Positions 1 to 64,000 of a stretch of 64,000 bases of DNA are shown piece after piece (within the stretch, counting starts at the first letter, position 1; every line of letters begins with the position of its first letter). The notes below the pieces were generated by a model. That model saw nothing but the letters and a program-made list of their open reading frames with translations, made no database searches and was not told the DNA's origin. The DNA is from Larkinella humicola (lineage in GTDB: Bacteria > Bacteroidota > Bacteroidia > Cytophagales > Spirosomataceae). The DNA lies in assembly GCF_008727875.1 (NCBI RefSeq), contig NZ_VTWS01000008.1, forward strand, positions 186,001-250,000. Reading direction: 5' to 3'. The position numbers and the translations under genes were made by a program.

Positions 1-894
1 CGCTGGTTCGACAAGAAAGAGCGCGCACTGGCCAACGGCATTGCCATTGGCGGTTCGGCCATCGGAGCTGTCGTAGCACCACCACTAACCATTTGGCTAT
101 CATCTAATTATGGCTGGCGGGGCGGTTTTCTGATCCCCGGTTTGATCGGGATTGCCTGGGTCGTGATCTGGTTGCTGATCCCCTGGAAGAAAGAAAACCT
201 GATTACCGAGTCGTCGGTTCTGCCTGAAAAAAAGGCAACCGTATCGTTTCTGGAATTGCTCAGAAACCGTCCAACCTGGGTGTTTATCCTGGTACGGTTT
301 CTGCTCGACCCGGTTTTTTACTTCATGATGTTCTGGATTCCGAAATACCTGAGTTCGGTACGGAACGTCTCTTTTGAGCGAATTGGCAGCCTTTTCTGGA
401 TTCCGTTTCTGGCCCTGGGCCTTTCCAACATCATCGGTGGCTGGCTTTCGGGGCAACTCATTGCCCGTGGCTACTCCGTAAACAAGGCCCGGAAAACCGT
501 CATGGGCATTGCGGCCGGACTCACCCTGTTGACACCAGCCATCGAGTGGGTATCGACGGTGGAAGTGGCCATTGCGCTGATGGCGCTGTTCATGTTCGCC
601 CACGGTTTCTGGATCACCAACTACATCACGTCGATTTCCGACATGTTTGGCCAGAAAGCGACCTCCACCGTGGTGGGTTTGTCGGGAACGGCGGGGGCGG
701 TTTCGGGTCTGTTGCTCAATCCGCTGATGGGGGTGGTGATTCAGCAGTACTCCTACCGCCCGCTCTGGATTGCATCGGGATTGCTGTATCCCCTGGCATT
801 CGTGCTGTTCATCTGGCTGATTCCCAGAATTAAACCGCTGTTTGGAGAGACTCATTCGGCTCCCGTTGTTCCGGAAGGCATTCGGGCGGATTGA
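1..894 (+). CDS. MFS transporter, anion:cation symporter (hexuronate-type) family, 5' truncated
   Basis: The frame is open from base 1, so the start lies outside the window. The first residues, RWFDKKERALANGIAIGG, resemble the cytoplasmic loop of ACS-family MFS permeases (ExuT/GudP-like; family knowledge). The rest shows roughly eight hydrophobic segments separated by short charged loops, ending in a hydrophilic tail at a TGA at 892-894. Such proteins import sugar acids or other organic anions by proton symport across the inner membrane. It stands first in a block of co-oriented sugar-utilisation genes, so it may bring in the product released by the downstream glycosidases; the substrate itself is inferred. 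The family call is firm, the substrate is not. Confidence 0.85.
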   Translation, partial: RWFDKKERALANGIAIGGSAIGAVVAPPLTIWLSSNYGWRGGFLIPGLIGIAWVVIWLLIPWKKENLITESSVLPEKKATVSFLELLRNRPTWVFILVRFLLDPVFYFMMFWIPKYLSSVRNVSFERIGSLFWIPFLALGLSNIIGGWLSGQLIARGYSVNKARKTVMGIAAGLTLLTPAIEWVSTVEVAIALMALFMFAHGFWITNYITSISDMFGQKATSTVVGLSGTAGAVSGLLLNPLMGVVIQQYSYRPLWIASGLLYPLAFVLFIWLIPRIKPLFGETHSAPVVPEGIRAD

Positions 895-934
895 CGAATA
901 CAATAGCATGTCCGGTGGTTTTATAAACACCAGT

Positions 935-1088
935 CCTCGGTTTTAACCGTGGGAAACGAATGGCGATGGGGCGATTCAATAACCGTTTTAACGGTTTTGC
1001 CCAATCATCAGCAACCATCCAAAAACCGTTAAAACGGTTTGACGAATACCCATTTGATACCATTTGAACCCACGGTTAAAACCGTGGG
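935..1088. repeat. Cluster of short REP-like hairpins
   Basis: This 334-nt gap holds four palindromes. There is an imperfect CCTCGGTTTTAACCGTGGG at 935-953, AACCGTT-TT-AACGGTT at 981-996, AAACCGTT-AA-AACGGTTT at 1023-1040 and a perfect CCCACGGTTAAAACCGTGGG at 1069-1088 (9-bp stem, 2-nt loop). The last two form a bipartite unit with a 28-nt spacer that recurs at 25353-25418. The layout resembles REP/BIME elements. A further AAAACC-GTGC-GGTTTT hairpin lies at 1151-1166. No gene is seen in this gap. Confidence 0.8.
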
Positions 1089-1186
1089 CTGGTGCAAAAA
1101 CCGGCCCTGTTAACACAAACGCCTTTTGACGCTTATCCTACTTCGCAACGAAAACCGTGCGGTTTTAACAGTTTGCCAATATCAAC

Positions 1187-1202
1187 TTAGTGCGTTAACT
1201 AA
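1187..1202. promoter_or_regulatory. Candidate operator palindrome TTAGT-N6-ACTAA
   Basis: The 5-bp arms TTAGT and ACTAA are separated by GCGTTA, 27 nt upstream of the isomerase ATG. The size and position would suit a dimeric GntR-type repressor such as the one encoded at the end of this locus. No second copy was seen in front of the regulator, so the assignment is speculative. Confidence 0.25.
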
Positions 1203-1229
1203 ATAGAAAAAAGATACAACTTAGCAACT

Positions 1230-2720
1230 ATGGAAAACGAATCGCTCAATCACGTGGCTTCCGTACAGACGGGTTTTGAAAAACGAAAAAAAACGCGCCC
1301 GCGGATTGGCATCTTTGGCGTGGGCTACTTCAAATACTGGGGTCAGTTTGACGGCTTGCTGGATGATTTACTGAAAAAACAGGCGGTTTTCATCAAACGA
1401 ATCGAAGCCCTCGAGAGCGTGGATATTGTCGATTTTGGACTGGTCGATGACGTGACGAAAGCCTACGAAATCGTCCCGAAACTCCAGGCCGCCAACCTCG
1501 ATCTGATTTTCTGCGACATGCTGACCTACGCCACTTCCAGCACATTCGGCGTCATTATCAAAAGCATCGATACCCCGATCGTGCTCGTCGCCCTGCAACC
1601 CGATAAAGCGATGGATTACAGCCGGGCCTCCACTTATCTGCAACTCTACAATGACGACATCTGTGCCTTGCCGGAATTTGCCGGTGTGGCCGTTCGGATG
1701 GGTAAAAAAGTGCCGCAAATGGTGATCGGTACGCTGTATGACGATCCGGCTGCGGAAGCTGAAATCGAAGAATATTGCCGGATTGCCGCCGTTTTGCACG
1801 ATCTCAAAACCGCTAAAATCGGGCACATCGGCCACCCCATCGAGGCCATGCTCGACATGCATTCCGACTCGACGATGCTGACGGCGCACTTCGGTGCCCA
1901 CATTGTGCAGTGTGAAGCCCACGAAATCGTTACGCAGTATCAGCAAGCCACGGAAGAAGAGATTGAAGTTGTTCAGGATCGGATTCTGGCTTTTTTCGAC
2001 ACGCCCGACCCGGTTTCGGACCCCATCTCTGAAAAACTGCGGGACTCGGATCTGCGCATTGCCGCCCAGGTGACGGTGGCTCTCGAAAAATTTGTCAAGG
2101 CGAAAAAACTGGACGGACTGGCCTATTACTACGACGGCCCCGATGGCAGCGACACGCGAGTGGTGATGTCGAATCTGATCGTGGGAAATTCGCTGCTCCA
2201 GGGCGCGGGCTTCCCGATGTGTGGCGAGTCGGACCTGAAAACCTGCATTGCCATGCTGATCATGGAACGGCTGGGCATCGGCGGCAGTTTCGCGGAGTTT
2301 CACCCGGTCGATTTCAAGGAAGATTTTGTGCTGGTGGGCCACGACGGCCCGCACAACATCGCCATCGCCGACGGCCAGCCCATTCTGCGGAGCCTGAAAA
2401 AATACCACGGCAAACCCGGTTTTGGCGCGGGTGTCGAGTTCAAAATCAAACAGGGGCCGATTACGATGCTGAGCATCAACTCGACGTACGAGGGAAAAAT
2501 GAAGTTCATCATTGCCGAAGGCGAATCGCTCGCCGGACCCATTCCGCCAACGGGAAACACCAACACGCGCGGTTTTTTCAAACCGGACGTCCGGACGTTC
2601 CTGAAACGCTGGATCAAAGAAGGCCCCACGCACCATTTTGCGCTGGGCGTCGGCCACCACGCCGAAACGATCCGGAAAATTGCCGAGTACCTCAAAATCG
2701 AATCCGTCATTATCAAGTGA
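1230..2720 (+). CDS. L-fucose/L-arabinose isomerase-family protein
   Basis: This is a 496-aa cytoplasmic protein without a signal peptide. Its length and layout match the L-fucose/L-arabinose isomerase fold (COG2407/AraA-like): an N-terminal Rossmann-like domain (GIFGVGYFKYWGQFDGLL), a central domain and a C-terminal barrel. Conserved acids and histidines that could bind the divalent metal are E333 in MCGESDLK, H371 and H375 in VGHDGPHN, and H476/H477 in ALGVGHH; E333 falls at the same number as a catalytic Glu of E. coli AraA. These enzymes interconvert aldose and ketose. It follows the MFS transporter and precedes susC by 37 nt, so it probably acts on an imported monosaccharide from the glycan. 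The exact sugar cannot be read from sequence. Confidence 0.8.
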   Translation: MENESLNHVASVQTGFEKRKKTRPRIGIFGVGYFKYWGQFDGLLDDLLKKQAVFIKRIEALESVDIVDFGLVDDVTKAYEIVPKLQAANLDLIFCDMLTYATSSTFGVIIKSIDTPIVLVALQPDKAMDYSRASTYLQLYNDDICALPEFAGVAVRMGKKVPQMVIGTLYDDPAAEAEIEEYCRIAAVLHDLKTAKIGHIGHPIEAMLDMHSDSTMLTAHFGAHIVQCEAHEIVTQYQQATEEEIEVVQDRILAFFDTPDPVSDPISEKLRDSDLRIAAQVTVALEKFVKAKKLDGLAYYYDGPDGSDTRVVMSNLIVGNSLLQGAGFPMCGESDLKTCIAMLIMERLGIGGSFAEFHPVDFKEDFVLVGHDGPHNIAIADGQPILRSLKKYHGKPGFGAGVEFKIKQGPITMLSINSTYEGKMKFIIAEGESLAGPIPPTGNTNTRGFFKPDVRTFLKRWIKEGPTHHFALGVGHHAETIRKIAEYLKIESVIIK

Positions 2721-2757
2721 TAACATCCGGTAAATCAAAGTACTAAACCCTCTTCCT

Positions 2758-5700
2758 ATGAATCCTAATCTCTTCCATCGTCTGCGACTGCTGCTGGTCA
2801 GTGTGTTCGCTATTGTGGTCGCCAGTACCCTTGCCCTGGCCCAGTCGGGTGGCAAAGTATCCATTGGTGGCAAAATAACCGCCGAAGAAGACGGCCAGCC
2901 GTTGATCGGTGCCACCGTGACGGAAAAAGGCACGACCAACGGAACGACATCGGATACCGAAGGCGCGTTTAAACTGTCGGTATCGCCCAACGCCACGGTT
3001 GTCGTTAGTTTTATTGGCTATACGCCCCAGGAAATAGCGGTCAAAAACCGGTCGTCCATCAACATCACGCTGAAAACCGATCAGCAGCAATTGCAGGATG
3101 TGGTGGTGGTGGGCTACGGAACCCAGCGGAAAAAGGACCTGACGGGCTCCATCGTCAATCTGTCCAGCAAGGACCTTGTCCCGGTGCCATCGGCCACGAG
3201 CGTCGATCAGATGATGCAGGGGAAAGTCGCGGGGGTGCAGATCACGCAAACCTCGGGCGCACCGGGCGGGAACGTCAATGTCGTCATCCGGGGGATCAGC
3301 TCGATCACCGGCGGAAATTCACCCCTGTATGTGGTCGACGGCTACGCCATCGGAACGGGCGGTGGTGGCTCCGATCTGAGCAGTTTCAGCTCCAGTTCCT
3401 ACTCAGCCAGTAACATTGCCAGCAGCAGCGGAACCAACCGGATCAACCCGCTCAGCACGATCAACCCGTCCGACATCGAATCCATTCAGGTCCTGAAAGA
3501 TGCTTCGGCCACCGCCATTTACGGTTCCCGGGGAGCTAACGGCGTGGTGATCATTACGACCAAGCGCGGAAAGCAGGGCAAAACAACGATTAACTTCGAA
3601 CACTCGACCGGGATTCAGCAACTGGCCAAAAAACTGGACCTGCTGACGCCCCGCGAGTATGCTCAATATGTGGCCGAAGGGCGCGACAACGCCTGGGTGT
3701 TTGCCGGCGGAAAAGCCACGGACCCCAACAACCTCCGCAGTACGGCCACGCAGGTAAAACCGGGTTTCCGGACGCCGGACCAGTTTGCCAACTCCGGGTA
3801 TGGCACTGATTGGCAAGACATTATTTTCCAACAGGGTCTGGTGCAGAATTATCAGTTGGCCGCCAGCGGTACCAGCAAAGACGTTAGTTACTACGTTTCG
3901 GGCGGGTATTTCGACCAGAAAGGCATTATCATCGGCTCTGATTTCAAGAAGTTTACCCTCCGTACCAACATCGACGCCCAACTGACTCCGCGTCTGAAAC
4001 TGGGAGCGTCGTTTTCGGGGGCGCACTCCTACGGTGATTTTGCCCGCGCCGAAGGTCACCTGCAACACCGGGGCTTGATTTCGGCGGCTCTGGCCAGCGA
4101 TCCGACCATTCCGGTTTACGATGCGAACGGCAACTACTATTCCGAATTTTCCGACCCGACGGGCATCCCGGTCGAACACCCGCTGATCATTGCGGCTGAG
4201 TTCACCGATAAACGGAACAATACCAACGTTTTCACCAACAATTACCTGCAATATGAAATTGCGAACGGCCTGATTTTCAAAACATCGATTGGGGTCAACT
4301 ATTCCAATAACATCACCCGCCTGTGGAAATCGTCGAAAGTGGGGCTGGCTACCAGCCGAACGGGCGCGGCTACGGCCGGGGTAACAGAAGGCAAAAGCCT
4401 GAACTGGCTGAACGAAAACACCCTGAATTACCGGCACCGGTTTGGCGAAAAACACGACCTCGACGCGCTGGTGGGCTATACCATTCAGAAAAATACCGAT
4501 GAAATCCTGCAGGCCGGCGCGTCTGATTTTCCGACCGACGACGTGCCGTTTCTGGCCGCCGGAGCCGTTACATCCGGAACAAATTACTTGAGTGAATGGT
4601 CGATGATGTCGTGGCTGGCCCGCGTCAATTATACACTGGCCGGAAAATACATGTTTACAGCCACGATCCGGCAGGACGGCAGTTCGCGGTTTGGGCGCGA
4701 AAACCGCTGGGGAACCTTCCCCTCCTTTTCGGCGGCTTACCGCCTGTCCGATGAGTCGTTCATGAAACCGGTCAGCTTCATCAGCGATCTGAAAATCCGG
4801 GCGAGCTACGGGATTTCCGGCAACAACCTGATTCCGAATTACGCCAGTCAGGGCCTCCTGGGCATCTCGCGGAACGTTTCCAATGGGCAGGTGATTTCGG
4901 GCGTGGTGCCCAGCAGTCTGGCCAATACCGTTTTGACCTGGGAGCAGTCGGTGCAAACCAACATCGGTCTTGATCTCTCGTTGTTCCAGAACCGCCTGTC
5001 GTTTGTGGTGGATGCCTACCGAACCCACAAAAAAGACCTTCTGCTGAATGTCATTCTGCCCGCAGCCTCCGGTTTCAGCAGTTCCCTCCAGAACATCGGC
5101 GAAGTGGAGAACAAAGGAATTGAGCTGACCATCAATTCGGAAAACATCCGCAAAGGCGCTTTCCAGTGGAATACGGACTTTAACATTAGCTGGAACCGCA
5201 ACAAGGTGCTGGCGCTCAACTCCGAAACCGCCCGGATTCAAACGTCTGATTATCAGGTAGCGCAGGTGGGTTATCCCATCTCCAGCTTCCGGCTGCTCAA
5301 CATTCTGGGCGTATTCCAGACGCAGGAAGAAGTGAACGCCAGTCCCAAACAACACCCCCGGGTGCAGCCCGGCGATTACCGGTATCAGGACACCGACGGC
5401 AACGGAACCATCACCCAGAACGACCGCACCATCGTGGGCAATCCCTGGCCGGATTTCACCTGGGGTATGGGCAACCGCTTCACCTACAAAGGCTTGACCT
5501 TGAACATTAGCGTGAACGGTTCGCAGGGGAACGAGATTTATTTTCAGGGGGGTGAAGTGTCGCTGAACGGGGCCGGGGTGCAGAACCAACTGGGCATCAT
5601 GGCCGATCGCTGGAAATCGCCGACGGAACCCGGAGCGGGAACGATGTCGCGCGCCATTCGGAACGACTACGCCTTCGGATTCAGTGCCGGTACAACCAAG

Positions 5701-5958
5701 TATCTGTTCGACGGCTCGTTTGTCCGCATCCGGAACGTCAATCTGGCCTACGCGCTTCCTCAAACGGTGGTGAGCAAGCTGAAGTTGCAGGCACTCTCGG
5801 TTTACGTCGACGCGACGAACCTCTACACCTTTACCAAGTACCCCGGTTATGACCCCGAAGGAAGCACGACGGGCGACAACATTGCCCGCAGTGGGATCGA
5901 CTTTTTTGCGTATCCCAACCCCCGGACGTACACGATCGGTTTGCGGGTAACTTTCTAA
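2758..5958 (+). CDS. SusC/RagA-family TonB-linked outer-membrane protein
   Basis: A 1066-aa protein with a signal peptide (cleavage near residue 29, after LALA). A carboxypeptidase-regulatory-like domain (about 35-115, GKITAEEDGQPLIGATVTEK) is followed by the SusC transition VVVVGYGTQRKKDLTGS, a plug domain (about 120-240, with LYVVDGYAIG and the ASATAIYGSRGANGV motif) and a long beta-barrel ending in aromatic Phe (YTIGLRVTF). SusC proteins form the TonB-powered pore that imports oligosaccharides bound by a SusD lipoprotein, which is encoded 20 nt downstream. The two are clearly co-transcribed. Length is typical. The ligand is inferred from the downstream glycosidases, not from SusC itself. 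Confidence 0.95.
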   Translation: MNPNLFHRLRLLLVSVFAIVVASTLALAQSGGKVSIGGKITAEEDGQPLIGATVTEKGTTNGTTSDTEGAFKLSVSPNATVVVSFIGYTPQEIAVKNRSSINITLKTDQQQLQDVVVVGYGTQRKKDLTGSIVNLSSKDLVPVPSATSVDQMMQGKVAGVQITQTSGAPGGNVNVVIRGISSITGGNSPLYVVDGYAIGTGGGGSDLSSFSSSSYSASNIASSSGTNRINPLSTINPSDIESIQVLKDASATAIYGSRGANGVVIITTKRGKQGKTTINFEHSTGIQQLAKKLDLLTPREYAQYVAEGRDNAWVFAGGKATDPNNLRSTATQVKPGFRTPDQFANSGYGTDWQDIIFQQGLVQNYQLAASGTSKDVSYYVSGGYFDQKGIIIGSDFKKFTLRTNIDAQLTPRLKLGASFSGAHSYGDFARAEGHLQHRGLISAALASDPTIPVYDANGNYYSEFSDPTGIPVEHPLIIAAEFTDKRNNTNVFTNNYLQYEIANGLIFKTSIGVNYSNNITRLWKSSKVGLATSRTGAATAGVTEGKSLNWLNENTLNYRHRFGEKHDLDALVGYTIQKNTDEILQAGASDFPTDDVPFLAAGAVTSGTNYLSEWSMMSWLARVNYTLAGKYMFTATIRQDGSSRFGRENRWGTFPSFSAAYRLSDESFMKPVSFISDLKIRASYGISGNNLIPNYASQGLLGISRNVSNGQVISGVVPSSLANTVLTWEQSVQTNIGLDLSLFQNRLSFVVDAYRTHKKDLLLNVILPAASGFSSSLQNIGEVENKGIELTINSENIRKGAFQWNTDFNISWNRNKVLALNSETARIQTSDYQVAQVGYPISSFRLLNILGVFQTQEEVNASPKQHPRVQPGDYRYQDTDGNGTITQNDRTIVGNPWPDFTWGMGNRFTYKGLTLNISVNGSQGNEIYFQGGEVSLNGAGVQNQLGIMADRWKSPTEPGAGTMSRAIRNDYAFGFSAGTTKYLFDGSFVRIRNVNLAYALPQTVVSKLKLQALSVYVDATNLYTFTKYPGYDPEGSTTGDNIARSGIDFFAYPNPRTYTIGLRVTF

Positions 5959-5978
5959 TCCTGTTTCCAGATACCGCC

Positions 5979-7418
5979 ATGAAAAAGAACCTTATCGTTT
6001 TCCTGCTCCTGCTCGTTACGGCCACCTCCTGCAAGGATTTTCTGGCCCTGACACCTGAATACCAGATCAGTGACCAAACGTTTTACAAAAATCAAAACGA
6101 TTTCGAGACGGCCCTGACGGGCGTTTACAGCACCTTTCGCGGTCTGTTTAACACCAGCAACGTGGTGTATCTGGCGGACTTGACGACGGACAACACCGAG
6201 ATCCAGTGGTCGTCGCCCTCGGTCAACGAGATGCAGCTCGACCAGAATGCGGTGGTTTCGACCAACTCGAACATTCAGGGTGCCTGGAGTACGTGTTTAT
6301 ACACGATCTCCCGCAGCAATGCGATCATCAACCGCATCGATGGCGTCAATTTTGACCAGGCGACCAAAGACCGCATCAAGGGGGAAGCCAAATTTCTGCG
6401 TGCCTACAGCTATTTTTACCTCGTCCGGCTGTTCGGCAATGTGCCGCTCATCAGCCAGGAGTTCAGCAGCCCGGCGGAAGTGGCAGCTGCCGATCTGGCC
6501 CTGAAACCAGCCGCGCAGGTCTATGAAGTCATTCTGGCGGATTTGACAAGCGCCGAAACGCTGTTGCCGGCTACACTCAATTCCGACCGGACGAAGGCAT
6601 CGCGCCCGACGGTAAAAGCCTTGCTGGGAAAAGTCTACCTGACGCTGAAAAACTACGACCTGGCTGCAACCAAACTGAAAGAAGTGATCGACGCCAAAAC
6701 GTATTCGCTGGTGCCCGATTACCGGACGCTGTTTACCAACGGCAACAACAACCTGACCGAGTCGATTTTCGAAATTGAATACGTCGCGGGGCGCAGCATG
6801 GGCAACAACTATTCGGCCTTGTTTACGCCAGCCATCACCAGCATGGCGATTTTTCCGGGCAACCTGCAAGGCTCCGGACGGATTGTGCCGACGCTGGATT
6901 TGCTCAGAGCCTACGAAACCGGTGATGCCCGCAAGGCCATCTCGGTCAACGATTCGGTTTTGCTGATCAACGGCCGGAAATCGTACAGTCGCTACGGTTT
7001 GAAATTCGTGGATTTCAAAGCCATCGACCTGTCCGATGGCACCATTACGTTCACGGTTCTTCGGCATGCCGATGTGCTGCTGATGTATGCGGAAGTATTG
7101 AACGAACAGGGTAAAACCGCCGAGGCTCTGCCCTTTATCAACCAGGTGCGGACGCGGGTCAAGTTGCCGGACTTGACCGGTCTGACGCAGGCCGGACTAC
7201 GAACCGCCATCGAGAAAGAACGCCGGGTCGAGTTTTTGTTTGAAGGCCAGCGCTGGTTCGATCTGGTGCGGACGGGCCGGGCGCAAACCGTGCTGAACGC
7301 CCACTATGCCAGCCTGAATCTGTCCTTTAAAGTGGACGATTTCGAGTTGCTTTTCCCGATTCCGCAGAACGAAGTCGACCTGAACCCGACGCTGATCAAG
7401 CAAAATCCGGGGTATTGA
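5979..7418 (+). CDS. RagB/SusD-family nutrient-uptake outer-membrane lipoprotein
   Basis: A 479-aa protein with a type II signal peptide: a hydrophobic stretch followed by lipobox TATSC, with Cys18 the predicted lipidated residue. The N-terminal segment PEYQISDQTFYKNQNDFETALTG and the C-terminal block VEFLFEGQRWFDLVRTGRAQ are hallmarks of the SusD/RagB fold (TPR-like helices). It should sit on the cell surface as the lid over the SusC channel encoded just upstream. Its 3' end is followed within 6 nt by a hairpin repeat at 7424-7523, which may separate the susCD transcript from the glycosidase genes. Confidence 0.95.
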   Translation: MKKNLIVFLLLLVTATSCKDFLALTPEYQISDQTFYKNQNDFETALTGVYSTFRGLFNTSNVVYLADLTTDNTEIQWSSPSVNEMQLDQNAVVSTNSNIQGAWSTCLYTISRSNAIINRIDGVNFDQATKDRIKGEAKFLRAYSYFYLVRLFGNVPLISQEFSSPAEVAAADLALKPAAQVYEVILADLTSAETLLPATLNSDRTKASRPTVKALLGKVYLTLKNYDLAATKLKEVIDAKTYSLVPDYRTLFTNGNNNLTESIFEIEYVAGRSMGNNYSALFTPAITSMAIFPGNLQGSGRIVPTLDLLRAYETGDARKAISVNDSVLLINGRKSYSRYGLKFVDFKAIDLSDGTITFTVLRHADVLLMYAEVLNEQGKTAEALPFINQVRTRVKLPDLTGLTQAGLRTAIEKERRVEFLFEGQRWFDLVRTGRAQTVLNAHYASLNLSFKVDDFELLFPIPQNEVDLNPTLIKQNPGY

Positions 7419-7423
7419 AAACT

Positions 7424-7523
7424 ATCTCGCGGAGTTAAGCGGAGTTAAAAGAGAGTTACGCAGAGATTTTTATTAAAACTTCGCTTAACTCCCTTTTACT
7501 CCGCGAAACTCCGCGAAACAACC
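7424..7523. repeat. Long imperfect hairpin, 'GCGGAGTTAAG' family
   Basis: The arms 7424-7467 and 7478-7523 are inverted copies built from degenerate 9-10-mers around GCGGAGTTAA, with a short AT loop. The right arm read on the minus strand (GTTTCGCGGAGTTTCGCGGA...) matches the terminal repeats of the GxxExxY element at 19808-20283 for about 40 nt. It fills the whole gap between susD and the next gene. It may act as a transcription barrier or RNA stabiliser, or be a remnant of a mobile element. Confidence 0.8.
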
Positions 7524-7531
7524 CTTATCAT

Positions 7532-10051
7532 ATGCGCCTAGCCACCTTACTAACCCTCCTCCTGTTCGGCTTCATTCCCACGGAGACCCCGAATCTGGAC
7601 AATTCGACCTTACGCGGAAAACCGTTTAACAACATCACGCTGGAAGCCTCGCTCAAGCCATTCAAGAAAAACGACAAGGCGTATATCCAGCAGGTGGTGA
7701 CGGAACTCTTCACCCAGTGGCAGTCGCTCCTGCGGCATACCGACACGGTTTCGGTGATGCTCTGGACGTCGGACGGATCGGAGATTCTGGATTACAAAGG
7801 CGACCTGAAACAGCCGCTGGAGTGGGCGCGGTACATCGGCAATCCCAACACGCAGCACGAAGTCGGGTCGGGGCCGAAAGAATTGTCGCTTCACGAACGG
7901 GCCTACCTGTACATGGAAAACCCGCCCGCGTTTACGTACGGCGATTTGAAATTCATCATCCGGACGCTGAAAGAAACCGGGCAAAAAATAACCGGCAAAC
8001 CCGTGATGATTGGGGCCACGTTCGACCCCGGTCCGGAATTTGCCAAGTCGGAGTTTAAGTACAAAAAACACCCGGAAATTCTGGGCGGCAACGCGATGGG
8101 CCACAAAACGATGGTCAGTTGCTACTCGACACTGAATGCCGATACGGATTCGTACGCCGGTTTTCCGAAAGGCATTCCGGCCAATACGCCCTTTGGTACG
8201 TTTCTGGGTCGCCAGAGTCAACACTTTCTGACCGATCTGGGGTACGATTACATCTGGCTCAGCAACGGTTTTGGCTTCGGCGTCGAAGGCTGGTCCTCAA
8301 CCGGTGCGACATTTACGGGAAAGGCATTTTTACCTGAAAAACTCGCGAATACGAAAGAACTGGTTGCCGGTTTCTGGAACCTGTTTCGGAAAGAATGCCC
8401 GAACTTCCAGATCCAGACGCGCGGCACGAACCTCTCCACCGGCGCGGATCTGGCGCGCGATGGCGTCGATCTGAAACAGATTTATGGTGGAAAATACAAC
8501 ATGCTGCCCCCGCCCAATTCGCCCTGGGCGGCTCTGGACGGCGATTTCGGATTGGAAATGGTGGGCTATATGTCGCGCATGGCCGAACTGCCCGACGAGC
8601 GGTATCTTTTCCGGTATTACACCCACGATCCGTGGTGGGTCAACAGCCCCTGGCTCGATCGCTACGGGCAGGAGCCGCACGACATTTACTTGCCGCTTTC
8701 GGTCGCCCGCATCAACGCCAAAGGTGAAATCCGGTTGCCGACGCACCTGAACTTTCTGACGGCCGACAACTCCTACGGCGAAATGCCCGCGCAGGTTCCC
8801 GACGAGGTGACGCCCCACATTCTGAAAGCCCGCTACGATTCGCCGACGGCGCCGGGGCCGCTGGTGTGGGTTTATCCGTTCGAGGAATACCACACCTGGG
8901 CCTACAAACAGCCGGACCGACTGCCAGAAATCTACTACGGCGACTGGCTCATTCGGCAGGCCATCAACAACGGTTTTCCGCTTAATACGATCATTTCGAC
9001 CACTTCTTTCCAGAAAGTCGTTACCGAAAAACCGGCCTATTTCAACGAGTCGGTTCTGGTGTCCATTGTGCCGGAAGCCGGTTCGTCGCTCGAAAAAAAG
9101 CTGATCGATTTTGTGCAGAACGGCGGCAAACTGCTCGTTTACGGCCCCGCCGACCACGCCGGAGCGGCCTTTCTAAACCTGCTGAATCTTCAGAATACGA
9201 AGGCGCTCGAAGGTGAATTTCAGGTCAAATCCAGCATCACGCTGGATCAACTGACCAAACCGTACCCTAACAAAATCGTGCATCAGGCGCTGTTTTCTGG
9301 GGGCGGGGTCGCTACGCAGGTCAAAAACAAAACCGATGCCGGAACCAAAGTGCTGGCAAAAATGACCCAGACTGGCAGCGAACGCGACGTGGTTTGGGTG
9401 CGGCAAAATCAAGCGTGGAAAGGCGGAAAAGTGGCCTACGTGCGCGGTACCAATTCGAGCAAGTTTACGGGCGGAAAACTGTTGACGCCCGACAATCCCG
9501 AGGAACTGTTCACGGGGCCGTTGCTGATGCGGTATGTGCTGAACGAATTCGGGATCGATTACCGGGTCGACAAGCGAAATCCCTCCGTAAAAAACCCGGT
9601 ATTGACCATTTCGCGCAGCAGCAACGGGTTCATGTTTTCCGGCTATTGCCCGAACACGACCATCACCCACCGGTTTAAGCTGCCCCAGGGCGCGCCCATT
9701 CTGACGGGTTACGAAACCGAACTGGCCAATGGCTATTCGGTGTATGCGATGCCCAAAGCCTGGCACCGCGAAAGCCGCTTTTTTGTCGATCAGGCTGAGG
9801 GCATGGTTTCGTGTCAGGAGATGACGTCGGGCGTCAAACACATGAAACGCTGCGTGCGGTTGACGGGCCTGAAAAACGCCACGGTGCGAATTTACCCGGA
9901 CGACGAGGTAACCGACCAAGGTCTGAACGTCTACACGAATGCCAGTTATCCCTGGAAAAAAGGAAAAACCGCCTTCAAATCCGGCGACAAAAAGTACGGC
10001 AAGCACTACGTCGTTGAAAACGTAAGCGGTGATTTAGTCGCATTCTGGTGA
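7532..10051 (+). CDS. Secreted glycoside-hydrolase-like protein of unassigned family
   Basis: An 839-aa protein starting with a plausible signal peptide (LATLLTLLLFGFIP, residues 3-16). I do not recognise the family with certainty. The N-terminal about 450 residues are rich in Trp, Tyr and acidic motifs typical of (beta/alpha)8 glycosidase barrels (MIGATFDPGPEF, YDYIWLSNGFGFG, LFRYYTHDPWW). Residues about 520-560 (LVSIVPEAGSSLEKKLIDFVQNGGKLLVYGPA, about 505-540) resemble the GATase-like domain found in GH42-type beta-galactosidases. The C-terminal part looks like beta-sandwich. Its place between susCD and two GH106-type genes supports a periplasmic or surface role in glycan breakdown. No catalytic residues can be assigned with confidence. 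Confidence 0.55.
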   Translation: MRLATLLTLLLFGFIPTETPNLDNSTLRGKPFNNITLEASLKPFKKNDKAYIQQVVTELFTQWQSLLRHTDTVSVMLWTSDGSEILDYKGDLKQPLEWARYIGNPNTQHEVGSGPKELSLHERAYLYMENPPAFTYGDLKFIIRTLKETGQKITGKPVMIGATFDPGPEFAKSEFKYKKHPEILGGNAMGHKTMVSCYSTLNADTDSYAGFPKGIPANTPFGTFLGRQSQHFLTDLGYDYIWLSNGFGFGVEGWSSTGATFTGKAFLPEKLANTKELVAGFWNLFRKECPNFQIQTRGTNLSTGADLARDGVDLKQIYGGKYNMLPPPNSPWAALDGDFGLEMVGYMSRMAELPDERYLFRYYTHDPWWVNSPWLDRYGQEPHDIYLPLSVARINAKGEIRLPTHLNFLTADNSYGEMPAQVPDEVTPHILKARYDSPTAPGPLVWVYPFEEYHTWAYKQPDRLPEIYYGDWLIRQAINNGFPLNTIISTTSFQKVVTEKPAYFNESVLVSIVPEAGSSLEKKLIDFVQNGGKLLVYGPADHAGAAFLNLLNLQNTKALEGEFQVKSSITLDQLTKPYPNKIVHQALFSGGGVATQVKNKTDAGTKVLAKMTQTGSERDVVWVRQNQAWKGGKVAYVRGTNSSKFTGGKLLTPDNPEELFTGPLLMRYVLNEFGIDYRVDKRNPSVKNPVLTISRSSNGFMFSGYCPNTTITHRFKLPQGAPILTGYETELANGYSVYAMPKAWHRESRFFVDQAEGMVSCQEMTSGVKHMKRCVRLTGLKNATVRIYPDDEVTDQGLNVYTNASYPWKKGKTAFKSGDKKYGKHYVVENVSGDLVAFW

Positions 10052-10302
10052 ATTTTGCCCCTAAATCCCCTTTAGTGGACTTTACGCATCCGGATGTTGC
10101 TGAGTCCAAGTCCCCTAAAGGGCAAGGCTGTTAAGTTCTGAAAATCATGAGCGTTAAAGTTGGCAATTTCGAGCCGCTTTTCGCCCCCAACCCCCTAAAG
10201 GGGGCTAAAACATCCGGATTTCGAAACCTCCTTTAGGGGGTTGGGGGCGAAAAGCGGAAGAACTTAACAGCCCTGCCCTAAAGGGGATTTAGGGGCAAAA
10301 TA
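10052..10302. repeat. 250-bp nested inverted repeat
   Basis: The gap between two enzyme genes is almost entirely palindromic. The outer arms ATTTTGCCCCTAAATCCCC and its complement lie near 10052-10070 and 10284-10302. Middle arms (GGCTGTTAAGTTCT / AGAACTTAACAGCC) lie near 10126-10139 and 10258-10272. Inner arms (CCGCTTTTCGCCCCCAACCC and complement) lie at 10174-10193 and 10237-10256. Several copies of the CCCCTAAAGGGG core are present. It begins on the base after the stop codon at 10051. No coding sequence is seen. Confidence 0.85.
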
Positions 10303-10336
10303 CATGATTTCCTAAACCCTTAACTACTTCCTCCCG

Positions 10337-13180
10337 ATGAAATTCACCTCCTGCCTGCTGGGGATTGGGCTTTTCGTTTCACTGGTTTCCTGCAACAAAA
10401 CCGCATCCGAAACCGAAGCGATCAGTTATTCGACCTTAAAAGAAGGCTTCAAAAATCCGCCCATTCAGGCCCGGCCCAAAGTGTATTGGTGGTGGCTGAA
10501 CGGTTACGTCGATACCCTCCGGTTGAAGGAAGAGCTGCTCGCCATCAAAAACGCCGGATTGGGAGGTGTCGATCTGTTCGAAATCGGACTGCCGCCCGCC
10601 AGCGACCCCAACCAGATCATTCCCGCCGGACCGGCTTTCATGAGCGAGGAGTCGGTCAAAAACATCCAACTGGCGATTCGGGAAGCCGGTAAGCTGGACC
10701 TGGAGGTCGGACTCAATCTGGCCAGTAGCTGGAACGCCGGTGGCAGTTGGGTTCAGCCCCAACACGCGGCAAAAACCATTTACTTCTCCAAAACGACGGT
10801 GAAAGGCACGAATGAGCAGGCGGTTAAATTGCCCTTTCCACCCATTACACCCGATAAAAAAGGAAACCCAAGACCCATCCCATACGGTACCGATGGCAAG
10901 CCGGCTTACCACGAGGAAGTGGCCGTCATTGCCCTGCCCGCCGGTCAGACGTCCCAACTGGACACCACCAAAGTGATCAACGTGTCGGCCTATTTCGATG
11001 CCAAAACCGAACAGCTCAACTGGAAGGCTCCGGCGGGTTCGTGGGATGTTTACCGGTATGTCTGCTCCAATTCCGGCGAGCAGTTGATCCGCCCCACGCC
11101 CAATTCCGTCGGCCCGATCATCGACCATTTCGACTCCACGGCGACGCGGATGCACGTGATGTATTTCATCGACCGGCTGAAACCCGGGATCGGCGACTTC
11201 AGCAAATCGGCGTTAAAAAACTTGTATCTAGCCAGTTACGAAGCCAAGGAGTTTACCTGGACGCCCACCTTACCGGCCGCTTTCCGCAACCTTCACGGCT
11301 ACGATCTCTATAAATTTCTGCCCGCGATCTACAACAAGGAATGGTATCAGCCGGAAGTGGCCAACAATTTTCAGTTCGATTTTAACAAAACACTGTCCGA
11401 ACTGATGATTAACAACCACTACCGGAAAGCCAAGGAAATCTGCAACAGCCACGGCTTGCAAATCATTTCGGAGTCGGGCGGACCGGGCCATTTACACCAT
11501 ATTCCGGTCGAATCGCTGAAAGCACTCGGGGCGCTGGATGTACCGCGTGGGGAATACTGGTACAACCGCGAGTTTTTCATGGAAAACGACAAGGATAGTC
11601 TGGTGGACAAAATCTGGCTCGTGAAAGAGATCGCAGCCGCTTCGCATATTTACAAACGCGGGATCGTTGAAGAAGAGTCGTTTACGAGTTACTGGGACTG
11701 GCAGGAAGGTCCGTCGGATCTGAAAGTGATTGCCGACCGCGCCTTCTGCGAGGGCATGAACCGGCTGGTGATTCACGGTTTTCCGCACAATCCGGCGGAA
11801 ATGGGCCATCCCGGCATCGCCTATTTTGCCGGTACGCACTACAACGACCGAACAACGTACTGGCCGAAAGTCAAACCGTTCAATGATTATCTGGGCCGCA
11901 TTTCGTACATCCTGCAAAAAACCGCTTTCGTCGCCGATGTGCTGCATTATTACGGCGACAACGTACCAAACCTGATTCCGCCCAAAAACACCTGGTTTTC
12001 GGTTGGGCCGGGTTACGATTACGAAGTCGTAAACACGGAAATTCTGATGCGGGATCTGACCGTCGAAAACGGCGAATGGGTGCTGCCGGGTGTCGGTCGC
12101 TACAAGGTGTTGAGCATCGGAACGGAAGGGCGAATTCCGGCGGACGTTCGGGCAAAACTGAAAAAGCTGGCGGAACAGGGTGGCCGTTTGGTTGATCAAA
12201 AACCGGCATTGCCCGCCCTGACCGAGCTAAAAATCCTGCCGGATTTCAGCTACGCCGACCAGAAAGCCGACCAGCGCGAAACCCCACTGGATCACATTCA
12301 CTACCGAACCGGCGAGGTGGATTTTTACCTGATCCGCAACACCACGAATCAGTGGGTTTCCCGCAACTGTTTTTTCCGTCAGGCGGACAGAACGCCCGAA
12401 ATCTGGAACCCGCTCTCCGGCGAAACCGCTCCGGTGTCGGTGTATAAGCAGGCAGATGGACGCATTCAACTGCCGGTTTCACTGCCGCCGTACGGAACGT
12501 ATTTTGTTGTCTTTTCCAAAGAACCCATATTGGTTCACTACAACGAAGTAACGGGTTCCGAGCCTAATCCACCGCATCTGGCCTTTACGCCCAACGGCCT
12601 GGCGTTTTTGCAGACGGGGGCTTTCGAGGTAAAAAAAGAGTCCGGTTTTGAGCAAATTGACAATAACCAACCCGCCGTAACACTCACAGGCCCGTGGCAA
12701 CTCCGTTTTCCCAAAGGCTGGGGAGCGCCCGAATCCGCAACCTTCCCGAAACTCATTTCCTGGACCGAATCCGATCAGAAAGGCATCCGGTATTTTTCGG
12801 GAACCGGCACCTATCAAACGTCTTTCTCATACAAACCAGCCATTAATCTAGCTCAGAATCAACGGATTTACCTCGATCTGGGCCGGTTATCGAAAGTTGG
12901 TGAGGTCTGGCTGAACGATAAACCGCTGGGCATTGTCTGGACGCCCCCCTATCGCTTCGATATTACGGAGGTAGTTAAAACAGGTGAAAACAAGCTGAAA
13001 GTGGAAGTGGCCAACACCTGGTCGAACCGGCTCACCGGCGACGCGCTCACCGGCGAGAAATTTACCAAAACCAACATTACGAAGGCCAACAAAAATCTGG
13101 TTCCGTGGGGCGAGTTGCCCTTGATCGAGTCGGGTTTGCTGGGGCCGGTGACGATTCAGACGGTTAAAACCATTCGTTGA
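10337..13180 (+). CDS. GH106-type glycoside hydrolase (alpha-L-rhamnosidase-like) lipoprotein, copy 1
   Basis: A 947-aa protein with a lipobox (SLVSC, Cys19), so probably lipid-anchored. The opening FKNPPIQARPKVYWWWLNG followed by LKEELLAIKNAGLGGVDLFE closely resembles the N-terminal signature of GH106 alpha-L-rhamnosidases (PF17132; family knowledge). Other shared blocks are VGLNLASSWNAGGSWV, IISESGGPG with a candidate catalytic Glu, and GIVEEESFTSYWDWQEGP. The C-terminal about 150 residues (LGRLSKVGEVWLNDKPLG, VEVANTWSNRLTGDA) form a GH2-like galactose-binding jelly roll. It is paralogous to the next gene along its whole length. Release of rhamnose or a related deoxysugar from glycan side chains is inferred. 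Confidence 0.75.
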   Translation: MKFTSCLLGIGLFVSLVSCNKTASETEAISYSTLKEGFKNPPIQARPKVYWWWLNGYVDTLRLKEELLAIKNAGLGGVDLFEIGLPPASDPNQIIPAGPAFMSEESVKNIQLAIREAGKLDLEVGLNLASSWNAGGSWVQPQHAAKTIYFSKTTVKGTNEQAVKLPFPPITPDKKGNPRPIPYGTDGKPAYHEEVAVIALPAGQTSQLDTTKVINVSAYFDAKTEQLNWKAPAGSWDVYRYVCSNSGEQLIRPTPNSVGPIIDHFDSTATRMHVMYFIDRLKPGIGDFSKSALKNLYLASYEAKEFTWTPTLPAAFRNLHGYDLYKFLPAIYNKEWYQPEVANNFQFDFNKTLSELMINNHYRKAKEICNSHGLQIISESGGPGHLHHIPVESLKALGALDVPRGEYWYNREFFMENDKDSLVDKIWLVKEIAAASHIYKRGIVEEESFTSYWDWQEGPSDLKVIADRAFCEGMNRLVIHGFPHNPAEMGHPGIAYFAGTHYNDRTTYWPKVKPFNDYLGRISYILQKTAFVADVLHYYGDNVPNLIPPKNTWFSVGPGYDYEVVNTEILMRDLTVENGEWVLPGVGRYKVLSIGTEGRIPADVRAKLKKLAEQGGRLVDQKPALPALTELKILPDFSYADQKADQRETPLDHIHYRTGEVDFYLIRNTTNQWVSRNCFFRQADRTPEIWNPLSGETAPVSVYKQADGRIQLPVSLPPYGTYFVVFSKEPILVHYNEVTGSEPNPPHLAFTPNGLAFLQTGAFEVKKESGFEQIDNNQPAVTLTGPWQLRFPKGWGAPESATFPKLISWTESDQKGIRYFSGTGTYQTSFSYKPAINLAQNQRIYLDLGRLSKVGEVWLNDKPLGIVWTPPYRFDITEVVKTGENKLKVEVANTWSNRLTGDALTGEKFTKTNITKANKNLVPWGELPLIESGLLGPVTIQTVKTIR

Positions 13181-13184
13181 TTGC

Positions 13185-13243
13185 CAGGGCGGTCGCTACC
13201 CGGTCAGCGGTCGAAGACCCTGACAGCGGTAGCGACCGCCCTG
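13185..13243. repeat. Perfect 16-bp-stem hairpin between paralogues
   Basis: CAGGGCGGTCGCTACC (13185-13200) pairs exactly with GGTAGCGACCGCCCTG (13228-13243). The loop itself contains a second imperfect stem (GTCAGCGGTC / GACCCTGAC). It lies 4 nt after the stop of the first GH106-type gene and could attenuate or stabilise the transcript. There is no T-tract, so it is not a classical terminator. Confidence 0.75.
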
Positions 13244-13283
13244 ACAGCGGCATCTCAAAGGTCTGGTAGAAACAACTCATCGC

Positions 13284-16109
13284 ATGAAAACAGTATTGCT
13301 CTCTGTTGCCCTAATGTTTGTAACTATCTGTGCAAATGGGCAAACCGCCACGAGTCAATCCCTTCGCGACGGCTTCAAAAACCCGTCCCCGCAAGCCCGG
13401 CCCAAAACCTACTGGTGGTGGCTGAACGGCAACGTCGATACGGTGCGGCTGAAGGAAGAACTGCGAGCGATGAAAACCGCTGGCATTGGTGGGGTGGACA
13501 TCTTTGAAATTGGCGTTCCGGCCTACAACAACCCCAACAATATGGTGAAGGCTGGACCGGCTTTTATGGGGACGGAATCGCTGAAAGCCATCGAAATCGC
13601 CATTCGGGAAGCCACCCGGTTAAAGCTGGAAGTGGGCCTGAACCTGGCCAGTAGCTGGAACGCGGGCGGTAGCTGGACATCGCCCCAACAAGCGGCCAAA
13701 TCGATTTATGTTTCGAAGCTGATGGTGGAGGGTTCCACGCAAAAACCGATCAAACTCCCCTTCCCGGTCATTGCCAAAACCGATGCCAAAGGCAAGCCGC
13801 TGCTCATCGAATTTGGTGCGGATGGCAAACCGGTTTTTCACCAGGAGATTGCCGTGGTTGCGCTGCCGGTGCGGGGCCAAACCGGTTTTCTGGACACCAC
13901 GCAAATCATTTCGCTTTCCCGGTATTTCGACGCTAAAAGTGAAACATTAAGCTGGAAAATTCCGCCCGGAAAATGGGAAATTCACCGCTACGTTTGTTCC
14001 AATTCGGGCGAACCGTTAAAACTGCCCAGTCCCAACTCCACCGGACCGATTATCGACCATTTTGATTCGACGGCCACCCGCGCCCATTTCCAGTATTTTA
14101 TCGACCGACTGAAACCGCTCTTCGGGGATTTTTCAAAAACCGCCCTAAAGACCTTGTATCTGGCAAGTTATGAAGCCACCGGTTTTGTCTGGACGCCTTC
14201 GTTACCGAATAAATTCTTTCAACTAAACGGCTATTCGATCGACAAATTTCTGCCGGTATTGTTCGACAAAACGCTGCTTAGTCCGGAACGAACCGCCCAT
14301 TTTCAGCAGGATTATAACCGGACGTTATCCGAGCTGATGATCCAGAATCACTACCGGAAAGCCAAAGAAATTGCGAATCAGTATGGCCTGCAAATCGCGT
14401 CGGAAGCGGGCGGCCCCGGTCCACCGCTGCACAATGTGCCGGTCGAAACGCTGAAGGCCCTGGGGTCGCTGGACGTGCCGCGCGGGGAGTTCTGGAGCCG
14501 GTATCACTATTACGACGCTGACAGTGTGGACATCATGTGGCTGGTGAAGGAAGTGGCGGCAGCGGCTCATATTTATAAACGCCGGATGGTGGAAGAAGAA
14601 TCGTTTACGAGTTTTCACCACTGGCAGGAAGGACCGTTCGACCTGAAATCCATCGCCGACCGCGCTTTTTGCGAAGGCATGAACCGTGTTGTTATTCACG
14701 GCTTTAGCCACAATCCGGAAGGCACCGGTTTTCCCGGCATTGTCTACGGAGCTGGCACGCACTTCAACACCAAACAGACGTGGTGGTCGAAAGTAAAACC
14801 GTTCACGGATTACCTCGGCCGGATTTCGCACGTATTGCAAAACACGGATTTCGTGGCCGATGTGGTGTATTATTACGGCGATAAAGTCCCGAATTTTGTG
14901 CCGCCCAAAAACACCCGATTTTCGGTTGGACCGGGCTACGATTACGAGATTATCAACACGGATATTCTGCTCAATGATCTGACCGTAAAAAACGGAAAAC
15001 TGGCTTTATCGAATGGCGCAACGTTCAGCGTGCTGGCGTTGGGTGATGTGGAAAATCTATCGCCAAAAATCCGGACTAAACTCCGGGAGCTGGCGAAAAA
15101 AGGAGCGGTGATCAGTGGTACGAATTTTTCGAATGAAACCGCTTTGTCTTTGCTAAAAAAACGCAATATTGGGCCGGATTTCAGTGCTATCAATCCGTCA
15201 TCGAACGCTTTGGATTTCATTCATTACCGCCACCAGTCTACGGATTATTACCTGATTCGAAACACGACTAATCAGCCCCTTTCGGCCAACGTTTCATTTC
15301 GGCAAACGGGTAAAACACCGGAACTCTGGAACCCGGTTACGGGCGAAATTGTGCCGGTTTCTATTTTTAATCAGGAGAAACAACAGATTCGTTTACCGTT
15401 GAGTTTACCGGCATATGGCTCCTGTTTTATCGTATTCAATCCGTCCGTTTCCAAACCGCTGTATACCGGTTTTGCGTCGGCTAACCCACTGCCGCTGTTT
15501 GAGTACACACCCAACGGTGTGCGGTTTCTGCAACCGGGAACGGTCGAACTGACGGGTAACAATACAAGCGCAACGGAGCGGATCAAAAACGAAATCAGGA
15601 CACAGGAACTAACGGGGGGCTGGCAGCTTGGTTTTGCAAAGGGTTGGGGCGCCCCCGAATCCGTAACACTGCCCAAACTCATCTCCTGGACGGAATCCGA
15701 CCAACCCGGCATCCGGTATTTTTCGGGCATCGGCACCTACGAGAAAACCTTTCAATTTTCCACGGCTTTTGATTCGTCACAAAACGAGCGGGTCTTTTTA
15801 AATCTCGGAAAATTGTCGGAACTAGCGGATGTTTGGCTGAACGGTCAGTACCTCGGAATCAGTTGGGCCGAACCGCACCGTTTTGACATCACGAATTTTG
15901 TAAAAACCGGTGAGAATACGCTGAAAATCGAAGTGGCCAACACCTGGTCGAACCGGCTGACGGGCGACGCCATCACCGGCGAAAAATTTACCAACACCAA
16001 CATGGCCATTGGGTACAAAGGGACGCCCTGGAAACAGGTTCCACTCATCGAATCCGGTTTATTAGGGCCGGTTACTATTCAAACGATCAAAACACAAGCC
16101 GTAAAATGA
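13284..16109 (+). CDS. GH106-type glycoside hydrolase (alpha-L-rhamnosidase-like), copy 2
   Basis: A 941-aa protein with a type I signal peptide (MKTVLLSVALMFVTICANGQ) instead of the lipobox of its upstream paralogue, so it is probably periplasmic. It repeats the same blocks: FKNPSPQARPKTYWWWLNG, VGLNLASSWNAGGSW, IASEAGGPG, RMVEEESFTSF and the C-terminal jelly roll VEVANTWSNRLTGDA. Residues equivalent to the putative catalytic acids are kept in both copies, which argues for two active enzymes with different location or linkage preference. The stop codon overlaps the start of the following esterase gene (ATGA). Confidence 0.75.
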   Translation: MKTVLLSVALMFVTICANGQTATSQSLRDGFKNPSPQARPKTYWWWLNGNVDTVRLKEELRAMKTAGIGGVDIFEIGVPAYNNPNNMVKAGPAFMGTESLKAIEIAIREATRLKLEVGLNLASSWNAGGSWTSPQQAAKSIYVSKLMVEGSTQKPIKLPFPVIAKTDAKGKPLLIEFGADGKPVFHQEIAVVALPVRGQTGFLDTTQIISLSRYFDAKSETLSWKIPPGKWEIHRYVCSNSGEPLKLPSPNSTGPIIDHFDSTATRAHFQYFIDRLKPLFGDFSKTALKTLYLASYEATGFVWTPSLPNKFFQLNGYSIDKFLPVLFDKTLLSPERTAHFQQDYNRTLSELMIQNHYRKAKEIANQYGLQIASEAGGPGPPLHNVPVETLKALGSLDVPRGEFWSRYHYYDADSVDIMWLVKEVAAAAHIYKRRMVEEESFTSFHHWQEGPFDLKSIADRAFCEGMNRVVIHGFSHNPEGTGFPGIVYGAGTHFNTKQTWWSKVKPFTDYLGRISHVLQNTDFVADVVYYYGDKVPNFVPPKNTRFSVGPGYDYEIINTDILLNDLTVKNGKLALSNGATFSVLALGDVENLSPKIRTKLRELAKKGAVISGTNFSNETALSLLKKRNIGPDFSAINPSSNALDFIHYRHQSTDYYLIRNTTNQPLSANVSFRQTGKTPELWNPVTGEIVPVSIFNQEKQQIRLPLSLPAYGSCFIVFNPSVSKPLYTGFASANPLPLFEYTPNGVRFLQPGTVELTGNNTSATERIKNEIRTQELTGGWQLGFAKGWGAPESVTLPKLISWTESDQPGIRYFSGIGTYEKTFQFSTAFDSSQNERVFLNLGKLSELADVWLNGQYLGISWAEPHRFDITNFVKTGENTLKIEVANTWSNRLTGDAITGEKFTNTNMAIGYKGTPWKQVPLIESGLLGPVTIQTIKTQAVK

Positions 16110-16825
16110 GCCGAGTGACCCATTTACTTTTCGCTTTCGTCGTGAGTTTTACCTTTATGGCGAAAGCTCAAAAACCGGCCGCAGCCGATCCGGAAACCTA
16201 TTTAGCGGATTTGCAGAAGGAATTGGTCATCGAGTGGCCCAAAAACCGGACGATCAACCTGGTTTTTCACGGCCACTCGGTTCCCGCCGGATATTGGCAC
16301 AACCACGAAGTCCACACGCTGGAATCGTATCCGAATCTGGTGCTGGCGAAACTGAAGGAACGCTATCCCTATGCGGTCATCAATGTGATTGTGACGGCGA
16401 TCGGCGGAGAGAATTCGTTGAAGGGTCAGGAACGGTTTGAACGAGATGTTCTGGTACATAAACCGGATGTTCTGTTCATCGACTACGCCCTGAACGACCG
16501 GGGAGCCGGATTGGAAAAAGCCAAAGAAGCCTGGGAAAAAATGATTCAGTCGGCGCTTTCCAAAAATATAAAAATCATTTTACTGACGCCTTCACCCGAT
16601 CAGCGGATCGATATGCTGGCCGCCGGAAATCCGCTGGAACAGCACACCAATCAGATTATAAAACTGGCTGAAACGCACCACATCGGCCTGGTCGATTCGT
16701 ATGCCCAATTCAAAAAAGTGGCTGCGAAGGGGGATTTAGTCAAGTACATGTCGCACGTGAATCACCCCAACCTGGAAGGGCATCAACTGATTGTCAACGA
16801 ATTGGTCAAGTGGTTTATGAAGTGA
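16106..16825 (+). CDS. SGNH/GDSL-family hydrolase, secreted
   Basis: A 239-aa protein with a signal peptide (…FTFMAKAQ, residues 1-22). SGNH blocks are visible: block I as GHSVPAGY (Ser in place of the GDS motif), block II Gly in AIGGENS, block III as DYALND, and block V with Asp-x-x-His replaced by SHVNHPN (candidate catalytic His). Such enzymes are serine esterases, often removing acetyl groups from glycans. The ATG overlaps the stop of the GH106-type gene by 4 nt, so translation is coupled. Deacetylation of the substrate before or during glycoside cleavage is an inference from context. Confidence 0.8.
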   Translation: MSRVTHLLFAFVVSFTFMAKAQKPAAADPETYLADLQKELVIEWPKNRTINLVFHGHSVPAGYWHNHEVHTLESYPNLVLAKLKERYPYAVINVIVTAIGGENSLKGQERFERDVLVHKPDVLFIDYALNDRGAGLEKAKEAWEKMIQSALSKNIKIILLTPSPDQRIDMLAAGNPLEQHTNQIIKLAETHHIGLVDSYAQFKKVAAKGDLVKYMSHVNHPNLEGHQLIVNELVKWFMK

Positions 16826-17579
16826 TCGGTTTGGCGGGTCGGTAGTCGTGTTCGGGGCTGGCAATGACGGCGAATTTGTATTTATCACCGTGGTAATACG
16901 AGCGTTCAATTTCAACCACTTTCTCGCCCGTACAGATCACCGCACTGTCGAGCACAAAAGCCGGTGTGGGTTTACTGATCTCGAAATTGTTGGTATTGGG
17001 CTGCATAATCGTTACGCCCAGCGTTTGCTGCACCTCGTTGATTTTCAGGTGATAGCTATTTTCGTAAACTTTGAAATACGAAATTTCCGTCGGCATTTTA
17101 TTGATCTTCGGACACAAGGTAAGGGATATGTATTTTACTTCATCCTTGATCAATAAATCATCGGCATAGCGGAGTTGGTGCAGTTTTAAAACCGGGCCGT
17201 CGATGATAAAATGCCGTCCGTTTATCTCCGAAGAAATGCCGTCGTCCAGAATGGTTTTTTCCAAAACGATGTTTTTAGGCGTAAAACCTTCGGCAATTAA
17301 ACTGTCGTGAAAACCGCGCCGGGTTGCATAAATGGACCCCAGCGTACGGATTAAATGATGATCGTCGGTGCGGTTTAATACGTACGTTCCCTTGCCCTTT
17401 ATCCGCTTTGCCCAGCCTTTTGATTCGATTTCGAGCAGGGCTTTCCGCGCCGTTGTATTACTGATGTTAAAAAATTTAATCAGCTCATTTTCGGAAGGAA
17501 TCTGGTCACCCGGCTGCAACTCGCCGGTTTTAATTTTCTCGATAATGCTATCGCTGATTGCAATGAATTTTGATTTCAT
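16815..17579 (-). CDS. GntR-family transcriptional regulator with UTRA domain
   Basis: A 254-aa protein. The N-terminal winged helix (residues about 5-70, GELQPGDQIPSENELIKFFN, ISNTTARKALLEIESKGW, KGKGTYV) is a textbook GntR DNA-binding domain. The remaining about 170 residues match the chorismate-lyase-like UTRA ligand-binding fold of the HutC/NagR/YvoA subfamily, which binds small phosphorylated sugars or sugar acids. It faces the glycan locus and overlaps the 3' end of the esterase gene by 11 bp, so it is the likely local repressor. The palindrome at 1187-1202 is one possible target. Confidence 0.9.
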   Translation of the reverse strand: MKSKFIAISDSIIEKIKTGELQPGDQIPSENELIKFFNISNTTARKALLEIESKGWAKRIKGKGTYVLNRTDDHHLIRTLGSIYATRRGFHDSLIAEGFTPKNIVLEKTILDDGISSEINGRHFIIDGPVLKLHQLRYADDLLIKDEVKYISLTLCPKINKMPTEISYFKVYENSYHLKINEVQQTLGVTIMQPNTNNFEISKPTPAFVLDSAVICTGEKVVEIERSYYHGDKYKFAVIASPEHDYRPAKPITS

Positions 17580-17741
17580 TTCTGCTGCTAACTATAAAAA
17601 CCATTCACTGCCCGATTGCCGAGAAGTTGACTCCGCCCTAAAAAGTAGTGTTTCACAACCGAAAGTACGGTAGTCTTGCCCAAAGTGCAAAATGTCCGGT
17701 TATCTATTGCGGCACAACCGGGCAGTTTGAAGCCGGGTGCA

Positions 17742-17778
17742 TAAAAAAAGCGCCAGTCTTCCAGGGAAGACGGCGCTT
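17742..17778 (-). terminator. Rho-independent terminator after the ytxJ-like gene
   Basis: On the minus strand the stem AAGCGCC-GTCTT pairs with AAGAC-(T)-GGCGCTT around a 6-nt loop and is followed by seven T residues. It lies 22 nt after the stop of the ytxJ-like gene. Confidence 0.85.
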
Positions 17779-17799
17779 GTCAATTCGATCGGAATTGGA

Positions 17800-18138
17800 T
17801 TATGCCGATACGACCTGTTGCTTCAGGTCATCGAACGAAATTTCAAAATGCGAAGCGTCGTAAATACATTCGCCATTCTGAATCAACAGAACCTGAGGAG
17901 ATTGATGATCGACTCCGAACTCTTCGGCCACCTGTCCCGACACGGAACGGAATGCAATCAGGTCCAAATAATACGGTTTAATGCCGGCCGAATTGCTCCA
18001 GTTGCGTTCCATTCGGCTTAAAGCCGTCGAACTGATGGAGCAGCGGGTGCTGTGTTTGAAAATCAATACCGGCTGTTCGGCCGACTCTTGTTTGATTTGG
18101 GCTAATTGGGCGTTGTCTTGCAGTTTGTTCCAGTTCAT
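17800..18138 (-). CDS. ytxJ: Bacillithiol-system redox-active protein YtxJ-like
   Basis: A 112-aa cytoplasmic thioredoxin-fold protein. The motif FKHSTRCSISSTALSRMER (Cys33) matches the single-Cys TCxIS site of YtxJ/DUF2847, which is linked to bacillithiol redox chemistry. The second half (YYLDLIAFRSVSGQVAEEFGV, SPQVLLIQNGE with the cis-Pro) completes the fold. It is transcribed alone, with its own terminator. A 6-bp palindrome CACGTA-AC-TACGTG lies 13 nt before the start codon (18151-18164) and could be an operator. The family is well recognised; the exact substrate is unknown. Confidence 0.85.
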   Translation of the reverse strand: MNWNKLQDNAQLAQIKQESAEQPVLIFKHSTRCSISSTALSRMERNWSNSAGIKPYYLDLIAFRSVSGQVAEEFGVDHQSPQVLLIQNGECIYDASHFEISFDDLKQQVVSA

Positions 18139-18203
18139 GATGCTTGTTCACACGTAACTACGTGCTTATAAGCCCTATTGAGCCGGAAAAGTTTCTTTCG
18201 GAA

Positions 18204-18503
18204 TCAGTGAATCTTTAATTTTTCCATCATTTCATTCGACACTTCGTCTGCGTAGGCCCCATAAGCGCTGACCAACGTTCCTTTTACGCCATCAGTCGAC
18301 TCGATCACGTACAGAATCGAGCTGTCGTCTGGGTTGCTCATGCCTTCGAAACGGAACACGTCCACAATGTGAAACTCCTCGGGCCGGAGCTGGACATTCG
18401 GCGTGTGGCAAATCAGGCAGTCGTCGGCAATATTAAAGTCGTGCGTGTAGCCTTTTTTAGTGAGGTCGTCGAGGGCTTCAACGAGGGTATCGTACGATTG
18501 CAT
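18204..18503 (-). CDS. Small conserved Bacteroidota protein, function unknown
   Basis: A 99-aa soluble acidic protein (MQSYDTLVEALDDLTKKGYTHDFNIADDCL…). I know relatives of this size in Bacteroidota, sometimes mislabelled phosphoribosylpyrophosphate synthetase, but it lacks any PRPP-binding motif. It has a single Cys pair region (DDCLICH). No function is proposed. It is divergently arranged with the Kdo transferase gene, separated by 66 nt. Confidence 0.7.
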   Translation of the reverse strand: MQSYDTLVEALDDLTKKGYTHDFNIADDCLICHTPNVQLRPEEFHIVDVFRFEGMSNPDDSSILYVIESTDGVKGTLVSAYGAYADEVSNEMMEKLKIH

Positions 18504-18569
18504 GGGCTGATGAGTTAAAATATACCGATTGAGTTTGTAGTTTTACGGATCGAACCAACGAACATCCGC

Positions 18570-19823
18570 TTGCTTTCTGCACTGTATACGACGTCCATCC
18601 GACTTTACCAGGCTGCGCTTCAGGTTGCAGCCCGGTTTCACCCCAAAGCCCGGCTGGCGGTGGAGGGGCGACGTGGATGGATGGAACAAATAAACACAAA
18701 ATTGGCTGATAATACAGTACCGATTGCTTGGTTTCATGCGGCTTCGCTGGGTGAATTCGAGCAGGGGCGTCCGGTGATGGAGGCTTTTCGGCAACAGTAT
18801 CCCGGGTATAAAATCCTGCTGACGTTCTTCTCGCCGTCGGGCTATGAGGTTCGAAAAAACTATGCGGGGGCTGATTATATCGTTTATCTTCCCTTCGATA
18901 CGGCTGCCAACGCCCGGCAGTTTGTCGGGCGCGTCAACCCGGCGATTGCGTTTTTTATCAAGTATGAATTCTGGTATCATTACCTGCGGGAGCTGAAAGC
19001 CCGGCAGATTCCGATTTTTTCGTTTTCGGCGATTTTCCGGCCCGACCAGATCTTTTTCAAACCCTACGGTGGTTTTTATCGCTCCTTTTTGCGGTTTTTC
19101 AACCACATTCTCGTGCAGAATCAGGAATCGGTCGATCTGTTGAAAAGGATCGGCGTGACCAACGTGACGCTGGCAGGCGACACGCGATTCGACCGGGTGA
19201 AGCAGGTGGCCGAAGCCAAAAAGGATATTCCAGTAGCCCGGCTGTTCAAAGCCGGTACGCCCCTGCTGGTGGTCGGCAGCGCGTGGCAGGCGGATATGGA
19301 TGTGCTGATTCCGTTTTTGAACCGCTTCGAAAAACCGCTGAAAGTCATCATTGCACCCCACGAAATTCACGACGACGAAATTGAACGCTGGCGCAGCCAA
19401 CTCCCCGGCCAGACCATCCGGTTTTCGGAAGCTCAATTTCTTAACCATCAAACCATTGAACCATTTAGCACTTTAATCATTGACAACGTCGGTATGCTTT
19501 CGTCGCTTTACCAGTACGGCGACTTTGCCTACATCGGGGGGGCGTTCGGGAAGGGATTGCACAACATTCTGGAAGCTGCGACCTTCCGGATGCCGCTGTT
19601 TTTTGGGCCGAACTACGGCAAATTTCAGGAAGCGGTGGATCTGGTGAAGGCGGGGGCGGCTTTTCCGGTTTCCAACTCCGCTGAACTGGACACGGTTTTC
19701 CGGCGGCTTTATGCGGATTCTTCAGCGGCTTCCGCTATTTCCGGTGATTACGTTACTCTGAATACCGGTGGTACGTCTAAAGTGATGGAGATTGTGAAGG
19801 ACACAATTGTTTCGCGGAGATAA
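18570..19823 (+). CDS. waaA: 3-deoxy-D-manno-octulosonic acid (Kdo) transferase
   Basis: A 417-aa GT30-family protein that adds Kdo from CMP-Kdo to lipid IVA at the inner membrane. Diagnostic blocks are WFHAASLGEFEQGRPVMEAF (acceptor domain, catalytic Glu of the SxGE motif), LTFFSPSGYE, FIKYEFWYHYLRELK, VVGSAWQADMD, IAPHEIHDDEIE and YIGGAFGKGLHNILEAA. No in-frame ATG lies upstream before a stop, so translation probably begins at TTG 18570, just before the expected LSALYTTSIRLYQ membrane segment. Its last residues (VSRR) and stop codon lie inside the left terminal repeat of the element at 19808-20283, so that insertion has redefined the C-terminus. Confidence 0.92.
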   Translation: MLSALYTTSIRLYQAALQVAARFHPKARLAVEGRRGWMEQINTKLADNTVPIAWFHAASLGEFEQGRPVMEAFRQQYPGYKILLTFFSPSGYEVRKNYAGADYIVYLPFDTAANARQFVGRVNPAIAFFIKYEFWYHYLRELKARQIPIFSFSAIFRPDQIFFKPYGGFYRSFLRFFNHILVQNQESVDLLKRIGVTNVTLAGDTRFDRVKQVAEAKKDIPVARLFKAGTPLLVVGSAWQADMDVLIPFLNRFEKPLKVIIAPHEIHDDEIERWRSQLPGQTIRFSEAQFLNHQTIEPFSTLIIDNVGMLSSLYQYGDFAYIGGAFGKGLHNILEAATFRMPLFFGPNYGKFQEAVDLVKAGAAFPVSNSAELDTVFRRLYADSSAASAISGDYVTLNTGGTSKVMEIVKDTIVSRR

Positions 19824-20283
19824 GCGAAGTTTCACAGAGTTTAGCGGAGGTATATGGAGGATAGTAAGTTGTCGTATCAGATTATTAAGGGAGCGATTGA
19901 GGTTCATCGGGCATTGGGGCCGGGTTTGCTGGAATCCGCTTACCAAGAGTGCTTACAGTATGAACTATCGGAGTATGGGTTGTATGTTGAGCGGGAGAAG
20001 CCCATGCTAATTGTTTATAAAGAAGTTCGGCTGAATCACGGTTACCGAATGGATTTATTAGTGGAAGGTCGGATCGTAGTCGAAACAAAAACCGTTGAGA
20101 CATTAACGGATGTTCATTTTGCTCAACTGCTCACTTATCTAAAATTAGGTCAATTTCGATTAGGTTTGTTAATCAATTTTCACGTAACCTTGTTAAAAGA
20201 AGGAATCAGCAGAGTCATAAACCCGGAACTAAGAAACTCCGCTTAACTCTATTTTACTCTGCTCAACTCTGCGAAACAAAAAC
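19808..20283. mobile_element. GxxExxY cassette flanked by inverted repeats
   Basis: Left repeat 19808-19850 (TTGTTTCGCGGAGATAAGCG...) and right repeat 20237-20283 are imperfect inverted copies of about 43 nt, built from GCGGAGTTAA-like units. Between them sits a single gene. The same repeat without a gene occurs at 7424-7523. The left copy supplies the end of waaA and the right copy abuts the start of rsgA. No transposase and no clear target duplication are seen, so this is a candidate non-autonomous element, not a proven one. Confidence 0.6.
19854..20246 (+). CDS. GxxExxY family protein (PDDEXK-like)
   Basis: A 130-aa protein with the defining motif G24-LL-E27-SA-Y30 in LGPGLLESAYQECL. Later D67 (RMDLLV) and E77-x-K79 (VVETKTVE) give a D-ExK arrangement typical of PD-(D/E)XK nuclease folds. 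The family is widespread in Bacteroidota, but its role is not established to my knowledge. It starts at an ATG inside the gap between waaA and rsgA and lies wholly within the inverted repeats described for this cassette. A nuclease role in propagation of the repeats is a hypothesis only. Confidence 0.85.
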   Translation: MEDSKLSYQIIKGAIEVHRALGPGLLESAYQECLQYELSEYGLYVEREKPMLIVYKEVRLNHGYRMDLLVEGRIVVETKTVETLTDVHFAQLLTYLKLGQFRLGLLINFHVTLLKEGISRVINPELRNSA

Positions 20284-20287
20284 AACT

Positions 20288-21214
20288 TTGCAAACCGGCT
20301 TAATCCTACGCTCCACCGGCTCCTGGTACGAAGTCCGCAACGACGACGGACACATCTACCGCGCCCGGCTGAAAGGCAAATTCAAGATTCAGGGCCTGAA
20401 GGTCACCAATCCGATTGCCGTGGGCGACCGCGTGCGCTTCGACCTGGAAGATGAACTCGAAAATACCGTGGTCATCACCGACATCGAGCCCCGCGACAAT
20501 TACATCATCCGCAAATCCGTCCACAAAACCGGCCACGGACACATTCTGGCCGCCAACCTCGACCAGGCGGTATTGATCGTCACGCTGGCCTTTCCGCGCA
20601 CGTCACTCGGTTTCATCGACCGGTTTCTGGTCACCTCCGAATCGTTCCGCATTCCGACGACGCTGGTTTTCAACAAAGCTGATATTCTGAAAGATGAGGC
20701 CCTGGACTACCAGCGTGAAATCATCGACTTATACGAAAACATTGGCTATCGCTGTCTGGAAACGTCGGCCACGGAAGGTGCAAACGTCGACGTGTTCCGG
20801 AATTTACTGGACCAGAAAATCAGCCTGCTGGCGGGCCATTCGGGTGTTGGGAAATCTTCTTTGGTCAACGCCGTGGCTCCCGATCTGCACCTGCGCACCA
20901 ATGAGGTTTCGACCTTTGCTAACAAGGGTGTTCACACCACGACCTTCGCCGAGATGTTCGAGATTGCGCCCGACACCTACATCATCGACACGCCCGGCAT
21001 CAAAGAGTTGGGGTTGGCCGATATGGCGAAAGAAGAAATCAGCCATTATTTCCCCGAAATGCGCGACCGCCTGAACCAGTGCCGGTTTCACAACTGCCTG
21101 CACATCAACGAACCGGGTTGCGCCATCAAGGAAGCCGTCGGCACCGAAGAAATCGCCGAAAGCCGCTACTGGAGCTATCTGGGGATGGTTTCGGGGGATG
21201 ACAACCGGAGGTAG
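20288..21214 (+). CDS. rsgA: Ribosome small-subunit-dependent GTPase A
   Basis: A 308-aa circularly permuted GTPase that checks late 30S assembly. An N-terminal OB fold (QTGLILRSTGSWYEV, VGDRVRF) is followed by G4 NKAD (129-132), G5 ETSA, then G1 GHSGVGKS (173-180) and G3 DTPG. The C-terminal zinc-binding segment reads CRFHNCLHINEPGC (Cys and His ligands). The start is TTG at 20288, which matches the usual N-terminus; no ATG fits. The right repeat of the GxxExxY cassette ends about 5 nt upstream, so the native leader has been replaced or displaced. Confidence 0.95.
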   Translation: MQTGLILRSTGSWYEVRNDDGHIYRARLKGKFKIQGLKVTNPIAVGDRVRFDLEDELENTVVITDIEPRDNYIIRKSVHKTGHGHILAANLDQAVLIVTLAFPRTSLGFIDRFLVTSESFRIPTTLVFNKADILKDEALDYQREIIDLYENIGYRCLETSATEGANVDVFRNLLDQKISLLAGHSGVGKSSLVNAVAPDLHLRTNEVSTFANKGVHTTTFAEMFEIAPDTYIIDTPGIKELGLADMAKEEISHYFPEMRDRLNQCRFHNCLHINEPGCAIKEAVGTEEIAESRYWSYLGMVSGDDNRR

Positions 21215-21219
21215 TAATA

Positions 21220-21290
21220 AATGATGAGTTATGAATGATGGATGATGAATTGGCTGCACGTACATTCATCGTTCATCATTCATAATTCTT
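21220..21290. repeat. Low-complexity hairpin after rsgA, arm repeated at 22202-22223
   Basis: Left arm 21226-21250 (GAGTTATGAATGATGG...) pairs imperfectly with 21264-21288 across a GC-rich loop, between two convergent genes. Bases 21220-21241 (AAATGATGAGTTATGAATGA plus TG) recur exactly in inverse orientation at 22202-22223, on the other side of the next gene. It may work as a bidirectional terminator. Confidence 0.75.
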
Positions 21291-22193
21291 TAAGGCTTTT
21301 TTGACTTTTTCGTAGAAGACGGGGACTTTCAGTTTGGGGTCGCCTTTGCCCAGCGTTTCGATGGGGAGATAACCGCGATAACCCGATTCGCGGACAATCT
21401 GCATGATTTTAGGCAAATCCGTCACGACTTCCTGCCCGTTGACAAACAGGTTTTCCTTGATCTGCCACGTTGCTGCGTGCGGAGCCACGCTGGCGATCTG
21501 CGCGTAGGGATCGCCGATTTTAAAGCTGCCAATATCCAGATTAACCGCCAGCCATTCCGAGTTTACCCGTCTGACAACGTCCAGAAGCTGATCCGCCGTC
21601 TGAATAAAATCCGCGTGGTTTTGCAGGACAATGATCACGCCCTGCCGGGCCGCGAACTCGACACATTCCTGAAGCGCGTCAACAACCCAGGTCGTAACTT
21701 CTTCGCGATTATACCCGGCTTTGAGTTCTTTGCCAACGCCCGAAAAAACCCGCAAGACGGGTGCTCCGAATCGGGCCGCAAAGCCCACCCATTTTTTAAC
21801 CAGTTCGATTTCGGCTTTTCGGCGGGTTGGGTCGGGTAAGGTAAAGTCGTTCCGAACCCCGGTTCCACTGATGTCGAGGCCCAGACGAAACGCTTTTCGT
21901 TTGATGTCGTAAAGAAAACTATCGTCGGGCAAAGCCGGGTAGCCGGGGAAGTAATAAGCAGTCGGATCAACGGCGTCGAAGCCCAGTTCCGCGCAGAAAG
22001 TCAGCACCTGTTCCAGCGTCATCTGCCCGCTCATCAGCGGTTCGTTAAACGAGTAGAGGTTGCAACTGAGCCGAACGCGCTCCGGCTTGTCCGCTATTAA
22101 TGAAGTCACCGAAGGCGTTTCACCAACCAGAATTGGCACGCCAGCAACGGCGGTTTTTAGAAAATTTCGTCGACCCGATTGCCGCTTTTCCAT
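21276..22193 (-). CDS. Sugar phosphate isomerase/epimerase-like protein with twin-arginine signal
   Basis: About 305 aa. The likely start is ATG at 22193 (MEKRQSGRRNFLKTAVAG); an in-frame ATG at 22211 exists but falls inside a repeat. The N-terminus carries a Tat-like RRNFLK motif with a hydrophobic stretch, suggesting periplasmic export. The mature part is a xylose-isomerase-like TIM barrel (AP_endonuc_2 superfamily). Candidate metal-site residues lie in ILRVFSG-type, VLQNHADF (His), AVNLDIGSFK (Asp) and YLPIETLGKGD (Glu) strands. Such exported proteins often act on keto-sugars in Bacteroidota. The gene is flanked by inverted copies of one 22-nt repeat. Confidence 0.8.
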   Translation of the reverse strand: MEKRQSGRRNFLKTAVAGVPILVGETPSVTSLIADKPERVRLSCNLYSFNEPLMSGQMTLEQVLTFCAELGFDAVDPTAYYFPGYPALPDDSFLYDIKRKAFRLGLDISGTGVRNDFTLPDPTRRKAEIELVKKWVGFAARFGAPVLRVFSGVGKELKAGYNREEVTTWVVDALQECVEFAARQGVIIVLQNHADFIQTADQLLDVVRRVNSEWLAVNLDIGSFKIGDPYAQIASVAPHAATWQIKENLFVNGQEVVTDLPKIMQIVRESGYRGYLPIETLGKGDPKLKVPVFYEKVKKALKNYE

Positions 22194-22221
22194 CCATCGT
22201 TCATCATTCATAACTCATCAT

Positions 22222-23598
22222 TTAATTCGTGATCGCTGCCAGCAAATCCGCCTGCGTGATGATGTGAACCTGCTGGTTTTCGTCGCGCACCAGCAATGCC
22301 TTGTTGTCGCGGTCGATGAGTGACGACAGCACATCGACGGTGTTGTCGAGCGCCACAAACTTGAACGGTTTGTCCATCACCTCGCCGACGGTGAGGTCTT
22401 TCACGGCAGGGTCTTCAATGAGTTTGCTCAAGATGGTCGAGTCGGTCAGGCTACCGACGATGTCGCCGTTGACTTCGGTCACCGGAATCTGTGAAATGCT
22501 GTGCTGGTTAAGCAACCGGATGGCGTCGCCTACTTTCAGTTCCCGGCCGACGGTTGTCAACACGCCCTTTCCGTTTTTGCTGCGCACAATGTCGCGGGCC
22601 GTCGAAAATTCGCGCGATTCCAGAAAACCGTGGTCTTTCATCCAGGTGTCGTTGTAGATTTTGCCAAGGTAGCGCGTGCCGTGGTCGGGCAGCAGAATGA
22701 TCAGCACATCGTCATCGGTCAGGTGTTCCCGCGCCCATTCCAGCGCCCCGTGCACCGCCGAACCGGTCGACCAGCCGACGAAAAGCCCTTCCTCCTTCGA
22801 CAACCGCCGGGCCATAATGGCCGCGTCTTTGTCGGTCACCTTCACGAAATGGTCGATCAAACTGAAATCGACGTTCTGCGGCAAAATGTCCTCGCCGATG
22901 CCTTCCGTCAGGTACGGATACACCTCGCGCTGGTCGAAAATGCCGGTTTCCTTGTATTTTTTGAACACCGATCCGTAGGTATCGATGCCGACCGTCACCA
23001 CATTTGGATTCTGTTCTTTCAGGAATTTGGCCGTTCCGCAAATCGTCCCGCCCGTTCCGACGCCCGCGGCAAAGTGCGTGATTTTACCGTCGGTATCGCG
23101 CCAGATTTCGGGGCCGGTGGTGTCGTAATGGGCCGCCGTGTTCGAAAGGTTGTCGTATTGGTTGGGGTAAATCGAATTCGGAATTTCGCGGTTCAGGCGT
23201 TTGGCCACGGAGTAATACGAGCGCGGATCGTCGGGCTCCACGTTGGTCGGGCACACCACCACATCGGCACCCACCGCCCGCAGAATGTCGATTTTCTCCT
23301 TCGACTGTTTATCGGCCATCGTAAAAATGCACTTGTAGCCCTTTGCAATGGCCGCCAGCGCCAGGCCAAAACCGGTATTGCCGCTCGTACCTTCGATGAT
23401 GGTGCCGCCCGGCTGGAGGGTTCCGGCCTTCTCCGCGTCCTCGATCATCCGAACGGCGATGCGATCCTTCACCGAGTTGCCGGGATTGAAATACTCGACT
23501 TTCGCCAAAACCGTCCCCCGGATGCCTTGAGTTACCTTATTCAGCTTCACCAGGGGCGTGTCGCCGATGGTATCTATGATGGAATTGTAGTATTTCAT
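22222..23598 (-). CDS. cbs: Cystathionine beta-synthase with C-terminal CBS pair
   Basis: A 458-aa PLP enzyme. Residues 1-320 form the type II fold: DTIGDTPLVKLN, the PLP lysine K44 in NPGNSVKDR, substrate loop EGTSGNTG, phosphate loop GVGTGGT, and ADKQSKEK. Residues about 335-458 are two CBS motifs (ISQIPVTEVNGDIVGSLTD, ALLVRDENQQVHIITQAD), as in cystathionine beta-synthases that condense serine and homocysteine. O-acetylserine-dependent synthase activity cannot be excluded. Its start codon overlaps the stop of the TOPRIM gene upstream (ATGA), so it may now be read from that module's transcript. Confidence 0.88.
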   Translation of the reverse strand: MKYYNSIIDTIGDTPLVKLNKVTQGIRGTVLAKVEYFNPGNSVKDRIAVRMIEDAEKAGTLQPGGTIIEGTSGNTGFGLALAAIAKGYKCIFTMADKQSKEKIDILRAVGADVVVCPTNVEPDDPRSYYSVAKRLNREIPNSIYPNQYDNLSNTAAHYDTTGPEIWRDTDGKITHFAAGVGTGGTICGTAKFLKEQNPNVVTVGIDTYGSVFKKYKETGIFDQREVYPYLTEGIGEDILPQNVDFSLIDHFVKVTDKDAAIMARRLSKEEGLFVGWSTGSAVHGALEWAREHLTDDDVLIILLPDHGTRYLGKIYNDTWMKDHGFLESREFSTARDIVRSKNGKGVLTTVGRELKVGDAIRLLNQHSISQIPVTEVNGDIVGSLTDSTILSKLIEDPAVKDLTVGEVMDKPFKFVALDNTVDVLSSLIDRDNKALLVRDENQQVHIITQADLLAAITN

Positions 23599-24221
23599 GG
23601 TTTTGTGGTGTTGTTGTACGACGCCAGAAAAGTAACGATTTGTTTATGAAAATGGTCAAACGAACGGGATTGTTTCGCGAGTTCGTCAAAATCGGCAGCA
23701 ATAGCTATTTTTTCAGCGACCGTTTCCATCGTTCTTCCATCTTCTTTATTCCCATACAATATTCTCTTTAATTCTCCTTGGGGTTTACTTTCAAGGCTGT
23801 TATTTGCAAACTTATTTGCTTTACCAACTTTGTAAGCTTGATAGCCAAGCCAATGCTCTATTGCTTGCATCGGGACAAATAGAATAATACGATTTTTGTA
23901 CTGACTATAAATTTTTAACTTTATTTTTAGATTTTCACAGACAGCACTATGCAATGGCAACTCGGATTCATGATCAGCTTCATCTAAATCTACTCCTGCA
24001 ATAATTAAGTGATGATTTTGCTGAATGGCTAAGTTGCAAAGTTTACTAGCTTCCTGTAAAACCTTTGATTTGCTTGGTTGCTTACCTTTTAAATCCAGAC
24101 TACTACGAACAACTTGAATATCTACTTTTTCAGCAACTTGGCGTAAATACAATGGAATAAATTTGTATTCAGTATATCCTTCGGCAATAATGGTATAATT
24201 AAGGCGTTTATTGCGTTTCAT
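23595..24221 (-). CDS. TOPRIM-fold nuclease-like partner of an AAA ATPase
   Basis: A 208-aa protein. The start YTIIAEGYTEYKF places Glu14 at the first TOPRIM position, and IIAGVDLDEADHE supplies D78 and D80 as the DxD pair. A further block, VPMQAIEHWLGYQA, recalls the IExWL motif of DUF4276/RloB-type proteins. I cannot decide between those families. TOPRIM proteins beside ABC-type AAA ATPases are typical of split OLD-like defence systems such as PARIS. The start overlaps the ATPase stop by ATGA, and the stop overlaps the cbs start by ATGA. Base composition is AT-rich against GC-rich neighbours, pointing to recent transfer. Confidence 0.7.
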   Translation of the reverse strand: MKRNKRLNYTIIAEGYTEYKFIPLYLRQVAEKVDIQVVRSSLDLKGKQPSKSKVLQEASKLCNLAIQQNHHLIIAGVDLDEADHESELPLHSAVCENLKIKLKIYSQYKNRIILFVPMQAIEHWLGYQAYKVGKANKFANNSLESKPQGELKRILYGNKEDGRTMETVAEKIAIAADFDELAKQSRSFDHFHKQIVTFLASYNNTTKP

Positions 24222-25339
24222 AATTCGTCTTTAGGCACTCCACCAAGTAAACCGTACATCCAGTTCTCTCCCAAATTTTCTATAAAATTGATTCTATCTA
24301 GCCCTAGATCATCGCTTTTTCGATGAGAAGGTTCGATGATTTCTGTTTGTAAGTTTCGGATTTTAGTGTGTCCTTCTTCTTCATCCTTATCAAAAACAAA
24401 AACCGCTTCGGGCATAGACGTGAATTCATTCAAAACATTCTCATTGTGAGAAGTAAGAATGATTTGAATATCTTTTTCATCAGCCAATTGGAAAATAAAC
24501 TTCATTACCTCCCAAATACGACGTGGATGAATACCGCGTTCAGGTTCTTCAAGCAGAAGTAGTTTAGGAGGGTTTGGTTGATTAATAGTACAGAGCAAAG
24601 CCAAAAAATAAAGTACACCTTCCGATACCTCATTCGCCCAATAACCATTTTCATCTTTATCAAAAAATTTCAATCCAATCAAGCTTTCATTGCCTGATTT
24701 CACTGGTGGTGTTGTAAAGAATGAAAACTCAGGAATGCATTTTCTTAAATTCTCTTGAATTTCTATTGCTTTTTTTTTGTAATTATTTTCTATGTAGAAA
24801 TAGAATGAAATGAGATTTGAACAATCGGCTAGTAATTTAGTCTCATCTGCAGAAAACTTAACTGTATGAGAAAATTTTGACGGATCAGGTCGAAAAATCT
24901 TGGTATTAACAAACTCGAAAAATTCACGTTTATCACCTCCATAAGTTAAGGTATCTATCTTGTTATAAGATTTATCCGTAAACCAATCATCATTGAATGA
25001 CTCTATATTCACAAATCCGTCACCGACCTTCACCTCTAAAGTTTGAAGGTAATGATAATTTTCTCTACCTTCTTTCCCATAAGATTTAGTCATGTACTCA
25101 GTTGGATCGGGAGCAAAATCAAATTCATATTTAATCTTCCCCCTTTGATGTTTGTAAGAAACAGCTTCGAAATCAAGTACATTCTGAGAGTTTATACCCC
25201 CTATTGCAAATGACTCCAGCGCCTTCAAAAAATTCGTCTTCCCCGAGTTATTCGGTCCGATCAACAGATTGACTTTCTCAAGATTCAGTTTAACATCTTT
25301 CAGGCTTTTGAAATTCTGGATGGATACGCGTTTTAGCAT
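23599..25339 (-). other. AT-rich two-gene island (candidate defence module)
   Basis: From about 23640 to 25320 the sequence is visibly AT-rich, with long A/T runs and AT-ending codons, in contrast to the GC-rich cbs and epimerase genes on either side. It contains only the ATPase and TOPRIM genes. Its upstream edge is a REP-like bipartite hairpin at 25353-25418. No integrase, tRNA or direct repeat is seen at the borders. Confidence 0.65.
24218..25339 (-). CDS. AAA family ATPase (ABC/SMC-like, OLD-type)
   Basis: A 373-aa protein opening with the SMC/RecF/OLD-type pattern LKRVSIQNFKSLKDVKLNLE and Walker A GPNNSGKT (28-35). The C-terminal half has SEGVLYFLALL in the signature position, Walker B LLLLEEPERGIHP with the Glu pair, and the switch His in LTSHNENVLNE. 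The middle region is variable and could sense a target. There is no fused TOPRIM domain; the neighbouring gene supplies one in trans. Such pairs are known as anti-phage modules (established for PARIS and related OLD systems), so a defence role is a fair inference, though no specific named system is matched. Confidence 0.85.
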   Translation of the reverse strand: MLKRVSIQNFKSLKDVKLNLEKVNLLIGPNNSGKTNFLKALESFAIGGINSQNVLDFEAVSYKHQRGKIKYEFDFAPDPTEYMTKSYGKEGRENYHYLQTLEVKVGDGFVNIESFNDDWFTDKSYNKIDTLTYGGDKREFFEFVNTKIFRPDPSKFSHTVKFSADETKLLADCSNLISFYFYIENNYKKKAIEIQENLRKCIPEFSFFTTPPVKSGNESLIGLKFFDKDENGYWANEVSEGVLYFLALLCTINQPNPPKLLLLEEPERGIHPRRIWEVMKFIFQLADEKDIQIILTSHNENVLNEFTSMPEAVFVFDKDEEEGHTKIRNLQTEIIEPSHRKSDDLGLDRINFIENLGENWMYGLLGGVPKDEL

Positions 25340-25352
25340 AATCGTACTGGCT

Positions 25353-25418
25353 AAACCGTTGAAACGGTTTTTATTGAACGGGTTGATTTTGATCTATACC
25401 CACGGCTAAAGCCTTGGG
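25353..25418. repeat. Bipartite REP-like hairpin unit, second copy
   Basis: AAACCGTT-GA-AACGGTTT (25353-25370), a 28-nt spacer, then CCCACGGCTAAAGCCTTGGG (25399-25418). The order, stem lengths and spacer length are the same as at 1023-1088. It sits 14 nt upstream of the ATPase start codon, between that gene and the epimerase gene. Confidence 0.75.
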
Positions 25419-25439
25419 CTGTTCATTTTTCTTTCTTCT

Positions 25440-25856
25440 TTACTCCTTGCTCTCTTTCACTTCCTGACACAACTCCACCAACACGCCGTTCGTCTCTTTC
25501 GGGTGCAGGAAGCAAACCAGCTTGTTGTCGGCACCCCGTTTGGGTGTTTCGTTCAAGGGCGTAAATCCTTCGGTTTTCAGGCGGTCGATTTCGGCGTAGA
25601 TATCCGACACCTCGAAGGCGATGTGGTGGATGCCTTCACCCTTTTTTTCCAGAAACTTCGCAATCGGGCTGTCGGGGTGGGTGGCTTCCAGGAGTTCGAT
25701 CTTGGTCTGGTTTACTTTGAAAAACGAGGTCGTGACCCCCTCCGACTCCACGGCTTCGGCCTTGTACGGTTTTTCGCCCAACAACTTCGTAAACAAGGCA
25801 TTGGAAGCCACCAGGCTCTTCACCGCAATCCCGATATGCTCTACATTTGTCAACAT
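25440..25856 (-). CDS. mce: Methylmalonyl-CoA epimerase
   Basis: About 138 aa, starting at ATG 25856 (MLTNVEHIGIAVKSL); longer in-frame versions run into a repeat and are unlikely. It is a vicinal-oxygen-chelate fold of two repeats: VEHIGIAVKSLVASN with first metal His, IELLEAT with Glu, GIHHIAFEVSDI with second His and GVLVELCQE with the last Glu. These are the four metal ligands of methylmalonyl-CoA epimerase, which links propionyl-CoA and succinyl-CoA metabolism. No mutase gene is in the window. Confidence 0.9.
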   Translation of the reverse strand: MLTNVEHIGIAVKSLVASNALFTKLLGEKPYKAEAVESEGVTTSFFKVNQTKIELLEATHPDSPIAKFLEKKGEGIHHIAFEVSDIYAEIDRLKTEGFTPLNETPKRGADNKLVCFLHPKETNGVLVELCQEVKESKE

Positions 25857-25962
25857 CTCTCTGATTACCTCTGATGTTCTCTGATAAACCCTGTGTAACA
25901 ACTCGCCCCAAGTTAAAAGTTATTCCACAGAGTTTATCAGGGTACATCAGAGGTTATCAGAG
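25857..25962. repeat. Long hairpin with 36-nt arms between divergent genes
   Basis: Arms 25859-25894 (TCTCTGATTACCTCTGATGT...) and 25927-25962 are inverted copies with only a few mismatches, built from degenerate CTCTGAT units around a 32-nt loop. The left arm begins directly upstream of the epimerase start codon. The 3' side lies within the leader of the IscA-like gene. Confidence 0.8.
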
Positions 25963-26029
25963 AATTGATGAGAAACTTTTCTTTTCCGTACACGGTTTTT
26001 ACCTTAGCGTCCAACTACTCCGTAAGATT

Positions 26030-26356
26030 ATGGTTTCGGTAACTGATAAAGCCAAAGATAAAATTGTTGAACTCCGCCAGAAAGATGGCCTGAACGATAA
26101 CTATGCCATCCGCGTGGCGGTGCAGGGCGGGGGCTGCTCCGGTCTGATGTACGATCTGCAATTCGATACGGCGCAGCAACCCAACGACCACATCGTCGAA
26201 GACAAAGGCATCAAAATTTACGTCGACCGGAAGAGCCTGCTCTACCTGGCCGGCACCGAACTGGATTTTTCCGACGGCCTGAACGGCAAAGGATTCCAGT
26301 TCAAAAACCCCAACGCCAGCCGGACCTGCGGGTGCGGAGAAAGCTTCTCCGTGTAA
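26030..26356 (+). CDS. IscA/HesB/ErpA-family iron-sulfur cluster carrier
   Basis: 108 aa from ATG 26030 (MVSVTDKAKDKIVELRQ). The three conserved cysteines of A-type carriers are present: one in VAVQGGGCSGLMYDL and two in the C-terminal SRTCGCGESFSV. Typical length for the family. These proteins pass Fe-S clusters from the scaffold to apo-enzymes in the cytoplasm. Upstream in-frame codons lie in the hairpin region and are not conserved-looking. A strong terminator follows 35 nt later. Confidence 0.92.
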   Translation: MVSVTDKAKDKIVELRQKDGLNDNYAIRVAVQGGGCSGLMYDLQFDTAQQPNDHIVEDKGIKIYVDRKSLLYLAGTELDFSDGLNGKGFQFKNPNASRTCGCGESFSV

Positions 26357-26390
26357 GCAGCGACTGACACTATTCTTGATTAGGTTTGTT

Positions 26391-26426
26391 AAAGGCACCG
26401 TCGGCTTCCACGCGGTGCCTTTTTTT
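26391..26426 (+). terminator. Rho-independent terminator after the iscA-like gene
   Basis: Stem AAAGGCACCG pairs with CGGTGCCTTT around a 12-nt loop and runs into seven T residues. Confidence 0.85.
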
Positions 26427-26517
26427 GTATGCTGATTTTGCTGATTCTAACAATGATTTCCCTTCTTTTGTAGAAATTAGGGCGTCTTTAGGCCCCTTTC
26501 ACCGTAATTTGAGTTTC

Positions 26518-27072
26518 ATGGCCCCCAAATCCGTAACCTCCTCCCGCACCACGCTCACGGAGCTGATGATTCCCTCCTACGCCAATTTTGGTGGTAAAAT
26601 TCACGGCGGTATTCTGCTGTCTCTGATGGACAAAGTCGCCTTCGCCTGCGCATCCAAACATTCCGGAGCCTATTGCGTGACGGTTTCGGTGGAAGGCGTC
26701 AACTTCCGGCAGGCTGTCGAAGTGGGCGAGTTGGTTTCACTGATGGCGTCGGTCAATTACGTCGGCCGGACGTCGATGGTAATTGGAATCAAAGTAATTG
26801 CCGAAAACGTCCGAACCGGATCGGTCAAACACACCAATACCTCTTATTTTACGATGGTGGCCACTGACGACGACCACAAGCCGACCGAAGTGCCTCCCCT
26901 CCTGCTCGAATCACCGGACGACACCCGCCGGTTCCTGGAAGCCATGAAACGGAAAGAACTCAAGGAAATTCACCGGGAAGAATTTGACAACGAAAAATCC
27001 CGGCTGCGCGTCGAAGATGGCGGGCGGGAAGTCCTGAAAAACGAACGCTGTGTAGTGAAGAGTTATGAGTGA
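26518..27072 (+). CDS. Acyl-CoA thioesterase, hotdog fold (YciA/cytosolic type)
   Basis: About 184 aa from ATG 26518 (MAPKSVTSSRTTLTELMIPSYANFGGKIHGG). The hotdog core is clear: PSYANFGGKIHGGILLSLMDKVAFACASKHSG holds the catalytic Asn/His-Gly-Gly and Asp, followed by strands CVTVSVEGVNF, VSLMASVNYVG and NTSYFTMVA. These enzymes hydrolyse acyl-CoA thioesters. The C-terminal about 50 residues are charged and probably helical. The last codons (VKSYE and stop) lie inside the left arm of a perfect 32-bp hairpin. A longer in-frame start upstream overlaps the terminator and is unlikely. Confidence 0.88.
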   Translation: MAPKSVTSSRTTLTELMIPSYANFGGKIHGGILLSLMDKVAFACASKHSGAYCVTVSVEGVNFRQAVEVGELVSLMASVNYVGRTSMVIGIKVIAENVRTGSVKHTNTSYFTMVATDDDHKPTEVPPLLLESPDDTRRFLEAMKRKELKEIHREEFDNEKSRLRVEDGGREVLKNERCVVKSYE

Positions 27073-27134
27073 AGAGTGAAGAGTTAAAAGGGTGCGTCAG
27101 CCAACTCTTCACTCTTCACTCATAACTCTTCACT
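27054..27134. repeat. Perfect 32-bp-stem hairpin between convergent genes
   Basis: Arm 27054-27085 (AGTGAAGAGTTATGAGTGAA...) is the exact reverse complement of 27103-27134; the 17-nt loop contains GGTGCGTCAGCC. The arms consist of repeated GAAGAGT units. The left arm includes the stop codon of the thioesterase gene and the right arm ends 1 nt before the stop of the convergent DUF4440 gene, so it probably terminates both transcripts. Confidence 0.9.
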
Positions 27135-27135
27135 C

Positions 27136-27567
27136 CTAATTCGCCAGCTTCAGCGATTGCCAGGCGACCAGTTGCCATTGCGAGCCTTTTCTGACATACA
27201 CATCCATGTAACGAAGTCTGGTATTGATGCTTTGGCCATTGTTGGTGGCCTTGATCTGACAAATACCGTTGACGACCGCCGTATTACCATACAGGCGGAC
27301 TTTCTGTTCCTGTGCCTCGATGGCGTCGTAGCGTTGCTTGCCGTCTTTTATCGATTGAATGTACGACTGTTTGGAGTCCTGATTGCCGTTGGAATGGTTG
27401 TAGATCAGGTCATCGCTTAGTACCTGTTCCAAAACCGTGTAGTTTTTAGTAATCTGCGCGTCAAAACGTTGTTTCTCAATGTCCAGGACGGCTTTTTCAT
27501 CGGCTGAAGACTGGGCGTAAGCAAACGAGGCAGACAGTACGCAGCAGAGCAAAAGGAACGATTTCAT
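27136..27567 (-). CDS. Secreted DUF4440 / SnoaL-like (NTF2-fold) protein
   Basis: About 143 aa from ATG 27567, giving a clean signal peptide (MKSFLLLCCVLSASFAYAQ). The mature part is a small NTF2-like alpha+beta cone: EKQRFDAQITKNYTVLEQVLSDDLIYNHSNG, then YGNTAVVNGICQIKATNNG and QWQLVAWQSLKL. Members bind or transform small hydrophobic molecules, but the function of exported DUF4440 proteins is unknown. It is monocistronic and convergent with the thioesterase gene. Confidence 0.85.
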   Translation of the reverse strand: MKSFLLLCCVLSASFAYAQSSADEKAVLDIEKQRFDAQITKNYTVLEQVLSDDLIYNHSNGNQDSKQSYIQSIKDGKQRYDAIEAQEQKVRLYGNTAVVNGICQIKATNNGQSINTRLRYMDVYVRKGSQWQLVAWQSLKLAN

Positions 27568-27692
27568 GGGAAAGAAGAGTTTAGTAAAGGAAAATTCAAG
27601 GCCAGACGGATTCGATATTCCGGACGGTGACGGCCCGAAAGCAGGTGACTGTTGTTTGCAGCTCACGGGAGGCCTTTCATCCGGCCAGTCGA

Positions 27693-28652
27693 TCAGAATA
27701 TTTCCCGGGCAATTTTAACGATATTATCCGATTTTCCCATCGTGTAAAAATGGAGTCCCGGCACACCGGCTTTCGTCAGTTCGCGGCACTGCTGGATGCA
27801 CCAGTCGATGCCGACCTGCCGGGCCTGCTTGTCGTCCTCACAGGCTTCTACTGCTTTCACCAAATCGGCCGGCATTTCGAGGTGAAACAGCCGGGGCAAC
27901 ACCTGCAATTGCTTGCGCGTACTCAGCGGTTTCAGGCCCGGAATGATCGGAACGGTAATGCCCGCTTCCCGACAACGCCGGACGAAATCGAAGTATTTCT
28001 GGTTGTCGAAAAACATCTGCGTCACAATGTAATCGGCACCTTTGTCGACTTTCAGTTTCAGGTACCTGAAATCGGTATCGTGGTCGATCGCTTCGAAGTG
28101 TTTTTCGGGATAAGCCGCCACACCGATGCAGAAATTGCTGGGGGTCATGGCGTGCGAACCTTCGTGCAGGTACACGCCCCGGTTCATGTTGGCCACCTGC
28201 GTCACCAGTTCACTGGCGTAGGCATAGCCATTCGTTTTGGGCTTAAAGGTATCGAAAGGTTTGGCCGGGTCGCCCCGCAAAACCAGCACATTGTCGATGC
28301 CCAGGTAATGCAAATCGATCAGAAAATCTTCGGTTTCTTCCTTCGTAAAACCGCCACAAAGCACGTGTGGCACCGGATCGACCCCAAACTTGTGCATGAT
28401 GGCCGAACAGATGCCCACCGTTCCGGGGCGTTTTCGGGTGATGATTTTCTTAACCGTCCCGTCGGGCTCGACCCGTTCGATGTACTCCTCGCGGTGGTAC
28501 GTCACGTCGATGAACGGAGGGTTGAACGCCATCAACGGCTCGATATTGTCTAACAGATTTTTGAGATTGTCGCCTTTGATCGGTGGGATAACTTCAATTG
28601 AAAAGATCGTCTTTCCGTTCGCCTGACGGATGTGATCAGAAACTTTAGCCAT
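27693..28652 (-). CDS. metF: 5,10-methylenetetrahydrofolate reductase
   Basis: A 319-aa FAD-dependent TIM barrel that makes 5-methyl-THF for methionine synthesis. The key blocks are FSIEVIPPIKGDN with the catalytic Glu, FIDVTYHREE, PHVLCGG, DNVLVLRGDPAK, CIGVAAYPEKH, DYIVTQMFFD and PIIPGLKPLSTRKQLQVLPRLF. Length is usual for bacterial MetF. A structured leader of about 88 nt with a TACTTTTG promoter element precedes it, suggesting control at the 5' end. Confidence 0.95.
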   Translation of the reverse strand: MAKVSDHIRQANGKTIFSIEVIPPIKGDNLKNLLDNIEPLMAFNPPFIDVTYHREEYIERVEPDGTVKKIITRKRPGTVGICSAIMHKFGVDPVPHVLCGGFTKEETEDFLIDLHYLGIDNVLVLRGDPAKPFDTFKPKTNGYAYASELVTQVANMNRGVYLHEGSHAMTPSNFCIGVAAYPEKHFEAIDHDTDFRYLKLKVDKGADYIVTQMFFDNQKYFDFVRRCREAGITVPIIPGLKPLSTRKQLQVLPRLFHLEMPADLVKAVEACEDDKQARQVGIDWCIQQCRELTKAGVPGLHFYTMGKSDNIVKIAREIF

Positions 28653-28740
28653 GTGCTTTTATCTGGAACAGTAGAACGATACCGGTCACCCGGCACCGAC
28701 AATAAACCCGGCAAGGCTGTAGTTACCACCCAGCCTTGCG
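28653..28740 (-). promoter_or_regulatory. Structured metF leader RNA (candidate cis-regulatory element)
   Basis: On the minus strand the leader holds a perfect 9-bp hairpin GCAAGGCTG/CAGCCTTGC (28731-28739 with 28711-28719). A second stem, GGTGCCGG/CCGGTATC, is closed by a GTGA (GNRA-type) tetraloop (28678-28697). It does not match the SAM or cobalamin riboswitch consensus that I know. The first hairpin could instead be a weak terminator for the upstream response-regulator gene. Confidence 0.4.
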
Positions 28741-28746
28741 TTGGTG

Positions 28747-28754
28747 CAAAAGTA
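28747..28754 (-). promoter_or_regulatory. Bacteroidota -7 promoter element TACTTTTG for metF
   Basis: The minus strand reads TACTTTTG, an exact TAnnTTTG match, just upstream of the structured leader. No clear -33 TTG is seen at the usual distance. Confidence 0.45.
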
Positions 28755-28778
28755 CGGGAAAAATCGGAGATAACCGGT

Positions 28779-29444
28779 TCATAGCTGGACCAAACCCCAC
28801 CGGATGGCTTCGAGCACCATCCCAACGCGGGTTTTCACCTGCATTTTCAGAAAAACCGCTTCCCGGTAGCCATCGACGGTTCGGGCACTGACGCACATTT
28901 TGTCGGCAATTTCGACGTACGTCAGCTCGCTGCACGCCAGCTTCAGGAACGAGAGTTCGCGTTCGTTGAGGTGGAAAAGAGCCGATGGGGGACCATTTTC
29001 GGAGGGATTCAGGCTCCGGACGAGCTGGGTGGTCATGAACTCGGAATAATGATACCCCTTGGTGCGCAGGTCGTCGAGCGCCAGACGCAGTTCGGCGGGC
29101 CGACAGCCTTTGAGGAGGTAGCCCCGAACGCCATTCCGAATCATCCGCACGATGTTCTCTTCGCGGTCCATCATCGAGAGGGCCAGCACTTTACAATCCG
29201 GGCAATGTTCTTTCAGGTACGCTGCGGTTTCAAAACCGTCCATCTCGGGCATGTTGATGTCCAGCAGAACAATGTCAGGACAGTCGCCCTGGCTCAGGTG
29301 CCGGATCAGATCGCGGCCATTTTCGGCCACAATCCGTACTTCGTAGTGGTCGAATTTCTGAATCAGGTCCGCCAGGGCCTGAGCCAGCAAGCGGTGGTCA
29401 TCGACAATGGCGATGGAGGTTTTTAAGGCGATAGAGGTTTCCAC
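28779..29444 (-). CDS. NarL/LuxR-family response regulator
   Basis: A 221-aa protein. The receiver domain (about 8-125) shows the acidic pair in IAIVDDHRLLAQAL, the phospho-acceptor Asp in VLLDINMPEMDG, Ser/Thr in LALSMMD and Lys in YLLKGCRPAEL. The C-terminal LuxR HTH (about 150-210) reads LNERELSFLKLACSELTYVEIADKMCVSARTVDGYR. It should be phosphorylated by a histidine kinase, but no kinase gene is nearby, so it is an orphan here. The 11-mer ATGCAAGTCAT occurs upstream of this gene and of the next gene. Confidence 0.92.
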   Translation of the reverse strand: METSIALKTSIAIVDDHRLLAQALADLIQKFDHYEVRIVAENGRDLIRHLSQGDCPDIVLLDINMPEMDGFETAAYLKEHCPDCKVLALSMMDREENIVRMIRNGVRGYLLKGCRPAELRLALDDLRTKGYHYSEFMTTQLVRSLNPSENGPPSALFHLNERELSFLKLACSELTYVEIADKMCVSARTVDGYREAVFLKMQVKTRVGMVLEAIRWGLVQL

Positions 29445-30036
29445 AGAGATAGCGTTTAGTCAATGGCCTGAAATTAAGGCAAATCCGCACTCCATGCAAG
29501 TCATATTACCCAATTACCAGACCGTACTTTTACCTATAGTCTGACGCTCGGCCAATACCATTGGGCGATTGGGGTTTAACCTGAGCCATTTTGCCGTTAA
29601 ATAAAACCTTTTCCCGGTTATTTAAACGAAACCGCCCCAGCACGGCCAGCCGCCCGCCAAACACCCCCAAACCTCAGGCGGTTTTACGGGACTTTTCCGA
29701 CTAAATACCGGAATTTTCCCAGTCTCCGTTTTTTCAATTCTTTCCCTTCAAAATCCTTATTGTCCACTGACAGCGGCTCAGGAGGTACAACTACCTAGCC
29801 CGCCACCGACTCCGCAACAGAAGGAAGTTATGACCGGATCCAAAGCCCGGTCCCGGAAAAACCAGCGAAAAACCGGTTGACTGACCAAAAATGCGGTTCT
29901 ACGCTCAAAAAAAGTCACCAGATAATAAATTAGCGTAACATTCCCTCTATTCTCGGACTAACTTGCGGCTCTTGCAGTTTTGTCCGAGTTCTACTTAATG
30001 CAAGTCATTTTTTTCAATTCCTAACCATTTTTACGC
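29445..30036. other. 592-nt non-coding gap with a repeated 11-mer and a leader hairpin
   Basis: No credible reading frame is seen. ATGCAAGTCAT occurs at 29494-29504 and again at 29998-30008, 50 nt and 29 nt from the start codons of the divergent genes on each side. CTCGGAC (29952-29958) and GTCCGAG (29982-29988) form a perfect 7-bp stem in the likely leader of the beta-propeller gene. Confidence 0.5.
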
Positions 30037-31098
30037 ATGAATACCAGACGTTTTACACTCCAATCCCTACTGGCGCTGCTGGTGGTCAGCACGCTGATTT
30101 TTGGCGTTACCAGTTGCTTCAAACAGATTCAGGATCACCAGTTCCCGAATCCGACTACCTTCGCGGCCGTTCAGGGCCCACCAGTGGCCGCCGGGCTTAG
30201 CTCGCCGATTGGCCTGGTCGAAGACACGAAAGGCTATCTGTGGGTCACCGAAGCCGGAAGCGGAACCGCCAGCCCCGCCAGTGGCCGGGTTTCGGTCATC
30301 ACGCCAAGTGGTACTTTCACCGCCATCACCGGCTTTCTATCGGCCGAAAGTCCGGAAGGTTCGCCCGAAGGGCTCAATCATTTGGCCTATAGAGATGGCA
30401 AGCTCTACATCCTGCACGGGGTCGACGATGCCCTGTACATTGCCGATGTTTCGTCGTTCGTTCCGGGCGTGACGCCCCCCCTCTCGGCCAGTTCATTGAC
30501 CAAAGTCGATATCGGTACGTATGTTCGGCAGGAGCACCCGAATGCACCCGACCCAAAAGATTCGAACCCCTATAATTTAACCTTTGGACCGGAAGGAGAC
30601 CTGTATATCACGGATGCCGGCGGAAACGCCATCGTTCGCCGAAAAAAGGATACCGGAGTCTTAAGTATCTACGCGGTTTTCCCGGATGTAGTGGGTCCTT
30701 TCTCCGGCGATCCCGTACCAACCGGAATCGTTTTTGACGGAACGAAATTCTGGGTTACCTCGCTGACCGGCGCACCTTTCATAGCGGGAATAGCCAATAT
30801 CTATCACGTAATGCCGAATGGGACGACCGGAACCGTTTCCGTTTACAAAACCGGTTATACAGGTCTGACCGACATTACCTTAACGCCCGGCGGCAAAACC
30901 ATCGTAACGGAATTTGGATTTGGGCCTCCTCCTCCAGCAGCGCCAACCGGCCGGATCGCCAGTGGAGACAATGCTGCGGTGTCGTTGCTATCCGCCATTC
31001 CTACCCCGGTTGATATTCTGAGAAGTGACATGGCTGATACGTACTACGTCCTGTATTATGGACCGGGGTTAATCGTCAAATTAAACGCGACGAACTAA
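30037..31098 (+). CDS. ScyD/ScyE-family beta-propeller lipoprotein
   Basis: A 353-aa protein with a type II signal peptide (lipobox GVTSC, Cys27). The mature protein carries NHL/SMP-30-like propeller blades: LSSPIGLVEDTKGYLWVTEAG, GLNHLAYRDGKLYILHG, NPYNLTFGPEGDLYITDAGG and GLTDITLTPGGKTIVTEF. This pattern fits the ScyD/ScyE family, named from cyanobacterial scytonemin clusters but common in other bacteria without that pathway. Its role here is unknown. It is monocistronic, with a strong terminator 22 nt later. Confidence 0.75.
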   Translation: MNTRRFTLQSLLALLVVSTLIFGVTSCFKQIQDHQFPNPTTFAAVQGPPVAAGLSSPIGLVEDTKGYLWVTEAGSGTASPASGRVSVITPSGTFTAITGFLSAESPEGSPEGLNHLAYRDGKLYILHGVDDALYIADVSSFVPGVTPPLSASSLTKVDIGTYVRQEHPNAPDPKDSNPYNLTFGPEGDLYITDAGGNAIVRRKKDTGVLSIYAVFPDVVGPFSGDPVPTGIVFDGTKFWVTSLTGAPFIAGIANIYHVMPNGTTGTVSVYKTGYTGLTDITLTPGGKTIVTEFGFGPPPPAAPTGRIASGDNAAVSLLSAIPTPVDILRSDMADTYYVLYYGPGLIVKLNATN

Positions 31099-31120
31099 CT
31101 GGATTCGGTTTGTCAGTACC

Positions 31121-31157
31121 AAAATGGCCAGCCTGATTCCTTCAGGCTGGCCATTTT
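31121..31157. terminator. Bidirectional terminator hairpin
   Basis: AAAATGGCCAGCCTGA (31121-31136) pairs perfectly with 31142-31157 around a 5-nt loop. It has A and T tracts on both sides and sits between two convergent genes. Confidence 0.85.
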
Positions 31158-31182
31158 GTTTGATACGATTGTTCGTTTCAGC

Positions 31183-31932
31183 TTACAGCGTCAGCAACAC
31201 CCCTGCCGACGCGTAATTGATCCAGGTAAAAGTGTAAATTTCGTCCGTATCGGCTCCGCCCTCGACGACCCGGTAGCCCAGTTTGAAACCCAGTTTCGGG
31301 CTGGCTTTGTAGACCGCTCCCAGAAATATATCTTCGGCCCGACCCGCCTTTGCCCCCAGCGCGTCGCCCTCCAGCAGCACGCTCCAGCGGTCGCCGGGCG
31401 AATAGGCCGCGTAAAAATTCAGCAAGGGAACAAAGCCAACGTTGTCATAATTGGCTTTACTTACCTCATTTTCAAACCGCGTATCGGCATCCCGGATTTT
31501 GGCCGTAAAACCCGCTCCCACCCGCCAGCGGTCGTTGGTCACAAAGTCGTAGCGGTACGTAAGCCGGTATGAATTGAATTTGTAGTAAGCCGTCGTCGGT
31601 TGGTTGGCCGGAAACAAGACGTTGTTAAAAGTAACATCCTGATCGAAATTCCCCTGATAACGAACCGTTAGGGGCGCATACAAAGCCGAAATCGTGTGGC
31701 GGTTGGCGATGGTGTAGCCCAATCGGACGCGGTAAAAAACCTGGGGTTCTGCGCTTAGCTGCTTCGCTAAATCAACCAGTGTCCCCCCCTGATTGGGAAT
31801 CCGAACGTCCGTGTAATTCGTTCCGAGGACCAGCCCCGATTCAAGATCAAGCCGAAATTGAGCCTTGGAGGAAAATGTAACCAGCAGCAATAAAACCGGG
31901 GCAAGCACCCGCGAAAAAGAAAGAAAATTCAT
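31183..31932 (-). CDS. Outer-membrane beta-barrel protein, function unknown
   Basis: About 249 aa from ATG 31932, which gives a good signal peptide (MNFLSFSRVLAPVLLLLVTFSSKAQ). The mature part alternates hydrophobic and polar residues in strands rich in Tyr and Arg (YRVRLGYTIANRHTISALYAP, SYRLTYRYDFVTNDRWRVGAGF, FLGAVYKASPKLGFKLGYRVVEGG) and ends in a short hydrophobic strand. This fits an 8-10-stranded outer-membrane barrel. I do not recognise a specific family. No functional partner is evident. Confidence 0.75.
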   Translation of the reverse strand: MNFLSFSRVLAPVLLLLVTFSSKAQFRLDLESGLVLGTNYTDVRIPNQGGTLVDLAKQLSAEPQVFYRVRLGYTIANRHTISALYAPLTVRYQGNFDQDVTFNNVLFPANQPTTAYYKFNSYRLTYRYDFVTNDRWRVGAGFTAKIRDADTRFENEVSKANYDNVGFVPLLNFYAAYSPGDRWSVLLEGDALGAKAGRAEDIFLGAVYKASPKLGFKLGYRVVEGGADTDEIYTFTWINYASAGVLLTL

Positions 31933-31989
31933 AGCGTTGAGCATGTGGATACAAGCTAAACCCTTCACGAACCAAATGGTTTTGTCGAT

Positions 31990-33153
31990 TTATACGGGCG
32001 TCGGTTCGTTTCGGTTCAGTGCCTCCCCAACCAGGCGGGACGCTGCCCGAACGCCAATTGTAAACCCAAAATAAGGCCCGAAGGCCAAACCGGCCGGAAA
32101 ACTGGTAACGTACAAACCGGGTACGCTGCTCTGAAAACCCTCGTCCAACACCGGAAACCCGTTGCTGACAGCCAGTTCGGCCAGCAGCGACTCATCCAGA
32201 AAGGGCAGCCGCCGAATGTCGACCTGGTAGCCCGTTGCCGCAATCACTGCATCCACCGCCAGTTCTTCGCCCGAATCCAACGTTACGCCTAAACCATCCG
32301 GTTTTTCGGTCACGGCCGTCACCTGCGTCCGGGGATGGAGGCCCACTTCCGGCCGGAAAATCCGCTCGGCCAGCCACGGTTCCAGTTTTAACCGCCCCTC
32401 CGTCCACAGATTCAGGCGATGAATTTCCTGCTCCTCGGCCGACAGGTTCCGGAACCAGCCGGGCTGATCGACCATGCCTTCGACCAGCGGTTCGACCCAC
32501 GACCAATCCGATGGAATGAACTGGGGCGTATCGTGCCGGTAACTAAGATCGATCCGGGCGGCACCGGCTTCGCGCAGGAGGGCCGCCCACTCGAACGCAC
32601 TCTGGCGACCGCCCACGATCAACACCCGTTTACCCTGATAATCTGCCATATTCACCACGTCACGGGTATGCCGGAGCCGGTCCGAAGGAATCAGGTTCGA
32701 CAACGGGGCCGGAATATGGCTGTAGGAATAAAACCCGGTCGCAATCACCACCTGCCGGGCTTCCACCGTCGAGCCGTCGTCCAGCACCGCCCGGAAATGG
32801 CCGTTGTCCCGACTCAGTTGCGTCACATAGGCCGTCTGCACCGGGATTTCCGTTCTTTCCAGAAACCAGTCCGTATACGCCAGATACAATTCCCGCGAGA
32901 GCGGTTTTTCCGGCTTGGGCGATTCTCCGCGTTCGGCCAGAAACCGTTCGATGGTCCACTGCCCGTCGGGGTCCAGGTGCCATTCGACACCCGAGCGCAG
33001 CAGCATTCCGGCGGGCATGTGCCGTTTCCAGAATTCCATCGGGTGCCCAATCACCCGGAAATCGTGCTGCCGGTTTTGAAGATAGGATGCCAGGCCCAGC
33101 CCAAACGGGCCGGCCCCAATGATCAGGGTTTCAGGAGAAGGGTTCATCGTCAT
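31990..33153 (-). CDS. FAD/NAD(P)-binding oxidoreductase, flavin-monooxygenase-like
   Basis: A 387-aa protein. The N-terminal FAD site is LIIGAGPFGLGLASYL (GxGxxG), and a second nucleotide site for NADPH is VLIVGGRQSAFEWAALL (about 175-190). The ATG motif VIAATGYQVDIRRLPFL follows. The arrangement matches flavin-containing monooxygenases and lysine/ornithine N-hydroxylase-like proteins. The substrate is unknown. There is a choice between ATG 33153 and 33147. It is followed on the same strand, with 50-60 nt gaps, by the barrel protein gene and preceded by the M20 peptidase gene. Confidence 0.82.
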   Translation of the reverse strand: MTMNPSPETLIIGAGPFGLGLASYLQNRQHDFRVIGHPMEFWKRHMPAGMLLRSGVEWHLDPDGQWTIERFLAERGESPKPEKPLSRELYLAYTDWFLERTEIPVQTAYVTQLSRDNGHFRAVLDDGSTVEARQVVIATGFYSYSHIPAPLSNLIPSDRLRHTRDVVNMADYQGKRVLIVGGRQSAFEWAALLREAGAARIDLSYRHDTPQFIPSDWSWVEPLVEGMVDQPGWFRNLSAEEQEIHRLNLWTEGRLKLEPWLAERIFRPEVGLHPRTQVTAVTEKPDGLGVTLDSGEELAVDAVIAATGYQVDIRRLPFLDESLLAELAVSNGFPVLDEGFQSSVPGLYVTSFPAGLAFGPYFGFTIGVRAASRLVGEALNRNEPTPV

Positions 33154-33182
33154 TCAAGAGTTGCAGGGTTTTGTTGGATGCG

Positions 33183-34466
33183 TCAGCGCGTCAGGCGGTA
33201 CAGCAGCAAAGCCGCCCGCTGAATCAGAAACGGGTATTCTTTCAGGTTGATGTTTTCCTCGATGCTGTGCGCGCCTTTTCCCGATGCGCCGAGTCCGTCC
33301 AGACACGGCAGGTATTCCGCCACGAACGAAACGTCTCCCGCCCCCCGCGACCCCGGATCACCCGCCAGCACCGGCCCCAGGCCCATGTCGCGGCTGATCT
33401 GATCCACCACTTTCCGCAGGTTTTCGTTCTTTTCCGACGGTTCCATGGCCGGAATGCCGTCCTGAAACGTGATCGTCGCTTTGGTCAGCGGCAGGCTTTT
33501 TTCCACAATGTCGCGCATCCGGGCGCGGGCGCTTTCTTTCTGTTTCTCTGAAATAAACCGCAGATCCCCTTTTACCAGCGCCGACGGGGCCACGATGTTG
33601 GTTTTTCCGGTGGTTTCGCCTTTGGCGGATTTGTTGTCATACCGCACTTCCGAACCGCCGATCATCAGGCCCGGATTGAACGTCAGGTATTGCTCCTGCC
33701 CCAGGGCGCGCCGAAATTCGTTCAGAATCCGGGCGGATTCAAAAATGGCACCGTAGCCCAGATCACTGAAAATCCGCGATGAATGCCCCGTCCGGGCCAC
33801 CACCTTGAGCGTCCAGCTACTCGAACCGCGTCGGCCGGTGGTGACGTGGGTCAGTCCCTGTGCCCCTTCAAACGCCAGGGCCAGGTCGCATTTTTTGGCC
33901 CGTTCGATGAAATCCCTGCGGCTTTCGGGGCCGCCACTGCTTTCTTCGTCGCCCGTGAAATAGGCTGTAATCGAGACGTCATCCAGCAGTTTCTGAGCGT
34001 GTAACGCTTTCAATGCGGCCAAAATGAGCACGTTACCGCCTTTGATATCGTTGGCTCCCTGACCCGTAGCCGTCGAATCATTCACCCGCGTAAAGGGATC
34101 GAAGGGAAGACTTTTTTCAAAAACCGTATCCAGGTGTCCGATCAGAAACAGCTTTTTGCCGCGTTTGCCCTGCCGGGTAGCCACCAGATGCCCGGCGCGG
34201 TTGAGGGAATCGGGCAAGGTCACCCACTCGGTCTTGAAACCCAGCTTTTCAAATTCATCGGCCAGGAGTTTACCGTTTTCCCGGACGCCCTCGAGGTTGA
34301 GCGTTCCGCTGTTGATGTTGACGGTTTTTTCCAGGAACTTCTCCGTTTCGGGGTGAATTTGCCGGACGGTTGAAAGTATTTTTTTTTCAACCGGCGAAAG
34401 CGATTGGCCCCAGACGCCGGGTGCGATGCCCAGCAGCAGGAGTGCCTTGATGAAGAATTTGGTCAT
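33183..34466 (-). CDS. Secreted M20-family metallopeptidase (glutamate carboxypeptidase-like)
   Basis: A 427-aa protein with a signal peptide (…LLLGIAPGVWGQ). Metal-site motifs are GHLDTVFEKS (first His/Asp), GANDIKGGNVL (bridging Asp), TGDEESSGG (catalytic Glu pair) and C-terminal KGAHSIEENINL (last His). A lid domain lies between about 205 and 325 (GRRGSSSWTLKVVARTGHSS). Length and layout match CPG2/CPDG2-type carboxypeptidases that cleave C-terminal Glu or other amino acids in the periplasm. A perfect 8-bp inverted repeat lies just before the start codon. Confidence 0.88.
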   Translation of the reverse strand: MTKFFIKALLLLGIAPGVWGQSLSPVEKKILSTVRQIHPETEKFLEKTVNINSGTLNLEGVRENGKLLADEFEKLGFKTEWVTLPDSLNRAGHLVATRQGKRGKKLFLIGHLDTVFEKSLPFDPFTRVNDSTATGQGANDIKGGNVLILAALKALHAQKLLDDVSITAYFTGDEESSGGPESRRDFIERAKKCDLALAFEGAQGLTHVTTGRRGSSSWTLKVVARTGHSSRIFSDLGYGAIFESARILNEFRRALGQEQYLTFNPGLMIGGSEVRYDNKSAKGETTGKTNIVAPSALVKGDLRFISEKQKESARARMRDIVEKSLPLTKATITFQDGIPAMEPSEKNENLRKVVDQISRDMGLGPVLAGDPGSRGAGDVSFVAEYLPCLDGLGASGKGAHSIEENINLKEYPFLIQRAALLLYRLTR

Positions 34467-34470
34467 GATA

Positions 34471-34499
34471 GAGAATCAGCAGGTTGATTCTCAAATTTA
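34471..34499 (-). promoter_or_regulatory. Promoter element TAAATTTG with adjoining 8-bp inverted repeat
   Basis: The minus strand reads TAAATTTG (34499-34492), an exact TAnnTTTG match, followed at once by GAGAATCA-N6-TGATTCTC (34471-34492), which ends 4 nt before the M20 gene start. The repeat would straddle the transcription start, a good place for an operator. It could also be a short terminator stem for the desaturase gene upstream. Confidence 0.4.
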
Positions 34500-34509
34500 G
34501 CAGAAAATT

Positions 34510-35658
34510 TCAGACCTGCTGCGAACTGGCAACGGGTTGCGGAACACAGACGACACGCGGGGCGACAACGGTTTGCCCGGCGTGTCGTCCCAGGTTTTTC
34601 AGCATGTTGACGTGCGAACCCAGCGCATCCATCAACGAGGTTTTCTGGTAATACGGAAGTCCGAACTCCTGGGCCGTGGCCTGCACGATGGGCGCAATGG
34701 CGGGGTAATGCACGTGGCCGATCGACGGAAACAAGTGGTGTTCGATCTGGTAATTCAACCCGCCGATGAACCAGGACAAAACCCGGGAAACCGAGAAATT
34801 GGCGGTGCTTTCCAGTTGGTGAATGGCCCAGGCATTTTCAATGTTCCCCTGATCGTTCCGAATCGGGGAATGCACCTCTTCAATGATGTGCGCCAACTGA
34901 AAAATCACGCTCAGCACGAAGCCCGCGACAAAGTTCATCAGCAGAAAACCGAGCGCCCACTGTCCGAACGTGATGTCGGTTAATACGAGCGGCAGTACGC
35001 CGACAAAAACCACGTAAAATAGCTTGCCCGCCAGCAAAATCAGGATTTCGCGCGACGAAAACGGCTTGGTCAGTTTCGATTTGGACTTCCGGTTGAACTC
35101 TCCGATCTGCTTAAAATCCTTCACCAGAAAGGAGAAGGTCATCAAACCGTACAGCAAAAAGGCGTAAATGTGCTGGTAGCGGTGCATTTTTTGCAGGCGT
35201 TGCTGGTCGCACAACCGCAGGAACGGTTTGCCCGTAATGTCGCTGTCCAACTGGTCGATGTTGGTATACGTATGGTGCAGGGTGTTGTGCTGAACTTTCC
35301 AGTTGTAGACGTTGCCGCCGAGCAAATAGAGACTACCACTGAACAGATTGTTGACCCAGGGCGAGGTTGAAAACGAACCGTGGTTGGCGTCGTGCATGAC
35401 CGACATCCCCACGCCGGCAATCCCGATTCCCATGATGCCCGACAGGATGAGCATGGCCCAGGCTGGAAATAGATTGGTCAGAATCAGGATGTAAGGAACC
35501 AGATACAGGCTGAGCATAAAAATCGCTTTACCCACCATCGGCGAACCACCCGCTTTGCAAATGGCGTTTTCCTGGAAGTACTGCTCAATTCTCGTACGGA
35601 GTACCGGAAAAAAAGTAGACTTGTCTTTGTTCAGAAATTTTACGTTTGTAGTCGTCAT
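34510..35658 (-). CDS. Membrane fatty-acid desaturase (acyl-CoA/linoleoyl-CoA type)
   Basis: About 382 aa from ATG 35658 (MTTTNVKFLNKDKST). The three histidine boxes of membrane di-iron desaturases are intact: HDANH, HNTLHH and QIEHHLFP. Four to five hydrophobic segments span the membrane (AIFMLSLYLVPYILILTNLF, LILSGIMGIGIAGVGMSVM, LLAGKLFYVVFVGVLPLVL). The QxxHH third box is typical of front-end/acyl-lipid delta-type desaturases. It probably adjusts membrane fluidity. The cytochrome b5 domain present in some relatives is absent, so a separate electron donor is needed. Confidence 0.9.
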   Translation of the reverse strand: MTTTNVKFLNKDKSTFFPVLRTRIEQYFQENAICKAGGSPMVGKAIFMLSLYLVPYILILTNLFPAWAMLILSGIMGIGIAGVGMSVMHDANHGSFSTSPWVNNLFSGSLYLLGGNVYNWKVQHNTLHHTYTNIDQLDSDITGKPFLRLCDQQRLQKMHRYQHIYAFLLYGLMTFSFLVKDFKQIGEFNRKSKSKLTKPFSSREILILLAGKLFYVVFVGVLPLVLTDITFGQWALGFLLMNFVAGFVLSVIFQLAHIIEEVHSPIRNDQGNIENAWAIHQLESTANFSVSRVLSWFIGGLNYQIEHHLFPSIGHVHYPAIAPIVQATAQEFGLPYYQKTSLMDALGSHVNMLKNLGRHAGQTVVAPRVVCVPQPVASSQQV

Positions 35659-36106
35659 ATTCAACTTCCTGGGTTACTAGGCACTTGTCAACCGGTTATC
35701 CACTGACGACTGTATCGCTCCCCTGCTTCTAAATTGTGCGTTTTGCTGCTTTTGCTAACAATGTATATCTTATAACGATGAAAACCGTATTTTATACTGT
35801 GTCTATGAAATATATATATTAATACCAACGCAAACTATGAGATGATGCCCTTGCCTAACAGTTGTTTAAGTGCCAGCGGCACGTACTGTTACGAGCAAAT
35901 TGGATCCCTCCGGGGTCAATAATCTCACAGTTTGCGTTAACACCACTTTTAGTTTCGTCTTCAGTCCGGTTCTCCAAAAGCGTTCGGTCTTGGGAAAGTA
36001 GGATAAAATTGCATACGAATCGGGTAGTAAAACAGAACCGATCTTCAACTATTTGCTTTTCCTTTGCAGTGGAAATGAAAGCGGGACGATTGACACCCGA
36101 CAAACT
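35659..36106. other. 448-nt AT-rich divergent intergenic region
   Basis: No gene is seen. The segment near 35760-35825 is very AT-rich (ATATATATTAATA), suiting promoter use. A 17-18-nt inverted repeat AACGCAAACT(A/G)TGAGAT lies at 35827-35844 and 35921-35938 and encloses small stems such as GTGCC-AGC-GGCAC (35870-35882). The enclosed 112 nt could be a MITE-like insertion or a small structured RNA. Confidence 0.5.
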
Positions 36107-37126
36107 ATGGAAACACTCGTATGCACCACGCCAGGCCAGTTTGAATACCGTCCCGGCCTAAAACCGGAGCTGACTCCGGGGCACGCCATCGTAAAAATTC
36201 AGCGCATCGGCATCTGCGGAACCGACCTGCACGCCTTTGAAGGAACGCAGCCGTTTTTCGAATATCCCCGGATTCTGGGTCACGAACTGGCGGGAGAGCT
36301 GGTCGATTTCGACGATGCGCCCGGTTTTCAGAAAGGCGAACGGATTACGTTCATGCCCTATTTCTACTGCGGAACCTGCGTGGCCTGCCGCGCCGGAAAA
36401 ACCAATTGCTGCGCCCAGCTCCGGGTTTCGGGCGTTCACATCGACGGCGGCATGGTCGAATACCTGAGCGTTCCAAGCTATTCGCTGATTCACGGCGACG
36501 GCCTGAGCCTGGACGAACTGGCGCTGGCCGAGCCCTTGTCCATCGGTGCCCACGGCATTCGGCGGGCGGATGTACAGCCCGGAGAGTTTGTGCTGGTGGT
36601 TGGCGCCGGGCCGATCGGTCTGGGGGTCATGGAGTTTGCCCGAATTGCGGGTGGTCAGGTCATCGCGATGGATGTGAATGAATCCCGGCTGGCGTTTTGT
36701 CGGGAGAAACTCCGGGTGCCCTACACCATCGACGCCCGTTCGGCCGATGTGGCTGAACAGCTCCGCGAGATAACCAACGGCGACATGCCGACCGTGATTG
36801 TCGACGCCACCGGCAACCGGACGGCCATCAACAACGCGTTCCCGTATATGGCCCACGGCGGGCGGTATGTTCTGGTCGGTTTGCAACGGGGCGACGTCTC
36901 TTTGAGCCATCCCGAATTTCACAAACGCGAAGCCACGCTGATGAGCAGCCGGAACGCCACCCGGCAGGATTTCGAACACGTTCTGGCCTGTCAGAAAAAG
37001 GGGCTGATCGATCCGGTCACCTACATTACGCACCGGGTTCAGTTCGGTCAGGTCCGGGACGAATTCGCCGGCTGGCTGAATCCGGCCAACGGCGTGATCA
37101 AAGCGATGGTGGAACTCAACAACTGA
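36107..37126 (+). CDS. Zinc-binding medium-chain alcohol dehydrogenase
   Basis: About 339 aa from ATG 36107 (METLVCTTPGQFEY). Catalytic-zinc ligands appear in GICGTDLHAF (Cys) and GHELAGE (His-Glu). The structural zinc site is the four-Cys loop YCGTCVACRAGKTNCC. The Rossmann NAD(P) site is VLVVGAGPIGLGVMEFARIAGG, with an acidic residue after strand 2 (AMDVNESR), favouring NAD. The whole resembles sorbitol, threonine or galactonate-type dehydrogenases of the MDR superfamily; the substrate cannot be fixed. It stands alone before the PepSY gene. Confidence 0.87.
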   Translation: METLVCTTPGQFEYRPGLKPELTPGHAIVKIQRIGICGTDLHAFEGTQPFFEYPRILGHELAGELVDFDDAPGFQKGERITFMPYFYCGTCVACRAGKTNCCAQLRVSGVHIDGGMVEYLSVPSYSLIHGDGLSLDELALAEPLSIGAHGIRRADVQPGEFVLVVGAGPIGLGVMEFARIAGGQVIAMDVNESRLAFCREKLRVPYTIDARSADVAEQLREITNGDMPTVIVDATGNRTAINNAFPYMAHGGRYVLVGLQRGDVSLSHPEFHKREATLMSSRNATRQDFEHVLACQKKGLIDPVTYITHRVQFGQVRDEFAGWLNPANGVIKAMVELNN

Positions 37127-37213
37127 TCCGGCAGCGTTTGCAGCCTAATAAGCCGGTTTTTGACGCAAAAACAATAGGGTTCCCGCGCCGAATTTGGTAT
37201 CTTGCTTTTACAT

Positions 37214-37804
37214 ATGAAAGACCTTAAAGACCGTTCGCGCAGGCTTCGATTCTACCGGAAAATTCACGGGGTATTGGGCGGAACCCTCTTCTTCTTTTTC
37301 TTAATCATTGCGGTGACGGGGCTCCTGCTGGGTTGGAAAAAACATTCCGGCGGGGTATTACTGGCCAAATCGTACAAAGGCGTTTCGGCCGATCCGAAAA
37401 CCTGGCTGCCCGTCGATTCGCTCCAGAAAATTGCGTTCAACACGCTGCGGGACTCGGTTTCCGCCGAGCTGTCGCCGGAACTGGACCGGATCGACATTCG
37501 TCCGCAGAAAGGCATGGTGAAATTTGTGTTTGCCGATCACTACGCAGGCATTCAACTGGATTGCGCCACCGGCCAGGTCTTACACATCGAAACCCGCCGG
37601 TCCGATTTCATCGAAAAACTACACGACGGTTCCTACCTCGACGCCCTGGTCAAACTGGATGAACAACCGTTCAAACTCCTCTATACCAGCATCATGGGCA
37701 TCGCGCTGATCCTGTTTTCTGTCACCGGTTTTTACCTCTACTACGGCCCGAAACGGATTCGACAGGAGAAGCTGACGCGGTCGGCCAAACCGGTGATTCA
37801 ATAA
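37214..37804 (+). CDS. PepSY-associated TM-helix protein
   Basis: 196 aa from ATG 37214 (MKDLKDRSRRLRFYRKIHGVLGG). Helix 1 (FFFFLIIAVTGLLLGW) with the preceding FYRKIHGVLG motif and C-terminal helix IMGIALILFSVTGFYLYYGPKR are characteristic of PepSY_TM proteins. The periplasmic middle carries a PepSY-like segment (DRIDIRPQKGMVKFVFADHYAGIQLDCATGQVL). Relatives occur near siderophore and haem receptors, where some act in reductive iron release. The convergent gene here encodes a haem-type TonB receptor, which fits an iron-related role, though this is inferred. Confidence 0.82.
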   Translation: MKDLKDRSRRLRFYRKIHGVLGGTLFFFFLIIAVTGLLLGWKKHSGGVLLAKSYKGVSADPKTWLPVDSLQKIAFNTLRDSVSAELSPELDRIDIRPQKGMVKFVFADHYAGIQLDCATGQVLHIETRRSDFIEKLHDGSYLDALVKLDEQPFKLLYTSIMGIALILFSVTGFYLYYGPKRIRQEKLTRSAKPVIQ

Positions 37805-37899
37805 CGGTTTACGGTTTACGGTTTACGGTTTACGGTTTACGGTTTACGGTTTACGGTTTACGGTGGCTAACTTGCGTCAGCCACCGTAAACCGTAAACT
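37804..37899. repeat. Eight tandem ACGGTTT units folding back on themselves
   Basis: ACGGTTT is repeated eight times (37804-37859). The last units, 37848-37865, pair with 37882-37899 as a perfect 18-bp stem around a 16-nt loop containing TTGCGTCAGCC. It lies directly after the PepSY stop codon and before the convergent TonB receptor gene. The loop core GCGTCAGCC also occurs in the loop of the hairpin at 27054-27134. Confidence 0.85.
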
Positions 37900-37920
37900 G
37901 AAAACCGACTTAAAACCGCC

Positions 37921-40326
37921 CTAAAACCTCGCCCGCAGCGAAACGATGACGTTCCGGCCCGGTGCCACGATTCCCGAACTGTAGGGACGATACCGCTGAT
38001 CGGTGAAGTTTTCCACCCCCGCGTTGATCGACAACAGATCCGTGAGTTGGTAGTGCGCCTTGAAATTCAAGGTGTACCAACCCGGCGAATACGGTTTTCC
38101 GTCGGCGTCGATGGCATACATGTAATCCTTGCCCTGCTCTTCCTGCGCCAACTCGTTGTTGGCCACCTTGTCATTGTACATCCCGTAGAGTTCCAGCCGC
38201 AGCTTTTTGGCCGTATAACTCAGCCGCGTGATGCCGAACCAGGGAGCCGCGTGACGCAGCGGGCTGGTGGTGCCGTCGTCCAGTTCTTCGTCACCCTTCT
38301 GGTAAGTAAAGTGTGACGACAGACCGAATCCGGCTGGCAACTTGATTTCCAGACCAGCCTGAATCCCGTAGACCGTCGCTTTGGCCGCATTCTGAATCGC
38401 CTGAACCTGACTCAATTCGCCATGGTACTGAATGCTGTCCTGACCGTTCAGCGTAAAATTCCGCCGAACCAGCGCGTTGTCCAGATACGTATAATATGCC
38501 GTCAGGTCGACTTTTACCCGGTTTCCGAAGACTTTGGCAACGCCCACCTCCGCATTGTAGGCATACTCCGCCTTCAGATTCGGATTGGGAATGACCACCG
38601 AACCCGGCTCCGATTCAAACACCTTTCCGACATCATCGACGTTGGGCGAGCGAAAACCGGTGGACAGATTCGCACTCAAACTCCAGGTGCTGGCCGGGTG
38701 ATAAACCAGTCCCGCGCTGCCGGTCAGGGCACCGTTGTTAAGTTTCGCGGTGGTAAACGGGAACGGGTAAAACGTGGTTTCGAACTTCGAATTCAGGACA
38801 AACTGGTTGTAGCGCGCTCCGGCCTGAAACGTCAGGTTGTCGCTGGCTTTTAGCTGGTACGTCAGGTAAGCCGCATACGATGCCCAGTTCGATTTGGGGT
38901 AGCGCGGAGCACCCGGCACGGAAGCATTCGTGACAATGTTCAGATTCGTAGCCGTCGAAATCACATCGTTGTAGATCGCTTCCAGTCCATAAAACAGCTT
39001 TTGTTTGTCGTTCAACTGCTTGTTGAAGTCGATACTGGCCGAAAAAGCATTCACCTTTTCGAGCGTCGTCCGCCGTTCGGGCGTATTCAGGTCGCGGTCG
39101 ATGCGGCTTTCTTCAAAAAACTGGTGGGCCAGCCGGATGCTCATCTGGTCGTATAATCCTCCGCTTGCGGTATTCGTGATGGTCAGGTTGTTCATCATCC
39201 ATTCCTGCGGGCCGTAGTTCCATTCCGCACTGCGTGGCAGATTCCGGCGGTAGCGCAGAAGCCGGTCGTATCGCGCGTAGTTGGACGTGGTCGAATACTG
39301 AAAACCGTAGTTGAAATCCCAGCGGTCATTCGGTTTGAACCGAATTTTCTGCATCAGATTGATCTGCGAATAGCCCGTCGGACGCTGCACCCGCTGGTCC
39401 TGGTTCTGAATCACCCGGTCTTCGCTGTCGATCCGCTCGACGTATTCCTTGCGGAGGTATTCGTCCGGCCCGTGCGAACCCATGCGCAAATCGCCGAAAT
39501 CGTTGTGGGAAATGCTGGTGGCAATCCCCCATTTTTTCCAGCCCACACGCACGTCGGCGTGGCCCGTCAGCTCGCTGTTGGCGGACGAATACCGCCCCAC
39601 CGCCGAACCCGACACCAGCGGTTCTGCACTGTCCGACAATTTGGGCATCAGCGTGTAGAAACTCATCACGCCCCCAATGGCATCACTACCGTACATGACC
39701 GAACCCGGCCCAAAAACCACCTCCGTATTTTCGATGGAAAACGGATCAAGCGAAATCACATTTTGCAGGTTACCACTCCGAAAAATAGCGGTATTCATCC
39801 GCACGCCGTCGACCGTAATCAGCAGACGGTTGGTCGAAAACCCGCGAATCATCGGGCTTCCTCCGCCCTGTTGGCTTTTCTGGATGAACACTTCGCCGGA
39901 TTGGCCCAGCAGATCGGCGGCCGTCTGCGGATTCTGAAACGCTACGTCTTTGGCCGAGATTGTCGTAATTTTGACCGGCACATCCCGGCTCGACTGATTC
40001 CAGCGATTGGCCGTCACCACCACCTGATCCAGCGACAGCGACGACGGTTTGAGGTACAGAGACAACCCGGCTTTCGCCAGTTCGTCGTAACTGACGGTTT
40101 GGGCCTGGTAGCCAACGGATCGGATCTCGATCCGGTCAGCGCCTTTAAAAGCGGTGATGTCTACCTTGCCTTTGGCTCCTGAAAGAAGCAAAACCGTCGG
40201 TTCCTGGCTCGAAAGCGTCACCCGTTCGAGCGGCCGGGAATCTTCCCGGTCTTTGATGGCAATCACCTGGGCGTAGCTTTCCGCGTAGGCCCCGAGCAAC
40301 GCCCAGAGAATTATAATTTTTTTCAT
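37921..40326 (-). CDS. TonB-dependent receptor, haem/haemoglobin-receptor type
   Basis: An 801-aa protein with a signal peptide (MKKIIILWALLGAYAESYAQ). A short carboxypeptidase-like domain (about 22-95) precedes the plug (about 105-230, VVVTANRWNQSSRDVPV, SPMIRGFSTNRLLITVDGVR, FGPGSVMYGSDAIGGVMSF). The barrel has TGFRSPNVDD and NPNLKAEYAYN, resembling the FRAP and NPNL boxes of haem receptors, between which the haem-binding His usually lies. The protein ends VIVSLRARF, a good outer-membrane signature. A haem or haemoprotein ligand is inferred. Confidence 0.85.
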   Translation of the reverse strand: MKKIIILWALLGAYAESYAQVIAIKDREDSRPLERVTLSSQEPTVLLLSGAKGKVDITAFKGADRIEIRSVGYQAQTVSYDELAKAGLSLYLKPSSLSLDQVVVTANRWNQSSRDVPVKITTISAKDVAFQNPQTAADLLGQSGEVFIQKSQQGGGSPMIRGFSTNRLLITVDGVRMNTAIFRSGNLQNVISLDPFSIENTEVVFGPGSVMYGSDAIGGVMSFYTLMPKLSDSAEPLVSGSAVGRYSSANSELTGHADVRVGWKKWGIATSISHNDFGDLRMGSHGPDEYLRKEYVERIDSEDRVIQNQDQRVQRPTGYSQINLMQKIRFKPNDRWDFNYGFQYSTTSNYARYDRLLRYRRNLPRSAEWNYGPQEWMMNNLTITNTASGGLYDQMSIRLAHQFFEESRIDRDLNTPERRTTLEKVNAFSASIDFNKQLNDKQKLFYGLEAIYNDVISTATNLNIVTNASVPGAPRYPKSNWASYAAYLTYQLKASDNLTFQAGARYNQFVLNSKFETTFYPFPFTTAKLNNGALTGSAGLVYHPASTWSLSANLSTGFRSPNVDDVGKVFESEPGSVVIPNPNLKAEYAYNAEVGVAKVFGNRVKVDLTAYYTYLDNALVRRNFTLNGQDSIQYHGELSQVQAIQNAAKATVYGIQAGLEIKLPAGFGLSSHFTYQKGDEELDDGTTSPLRHAAPWFGITRLSYTAKKLRLELYGMYNDKVANNELAQEEQGKDYMYAIDADGKPYSPGWYTLNFKAHYQLTDLLSINAGVENFTDQRYRPYSSGIVAPGRNVIVSLRARF

Positions 40327-40338
40327 AGCTTACCGGTT

Positions 40339-40427
40339 AGGAAGACACGAAAGACCTGAGAAGAGCGACAACCCTTTGTTCATCAAGGGCGTGCTCTTTA
40401 CTCTTTTGTCTTTATTCTCTTGTCTTC
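40339..40427. repeat. Low-complexity imperfect hairpin upstream of the haem-type receptor
   Basis: Arms GAAGACACGAAAGACC... (from 40342) and ...TCTCTTGTCTTC (to 40427) are inverted, degenerate AAGAC/AGAAGAG units around AACCCTTTGTTCATCAAGGG, which forms its own small stem. It falls in the leader of the TonB receptor gene. Confidence 0.5.
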
Positions 40428-40493
40428 GGTATTCGTTTCACATGCATTCAGACACACGCATTCGAAGCTGACGGGAAATGGTCAGCCCGGAAA

Positions 40494-41042
40494 TCAAACG
40501 TACACGATGTGAAACGACCGTTCAGGTGGAAGCTGCGGAGGGGTGAGGGCCACGTAGAGAGCAAACTGGTTGATAAAACCGCCGACCCTTTGTTCAGGAA
40601 ACCAGTTGGTTGGGGGATAAATCCAGGAAAGCAATTCCTGGCAGAAAAGCGGTTGTAAAAAGGGGGAGGCTTCGGTCGATTCTTCTTCCTGCTGCGCGTC
40701 TTTTTCGAGCATTTCCAGCGACGCCAGTTGTCGGTTCAGGCGGGTTTCTTCTTTGTCCCACCAGCACTCGTAAACCACACTGTCGCCGACCACCGTCGTT
40801 GCGATCAGGTCATACATCTGCCCCTGGTATTCAAACTCGTGGTCGTGTTCCCAGCGCAGGCTGGTTTTGATTTCGGAAACCGCCAGTTTCAGCATCACCC
40901 GCTGCGATTCCGTACGGCCCTCTTCCAGACGGTTTTCCACGTCTTTCCTGACCCGGTATTTTTGGGATTGCAGGAGCGTATAGGTTCCCCAGAAAGGCAA
41001 ACCCAGCGTCATCAGGAGCAGTATGAGTATCGACGTCCTCAA
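40494..41042 (-). CDS. Membrane-anchored hypothetical protein
   Basis: A 182-aa protein with an N-terminal hydrophobic helix (ILILLLMTLGLPFWGTYTLL, residues about 5-24) and a charged extracytoplasmic part, including a helical KDVENRLEEGRTESQRVMLKLAVSEIKTSLRW segment and WEHDHEFEYQGQMYDLI. I recognise no family. It is encoded upstream of the haem-type TonB receptor on the same strand, 167 nt away, so a link to metal or haem uptake is possible; His-rich WEHDHEF and HIVYV could bind metal. Confidence 0.65.
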   Translation of the reverse strand: MRTSILILLLMTLGLPFWGTYTLLQSQKYRVRKDVENRLEEGRTESQRVMLKLAVSEIKTSLRWEHDHEFEYQGQMYDLIATTVVGDSVVYECWWDKEETRLNRQLASLEMLEKDAQQEEESTEASPFLQPLFCQELLSWIYPPTNWFPEQRVGGFINQFALYVALTPPQLPPERSFHIVYV

Positions 41043-41090
41043 TCCGGCAAATGGGTAAAGGTTAGAGCAAGCGGAACACGGGTTGGTTTC

Positions 41091-41137
41091 AAAAAAACAG
41101 GAACCAGCTAACCGGAACTTTCGTCCTGATTAGCTGG
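41091..41137 (-). terminator. Rho-independent terminator after the first BNR gene
   Basis: On the minus strand CCAGCTAA...TTAGCTGG (8-bp stem, 41137-41104) is followed by TTCCTG and seven T residues (41097-41091). It lies 26 nt past the stop of the 1028-aa gene. Confidence 0.7.
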
Positions 41138-41162
41138 TAGTGGGCAGGGTTAGTTAGTCAAT

Positions 41163-44100
41163 TTACAAACTCTTAATGGTTTTGGTCTTCAGAATCGACT
41201 CCAGTTCGCCCAGGTGCTGATTCAGTTCTGCCGACAGTTCTTCGTACACTTTATACGAGCCGTCGGTCGGTTTGGCATCCCCGGTTTCAACGCTCCGCCA
41301 CAACGACGCCAGGCGGTTGTTGAGCTTGATCGGGAAGTTCAGCGGATCCTGGCCACTCTGGTTGCGGATCTGATACAGGTTTTCTTCCACGATGCTCAGT
41401 TGCTCGATGATCTTTTTGTTGGCCGGGCTGTTGGTTTTGCCCAGTTTTTCTTTCAAATCCCGAATCTGAACCACCGCGTCGTTCGCCTTGCTGGTTTGAT
41501 CACGCAGTTTGATGGCCAACTGGAACTGTTCCTGAACATCAGCATCAGTTACGCCTTTCAAACGCGGATCGAGCTTGATTTCAAACGGTTGCGTGAGGGT
41601 TTTGCCAGCGGTCGTGAGCCGGATCTGGTATTTTCCCGAAGGAGCCAGCGGTCCCATCGTGGGCCGCGCACTCCAGACAATCATCCCCTTGAACTCGGTA
41701 GCTCCCGGATACCGCATGTCCCACTCGAAGCGGTTCAGACCGGCATTTTTCGTTGGCGGTTTTACGCGTGGAGCGCGTGGATTGTCTTCATCCATTTCAG
41801 CCGCAGCCGCTTTTTCACCTCCGGCCGGTGCATCGACGCTTTCAAAACTGCGAACCAGATTGCCTTTCGAATCCAGAATTTCAATTTTTACCTTGTCGGA
41901 CGGTTTCGCCAGGTAATACTGGAAAACCGCATTCTGAACCCGACGGACGGCACTATACGGTTTGAAAAAATGCACGTCGGCTTTGGCCACTTCGGGCGAA
42001 AACTCCCGAATCGGAGCCACGTCGTCCAGCACATACATCGAACGACCGTGGGTACCGATCACCAGATCTTTTTCGGTTACGATCAGATCAGAGATTTGGG
42101 TGTCGGGCAGGCCCAGTTGCATCGGCTGCCAGTTGTCGCCGTCGTTGAACGACACATAAACGCCGTGTTCCGTACCGGCATACAGCAAACCGGGCTTCGT
42201 CATATCTTCCCGAACCGTGTGGGCGTAATGCCCGGCGGCAATACCGGTCACGATTTTTTTCCAGGTTTTGCCGTAGTCATCCGTTTTCCAGAGATACGGG
42301 GCACGGTCGTCCATCTGATACCGTTTGGCGGCAATGTAAGCCGTTCCGGGCTTGTGTCGCGAGGCATCGATGATGCTGATCCGGGTGTGTTTCGGCAAAT
42401 CTTTCGGCGTAATGTTCTGCCAGGTTTTGCCGTGATCGCGGGTGATGTGCACCAGCCCGTCGTCGGAACCGGCCCAGATCGTATTGACATCGTGGAAGGA
42501 AGGGGCCAGCGCAAAAACCGTCGCGTAAATTTCCGGGCCGTTCATGTCCATCGTAATGACCCCGCCACTTTTTCCGAGTGAGGCTGTATCGGCCAGCGTC
42601 AGGTCCGGGCTGATTTTCTGCCACGACTGTCCTTCGTTGGTCGACATCCAGACGTGTTGTGAACAAACGTACAAGCGGTTTGGATCGACCGGCGAGAACA
42701 CGATGGGATACGTCCACTGCCAGCGTTCGGGCAACGCACTGGAGGGTTCGCCGGAGAAAAACCGGGGATACACCTGCACATCCCGCACCTGACCGGTGGC
42801 CCGGTTGTAACGCGTCAACAACGCCCCCTGGCTACCGGCGTAGAAAATATCCGGGTTTTTCGGGTCCTGAGCAATGTAGCCGCTTTCCCCTCCCCCAACA
42901 TCGTAATACCGTTCCGATTTCTTGAGTGAATTGGACCGGGCCTGCATGTGATTCCAGCCTTCGCTGGCCACGGCCACAGTCGAGTTATCCTGCTGGGCAC
43001 CGGCCACATGGTACGGAAAATCATTGGTCACCGTGATGTGGTACAACTGCGCCGTCGGGAAGTTTTCGTCCGTCCAGGTTTTGCCGCCGTTGACCGAAAC
43101 CGTTCCCCCGCCGTCGTTGGACGACACCATCCGCATCGGGTCAGTCGGGTCGATCCACAGGTCGTGGTTGTCACCGTGGGGCACCGTAATCGTTTTGTCA
43201 AATTTCACCCCGCCGTCCGACGATTTGAAGAAACCGACATTGAGGCAGTATACGCCGTCTTTGTCTTTCGGATCGGCGTAGATGCGCGAGTAGTAGAACG
43301 CCCGCTGACGCAGTTTCCGCTCGGAGTTAACGTATTTCCAGGTCATCCCGGCATCATCGGAACGGTACACTCCGCCGTCGTTAGCTTCCACAATGGCCCA
43401 GACGCGGTTGGGATCAACCGGCGAAACCGTGACGCCAATTTTACCGACCGGCCCTTTCGGCATGCCCGGTTTATTGGTCAGTTCGGTCCAGGTGTCTCCC
43501 CCGTCGGTCGATTTGAACAGACCACAGGCACCACCGCCCCCCCACATTTTGTAGGGCGTGCGATACACCTGCCAGATCGACGCGTAGATCACTTTCGGAT
43601 TCGTGGGGTCGATGATGAGGTCGGCGGCTCCGGCCTTGTCACCTTTGTACAGGACTTTTTTCCAGGTCGTACCGCCGTCCGTTGTCCGGAAAACACCCCG
43701 CTCTTCGTTCGGGCCGTAGGGGTGACCCAGAGCCGCGACGTAAACCGTATTCGGGTCGGTGGGATGCACGCGAACCCGGGCAATGGCCTGCGTATTTTTC
43801 AGACCGATGTTTTTCCAGGTTTTGCCCGCGTCGGTGGTTTTGTAAACGCCGTCGCCCTGCATGATGTTGCCCCGGAACTGGGTTTCGCCGGTTCCGATGT
43901 AGACCACATCCGGGTTGGTTTCCGAAACGGCCACCGCTCCCACCGAGGAACTTTGCAACTGCCCGTCGGTAACGGGTGCCCAGGTGTTCCCGCCATCGAC
44001 GGTTTTCCACAAGCCCCCACCAACCGCACCAAAATAGTATTCCTGTTTGCGCGAGGAACTTCCCGAAGACCCCAGGGAACGCCCCCCCCGGTTGGGACCG

Positions 44101-44249
44101 ATGTTGCGCCAGGTCATTCCTTTAAAATGCAGGGAGTCGGTCGCCAGCACCGGCGAAGACGACTGAGCCGCGGCCGGCTCGGTCAGCAGAAGTCCCCCTA
44201 AAGCCGTCAGAATGAGACAGTGGTGTAATTTCATAGACTGTTTTTTCAA
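41163..44249 (-). CDS. Secreted Asp-box (BNR/sortilin-like) repeat protein, copy A
   Basis: A 1028-aa protein with a signal peptide (…LLLTEPAAAQ). At least eight Asp-box motifs mark beta-propeller blades, e.g. TVDGGNTWAPV, TTDAGKTWKNI, TTDGGTTWKKV, STDGGDTWTEL, SDDAGMTWKYV, TRDHGKTWQNI and TDDYGKTWKKI. The C-terminal about 250 residues differ: a beta-sandwich (FEWDMRYPGATEFKG) and a helical bundle (about 900-1020). Databases often label such proteins glycosyl hydrolase or VPS10/sortilin-like, but no catalytic residues can be named. It lies 83 nt downstream of susD and is a full-length paralogue of copy B. Confidence 0.85.
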   Translation of the reverse strand: MKKQSMKLHHCLILTALGGLLLTEPAAAQSSSPVLATDSLHFKGMTWRNIGPNRGGRSLGSSGSSSRKQEYYFGAVGGGLWKTVDGGNTWAPVTDGQLQSSSVGAVAVSETNPDVVYIGTGETQFRGNIMQGDGVYKTTDAGKTWKNIGLKNTQAIARVRVHPTDPNTVYVAALGHPYGPNEERGVFRTTDGGTTWKKVLYKGDKAGAADLIIDPTNPKVIYASIWQVYRTPYKMWGGGGACGLFKSTDGGDTWTELTNKPGMPKGPVGKIGVTVSPVDPNRVWAIVEANDGGVYRSDDAGMTWKYVNSERKLRQRAFYYSRIYADPKDKDGVYCLNVGFFKSSDGGVKFDKTITVPHGDNHDLWIDPTDPMRMVSSNDGGGTVSVNGGKTWTDENFPTAQLYHITVTNDFPYHVAGAQQDNSTVAVASEGWNHMQARSNSLKKSERYYDVGGGESGYIAQDPKNPDIFYAGSQGALLTRYNRATGQVRDVQVYPRFFSGEPSSALPERWQWTYPIVFSPVDPNRLYVCSQHVWMSTNEGQSWQKISPDLTLADTASLGKSGGVITMDMNGPEIYATVFALAPSFHDVNTIWAGSDDGLVHITRDHGKTWQNITPKDLPKHTRISIIDASRHKPGTAYIAAKRYQMDDRAPYLWKTDDYGKTWKKIVTGIAAGHYAHTVREDMTKPGLLYAGTEHGVYVSFNDGDNWQPMQLGLPDTQISDLIVTEKDLVIGTHGRSMYVLDDVAPIREFSPEVAKADVHFFKPYSAVRRVQNAVFQYYLAKPSDKVKIEILDSKGNLVRSFESVDAPAGGEKAAAAEMDEDNPRAPRVKPPTKNAGLNRFEWDMRYPGATEFKGMIVWSARPTMGPLAPSGKYQIRLTTAGKTLTQPFEIKLDPRLKGVTDADVQEQFQLAIKLRDQTSKANDAVVQIRDLKEKLGKTNSPANKKIIEQLSIVEENLYQIRNQSGQDPLNFPIKLNNRLASLWRSVETGDAKPTDGSYKVYEELSAELNQHLGELESILKTKTIKSL

Positions 44250-44332
44250 AAAAAGTATGTAGGGTTAATTTAACGCTTCATCAGCAGATCAGGATGGGTT
44301 ATTTATTGATCGTCCAATTCCGGGTCGATTCT

Positions 44333-45736
44333 CTAGCGGTAGCCTTCGTTCTGATCCAGGTTTTTGTTGGAATCGATGTCCGCCAGGGGAATCGGAAAAA
44401 CCTGCCGCCCCGCGTTCGTGAGCGTAATCGGCGGACCATTTTTCCGGGCAACAGCCACCAGTTTGGTCAGGGCCTGGTTGGTCCGGACCAGATCAAAGAA
44501 GCGGTGGCCTTCAAACGCCAGCTCAATTTTCCGTTCCTGCCAGATGGCCTGCAAGGTCGGCTGCAAACCGGTGACCGTCGAAGCGGCCAGTCCGGCCCGC
44601 GTTCTGATCCGGTTCAGATCGGCCAACGCACCGGTCAGGTTTCCGGTTTGGGCCAGGGCTTCCGCCCGGTTCAGATACACCTCGGCAATCCGCAGAATAT
44701 GAACGTTATCGATGTTACCGGCTTTCTGGTATTTCGTCGAGTAATAGACACCGACCACATTGTCACGGGCCGTCATTTTTCCCCGAACATCGTTCGGATT
44801 GGCAATCAGTTCGGCGTAGAATCCCTCGTGAATGGCAATGTCGCCCCGGCCACCCATACTGGACGGGAAATACCAGTTGCGAAGACCGCTCTGGTCGGTG
44901 GAACCAAAGGCCAGTTCAAAAATGGATTCGGTGGAAAATGCCCCCGAGAAAATCGATTCGTAAGAACCCAGCAAGGCATATTTGCTGTCGTTGATGACCA
45001 GGTTGGCATACTCGATCACTTTCTGGGGCTGGTTGGTATACAGATACAGGCGGGAAAGCAGCGCCCGGGCGGTTCCTTTCACGGCCTGCGAACGGGTGGT
45101 CGTGATGTTCGCGTGCGTTTCCGGCAATAGCTCAAGCGACTTCAGAAGATCGCTTTCCACCTGCGCATAGGACTCCACCAGCGTAGACCGGCTCGGAAAC
45201 AACGAATCGTCGACCTGTTTGGAAGGCTTCAGCACCAGCGGAATGCCCAACGTCCCCACCACACCCGGCACGCCCCCGTACGACCGGGTCAGGTCGAAAA
45301 ACGTCAGGCCCCGGATAAAATACGCCTGCCCCAGAATGGCGTTCTTGGTGGCATCCGGAATGTCCGTCAGGGTCGGAACGGCTTCGATCAGCGTGTTGGC
45401 AATGTTGACCGCGCGGTAGGCCCGGGTCCACATCGCGGCATTTTCCCGGTTGGCCGGTGCCGTGACGTAGGTGTCCATTTCCCGGTAAAAATCCCAGGTT
45501 CCCACGCTCTGCGAAATATCGGCTGCGACATCGCCCATCAGGATGAAGTTTCGTCCGTAATAGTTTCCGTCCTGGAGCTGGTTATACATCCCGGCCATGG
45601 CCGCGGTGGCACCTTTCAGGTTGGTAACGGCCACGCTTTCCGACACCTCGGCCTGCGGTTCCTGATCCAGCACATCACAGGCCGTCAATACACTGCACAA
45701 AGCAGTGGTCAGAAGAATATGATTCAGTCTTTTCAT
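44333..45736 (-). CDS. RagB/SusD-family lipoprotein, second pair
   Basis: About 467 aa from ATG 45736 (MKRLNHILLTTALCSVLTAC), giving lipobox VLTAC (Cys20). SusD hallmarks include the start DVLDQEPQAEVSESVAV, the TPR-like AYFIRGLTFFDLTRSYGGVP and the C-terminal WQERKIELAFEGHRFFDLVR. It is the partner of the SusC gene 48 nt upstream. The substrate is not evident, because the neighbours are BNR proteins rather than recognised carbohydrate enzymes. Confidence 0.95.
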   Translation of the reverse strand: MKRLNHILLTTALCSVLTACDVLDQEPQAEVSESVAVTNLKGATAAMAGMYNQLQDGNYYGRNFILMGDVAADISQSVGTWDFYREMDTYVTAPANRENAAMWTRAYRAVNIANTLIEAVPTLTDIPDATKNAILGQAYFIRGLTFFDLTRSYGGVPGVVGTLGIPLVLKPSKQVDDSLFPSRSTLVESYAQVESDLLKSLELLPETHANITTTRSQAVKGTARALLSRLYLYTNQPQKVIEYANLVINDSKYALLGSYESIFSGAFSTESIFELAFGSTDQSGLRNWYFPSSMGGRGDIAIHEGFYAELIANPNDVRGKMTARDNVVGVYYSTKYQKAGNIDNVHILRIAEVYLNRAEALAQTGNLTGALADLNRIRTRAGLAASTVTGLQPTLQAIWQERKIELAFEGHRFFDLVRTNQALTKLVAVARKNGPPITLTNAGRQVFPIPLADIDSNKNLDQNEGYR

Positions 45737-45784
45737 GGCGTCAATTTTAAATGGGTACATCCTATTCGTAGCGGTTGAGAACGA

Positions 45785-48775
45785 TTAAAAACTCACGTTG
45801 ATACCAGCCATATACACCCGTGGTTGCGGCATCGTGTAGAACTCGATGCCCTGCGTGAGGTTGGTAGCCGCCGTTCCGGTCAGTTCCGGATCCAAACCGG
45901 TGTACTTCGTGAACGTCAGGACATTCTGGCCGGACACGTAAACCCGCGCACTCGACAGCTTAATTTTGCTCAATAGCGTAGCTGGCAGGCTGTAGCCGAT
46001 CGACAGGTTTTTCAGACGCATGTACGAACCATCTTCCAGAAAGCGCGAAGGGCGCAGGTTGCCGGAATAGTTTTCCGCCGTCATTTTCGGGATCATCGTT
46101 TCATCACCCGGTTTTTGCCAGCGATCCAGTTGGCTCGTCATGAAGTTGGTGTTCCGCGTACCGCCGTGTTCTTGGAAGAAGCGGTTCCAGTGCAACTGCA
46201 TGTTTCCGTAGGAATACTGGAAGAAGAACATCAGGTCGAAACCTTTGTAAGACAGCGTGTTGGTAATCCCGCCGAAGAAATCCGGGTTGGCGTTGCCCAC
46301 GATCTTGCGATCGACGTTGGCATCAAACTTGCCATCACCATTCACATCCGTAAAAATGGGTGCTCCCGTTTCCCGGTTGACGCCGGTTTGCTCGTGGAAA
46401 TAGAACGAATACATGGAGTAGCCCTCTTCGTAGCGGTAAATATCCCGGTTGTAAACGGTGAACGGCGCGGCCAGCTTGGTCAGGCGGTTTCTGTTGGTGG
46501 CAATGTTAAAGTTCACATTCCAGTCGAGCTTGTCCGCTCCACCGCGCAGGACGTCGGCATTGATGCCCAGTTCGACCCCACTGTTCTGCACCGAACCGTA
46601 GTTCTGCACCAGCGTATTGAAACCGGACGTCCGGGGAACCGGAACGGCCAGCAACAAATCCCGCGTGTTCTTGACGTAATAATCGGCGGTAATTTTCAGG
46701 CGGTTTTTCAGCAGACCCAGGTCAAGCCCAACGTTGGTTTGCTCCGTGGTTTCCCATTTCAGGTTGGGATTGGCCAACTGAACGGGGGCCGTTCCCGGCA
46801 AGTTCACATACGCCGAAGAACCGGACACATCGCCCAGATCGTTCAGGTTGCCACCCCAAAGACCCAGGGACTGAAAATTCGTAATCCCGCTCTGGTTCCC
46901 CGTAAAACCGTAGCTAGCCCGGAGTTTCAGGACGTTGATTGCCGACACCGATTTCATGAACGACTCCTCGGAGAGCAGCCAGCCTACGGCCACCGACGGG
47001 AAAGTTCCCCAGCGGTTGGCCACCCCAAACCGGGAAGAACCATCGCGCCGGATGTTCACCGTGGCCAGGTATTTGTTTTTGTAGTCGTACACAAACCGGC
47101 CAAACACCGAAGCGATTCCCCAACTGGAGCCTTCAGACGTACCGGTTTGAACAGCCGCCGAGATGATTTTGCGGAAGTCGTTGCTGGGAAACTGCTGGCC
47201 CGTCGCCGACGTCCGGCTGAAAACCGACTCCTGAACCGACGTTCCCACCAGCGCGTTGATCGAGTGATTGCCGAAGCTCCGCTGGAACGTCAACACGTTC
47301 TCCTGCACCCAGTTATCATCCCGCGTGTTGACCGAACGGGCCGAGCCGTTGACCGCAGCACCGTTGTTCAGAAACGTGTCGTCGTAGAGATCTTCCTGGA
47401 TGTTGCTGTAATCCAGGCTGAAGCTGGACCGCAGACTCAAACCCGGTATAATGTCGTATTGGGCGTATACATTGGCCAGAAACCGGTTGGTCGACATCGT
47501 GATGTCGTTGTGTTCAACAGCCGCCAGCGGGCTTTCAAAAGTTCCGAACTTGGTATATGACCCATTGGTCTGGTAGAAAGGCAAGTTGGGCGGCAGAAAG
47601 AAGGAGCCTTCCAGCGCACCGGAAATGTTGTCGTCGTTCCGAACGCGGTTCCGGAAGTTCCGCGAGAACAGCACGCTGGTTCCGACTTTCACCTTGTTGA
47701 CGGGCGTAAAGTCGAGGTTGACCCGGCCGCTCGTCCGTTTGAAATCGGAGCCTTTGATGACGGCTTCCTGAAAGAAGTTGTTGACCGAAACCAGGTACTG
47801 GATTTTGTCGGTACCGCCCGTAATCGACAGGTCGTGGTTGCGCAGGAGTCCGTTCTGGAAAACCGGCTCTCGCCAGTCGGTGTTGATGGTTCCGGCCGGA
47901 TTGGCATACGGAGCCGCCTGGCCGTTGTTGACCGACGCTTCGTTGATCAGCGTTTCGAAGGTCGTTCCGTCGACTACGGCGGGTTTGCGCCACAGGTTCT
48001 GCGTACCGATGTAGGTACCGAAGCTGATTTTCGCTTTTTTGTTGGCACCGCGTTTGGTGGTGATCAGCACGACGCCATTGGCCGCCCGCGCCCCGTAAAT
48101 CGCGGTGGCAGAGGCATCTTTCAGGATTTCCATGGACGCAATGTCGGCCGGGTTGATGTCGGCGATGGGGTTGGTAGTGCTTCCGCCCAGGCCAATCGCC
48201 GAAAGGCTCCCCGACTGAATCGGAATACCGTCGACGACGTACAGCGGATCGCTGGAGCCGTTGATGGAGGTCGTTCCCCGCACCCGCACCATCATGCCGC
48301 CCCCGGGCGTACCGGAGTTGGCGCTCACCTGCACCCCGGCGGCCCGTCCCTGCAGGAGCTGGTCGCTGCTGGGAGCCGGAATGTTTTCGATGGCCTTGCC
48401 GCTCACTGACGCAATGGAACCCGTGATGGTTTTCTGGGCCTGTGTGCCATACCCGGTCACAATCACTTCTGATAAGATCTTGGTATCGGTCACCAGGGCC
48501 ACATCGATTTTCGACTGGTTTCCGACGACCACTTCTTTATTCTGGAACCCAATGGACGAAAAAACCAACGTTCCGCCTTTGGTACTGATGCTGAGCTGAT
48601 AGGCCCCATTGGCATCGGTGGTCGTGCCGATCGAAGTGCCTTTCAGCACTACATTCACGCCCGGTATGCCGGTATTTTCTTCCTGGCTGTTCACGATCCC
48701 TTTCAGGATGCGGTCCTGCGCCTGCAGAAGATGGGCGGAAAAAATAAGAATAAGAACAGTAGCAATTTGCTTCAT
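45785..48775 (-). CDS. SusC/RagA-family TonB-linked outer-membrane protein, second pair
   Basis: About 996 aa from ATG 48775 (MKQIATVLILIFSAHLLQAQ signal peptide). The regulatory-like domain (GIVNSQEENTGIPGVNVVLKGT), the VIVTGYGTQAQKTITGSI transition, the plug (LYVVDGIPIQSG, ASATAIYGARAANGVVLITTKRG) and the barrel ending YMAGINVSF are all present. Length is standard. A strong promoter candidate lies 415 nt upstream, implying an unusually long leader. It forms an operon with susD and the BNR copy A gene. Confidence 0.95.
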   Translation of the reverse strand: MKQIATVLILIFSAHLLQAQDRILKGIVNSQEENTGIPGVNVVLKGTSIGTTTDANGAYQLSISTKGGTLVFSSIGFQNKEVVVGNQSKIDVALVTDTKILSEVIVTGYGTQAQKTITGSIASVSGKAIENIPAPSSDQLLQGRAAGVQVSANSGTPGGGMMVRVRGTTSINGSSDPLYVVDGIPIQSGSLSAIGLGGSTTNPIADINPADIASMEILKDASATAIYGARAANGVVLITTKRGANKKAKISFGTYIGTQNLWRKPAVVDGTTFETLINEASVNNGQAAPYANPAGTINTDWREPVFQNGLLRNHDLSITGGTDKIQYLVSVNNFFQEAVIKGSDFKRTSGRVNLDFTPVNKVKVGTSVLFSRNFRNRVRNDDNISGALEGSFFLPPNLPFYQTNGSYTKFGTFESPLAAVEHNDITMSTNRFLANVYAQYDIIPGLSLRSSFSLDYSNIQEDLYDDTFLNNGAAVNGSARSVNTRDDNWVQENVLTFQRSFGNHSINALVGTSVQESVFSRTSATGQQFPSNDFRKIISAAVQTGTSEGSSWGIASVFGRFVYDYKNKYLATVNIRRDGSSRFGVANRWGTFPSVAVGWLLSEESFMKSVSAINVLKLRASYGFTGNQSGITNFQSLGLWGGNLNDLGDVSGSSAYVNLPGTAPVQLANPNLKWETTEQTNVGLDLGLLKNRLKITADYYVKNTRDLLLAVPVPRTSGFNTLVQNYGSVQNSGVELGINADVLRGGADKLDWNVNFNIATNRNRLTKLAAPFTVYNRDIYRYEEGYSMYSFYFHEQTGVNRETGAPIFTDVNGDGKFDANVDRKIVGNANPDFFGGITNTLSYKGFDLMFFFQYSYGNMQLHWNRFFQEHGGTRNTNFMTSQLDRWQKPGDETMIPKMTAENYSGNLRPSRFLEDGSYMRLKNLSIGYSLPATLLSKIKLSSARVYVSGQNVLTFTKYTGLDPELTGTAATNLTQGIEFYTMPQPRVYMAGINVSF

Positions 48776-49189
48776 TGGATGAGTTGATTTTGGGTTACAC
48801 AAACTCCGGTGGAGGTGGGAAACGGACGTAGCAGCCTTCCCGGATCTACTAGTCCGGTGAGTAGGGTCGATTCATTTCCGTTTGCAAACAGGTTACGCTC
48901 TCGCCGGACACACGTGGCACACAAGCCAGTGTACCGGACGGGCAGATCGGACGCCGTAGACGAGTCGGTATTCGTGTATTTGAAAAACCTGCGGCTGTTA
49001 GTGTGTAGGCCTGGCAGCGGATTGTAAGAAAGTAGTAGCCATGATAACTTGTGGTTAGAAATGGGAAACTCCGTCTGAATTGGTTCCAAACGGCTACTTT
49101 TCTTGCTTGACTGGAAGGGAATAAACAGAGCTGGCGGATAAAGCAAGCCCTGAAAATGTACTGGGAGAGTTACGAAGAATATTCTTTGG

Positions 49190-49221
49190 CAAATTTAGGA
49201 AAAAGCCAATTTTAATGCAAA
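49190..49221 (-). promoter_or_regulatory. Bacteroidota promoter TTTG-N20-TAAATTTG for the susCD operon
   Basis: The minus strand reads TTTG (49221-49218), a 20-nt spacer and TAAATTTG (49197-49190), an exact match to the -33/-7 consensus of Bacteroidota. Transcription would start near 49183, about 408 nt before the susC ATG. Confidence 0.6.
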
Positions 49222-49483
49222 GGAAATGATCAATAATATTTTCTTTTATTTCAATCTTCAACAGTGTTTTTTATTGTTAAAACAAAAATCAGCTTATTAT
49301 TTTCTCCATTCATTCGTTAATAGACGGAATATATTGTACATCGAAACAATTGGATTGATGAGGAGATATATTGGTATTTCCCTGATTGAGCAAAACATAG
49401 TAAACCAAATTTTGCACTATTCTTTTATATTGTTTTTTCTATCTGCGAAAATCATTATTTGTCAAAATTAAAATACGATTAAA

Positions 49484-49514
49484 CTTGACATCGGTTGGAT
49501 TGCTTCTAATATTT
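49484..49514 (+). promoter_or_regulatory. Promoter candidate TTGACA-N16-TAATATTTG for BNR copy B
   Basis: TTGACA at 49484-49489 and TAATAT at 49506-49511, followed by TTG, combine a sigma-70-like -35/-10 pair with a near match to TAnnTTTG. It faces the gene at 49948, about 430 nt away. Confidence 0.35.
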
Positions 49515-49947
49515 GGGAGGAGTTTACGAAATACTTACAAGGCTTACCACCCGATTCCAGCTTCCAGCCGCACTCGAAGCCGGTCTCGAAAAATAGCAGT
49601 TGAAATAACAACTGTATCGGGTTGTCACTGACAATCCTGATCATTCATCATTGATTATTGTAACGGGTTTTTACCGCCCTAACGGATTTTCTGTGTGCAT
49701 TGCCACTCTGGAAGGGGAGCAGCAAAACACACGAAAAGCGGTTTGGATCTGTAAAAGAACCGGAAGACCTTGCTTGATTGGTATACCGGCCCGACTGTCT
49801 CCGACCGACGTGTTATGTGCGGCCTGACCCGGCGTGTTCGGAGCAGTCGTTGCCCGGTGTTTTACCAGAAAATACTTCCCACTGATTTCGTGTTTTTGGG
49901 CACAGACCTGACGTGTACGGGGCAGGCACAACTCTTATCGTTCATTC

Positions 49948-52900
49948 ATGAAAAATCCTTTATTCGCTTCTTTTTTGGGCAATCGGGCCTCAGCCGCCGT
50001 TGCATGGATCGTGCTGGGTCTGCTCCTGATCCCCGACCCGGCCGTGGCCCAGCGAAAAGCCAAAACCGATTCCCCAACCGTCAAACCCATTTCAGGCGAC
50101 CTTTTCAACGGCTTGCGGTGGCGTAACATCGGGCCGTTCCGGGGTGGGCGCTCCCTGGCGGCAGCCGGTCACGTCGACCAACCCCTTACGTACTACTTCG
50201 GAACTACCGGCGGTGGCGTCTGGAAAACCGTCAATGGCGGAGCCAACTGGCTTTCGATTTCCGACAGCACATTCAAATCCAGTTCGGTAGGTGCGATTGT
50301 CGTTGCGCCCTCCGATCCGAATATCATCTACGTCGGCATGGGCGAATCCGACATTCGGAGTAATATTTCGTACGGCGACGGCGTCTATAAATCGACCGAT
50401 GCCGGCAAGACCTGGAAACACATGGGACTGAAAATGGCCGATGCGATTGGCAACATTGAAGTCCATCCCCAAAACCCCGACATTGCCTACGTCGCGGCTC
50501 TGGGCAATCCGTTTGCACCGAACAAGGAACGCGGTGTTTTCCGGACCACCGATGGCGGTAAATCGTGGAAACACATTCTGGCCAAAAACGACAGCACGGG
50601 AGCTGCCGTGGTGGAACTCGACCCCAACAATCCGTCGATCGTTTATGCGTCGATGTGGCAGGCCTACCGCAATAGCTACATGATGAGCAGCGGTGGACCG
50701 GGTTGCGGTCTATACAAATCGACCGACGGCGGTGACACCTGGATCAGCCTGCACGACAAACCGGGTATGCCCAAAGGCCTGCTCGGAAAAATTGGCATCA
50801 CGGTTTCGCCGGTTAACTCCAACCGCCTGTATGCGATGGTCGAAAATGCCAAAGGCGGTTTGTACCGTTCCGACGATGCGGGTATGACCTGGCAACTGAT
50901 CAACGAAGACAAAAACCTGTGGCAACGGCCGTGGTATTACATGATGCTGGCGGCCGACCCGCAGAACGAAAACGGCCTGATCATCCTGAACGTGAATGCC
51001 TTAAAGTCGTATGATGGCGGTAAAACCTTCTCCCGGATTCCGGTTCACCACGGCGATACGCACGACATCTGGTGGAATCCGAAGAACCCGCAAAACTTCA
51101 TCATTGCCGACGACGGCGGGGCCGAAGTGACCTACAACGGCGGGGCAACGTTCTCCGACATCGACATTCCGACGGCGCAGTTTTACCACGTCTCGCTGGA
51201 TAACGACTTCCCGTATAACCTCTACGGGGCGCAGCAGGACAACTCGGCGATCCGGATTGCCAGCCGCACGACGGATTTCTCAATCGGTGCCGGAGCTTGG
51301 TATCAGGTGGCTGGTGGCGAGTCGGGCTACATTACATCCGATCCGAACAATCCCGAAGTGACGTTTGGGGGAAGCTACGACGGCTTGATTACGCGCTACG
51401 ACAAAGGAACGGATCAGAACCAGCGCATCAACGTCTACCCGGACTACAGCATGGGTGCGCCTTCCGCCGACCGGAAATACCGGTTTCAGTGGACGTTCCC
51501 AATAGTTTTTTCTCCACACGATCCCAAAGCCCTGTATGTGACCTCGCAGCACGTTCACCGCAGCTACGATTACGGCCATACCTGGGAAGACCTCAGTCCG
51601 GATTTGACGCGCAACGACCCGAAAACGCAGGGCGATACGGGCGGGCCGATCACGAAAGATAACACCGGTGCCGAGACGTTCCCGACGGTTTTCACCTTTG
51701 CCGAATCGCCCATCGAGAAAAACGTATTTTGGGCGGGTTCCGACGACGGGTTGATGCACATCAGCCGCGACGGTGCCAAAAGCTGGCAGAAAATTACCCC
51801 GCCGACTTCGCAACTGCCGGAATGGGCCATCATGAGCATGATTCACCCGTCTGAGCACACGACCGGAAAAGCATATTTGGCGGCCAAACGCTACATGTCG
51901 GGCGACCGCAAACCGTATCTGTTCAAAACAACGGATTACGGAAAAACCTGGACATCGATCACGGCGGGCATTCCGGCGGACGAATATTGCCACGTGGTTC
52001 GGGAAGATCCGAACAAAGCCGGTTTGCTGTATGCCGGTACCGAACGTGGTGTCTATGTGTCGTTCAACGATGGAACGTCCTGGCAGAAACTGAATCTCAA
52101 CCTGCCCATCACGCCCATCCGCGATCTCCAGATTCACAAACGGGAAAAAGACCTGGTGGTGGCCACGCACGGCCGGTCGTTCTGGATCATGGACGACATT
52201 ACGCCCCTGCACGAGATCGCCGATCAGCAGGCCAAAGGCACGTTAGCTGGCAAATCGGTTCATTTGTTCAAACCGCGACCGGCTTACCGGATGGACGGCG
52301 GCACCGAAAACCTGCGCAGCGGCCCCTCGCTGGACGAAGGCGAAAACGCGCCCAACGGTGTTCTGGTGCGGTATTACCTGAAAAACAAACCAGCCAAAGA
52401 ACTGAAATTGCTCTTCATGACTACGGCAGGCGACACGATCATTACGTATTCCAATACCAAAGACAAAAAGGGAACACCACTGAAAATCGCGAAGGAATTT
52501 TACGACGATGCGACAGCCAAAAGACCGGGAACCGCTCCGGCGCTTTCGGGCATGAACGCTTTTGTCTGGGACATGCGGTATCCGGATGTAACCCCGGTCG
52601 ATGGCATCAACGTGATGTGGACGGGCCGTGGAACGGGCGCCAAAGTAGTACCGGGGCAATACAAAGTCCGGCTTTTGCTGGGAGATTCGCTGGTGGCCGA
52701 ACAACCGTTCGAAATCCTGAAAGATCCGCGCCTGAAGCTGACGGATGCCGACTACAAGGCGCAGTTTGACCTGTTGTCGAAAATCAACAACAAGCTGTCG
52801 GAAACGCACAAGGGTGTCAACCAGATTCGCCAGATCCGGAATCAGGTGAGCGGGTATATGAAAGACGTAAAAGACCCGGCGGTAGCGGCAAAATTCAAGA

Positions 52901-53202
52901 AAGTGACGCAGCCGATGCTCGAAACACTGGACAAACTGGAGTCGGAGCTGATGCAGCCCAAATCAAAAGCGCAACAGGATGCCCTGGCCTATCCCATCCG
53001 GCTGAATGACAAACTGGCGGGCGTTAGCTCGGTGGTTTCTTCCGCCGACACCAAGCCGACCAAAGCGTCTTACACGGTTTACGAAGCCCTGGAAAAACAG
53101 GTCGACGGTTCGCTGACCAAACTGAAAGACATTATCAATCAGCAGGTTCCGGAGTTCAACCGACTGGTAACCGAGCAACGCATCCCGGCCATTACGCCCT
53201 GA
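49948..53202 (+). CDS. Secreted Asp-box (BNR/sortilin-like) repeat protein, copy B
   Basis: A 1084-aa protein with a signal peptide (…WIVLGLLLIPDPAVAQ). It is organised as copy A: LRWRNIGPFRGGRS start, Asp-boxes STDAGKTWKHM, TTDGGKSWKHI, STDGGDTWISL, SDDAGMTWQLI and TTDYGKTWTSI, then the MNAFVWDMRYPDVTPVDG sandwich and a C-terminal helical bundle (about 950-1080, LSKINNKLSETHKGVNQIRQIRNQ). It is transcribed divergently from the susCD/BNR-A operon. The paired copies suggest related extracellular binding or degradative roles around one uptake system, but the activity is unknown. Confidence 0.85.
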   Translation: MKNPLFASFLGNRASAAVAWIVLGLLLIPDPAVAQRKAKTDSPTVKPISGDLFNGLRWRNIGPFRGGRSLAAAGHVDQPLTYYFGTTGGGVWKTVNGGANWLSISDSTFKSSSVGAIVVAPSDPNIIYVGMGESDIRSNISYGDGVYKSTDAGKTWKHMGLKMADAIGNIEVHPQNPDIAYVAALGNPFAPNKERGVFRTTDGGKSWKHILAKNDSTGAAVVELDPNNPSIVYASMWQAYRNSYMMSSGGPGCGLYKSTDGGDTWISLHDKPGMPKGLLGKIGITVSPVNSNRLYAMVENAKGGLYRSDDAGMTWQLINEDKNLWQRPWYYMMLAADPQNENGLIILNVNALKSYDGGKTFSRIPVHHGDTHDIWWNPKNPQNFIIADDGGAEVTYNGGATFSDIDIPTAQFYHVSLDNDFPYNLYGAQQDNSAIRIASRTTDFSIGAGAWYQVAGGESGYITSDPNNPEVTFGGSYDGLITRYDKGTDQNQRINVYPDYSMGAPSADRKYRFQWTFPIVFSPHDPKALYVTSQHVHRSYDYGHTWEDLSPDLTRNDPKTQGDTGGPITKDNTGAETFPTVFTFAESPIEKNVFWAGSDDGLMHISRDGAKSWQKITPPTSQLPEWAIMSMIHPSEHTTGKAYLAAKRYMSGDRKPYLFKTTDYGKTWTSITAGIPADEYCHVVREDPNKAGLLYAGTERGVYVSFNDGTSWQKLNLNLPITPIRDLQIHKREKDLVVATHGRSFWIMDDITPLHEIADQQAKGTLAGKSVHLFKPRPAYRMDGGTENLRSGPSLDEGENAPNGVLVRYYLKNKPAKELKLLFMTTAGDTIITYSNTKDKKGTPLKIAKEFYDDATAKRPGTAPALSGMNAFVWDMRYPDVTPVDGINVMWTGRGTGAKVVPGQYKVRLLLGDSLVAEQPFEILKDPRLKLTDADYKAQFDLLSKINNKLSETHKGVNQIRQIRNQVSGYMKDVKDPAVAAKFKKVTQPMLETLDKLESELMQPKSKAQQDALAYPIRLNDKLAGVSSVVSSADTKPTKASYTVYEALEKQVDGSLTKLKDIINQQVPEFNRLVTEQRIPAITP

Positions 53203-53213
53203 TGATTTTGTGC

Positions 53214-53282
53214 GAGGTGAGAAGAAAGACGTGAGAGCAAAGACCTGTTCTTCCAGCTTTCACGACTTTCTTCTTTTCCTCC
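53214..53282. repeat. Low-complexity hairpin after BNR copy B
   Basis: Arm 53214-53238 (GAGGTGAGAAGAAAGACGTG...) pairs with 53256-53282, with a few mismatches and an 17-nt loop. The arms consist of GAAAGA-like units. It lies 12 nt after the stop codon and may terminate or protect the transcript. Confidence 0.65.
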
Positions 53283-53331
53283 ACTTGTTTTCAAGGCGGT
53301 TTCCTGAGAAAACAACCTTTTCACTTTTCTT

Positions 53332-53544
53332 GAGGTCGTATAGCGACCGAATATGTATAGACCAGGTCTGACCGAAGCCTACTTTGGGAGGTCGCATAGT
53401 GACCAGATGTTTATAGCACACGTTTCACCGCAGCATCCTTTTTGGTCGCGTAGCGACCGAACGGCATCTTTTATCAGATCGCTACGCGACCAAAAAAATC
53501 AAAATCAATCTGCTTTCTACAAACATTCGGTTGCTAAGCGACCC
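53332..53544. repeat. Five copies of a GGTCGCGTAGCGACC palindromic repeat
   Basis: The consensus is about GAGGTCGCGTAGCGACCGAA plus TGTTTRTAG (29 nt). Direct copies lie at 53332-53360, 53388-53416 and 53442-53470. Inverted copies lie at 53474-53495 (partial) and 53517-53544. Copies 3 and 4 form an inverted pair with an 18-bp stem TTTTTGGTCGCGTAGCGA. Spacings are irregular (27, 25, 3 and 21 nt), unlike CRISPR. Confidence 0.85.
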
Positions 53545-53940
53545 GTATGGCATCTGGAACGTCCCGATTCTAACCGAAATCTGTTCGCCGGTAATTATTT
53601 ATTTTATCAGATTTCTTCCTCAGGCATTTCCTGGCGAAAACCGCCTGAACGAATTGAAAAACCCATTACCGGGTTCCCTCTGTCCCGTTTTCAATAAAAC
53701 CGTTCGCTTCCACCAGGAACGCATTACCGAATGGTTTTTCCATCCCGTTTCCCGCTCGATTACCACCTCTTTGCCGGCATTTTACCCTGCTTTGCTGGTT
53801 CCTGCCAATCAGGCTTAGAAAAAATTTCTGCCAGCAGAGTCGGCGGAAAGCAGATTCCGATTTAATTCCTACCAATACGCATTGACACAGCAATATTTAT
53901 TGAGTTTTACCCACTGTATAAGATAAAATCGTTTATTATT
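53545..53940. other. Non-coding stretch before the threonine dehydrogenase gene
   Basis: No gene is supported. Short frames in this stretch lack any recognisable protein pattern. The last 80 nt are AT-rich and lead into a promoter element. Confidence 0.5.
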
Positions 53941-53948
53941 TAGATTTG
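53941..53948 (+). promoter_or_regulatory. -7 element TAGATTTG for tdh-kbl
   Basis: An exact TAnnTTTG match in an AT-rich stretch, 91 nt before the tdh ATG. No clear -33 TTG is present. Confidence 0.45.
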
Positions 53949-54039
53949 TAAAGAAAATTATCAAAAGCATCTTATCCTCTTTTTACGCACGAACGACTTC
54001 ATCAACAACCCTTTTTCAGCTTTCTGAGACCACACGTAC

Positions 54040-55002
54040 ATGAAGCGAGACACTATTTTACTGATCGGAGCCAACGGACAAATCGGTACGGCTCTGCTCC
54101 CCTGCCTACAGGATCGTTTCGGAGTCGACTCCGTGGTGGCGTCGGATTTACGAATGCCGACCCTGCCGCAGGGGCCGTTTGAAATCCTGGATGCCACGCA
54201 ACCGGACGAGCTGGCCCGGTTGATCCGAAAATATAACGTTACCCAGATTTACCACCTGGCCGCCGTTCTCTCTGCCAAAGGCGAATCCGACCCGATCAGT
54301 GCCTGGAATCTGAACATGCAAACCCTGCTGAATGTCTTTGAAGTAGGCCGGACCTATAAACTCGACAAAGTGTTCGTTCCCAGTTCCATTGCGGCTTTTG
54401 GCGAGCATTCACCCAAATACGAAACACCGCAAACCGCCTACATGGACCCGTCGACGGTGTACGGAATCAGCAAAGTGGCCGCCGAAAACTGGTCGATGTA
54501 TTACCACAAGCGATACGGGTTGGACATCCGCTCGCTGCGCTACCCCGGCGTCATCAGCTACCAGTCCATGCCCGGCGGAGGAACCACGGATTATGCCGTC
54601 GATATTTACCACAAAGCCGTTCAACACTTGCCGTTTGAGTGTTTTCTGTCGGAAAACACCCGCTTGCCCATGATCTACATGGACGATGCCATTCGGGCGA
54701 CGATGGAACTGATGGAAGCGCCCGAAGATCGGGTTCAGGTGCGGACTTCGTATAACCTGACCGGCATGAGTTTTACGCCCGCCGAACTGACGGCGTCCAT
54801 TCAAACGTATTTTCCGGATTTTGTTACCCGTTATAAACCGGATTTCCGGCAGGAAATTGCCGATTCGTGGCCCAAAACCATCGATGATTCGGCGGCCCGG
54901 CACGACTGGGGCTGGCAACCGCACTACGATCTGCCCGCCATGACCCGCGAAATGATTACCCAACTTACCCTAATTTACGATCCACAATCCCAACTGAAAT
55001 AA
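54040..55002 (+). CDS. L-threonine 3-dehydrogenase, SDR (epimerase-like) type
   Basis: A 320-aa extended short-chain dehydrogenase. The NAD site is [18 protein letters not shown] (GxxGxxG), followed by the Asp after strand 2 (ASDLRM). The catalytic Ser lies in [11 protein letters not shown] and the YxxxK pair in [11 protein letters not shown]; then [21 protein letters not shown] matches SDR-type threonine dehydrogenases. It oxidises threonine to 2-amino-3-ketobutyrate. The next gene, 1 nt downstream, encodes the enzyme that cleaves that product, which makes the assignment strong. Confidence 0.92.
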
Positions 55003-55003
55003 C

Positions 55004-56203
55004 ATGACTCCTTACGAAACCACCCGCGCATCCTTTCAGCAGGAACTGGACAGCATCAAAGAAGCCGGTCTCTACAAATCCGAGCGGATCATTGTCTCCC
55101 CGCAGTCGGCCATTATTGCCGTGAAAGACGGACAGAAAGTACTGAACTTCTGTGCCAATAATTACCTGGGACTTTCCTCCCACCCCGATGTGATCGAAGC
55201 CGCTCACCAGGCCCTTGAGAGCCACGGTTTCGGCATGTCGTCGGTGCGGTTTATCTGTGGTACGCAGGACATTCACAAGGAACTGGAGCAAAAAACCGCC
55301 GAGTTCGTCGGCGCGGAAGACTGCATTTTATACGCGGCTGCTTTCGATGCCAACGGGGGCGTGTTCGAACCTTTGCTGACCGAAGAAGATGCCATCATTT
55401 CGGACGAACTCAACCACGCGTCGATCATCGACGGCATCCGACTGTGCAAGGCCAAACGGTTCCGGTATAAACACAACGACATGGCCGATCTGGAAGCTCA
55501 GCTACAGGCCGCTTCCTCGTCACGGCGCAAACTCATTGTTACCGACGGCGCCTTTTCGATGGACGGAACCATCGCCCAACTGGATAAAATCTGCGATCTG
55601 GCCGACCAATACGGTGCCATGACGATGATCGACGAATGCCACGCCAGCGGTTTTCTGGGCCGAACGGGGCGCGGCACCGCCGAATACCGCAACGTTCTGG
55701 GGCGAATCGACATCATCACCGGCACCTACGGAAAAGCACTCGGCGGGGCTTCCGGCGGTTTTACGGCGGCCCGGAAAGAAATCGTTGAACTGCTCCGCCA
55801 ACGGTCGCGGCCGTACCTGTTTTCCAACACGCTGGCACCATCGATTGTCGGCGCATCGCTGAAAGTGCTGGAGTTGCTGAATGCATCGACGCACCTGCGG
55901 GACAAACTGGAAACCAACACCCGGTTTTTCCGGGAAGCGATGACGGCCGCCGGTTTCGACATCATCCCCGGCGAACACCCGATTGTGCCGATCATGCTCT
56001 ACGACGCACCGCTGGCGCAGGAATTTGCCGCCCGGTTGCTGAAAGAAGGCATCTACGTCATCGGTTTCTTCTACCCGGTTGTTCCCAAGGGCAAAGCCCG
56101 GATTCGGGTGCAGATTTCGGCGGGTCATGAGCCGGAGCACCTGGAAAAAGCGGTGGCTGCCTTCACCAAAATTGGTCAGGAACTGGGCGTGATTCCCGCC
56201 TGA
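55004..56203 (+). CDS. kbl: Glycine C-acetyltransferase (2-amino-3-ketobutyrate CoA ligase)
   Basis: A 399-aa alpha-oxoamine synthase. Features are [54 protein letters not shown], the Asp/His of [17 protein letters not shown] and the PLP lysine in [14 protein letters not shown]. With CoA it splits 2-amino-3-ketobutyrate into glycine and acetyl-CoA, completing threonine breakdown begun by the preceding gene. The gene starts one base after the tdh stop, so the two are translationally linked. Family relatives such as BioF are less likely given this neighbour. Confidence 0.95.
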
Positions 56204-56214
56204 TCGAATTCATT

Positions 56215-56262
56215 CCCCTACCATACAGCCTGCGGCCGGTCGGAACACACCGGGTAGGGGGA
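56215..56262 (+). terminator. Terminator-like hairpin after kbl
   Basis: CCCCTACC (56215-56222) pairs with GGTAGGGG (56253-56260) around a 30-nt GC-rich loop and is followed by GATTTGTGTT. The T-tract is weak. Confidence 0.45.
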
Positions 56263-56321
56263 TTTGTGTTCATGTCATTGCGTTGCGTTTCGGCAAAAAG
56301 AATACAACCCACTGTAAATCA

Positions 56322-57308
56322 ATGACAAAAGAAAGCAAAACCGTAATCCAGGCCATTGCGCTGGGATTGGTCAGTAACCTGTTCCTCTCCGTTGGGCTGA
56401 TTGTCAACAGTCTGATGGCATTTTCCGGTTCACACTGGGCCTGGACGGCTTCCCTCCGGTATTGGCTGCTGCTTCCTTTTCTGTTGATCATCGTTGCCGG
56501 GAACCGTCAGTTAAAACCGCTGCTGGTCGTCCTGAAACAGATGCCCGGCACGTTTCTGATCTGGGGCAACGTCGGCTTCGGAATTTTCTACGCCTTCCTG
56601 ACGTTTGCCTCGCTTTTCGCACCCGGCTGGCTCGTAGCCGCCGGTTTTGAAATCACCATTCTGGCGGGTTTGCTGCTGGCGCCATTCATTTATTCAGATC
56701 ACCGGGCCATCATTCCCCGGAAGGCCCTGCTGCTTTCGGCTCTGCTCGTGGTCAGCATTGCGGTGATGCAGCTTGAGAAAATGCAATCGTTCCACCTGGG
56801 CGATTCAACGCTGATCAGCCTGGGGTTAACGCTGGTGGCCGCCTTCTTGTGGCCGCTCGGCAACCGCAAACTGATGCTCGATCTGGAACACCGAAACATT
56901 CACCTGAGTGCCTGGCAACGCGTTCTGGGGATGTGTCTGGGGAGTCTGCCGGTTTTGATTCTCCTCGCGGTATACGGTTTTTACGAATCCGGCCCACCGG
57001 TCAAAGTGCAGGTGTTTTCGTCGTTGATGGCCGCCCTTTTTTCGGGGGTTCTGGGGAGCGTTTTATTCTTCAAAGCCATTCAACTGGTTCGGAAAAACCC
57101 CACAGCCCTGGCCACGGTCGAAGCGACGCAGGTCACCACCATCTTCTTTACGCTGATCGGTGAGATCCTTTTCAAAGGCGTCGGCTGGCCCGGTTTTTAC
57201 GGCAATCTGGGCTTTCTCATCATGCTGCTTGGACTGAGTTACTACGTCTTTCTGTCGGTCCAAAGCAACAAATCCAAAAAAGTCCTGCAACCGGATCACG
57301 CTCTCTAA
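56322..57308 (+). CDS. DMT-superfamily transporter (multidrug-resistance/EamA-like)
   Basis: About 328 aa from ATG 56322 (MTKESKTVIQAIALGLVSNL). Around ten hydrophobic segments are visible, arranged as two similar halves as in EamA/PF13536 proteins: FLSVGLIVNSLMAFSGSHWAW in the first half, LVAAFLWPLGNRKLML and VFSSLMAALFSGVLGSVLFFKAIQLV in the second, the latter followed by VEATQVTTIFFTLIGEIL. The substrate is unknown; the family exports drugs or metabolites. It has its own strong terminator and may be independent of tdh-kbl. Confidence 0.85.
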   Translation: MTKESKTVIQAIALGLVSNLFLSVGLIVNSLMAFSGSHWAWTASLRYWLLLPFLLIIVAGNRQLKPLLVVLKQMPGTFLIWGNVGFGIFYAFLTFASLFAPGWLVAAGFEITILAGLLLAPFIYSDHRAIIPRKALLLSALLVVSIAVMQLEKMQSFHLGDSTLISLGLTLVAAFLWPLGNRKLMLDLEHRNIHLSAWQRVLGMCLGSLPVLILLAVYGFYESGPPVKVQVFSSLMAALFSGVLGSVLFFKAIQLVRKNPTALATVEATQVTTIFFTLIGEILFKGVGWPGFYGNLGFLIMLLGLSYYVFLSVQSNKSKKVLQPDHAL

Positions 57309-57325
57309 CGATCCCGTACGGTTTT

Positions 57326-57358
57326 GCCTACCCCGCCCGATGACCGAGCGGGGTAGGC
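57326..57358 (+). terminator. Rho-independent terminator after the DMT exporter gene
   Basis: GCCTACCCCGC (57326-57336) pairs perfectly with GCGGGGTAGGC (57348-57358), followed by the T-rich CGTCGTTTCTTTTGTTG. Confidence 0.8.
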
Positions 57359-57505
57359 GTCGTTTCTTTTGTTGTCAGCTATTGCCAAATGTCACCGATT
57401 ATTCGTTCGGACTCCCCTGTTGTTAACTCGCGCTCCTGCCCGACGCCTTTCCTGCCTAGTTTTACGCCATCGTTACGTTCTCCACACCATTTACTTTTGA
57501 ACACC

Positions 57506-59758
57506 ATGAAGAAATCTACCTTTATTCACCTCGTTCTGGGGTGCTGGCTCAGCTTTGTCAGTACATTTCCCGTTCAGGCTCAGGCGCCCCTTTCCCTCAA
57601 AACATTTCCCGGCGGTATTACCGAAATCATTCAGTACAATGGCGCTCTTTATTTCAACGCCAACGATGGCATCAACGGTGCCGAACTCTGGAAAAGTGAC
57701 GGAACAGCCGCCGGAACCGTGTTGCTGAAAGACATCAATCCCGGCGCGGCCAGTTCGTCACCCGTGCGCATGATCGTGGTCAACAACACCCTGTTTTTTG
57801 CGGCCAATAACGGCACCAACGGCCAGGAACTGTGGAAAAGCAATGGTACAGCCGCCGGAACCGTGCTGGTGAAAGACATTCGCAGCGGTGGCTACGAGTC
57901 GAATCCCGCCTGGATGACCGATGTCAACGGCACGCTGTTTTTTCGGGCCAACAACGGCACCCATGGCAGTGAAATCTGGAAAAGCGACGGCACCGAAGCC
58001 GGAACGGTGTTGGTCAAAGACATCAACTACGGAGCCGCCGATGGCGACCCGCAGTACCTGGTCAACGTCAATGGAACGCTTTTTTTTAAAGCGAACAACG
58101 GCACCAACGGTTCCGAACTCTGGAAAAGCGACGGCACCTCCTTCGGTACGGTTCTGGTGAAAGATATCTATGCCGGTGCCAGTGGGTCCAACATTGCTTA
58201 CTCGGCCAACATCAACGGCCTCTTGTATTTTGCGGCATGGACTTCGGAGACGGGTAGCGAACTGTGGAAAAGCGATGGGACGGCAGCCGGAACCGTGCTG
58301 GTGAAAGACATCTACGCCGGTCCTTCTCCTTCCGAAGTCTCCTTTCTAACCAACCTCAACGGCGTCGCGTATTTTAAAGCGTATGAACCGAATGCCGGGA
58401 TCGAACTCTGGAAAAGCAACGGTTCGGCTCCCGGAACCGTGCTGGTGAAAGACATTCTCCCCGGCGCACCGGGCGAATCCAACGGCGTACCCGGTTTTCT
58501 GACAGTGGTCAACAACCAGATTTTCTTTACCGCCAATACAGCAGGAAAAGGCCGGGAACTCTGGAAAAGCGACGGGACGGCTGCCGGAACCGTGCTGGTG
58601 AAAGACATCAACCCCGGCCAGGAAGCATCGGATGCGACCAGTTTCGCCGAGCTGGGCGGTGTGCTGTACATGAGTGCCAAAACCGCTACGACCGGTTTTG
58701 AACTCTGGAAAAGCGATGGCACTGAAGCCGGAACGTTCCCGATTGCCGATATCAATCCGGGTGTGGCCGATTCATCACCGTATGAACTGACTCCGATCAA
58801 CGGCGTTCTGTATTTTGCCGCCACCGGAGCGGGTGGCACCAAACAACTATTCCGTCTGAACCCCTGCGTCAGTCCACCCGCGCCGAACCTGGCTTCCGGT
58901 GGTCAAAACAAGGTAACCGTTACCCAAAATGCCCCGGCGGTGGTCCTGACGGCGTCCAACTGTTCGGGACAATTGAACTGGAGCGGGCCAAACAATGCGA
59001 CCGGCACAGGCAACATCACCGTTCCGACCTCGGCGACCGGCACCTTCGTTTACACTGCCCACTGCGTCGTCAGCGGCTGCATCAGCCCGGCGTCCAGTGC
59101 AACGGTCATCGTTCAGCCCGCCGTCAGCAACCCCGGTCCCGGGCCGGTGGTAACGGGTAATTTCGAAGGGTATCTCGACAAGGTGGAGTGCGGCACGATG
59201 CGCGGCTGGGTTTGGGATAAAAACCTGCCAAACACCGTCATGAAGGTCGAATTTTTCGCCAATGGCAATTCCATCGGCACCGTCGACGCCAACATTTTCC
59301 GGCAGGATCTGAAAGATTCGGGCAAAGGCAACGGGGTTCACGCGTACAGTTTCCCGACCCCCGCCAGTCTGAAAAACGGCCTGACGTACGCCATCAGTGC
59401 GAAAGTGTACGGCAGTACGTATGTGCTCAAGTGGGCACCCAAAAACCTGACCTGCCCGAACGGAAGCCGCATCGCTACCGAATCGGCCGAAACGCCAAAA
59501 CCGCTCGACGTGGTCGTACTCGGCAATCCGATCCAGGGTGACCAGCTTTCGTTCGACATCCGGGGGGCGGAAGGCGAACCCTTGCGGTTGCTGCTAACCG
59601 ACCTGCAAGGCCGGGTGCTGGCCGAAAAAGAGGTCGTTCGGGCTTCCGAAGTGGAACACCAACGGTTTTCCGTACACCATGCCGCACCGAGTATCTTGCT
59701 GCTTCGGGTTGCCAGCTCCCGCCAAGCCCAAACCGTTAAAATACTGAAGGTTAAGTAA
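57506..59758 (+). CDS. ELWxxDGT repeat protein with type IX-like C-terminal tail
   Basis: About 750 aa from ATG 57506 (MKKSTFIHLVLGCWLSFVST…VQAQ signal peptide). Eight tandem repeats of about 48 residues carry ELWKSDGTAAGTVLVKDINP; they are visible at DNA level with a 144-nt period from 57683 to about 58760. They probably form a beta-propeller or similar surface structure. A Cys-containing Ig-like region follows (about 450-660). The C-terminal 80 residues (LLTDLQGRVLAEKEVVRASE, LLLRVASSRQAQTVKILKVK) match type IX secretion sorting domains. This implies export to the cell surface. The ligand is unknown. Confidence 0.87.
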   Translation: MKKSTFIHLVLGCWLSFVSTFPVQAQAPLSLKTFPGGITEIIQYNGALYFNANDGINGAELWKSDGTAAGTVLLKDINPGAASSSPVRMIVVNNTLFFAANNGTNGQELWKSNGTAAGTVLVKDIRSGGYESNPAWMTDVNGTLFFRANNGTHGSEIWKSDGTEAGTVLVKDINYGAADGDPQYLVNVNGTLFFKANNGTNGSELWKSDGTSFGTVLVKDIYAGASGSNIAYSANINGLLYFAAWTSETGSELWKSDGTAAGTVLVKDIYAGPSPSEVSFLTNLNGVAYFKAYEPNAGIELWKSNGSAPGTVLVKDILPGAPGESNGVPGFLTVVNNQIFFTANTAGKGRELWKSDGTAAGTVLVKDINPGQEASDATSFAELGGVLYMSAKTATTGFELWKSDGTEAGTFPIADINPGVADSSPYELTPINGVLYFAATGAGGTKQLFRLNPCVSPPAPNLASGGQNKVTVTQNAPAVVLTASNCSGQLNWSGPNNATGTGNITVPTSATGTFVYTAHCVVSGCISPASSATVIVQPAVSNPGPGPVVTGNFEGYLDKVECGTMRGWVWDKNLPNTVMKVEFFANGNSIGTVDANIFRQDLKDSGKGNGVHAYSFPTPASLKNGLTYAISAKVYGSTYVLKWAPKNLTCPNGSRIATESAETPKPLDVVVLGNPIQGDQLSFDIRGAEGEPLRLLLTDLQGRVLAEKEVVRASEVEHQRFSVHHAAPSILLLRVASSRQAQTVKILKVK

Positions 59759-59790
59759 TAACTGCTGATACCGATCCGTCATAAAAACCT

Positions 59791-59867
59791 AGCCTGAAAG
59801 GCTTGACGCTGGATAACCCCGGGTGCAACCCGGGGCTACCGGGGCTACCGGGGCACTGGGCTACCGG
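59791..59867. repeat. GC-rich REP-like repeat with CCCCGGGT hairpin
   Basis: A small stem AGCCT-GAA-AGGCT (59791-59803) is followed 13 nt later by CCCCGGGT-GCA-ACCCGGGG (59817-59835), then two to three tandem CTACCGGGG units. The two-hairpin plan recalls the bipartite units at 1023 and 25353, with different sequence. It lies between convergent genes. Confidence 0.75.
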
Positions 59868-59911
59868 GCCAAGGCGAGACTAAAGATGGCAAAATCGGAT
59901 GACGAGCTTCT

Positions 59912-61690
59912 TCAGTGAGCCGACTGCAGAGCTTCCAGCGCCCCGGCCAGATACACCAGCGGAGCGTTCCAGTTGATCGCAATTTCATTGGACGCGTAGG
60001 AACAGGACGCATCGATGAACAGCTCATCCGCCGACGTGGCCGTGTAGCCTTCGCACTTGTCCTGTTTCGGTGCATTGCCGTTGGGACCGCCCGACAACAG
60101 GCCCGGAACGGGGGCTTCAATCCCATCGGCTACCGAGGGCCGGTGGTGCGGATTCATGACCGGCTTATCGCCAAAACCGGTGACGAAGCAATAACCGGTG
60201 GCATTGCGGCCCAGCAAATAATCGAAGTTGGTCAGGGCGTTGCGCAGGTATTTTTTGTCGTTCGTCAAGCGATACGCCTGAACCAGCGCAATGCCCTGAT
60301 TGGCCGCGACCGCGCTACTGCCCCAGATGTAATCCTGTGCCGACTTGCCCATGACGGTTTGGTACGCCTGTTTTTCAACGTCACGAATCAGTTCGTCGGC
60401 AAAACCGGTCAGCCGTTTTTTCAGTTGCGGGAGGTCCTGCCGACCCCGTGGCGTCAGGATCTTTTCAAACCGGGCCAGGGTGTAATACCCCAGCAGTCGC
60501 ACCTGCGCCCAGGAAGGCAAGGGCATTTTGTCGTCCGGAAACAGGTTGACCGCCGTATAATAGGCATCGTTCTTCGTGGTTACGTACAATTCGGCGGCAG
60601 CCCAGATCCATTCATCGCTGGCGTCGCGGTCGCCGTATTCGCCGGTGACCACATCTGGATCAAACGCTTCGTTCATCGCATTCTGTCGGTAATACTGGTC
60701 GGGGTTTTTCTTTGCCCAATTCCACGCCCGAACAGCCGCCGTCACACAGGAGTCCGACAAGCCCGGCAATTCCCGACTCAACGGTTTGAAAATCCGCCCG
60801 GCCTGCGCCATCACAGCGGCAAAGTCGAGAGCCGCCGTCACGCTTTTCTGAACGACATACCGCTCCTTCGTAGCTTGGTCGGGCATCACCATGCCGTCGA
60901 ACCGGGCATTGGTTAGTTTGTGGTAGACCCCGCCATCGGCCGGGTCCTGCATGGTCAGCATCCAGCGCAGGTTCCAGAGCGACTCGTCCAGAAGGTCCGG
61001 TATCGCGTTGTCACTTTCGGGAATAGCGGTTTTGAAGGTCTGGCAAAACTGCGGAAAGTCTTCGTAAAGCGCGAGAAGTGTTCCAGTCGTAATCCCCGAA
61101 TTGACAATGTATTTGTTGTAATCTCCGGCATCGTACCACCCTCCCGGCGACGACAGAACCGTACGCGCCGGACGCCCGTCCGAAACCGCCGAAGGATGCA
61201 CCAGCACCTGCGTATCTTCCCGGACATGACCCGCCGGACGGCTCCACGGCCCGGCGTAACGGGCGGGCAAATCCGTCGAAACCCGCTGGTAATAAAAGCC
61301 TTTCAGCGAACCGACGGCGACGGCGCGGTGAACATGGGGTTTGATATCGAAGGGATAGGAATACCCCAGACCGGGAATCAGGACGACAAACGTGCCGGTG
61401 GTTTTCAGCGCGGAGAAATCCGCCGTCCGGGCGGTTTTACCCGAAATCGCATTCTGGCGGGCTTCGCTCAGTTTGCCTTTAAAAACCGTTTTCTTCAAAT
61501 CCGGCGTAATGATCCGGAATTCACCCGAGGCATCGCCAACGACCACCGCAACTTTGGCGGCATTAGGATAAAAACCGACCTGATTCAGGCGGATGTTGGT
61601 GGATAGCGGCTGGTTTTGGGCAAAACCGGCGATCAGTACCAGCAGAAAAAACAACAAAACAGAAAACTGGGCAGGTTTAGGGAATCGCAT
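59912..61690 (-). CDS. Glycoside hydrolase family 9 (endoglucanase-like)
   Basis: A 592-aa protein with a signal peptide (…FFLLVLIAGFAQ). An N-terminal Ig-like CelD_N domain (about 30-115, IRLNQVGFYPNAAKVAVV) leads into the (alpha/alpha)6 barrel. GH9 marks are SSPGGWYDAGDYNKYIVNSG with the two catalytic Asp, NPHHRPSVADG with the active-site His-Arg, and SYASNEIAINWNAPLVYLAGAL with the general-acid Glu. All catalytic residues are present. GH9 enzymes cut beta-1,4-glucans. It is a single gene with no SusCD beside it, so its role in a larger locus is unclear. Confidence 0.93.
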   Translation of the reverse strand: MRFPKPAQFSVLLFFLLVLIAGFAQNQPLSTNIRLNQVGFYPNAAKVAVVVGDASGEFRIITPDLKKTVFKGKLSEARQNAISGKTARTADFSALKTTGTFVVLIPGLGYSYPFDIKPHVHRAVAVGSLKGFYYQRVSTDLPARYAGPWSRPAGHVREDTQVLVHPSAVSDGRPARTVLSSPGGWYDAGDYNKYIVNSGITTGTLLALYEDFPQFCQTFKTAIPESDNAIPDLLDESLWNLRWMLTMQDPADGGVYHKLTNARFDGMVMPDQATKERYVVQKSVTAALDFAAVMAQAGRIFKPLSRELPGLSDSCVTAAVRAWNWAKKNPDQYYRQNAMNEAFDPDVVTGEYGDRDASDEWIWAAAELYVTTKNDAYYTAVNLFPDDKMPLPSWAQVRLLGYYTLARFEKILTPRGRQDLPQLKKRLTGFADELIRDVEKQAYQTVMGKSAQDYIWGSSAVAANQGIALVQAYRLTNDKKYLRNALTNFDYLLGRNATGYCFVTGFGDKPVMNPHHRPSVADGIEAPVPGLLSGGPNGNAPKQDKCEGYTATSADELFIDASCSYASNEIAINWNAPLVYLAGALEALQSAH

Positions 61691-61706
61691 GGACGTAGGT
61701 TTTAGT

Positions 61707-61714
61707 CAAATCTA
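61707..61714 (-). promoter_or_regulatory. -7 element TAGATTTG for the GH9 gene
   Basis: The minus strand carries an exact TAnnTTTG match 17 nt before the GH9 start codon, implying a very short leader. No -33 element is evident. Confidence 0.35.
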
Positions 61715-61795
61715 CAACGATTCCGGGCGTTTAGGGCTTTTTCAGGTTCAAATTGGATGAGAAAGCAGGCTTTGAACCCGATTCGTATCCATTCC

Positions 61796-62353
61796 TTAAA
61801 CCGCCCCTACATACTCTTTCAAATGACACCGGAGCGTTCGCAGCGATTGCATGATGTGGTATTCGACGGTTCGTTCCGGGATGCAAAGCTGAGCCGAAAT
61901 TTCACGAACGGAGTGGTTTTCCATCCGGTTCAGCCGGAAAATCTGCCGGGTTTTATCGGGCAGATGCGCAATGCCTGACTCCAGAGCCTTGGTCAGATCA
62001 TCGTAAGCCAGCAAATCTTCGGTATGGCAGTCGTGGTCGGACAGGCTGGCAATCTTGAAATTTTCGTATTTCTGCCGAATCAACAGGGCTTTGATGTGAT
62101 TCAGTATTTTGTATTTGACCGCTCCAAATAAATATTTCTTCAGGTCTTCAATCTGAATGATCTCCCGCCGTTCCCACAAGTCGACGAAAAGGTCCTGAAC
62201 CAGTTCCTCAGCGTTCTCCTGCGAATACAATTTCTTCCGGGCCACCCCAAAAAGTGGATGCCAGTATTTGCGGTAAATCGCCTGAAAAGCCTCTTCGTCC
62301 CCAGTTTGGAAGAGTTTTACCAAAACGGCATCACATAAAACCGAGTAGTCCAT
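61796..62353 (-). CDS. ECF-type RNA polymerase sigma factor (Bacteroidota FecI-like)
   Basis: About 185 aa from ATG 62353 (MDYSVLCDAVLVKLF). Region 2 reads EAFQAIYRKYWHPLFGVARKKL and AEELVQDLFVDLWERREII; region 4 reads LPDKTRQIFRLNRMENHSVREI and AQLCIPERTVEYHIMQSLRTL. This is the RpoE/SigK-like group typical of Bacteroidota, where such sigma factors are held by FecR anti-sigma proteins and switched by SusC receptors with an N-terminal signalling domain. The divergent gene downstream encodes a FecR-like stump and a SusC. Confidence 0.92.
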   Translation of the reverse strand: MDYSVLCDAVLVKLFQTGDEEAFQAIYRKYWHPLFGVARKKLYSQENAEELVQDLFVDLWERREIIQIEDLKKYLFGAVKYKILNHIKALLIRQKYENFKIASLSDHDCHTEDLLAYDDLTKALESGIAHLPDKTRQIFRLNRMENHSVREISAQLCIPERTVEYHIMQSLRTLRCHLKEYVGAV

Positions 62354-62728
62354 AGAAGATAGCGATAGTGGGTCTGCCTGAACATTTTTGCGGAGGATAC
62401 TCCCCAAAAAGAATAAATTATTATTCTAAGATTCCCATTTTATGCCTGCACGCTATCCTGTACTTACCTGTGTTTACGTACCCGTAAAATGAGTCGCATT
62501 AAGCCAGCACTTGGTTTCGTCCTATTTTAGTTTGGCATTTTCTTACCGGCTGGGCGTAGCCTCTAGCCCCCTCCTATAACAAAACAAAGAATTTTTAGGA
62601 ATTCCTGTCACAATAATATAAATATTTAATTATTTAACAGTACGATTTGCGGTTTCTCTTTTCAAGATTGACGTAACGGTATAGTCAATCCTTTTCCTCT
62701 ACCAACGATTCCGGGTTTGTGACTGAGA
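62354..62728. other. 375-nt divergent gap between sigma factor and FecR-like gene
   Basis: No gene is seen. The middle (62590-62640) is AT-rich, ending in TACGATTTG (62642-62650), which has one base too many for the TAnnTTTG consensus. Confidence 0.4.
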
Positions 62729-62980
62729 ATGCAAACGAATCACAAAAGCTTTTTGGAACTGCTTCAGCGCTACATGGATGGCGTCTGTTCATCTGAAGAA
62801 AAACAGATGATGGACTATTGGTATAGTTTGCTGGATCAGGATCACGAAGAAAAAACCGGTAGCCTTTCCAGACAGCAACTGGAGGAACTGCTCTGGACGA
62901 AAATTCAGCACCGGGTTCAGCGGGAAAACGAAACTGATACTCACACAATCAATCTCAAATGGTGGCAGCATGACGGATAA
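62729..62980 (+). pseudogene. Truncated FecR-type anti-sigma factor, N-terminal part only
   Basis: 83 codons from ATG 62729. The sequence FLELLQRYMDGVCSSEEKQMMDYWYSLLDQ and LSRQQLEELLWTKIQHRVQ resembles the cytoplasmic sigma-binding N-terminus of Bacteroidota FecR proteins. A full FecR is about 300-380 aa and goes on to a transmembrane helix and periplasmic FecR domain; both are missing here, since the frame stops at 62978-62980 and a SusC gene begins at 63199. It may be a decayed gene or a soluble anti-sigma. The position between ECF sigma and SusC supports the FecR reading. Confidence 0.55.
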
Positions 62981-63050
62981 AGCCCAGTTGCTCCAAGACC
63001 TTTTCCTTTTTTTCACTAAACCCAAGACCTATGCGTACGACCCTCTACCG

Positions 63051-63146
63051 ATGCCCCCGAAAGTGGCCCAACCGATTCTGATCGGCTCCGCCATGATTTG
63101 CTCTTTTCCGTTGAATCAAGCACCGAACTTTCTGACTGTAAGCTAG
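63051..63146 (+). other. Short frame, possible relic of a signal peptide
   Basis: A 31-codon frame reads MPPKVAQPILIGSAMICSFP, then LNQAPNFLTVS and stop. It looks like a hydrophobic secretion-signal-like segment cut short just before the SusC gene. An overlapping frame from 63031 begins MRTTLYRCPRK. It could be debris from a deletion that also removed most of FecR. Weak evidence. Confidence 0.2.
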
Positions 63147-63198
63147 TTCGTAAACAGCAAAAAATTACCCATTGTTCTACTTCCTTAACAAAAAAGCA

Positions 63199-64000
63199 AT
63201 GAAAAAACGCTTACAATTCATACCCATACCGGGTACTTTCATTCGGGCTTCGCTCCTGTTGTGCCTGTTGATGCTGGCCGTAACGGGTCTGTATGCGAAT
63301 GAAAATGCCCCCCTCGACCGGCCCATCACCGGCACCGTTAAAGATGAAAAAGGCGAAGGATTGCCAGGTGTCAGTGTCGTGCTGAAGGGCTCCACCAAAG
63401 GAACGTCCACCAATGCCGACGGCAGCTACCGCCTGGATGTTCCGGAGAACAACGCCACCCTGATTTTCTCCTTTGTCGGCTACCTGTCCAAAGAAATTTC
63501 GGTTGGCAACCAGACCCGTGTCGATGTTCAACTGGCGACCGACAACAAGGCACTCGAAGAAGTGGTTGTTGTGGGGTACGGTTCACAGCGGAAGCAGGAT
63601 ATTACCTCCGCCGTCTCGGTGATCAGCATGAAAGACATCGGCGAGCAGCCTTCCAACAACATGAACCAGTTGTTGCAGGGCCGGGCCGCGGGTGTGGTCG
63701 TAAAATCGAAGAGCGGTGCGCCCGGCGGTGTCTTCGAGGTGCGGGTTCGGGGTGTCGGTTCGTTGGGGGCCGGTAGCAATCCGCTGTATGTCATCGACGG
63801 TTTTGCCGTCGGAACCGACGTTGGACAAAACCTGAACCCGAACGACATCGAGAGCATTTCCGTCCTGAAAGATGCCGCTTCGACGGCTATTTATGGAGCC
63901 AGAGGTTCCAACGGGGTGGTTTTGATTACGACGAAGAATGCTAAAGAAGGAAAAACGAACATCAACTTTTCGCTTGATTACGGGATTCAGTCGCTTCCAA
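63199..64000 (+). CDS. SusC/RagA-family TonB-linked outer-membrane protein, 3' truncated by window
   Basis: The first 267 codons are present. A signal peptide (…LLLCLLMLAVTGLYAN, ending near residue 35) is followed by the regulatory-like domain GTVKDEKGEGLPGVSVVLKG, VVVVGYGSQRKQDITSAVSV and the plug with MNQLLQGRAAGVVVKSKSGA, LYVIDGFAVG and AASTAIYGARGSNGV. It lacks the N-terminal secretin/TonB signalling domain that would be needed to talk to a FecR/ECF pair, at least in the visible part. This fits the idea that the adjacent FecR is no longer functional. Confidence 0.93.
   Translation, partial: MKKRLQFIPIPGTFIRASLLLCLLMLAVTGLYANENAPLDRPITGTVKDEKGEGLPGVSVVLKGSTKGTSTNADGSYRLDVPENNATLIFSFVGYLSKEISVGNQTRVDVQLATDNKALEEVVVVGYGSQRKQDITSAVSVISMKDIGEQPSNNMNQLLQGRAAGVVVKSKSGAPGGVFEVRVRGVGSLGAGSNPLYVIDGFAVGTDVGQNLNPNDIESISVLKDAASTAIYGARGSNGVVLITTKNAKEGKTNINFSLDYGIQSLP

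Follow-up and report, generated by a model that had tools for sequence, protein, structure and literature searches.

A probable HEC-01-like immune gene pair with an exchangeable ATPase middle at a conserved mcee-cbs site in Larkinella, Spirosoma and relatives

Two overlapping AT-rich genes that encode an ATPase and a TOPRIM protein run into cbs in a 64,000-nt stretch of the Larkinella humicola genome (hereafter the window), which raises the question of what such a pair does at this site and which of its parts could recognise an infection. To our knowledge, the infection-recognising part of OLD-like and PARIS-like ATPases is known for few systems. Comparison across the family indicates that the pair is probably a split OLD-type, HEC-01-like two-gene immune module with an exchangeable sensor, situated at a conserved mcee-cbs site in Larkinella, Spirosoma and relatives. 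The feature coordinates are given in Table 1, in which we take the downstream neighbour to be cbs, as it is called in an earlier note on this DNA, and the upstream neighbour to be of the methylmalonyl-CoA epimerase type (mcee-like). The two open reading frames and both Walker motifs of the ATPase described in that note are present, and the ATPase/TOPRIM and TOPRIM/cbs overlaps are both 4-nt ATGA overlaps.

Table 1. Positions in the window of the gene pair, its segments and its neighbours.
Feature	Position	Strand	Remarks
ATPase gene	24218-25339	-	373 aa; AAA_15/AAA_21; OLD/SMC-type ABC head; PADLOC HEC-01A-like
TOPRIM partner gene	23595-24221	-	208 aa; Pfam DUF4276
cbs, downstream neighbour of the TOPRIM gene	22222-23598	-	
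mcee-like gene, co-directional neighbour upstream of the pair	25440-25856	-	
Conserved N-terminal block of the ATPase (codons 1-44) with Walker A GPNNSGKT	25208-25339	-	residues 9-44: 94% mean pairwise identity
ATPase codons 45-235, exchanged middle, proposed sensor cassette	24635-25207	-	mean identity 15% (45-140) and 45% (141-235)
ATPase codons 236-373 and stop, conserved block with Walker B LLLLEEPERG	24218-24634	-	divergence tracks TOPRIM partner, rho 0.80
TOPRIM gene 3' end, last ~29 codons	23595-23683	-	DNA 90-100% identical in three closest congeners

The ATPase matches the Pfam families AAA_15 (2.5e-23) and AAA_21 (1.3e-22) beyond chance, and its best match in the PADLOC library is HEC-01A (1.7e-38), which at 1e-10 also matches all 49 aligned ATPases, the window's included. 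AriA models of PARIS match the window ATPase as well (best 3.8e-24) and score below HEC-01A. Pfam DUF4276 on the window TOPRIM protein is a modest match narrowly above its cut-off (4e-7; 30.9 bits versus 30.2) and is found at E<=0.01 in only 15 of the 48 aligned TOPRIM sequences. The top PADLOC model for this protein is HEC-01B, a weak match (6.9e-5) judged by E-value alone rather than by PADLOC's thresholds and system rule; the HEC-01B model PDLC04210 is found at E<=0.01 in 19 of the 48 TOPRIM partners, including that of the window. The view that the pair is not clearly equal to a named system thus needs revision insofar as HEC-01A and HEC-01B are its best PADLOC matches, the second weakly. 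The earlier note was right to question whether DUF4435 or RloB describes the TOPRIM partner, since neither DUF4435 nor RloB (Pfam PF13707) matches the window protein at E<=1. DUF4435 is absent from the families matched by the 48 TOPRIM sequences at E<=0.01, and RloB is matched by two of them at that threshold. Membership of the window pair in PARIS, through an AriB-type DUF4435 TOPRIM partner, and in RloB was rejected on these grounds.

The TOPRIM fold is defined by a glutamate after strand 1 and a DxD motif after strand 3 in a beta-alpha order. E14, D78 and D80, the acids singled out in the earlier note, lie at those residues and are invariant in the 48 aligned sequences, window included; together with the predicted order of strands and helices (E5-12, H16-31, E35-39, H51-67, E72-76, H89-101, E112-115) they agree with a TOPRIM fold of the OLD type. 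Plain Foldseek of the TOPRIM model gave no match to solved structures at E<=0.001. OLD chains came first only by VIA re-ranking, with four of five tied with unrelated rows, and model residues 5-207 align to the OLD C-terminal (TOPRIM) region. Searching the TOPRIM sequence against solved structures returned only ankyrin, designed proteins and similar at E 0.13 or worse. By comparison, the pair consists of an OLD/SMC-type ATPase and a separate protein with a predicted TOPRIM fold and complete catalytic residues, which supports the split arrangement proposed previously; the top PADLOC models for both are candidate defence proteins.

All nine Larkinella genomes have cbs, and six carry the pair between mcee and cbs. 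In G004 and G008 nothing but the TOPRIM 3' end is left before cbs, and in G007 mcee directly precedes cbs. Across the family, the ATPase occurs at E<=1e-30 in 54 of 222 genomes, with one match per genome (up to 8 candidates were scored in each), and window-type cbs occurs at E<=1e-180 in 71 of the 222; 41 genomes have both, 35 of them with the ATPase upstream of cbs within the stretch analysed. Counted by locus, cbs lies downstream in the fetched stretch at 36 of the 54 ATPase loci, window included, a number that differs from 35 because the cbs of G231 is cut by a contig end and so falls outside the 71. At 22 of these 36 loci cbs is within 60 bp or overlapping, at 13 the 4-nt TOPRIM/cbs overlap is present, and two (L113, L120) are broken copies. 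The pair lies elsewhere in six of the 41 genomes (G016, G164 and G165, which belong to one genus, and Spirosoma G206, G220 and G226). It also occurs at other sites in the Hymenobacter stretches fetched, and in Runella and the Arcicella group, which have no match to window-type cbs, and the two-gene order is the same in pairs outside the cbs locus.

Thirty cbs genomes have no ATPase match, including G186, which has an apparently full-length TOPRIM gene and an ATPase end at a contig edge. Fragments of the pair persist at 8 of 22 pair-less cbs loci examined (G004, G008, G012, G033, G210, G222, G224 and G235), of which that in G033 was detected as DNA only and that in G222 is weak (5.4e-5). No pair fragment was found in the other 14 within the stretch upstream of cbs, which spanned at most 8 kb and was shorter where a contig ended; the 22 come from 29 pair-less cbs genomes, the other seven being G021, G201-G205 and G242. 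Some species that have lost the rest of the pair retain the TOPRIM 3' end beside cbs, and in G224 the fragment adjoining cbs is ATPase-derived and is not the TOPRIM 3' end. A cbs promoter in the retained 3' end was considered and rejected: a sigma-70-type scan found no site there, and inspection by eye for the Bacteroidota-type promoter motif gave nothing claimable. Because cbs stands directly behind mcee in the pair-less loci L039 and L218, the link with cbs is most simply explained by a co-directional mcee-cbs gene array with the pair inside. The proposal that the module drives cbs finds no support here; the 4-nt overlap recurs, but pair-less species retain cbs.

As was noted before, both genes are AT-richer than cbs; their GC is 35% each, versus 56%. 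Low GC might be read as a sign of foreign insertion, which is not supported for a pair found at the locus in six of nine Larkinella genomes, with a fragment in two more, and in 35 of 41 family genomes. ATPase GC ranges from 0.31 to 0.45 (n=50) and cbs GC from 0.48 to 0.59 (n=36), and the ATPase value is the lower at 34 of 34 loci. Conservation of the site across genomes and the constancy of this difference mean that the locus is an old one in the group, subject to turnover and repeated decay, and that the low GC of the pair has persisted. Recent acquisition of AT-rich DNA was ruled out, since the pair is AT-rich at every locus measured. Recent insertion or a mobile element was also rejected: there is no tRNA gene in the window, repeats around the pair are only weak two-copy ones and the site is common to several genera. 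For the earlier note, genus-wide conservation of both proteins at the site, combined with normal GC, would have refuted a defence module; conservation was largely found, whereas normal GC was not. Third-codon-position identity is uneven, with 0.62 in the ATPase N-terminal block versus 0.50 in cbs and 0.33-0.41 in the other ATPase segments and TOPRIM.

Identity along the ATPase is mosaic. In pairwise comparison (528 pairs) of the 33 loci that have a full ATPase, TOPRIM and cbs, ATPase identity averages 0.94 over residues 9-44, 0.15 over 45-140, 0.45 over 141-235 and 0.72 over 236-373; TOPRIM averages 0.37 and CBS 0.87. This set includes L113, whose TOPRIM is cut to 19 aa, and its removal hardly changes the values (0.94, 0.14, 0.44 and 0.72 for the ATPase segments, 0.36 for TOPRIM and 0.87 for CBS). 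The ATPase alignment holds the window and 48 of 48 usable references, and the TOPRIM alignment the window and 47 of 51 (L106, L115, L117 and L120 were left out); L117, L120, L125 and L127 lack a full ATPase, and L114, with cbs cut by a contig end, is outside the pairwise table. RecF, whose ATPase head is of the same type, has no comparable dip in the 27 genomes usable out of 30 taken from this set (one had no match, L248 was partial and L229 failed a frame/motif check): its identity is 0.86 for residues 1-44, 0.79 for 45-235 and 0.81 for 236-end, and the ATPase gives 0.93, 0.14, 0.43 and 0.72 over its four segments in the same 27 genomes. Five Hymenobacter loci at other sites have a similar pattern (0.81, 0.19, 0.48 and 0.85; 10 pairs, without L158, which has 9 stops). 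By rank correlation of identity, the ATPase C-terminus and TOPRIM diverge together (0.80, reached by 0 of 999 permutations), and ATPase residues 45-140 are nearly uncorrelated with TOPRIM (0.02). Correlations with CBS are 0.09 for the ATPase middle (reached in 79 of 999 permutations), 0.01 for TOPRIM (180 of 999) and a small 0.15 for the ATPase C-terminus (10 of 999); that between ATPase residues 141-235 and the C-terminus is also small (0.23, 0 of 999). L113 is included in the permutations and third-position identity and left out of the trees and final correlations.

Close relatives locate the change more exactly. Between Larkinella sp. C7 (G002) and G006, CBS is 99% and TOPRIM 96% identical, and ATPase residues 45-140 are 10% identical. 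Their DNA identity is 82-100% to codon 43, 33-60% over codons 44-238, 69% over codons 239-253, 93% from codon 254 and 84-100% through TOPRIM into cbs, apart from one bin of 62%; the divergent middle has a sharp left edge and a graded right one. Among 32 pairs with TOPRIM identity >=0.70, which share loci, residues 45-140 are below 0.25 in 25; in L032/L033 and L087/L098, TOPRIM is 94-96% identical and this segment 10-12%. Typing at a threshold of 40% for middles and 60% for TOPRIM proteins separates the 50 ATPases into 24 middle types and the 49 TOPRIM proteins into 18 types. The window's own middle type is found beside five TOPRIM types in Larkinella and Spirosoma, and a single TOPRIM type is paired with six middle types in three genera. 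Quick trees of 32 loci under a simple model, with one genome sampled per species, group the six pair-bearing Larkinella together by CBS (support 100), a clade that TOPRIM, the ATPase middle and the ATPase C-terminus reject (p-AU 1.8e-5, 5.7e-5 and 8.4e-11). By this comparison, the middle (about codons 44-250) appears to have been swapped in one piece, almost without regard to the TOPRIM partner or the species, a feature that the earlier single-sequence view could not reveal. A second exchange edge may lie near the TOPRIM gene 3' end, because DNA identity to the window rises to 90-100% in its last ~80 bp in the three closest congeners; identity there is 60-62% in L036 and L037.

Lower conservation is common in the outer lobes of ABC heads, and the variable middle of the ATPase might simply drift fast under weak constraint and never have been exchanged. 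In favour of drift, the genomes compared are mostly distant, much of the middle can hardly be aligned, residues 141-235 retain weak homology and the right edge is graded. Drift is nevertheless very unlikely given near-identical TOPRIM proteins beside 10-12% identical residues 45-140 in L032/L033 and L087/L098, a left edge that is abrupt at codon 43 in the one pair compared base by base, one middle type joined to different TOPRIM types in different genera, and RecF without a dip.

Two other readings concern the function. Conserved neighbourhood, the 4-nt cbs overlap in 13 of 36 loci and one match per genome would suit a housekeeping or DNA-maintenance ATPase-nuclease tied to cbs/mcee metabolism with no part in defence, for which archaeal Cran1 (PMC12796447), an OLD-family member reported to act in the cell cycle, is a precedent. 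We consider this unlikely for a pair whose ATPase is present in only 54 of 222 family genomes, which has been lost with fragments at 8 of 22 examined loci and broken in L113, L120 and L158, which diverges far faster than CBS and in no tree-like manner, and which preserves its two-gene order away from the cbs locus. PARIS itself has been described as a toxin-antitoxin system (PMC11455837), and the co-divergence of the ATPase C-terminus with TOPRIM (rho 0.80) would also fit an addiction module with the ATPase as antitoxin and TOPRIM as toxin, the variability reflecting mutual incompatibility instead of phage sensing. That account is distinctly improbable, as it leaves unexplained why the middle varies most, nearly independently of TOPRIM (rho 0.02), and why one copy sits at a conserved chromosomal site.

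An immune module with an exchangeable sensor is the preferred reading, and homology, patchy presence, decay and diversification all support a probable defence role. By analogy with PARIS, the pair would probably act by holding, sensing and release. The conserved ATPase blocks would form the ATP site of a core that binds ATP, and the C-terminal half, a likely interface because it co-diverges with its partner, would hold the TOPRIM nuclease. ATPase secondary structure, with a presumed assignment to lobes, places the outer beta-sheet of the head and its arm helices in the exchanged middle, and this middle would be the likely sensor of a phage trigger. Trigger binding would free or activate the TOPRIM nuclease, which would cut tRNA or DNA and halt the infected cell, as in PARIS; a swap of the middle would alter recognition, and the killing part and the locus would stay.

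There is perhaps an even chance that this is a combinatorial immune locus in which sensor (about codons 44-250) and effector (ATPase C-terminus and TOPRIM) segments reassort across species and genera by recombination, with the near-invariant Walker A and Walker B blocks as exchange joints. An ABC-type immune ATPase would then be divided into constant and variable parts, much as antibodies or HsdS are. Natural domain swaps, apparently made repeatedly at one locus and with a sharp left edge, place natural chimeras at hand for mapping trigger specificity and give a testable rule to tell sensor from effector parts. They suggest that a defence module can exist as alleles of one conserved core-genome locus, without having to be a mobile island, and that low GC need not imply recent arrival.

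A limited search of open-access literature found no paper naming DUF4276, nor HEC-01 together with PADLOC, and, by title and abstract start, no description of a swapped or hypervariable sensor in ATPase/TOPRIM defence or of such a sensor in Larkinella/Spirosoma defence. Among known systems, HEC-01 supplies the best models for both window proteins and likewise has two separate genes; it differs in the weak TOPRIM match and in the conserved site occupied here beside genes of metabolic look. HEC stands for Hma-embedded candidate, and HEC-04 and HEC-06 are reported active (PMC12988326, PMC12111858). In PARIS, the AriA ATPase holds the TOPRIM nuclease AriB and releases it upon a phage protein, whereupon AriB cuts tRNA-Lys (PMC11455837). 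The window pair shares with PARIS a separate ABC ATPase and TOPRIM nuclease, and AriA models match its ATPase, whereas its TOPRIM partner lacks DUF4435 and HEC-01A outscores the AriA models. Activation by anti-restriction proteins of the Ocr kind, along with tRNA cleavage, also marks PARIS. OLD nucleases, including GajA, have a similar OLD-type ATPase head and TOPRIM region, but the window pair is two genes and not one. Type I restriction specificity subunits (HsdS) have a conserved frame and an exchangeable recognition part. DGR-diversified sensors reportedly have a variable recognition part (PMC10907252). The pair resembles both in joining a constant frame to an exchangeable or variable recognition part, and differs in that the part apparently exchanged lies inside an ABC-type ATPase.

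In three Spirosoma loci the ATPase-TOPRIM pair lies away from cbs (L087, L098 and L122, from genomes G226, G206 and G220, respectively). Genes upstream of the pair are the same as in other Spirosoma, the downstream side is unlike that of other Spirosoma, and match coordinates place cbs about 13.5-14 kb off, on the pair's upstream side and on the same strand. This arrangement of the pair and cbs is a rearrangement common to all three loci. Sites other than the cbs locus are also occupied in Runella, where the pair has one common site (L103, L107 and L115), and in the Arcicella group, which has a site common to the group (L090, L097 and L102).

A small opposite-strand gene, with a product that looks secreted when judged by eye, lies between the pair and cbs in 11 Spirosoma loci (L082, L083, L091, L092, L095, L100, L104-L106, L113 and L119). 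In four genomes of related species (G004, G008, G033 and G235), the 3' end of the TOPRIM gene (about 29 final codons, window 23595-23683) is kept beside cbs and the remainder of the pair is lost. Broken copies are listed below.

Damaged copies of the pair genes
Locus	Gene	State	Detail
L113	TOPRIM	damaged copy	frame only 19 aa
L120	ATPase	damaged copy	split into two pieces
L158 (Hymenobacter)	ATPase	damaged copy	9 stops

The window contains two more low-GC stretches (GC about 0.41-0.47): 48803-49947, which is flanked by two large ORFs, and about 61500-63500, which contains an ORF (61796-62407) judged by eye to be sigma-factor-like.
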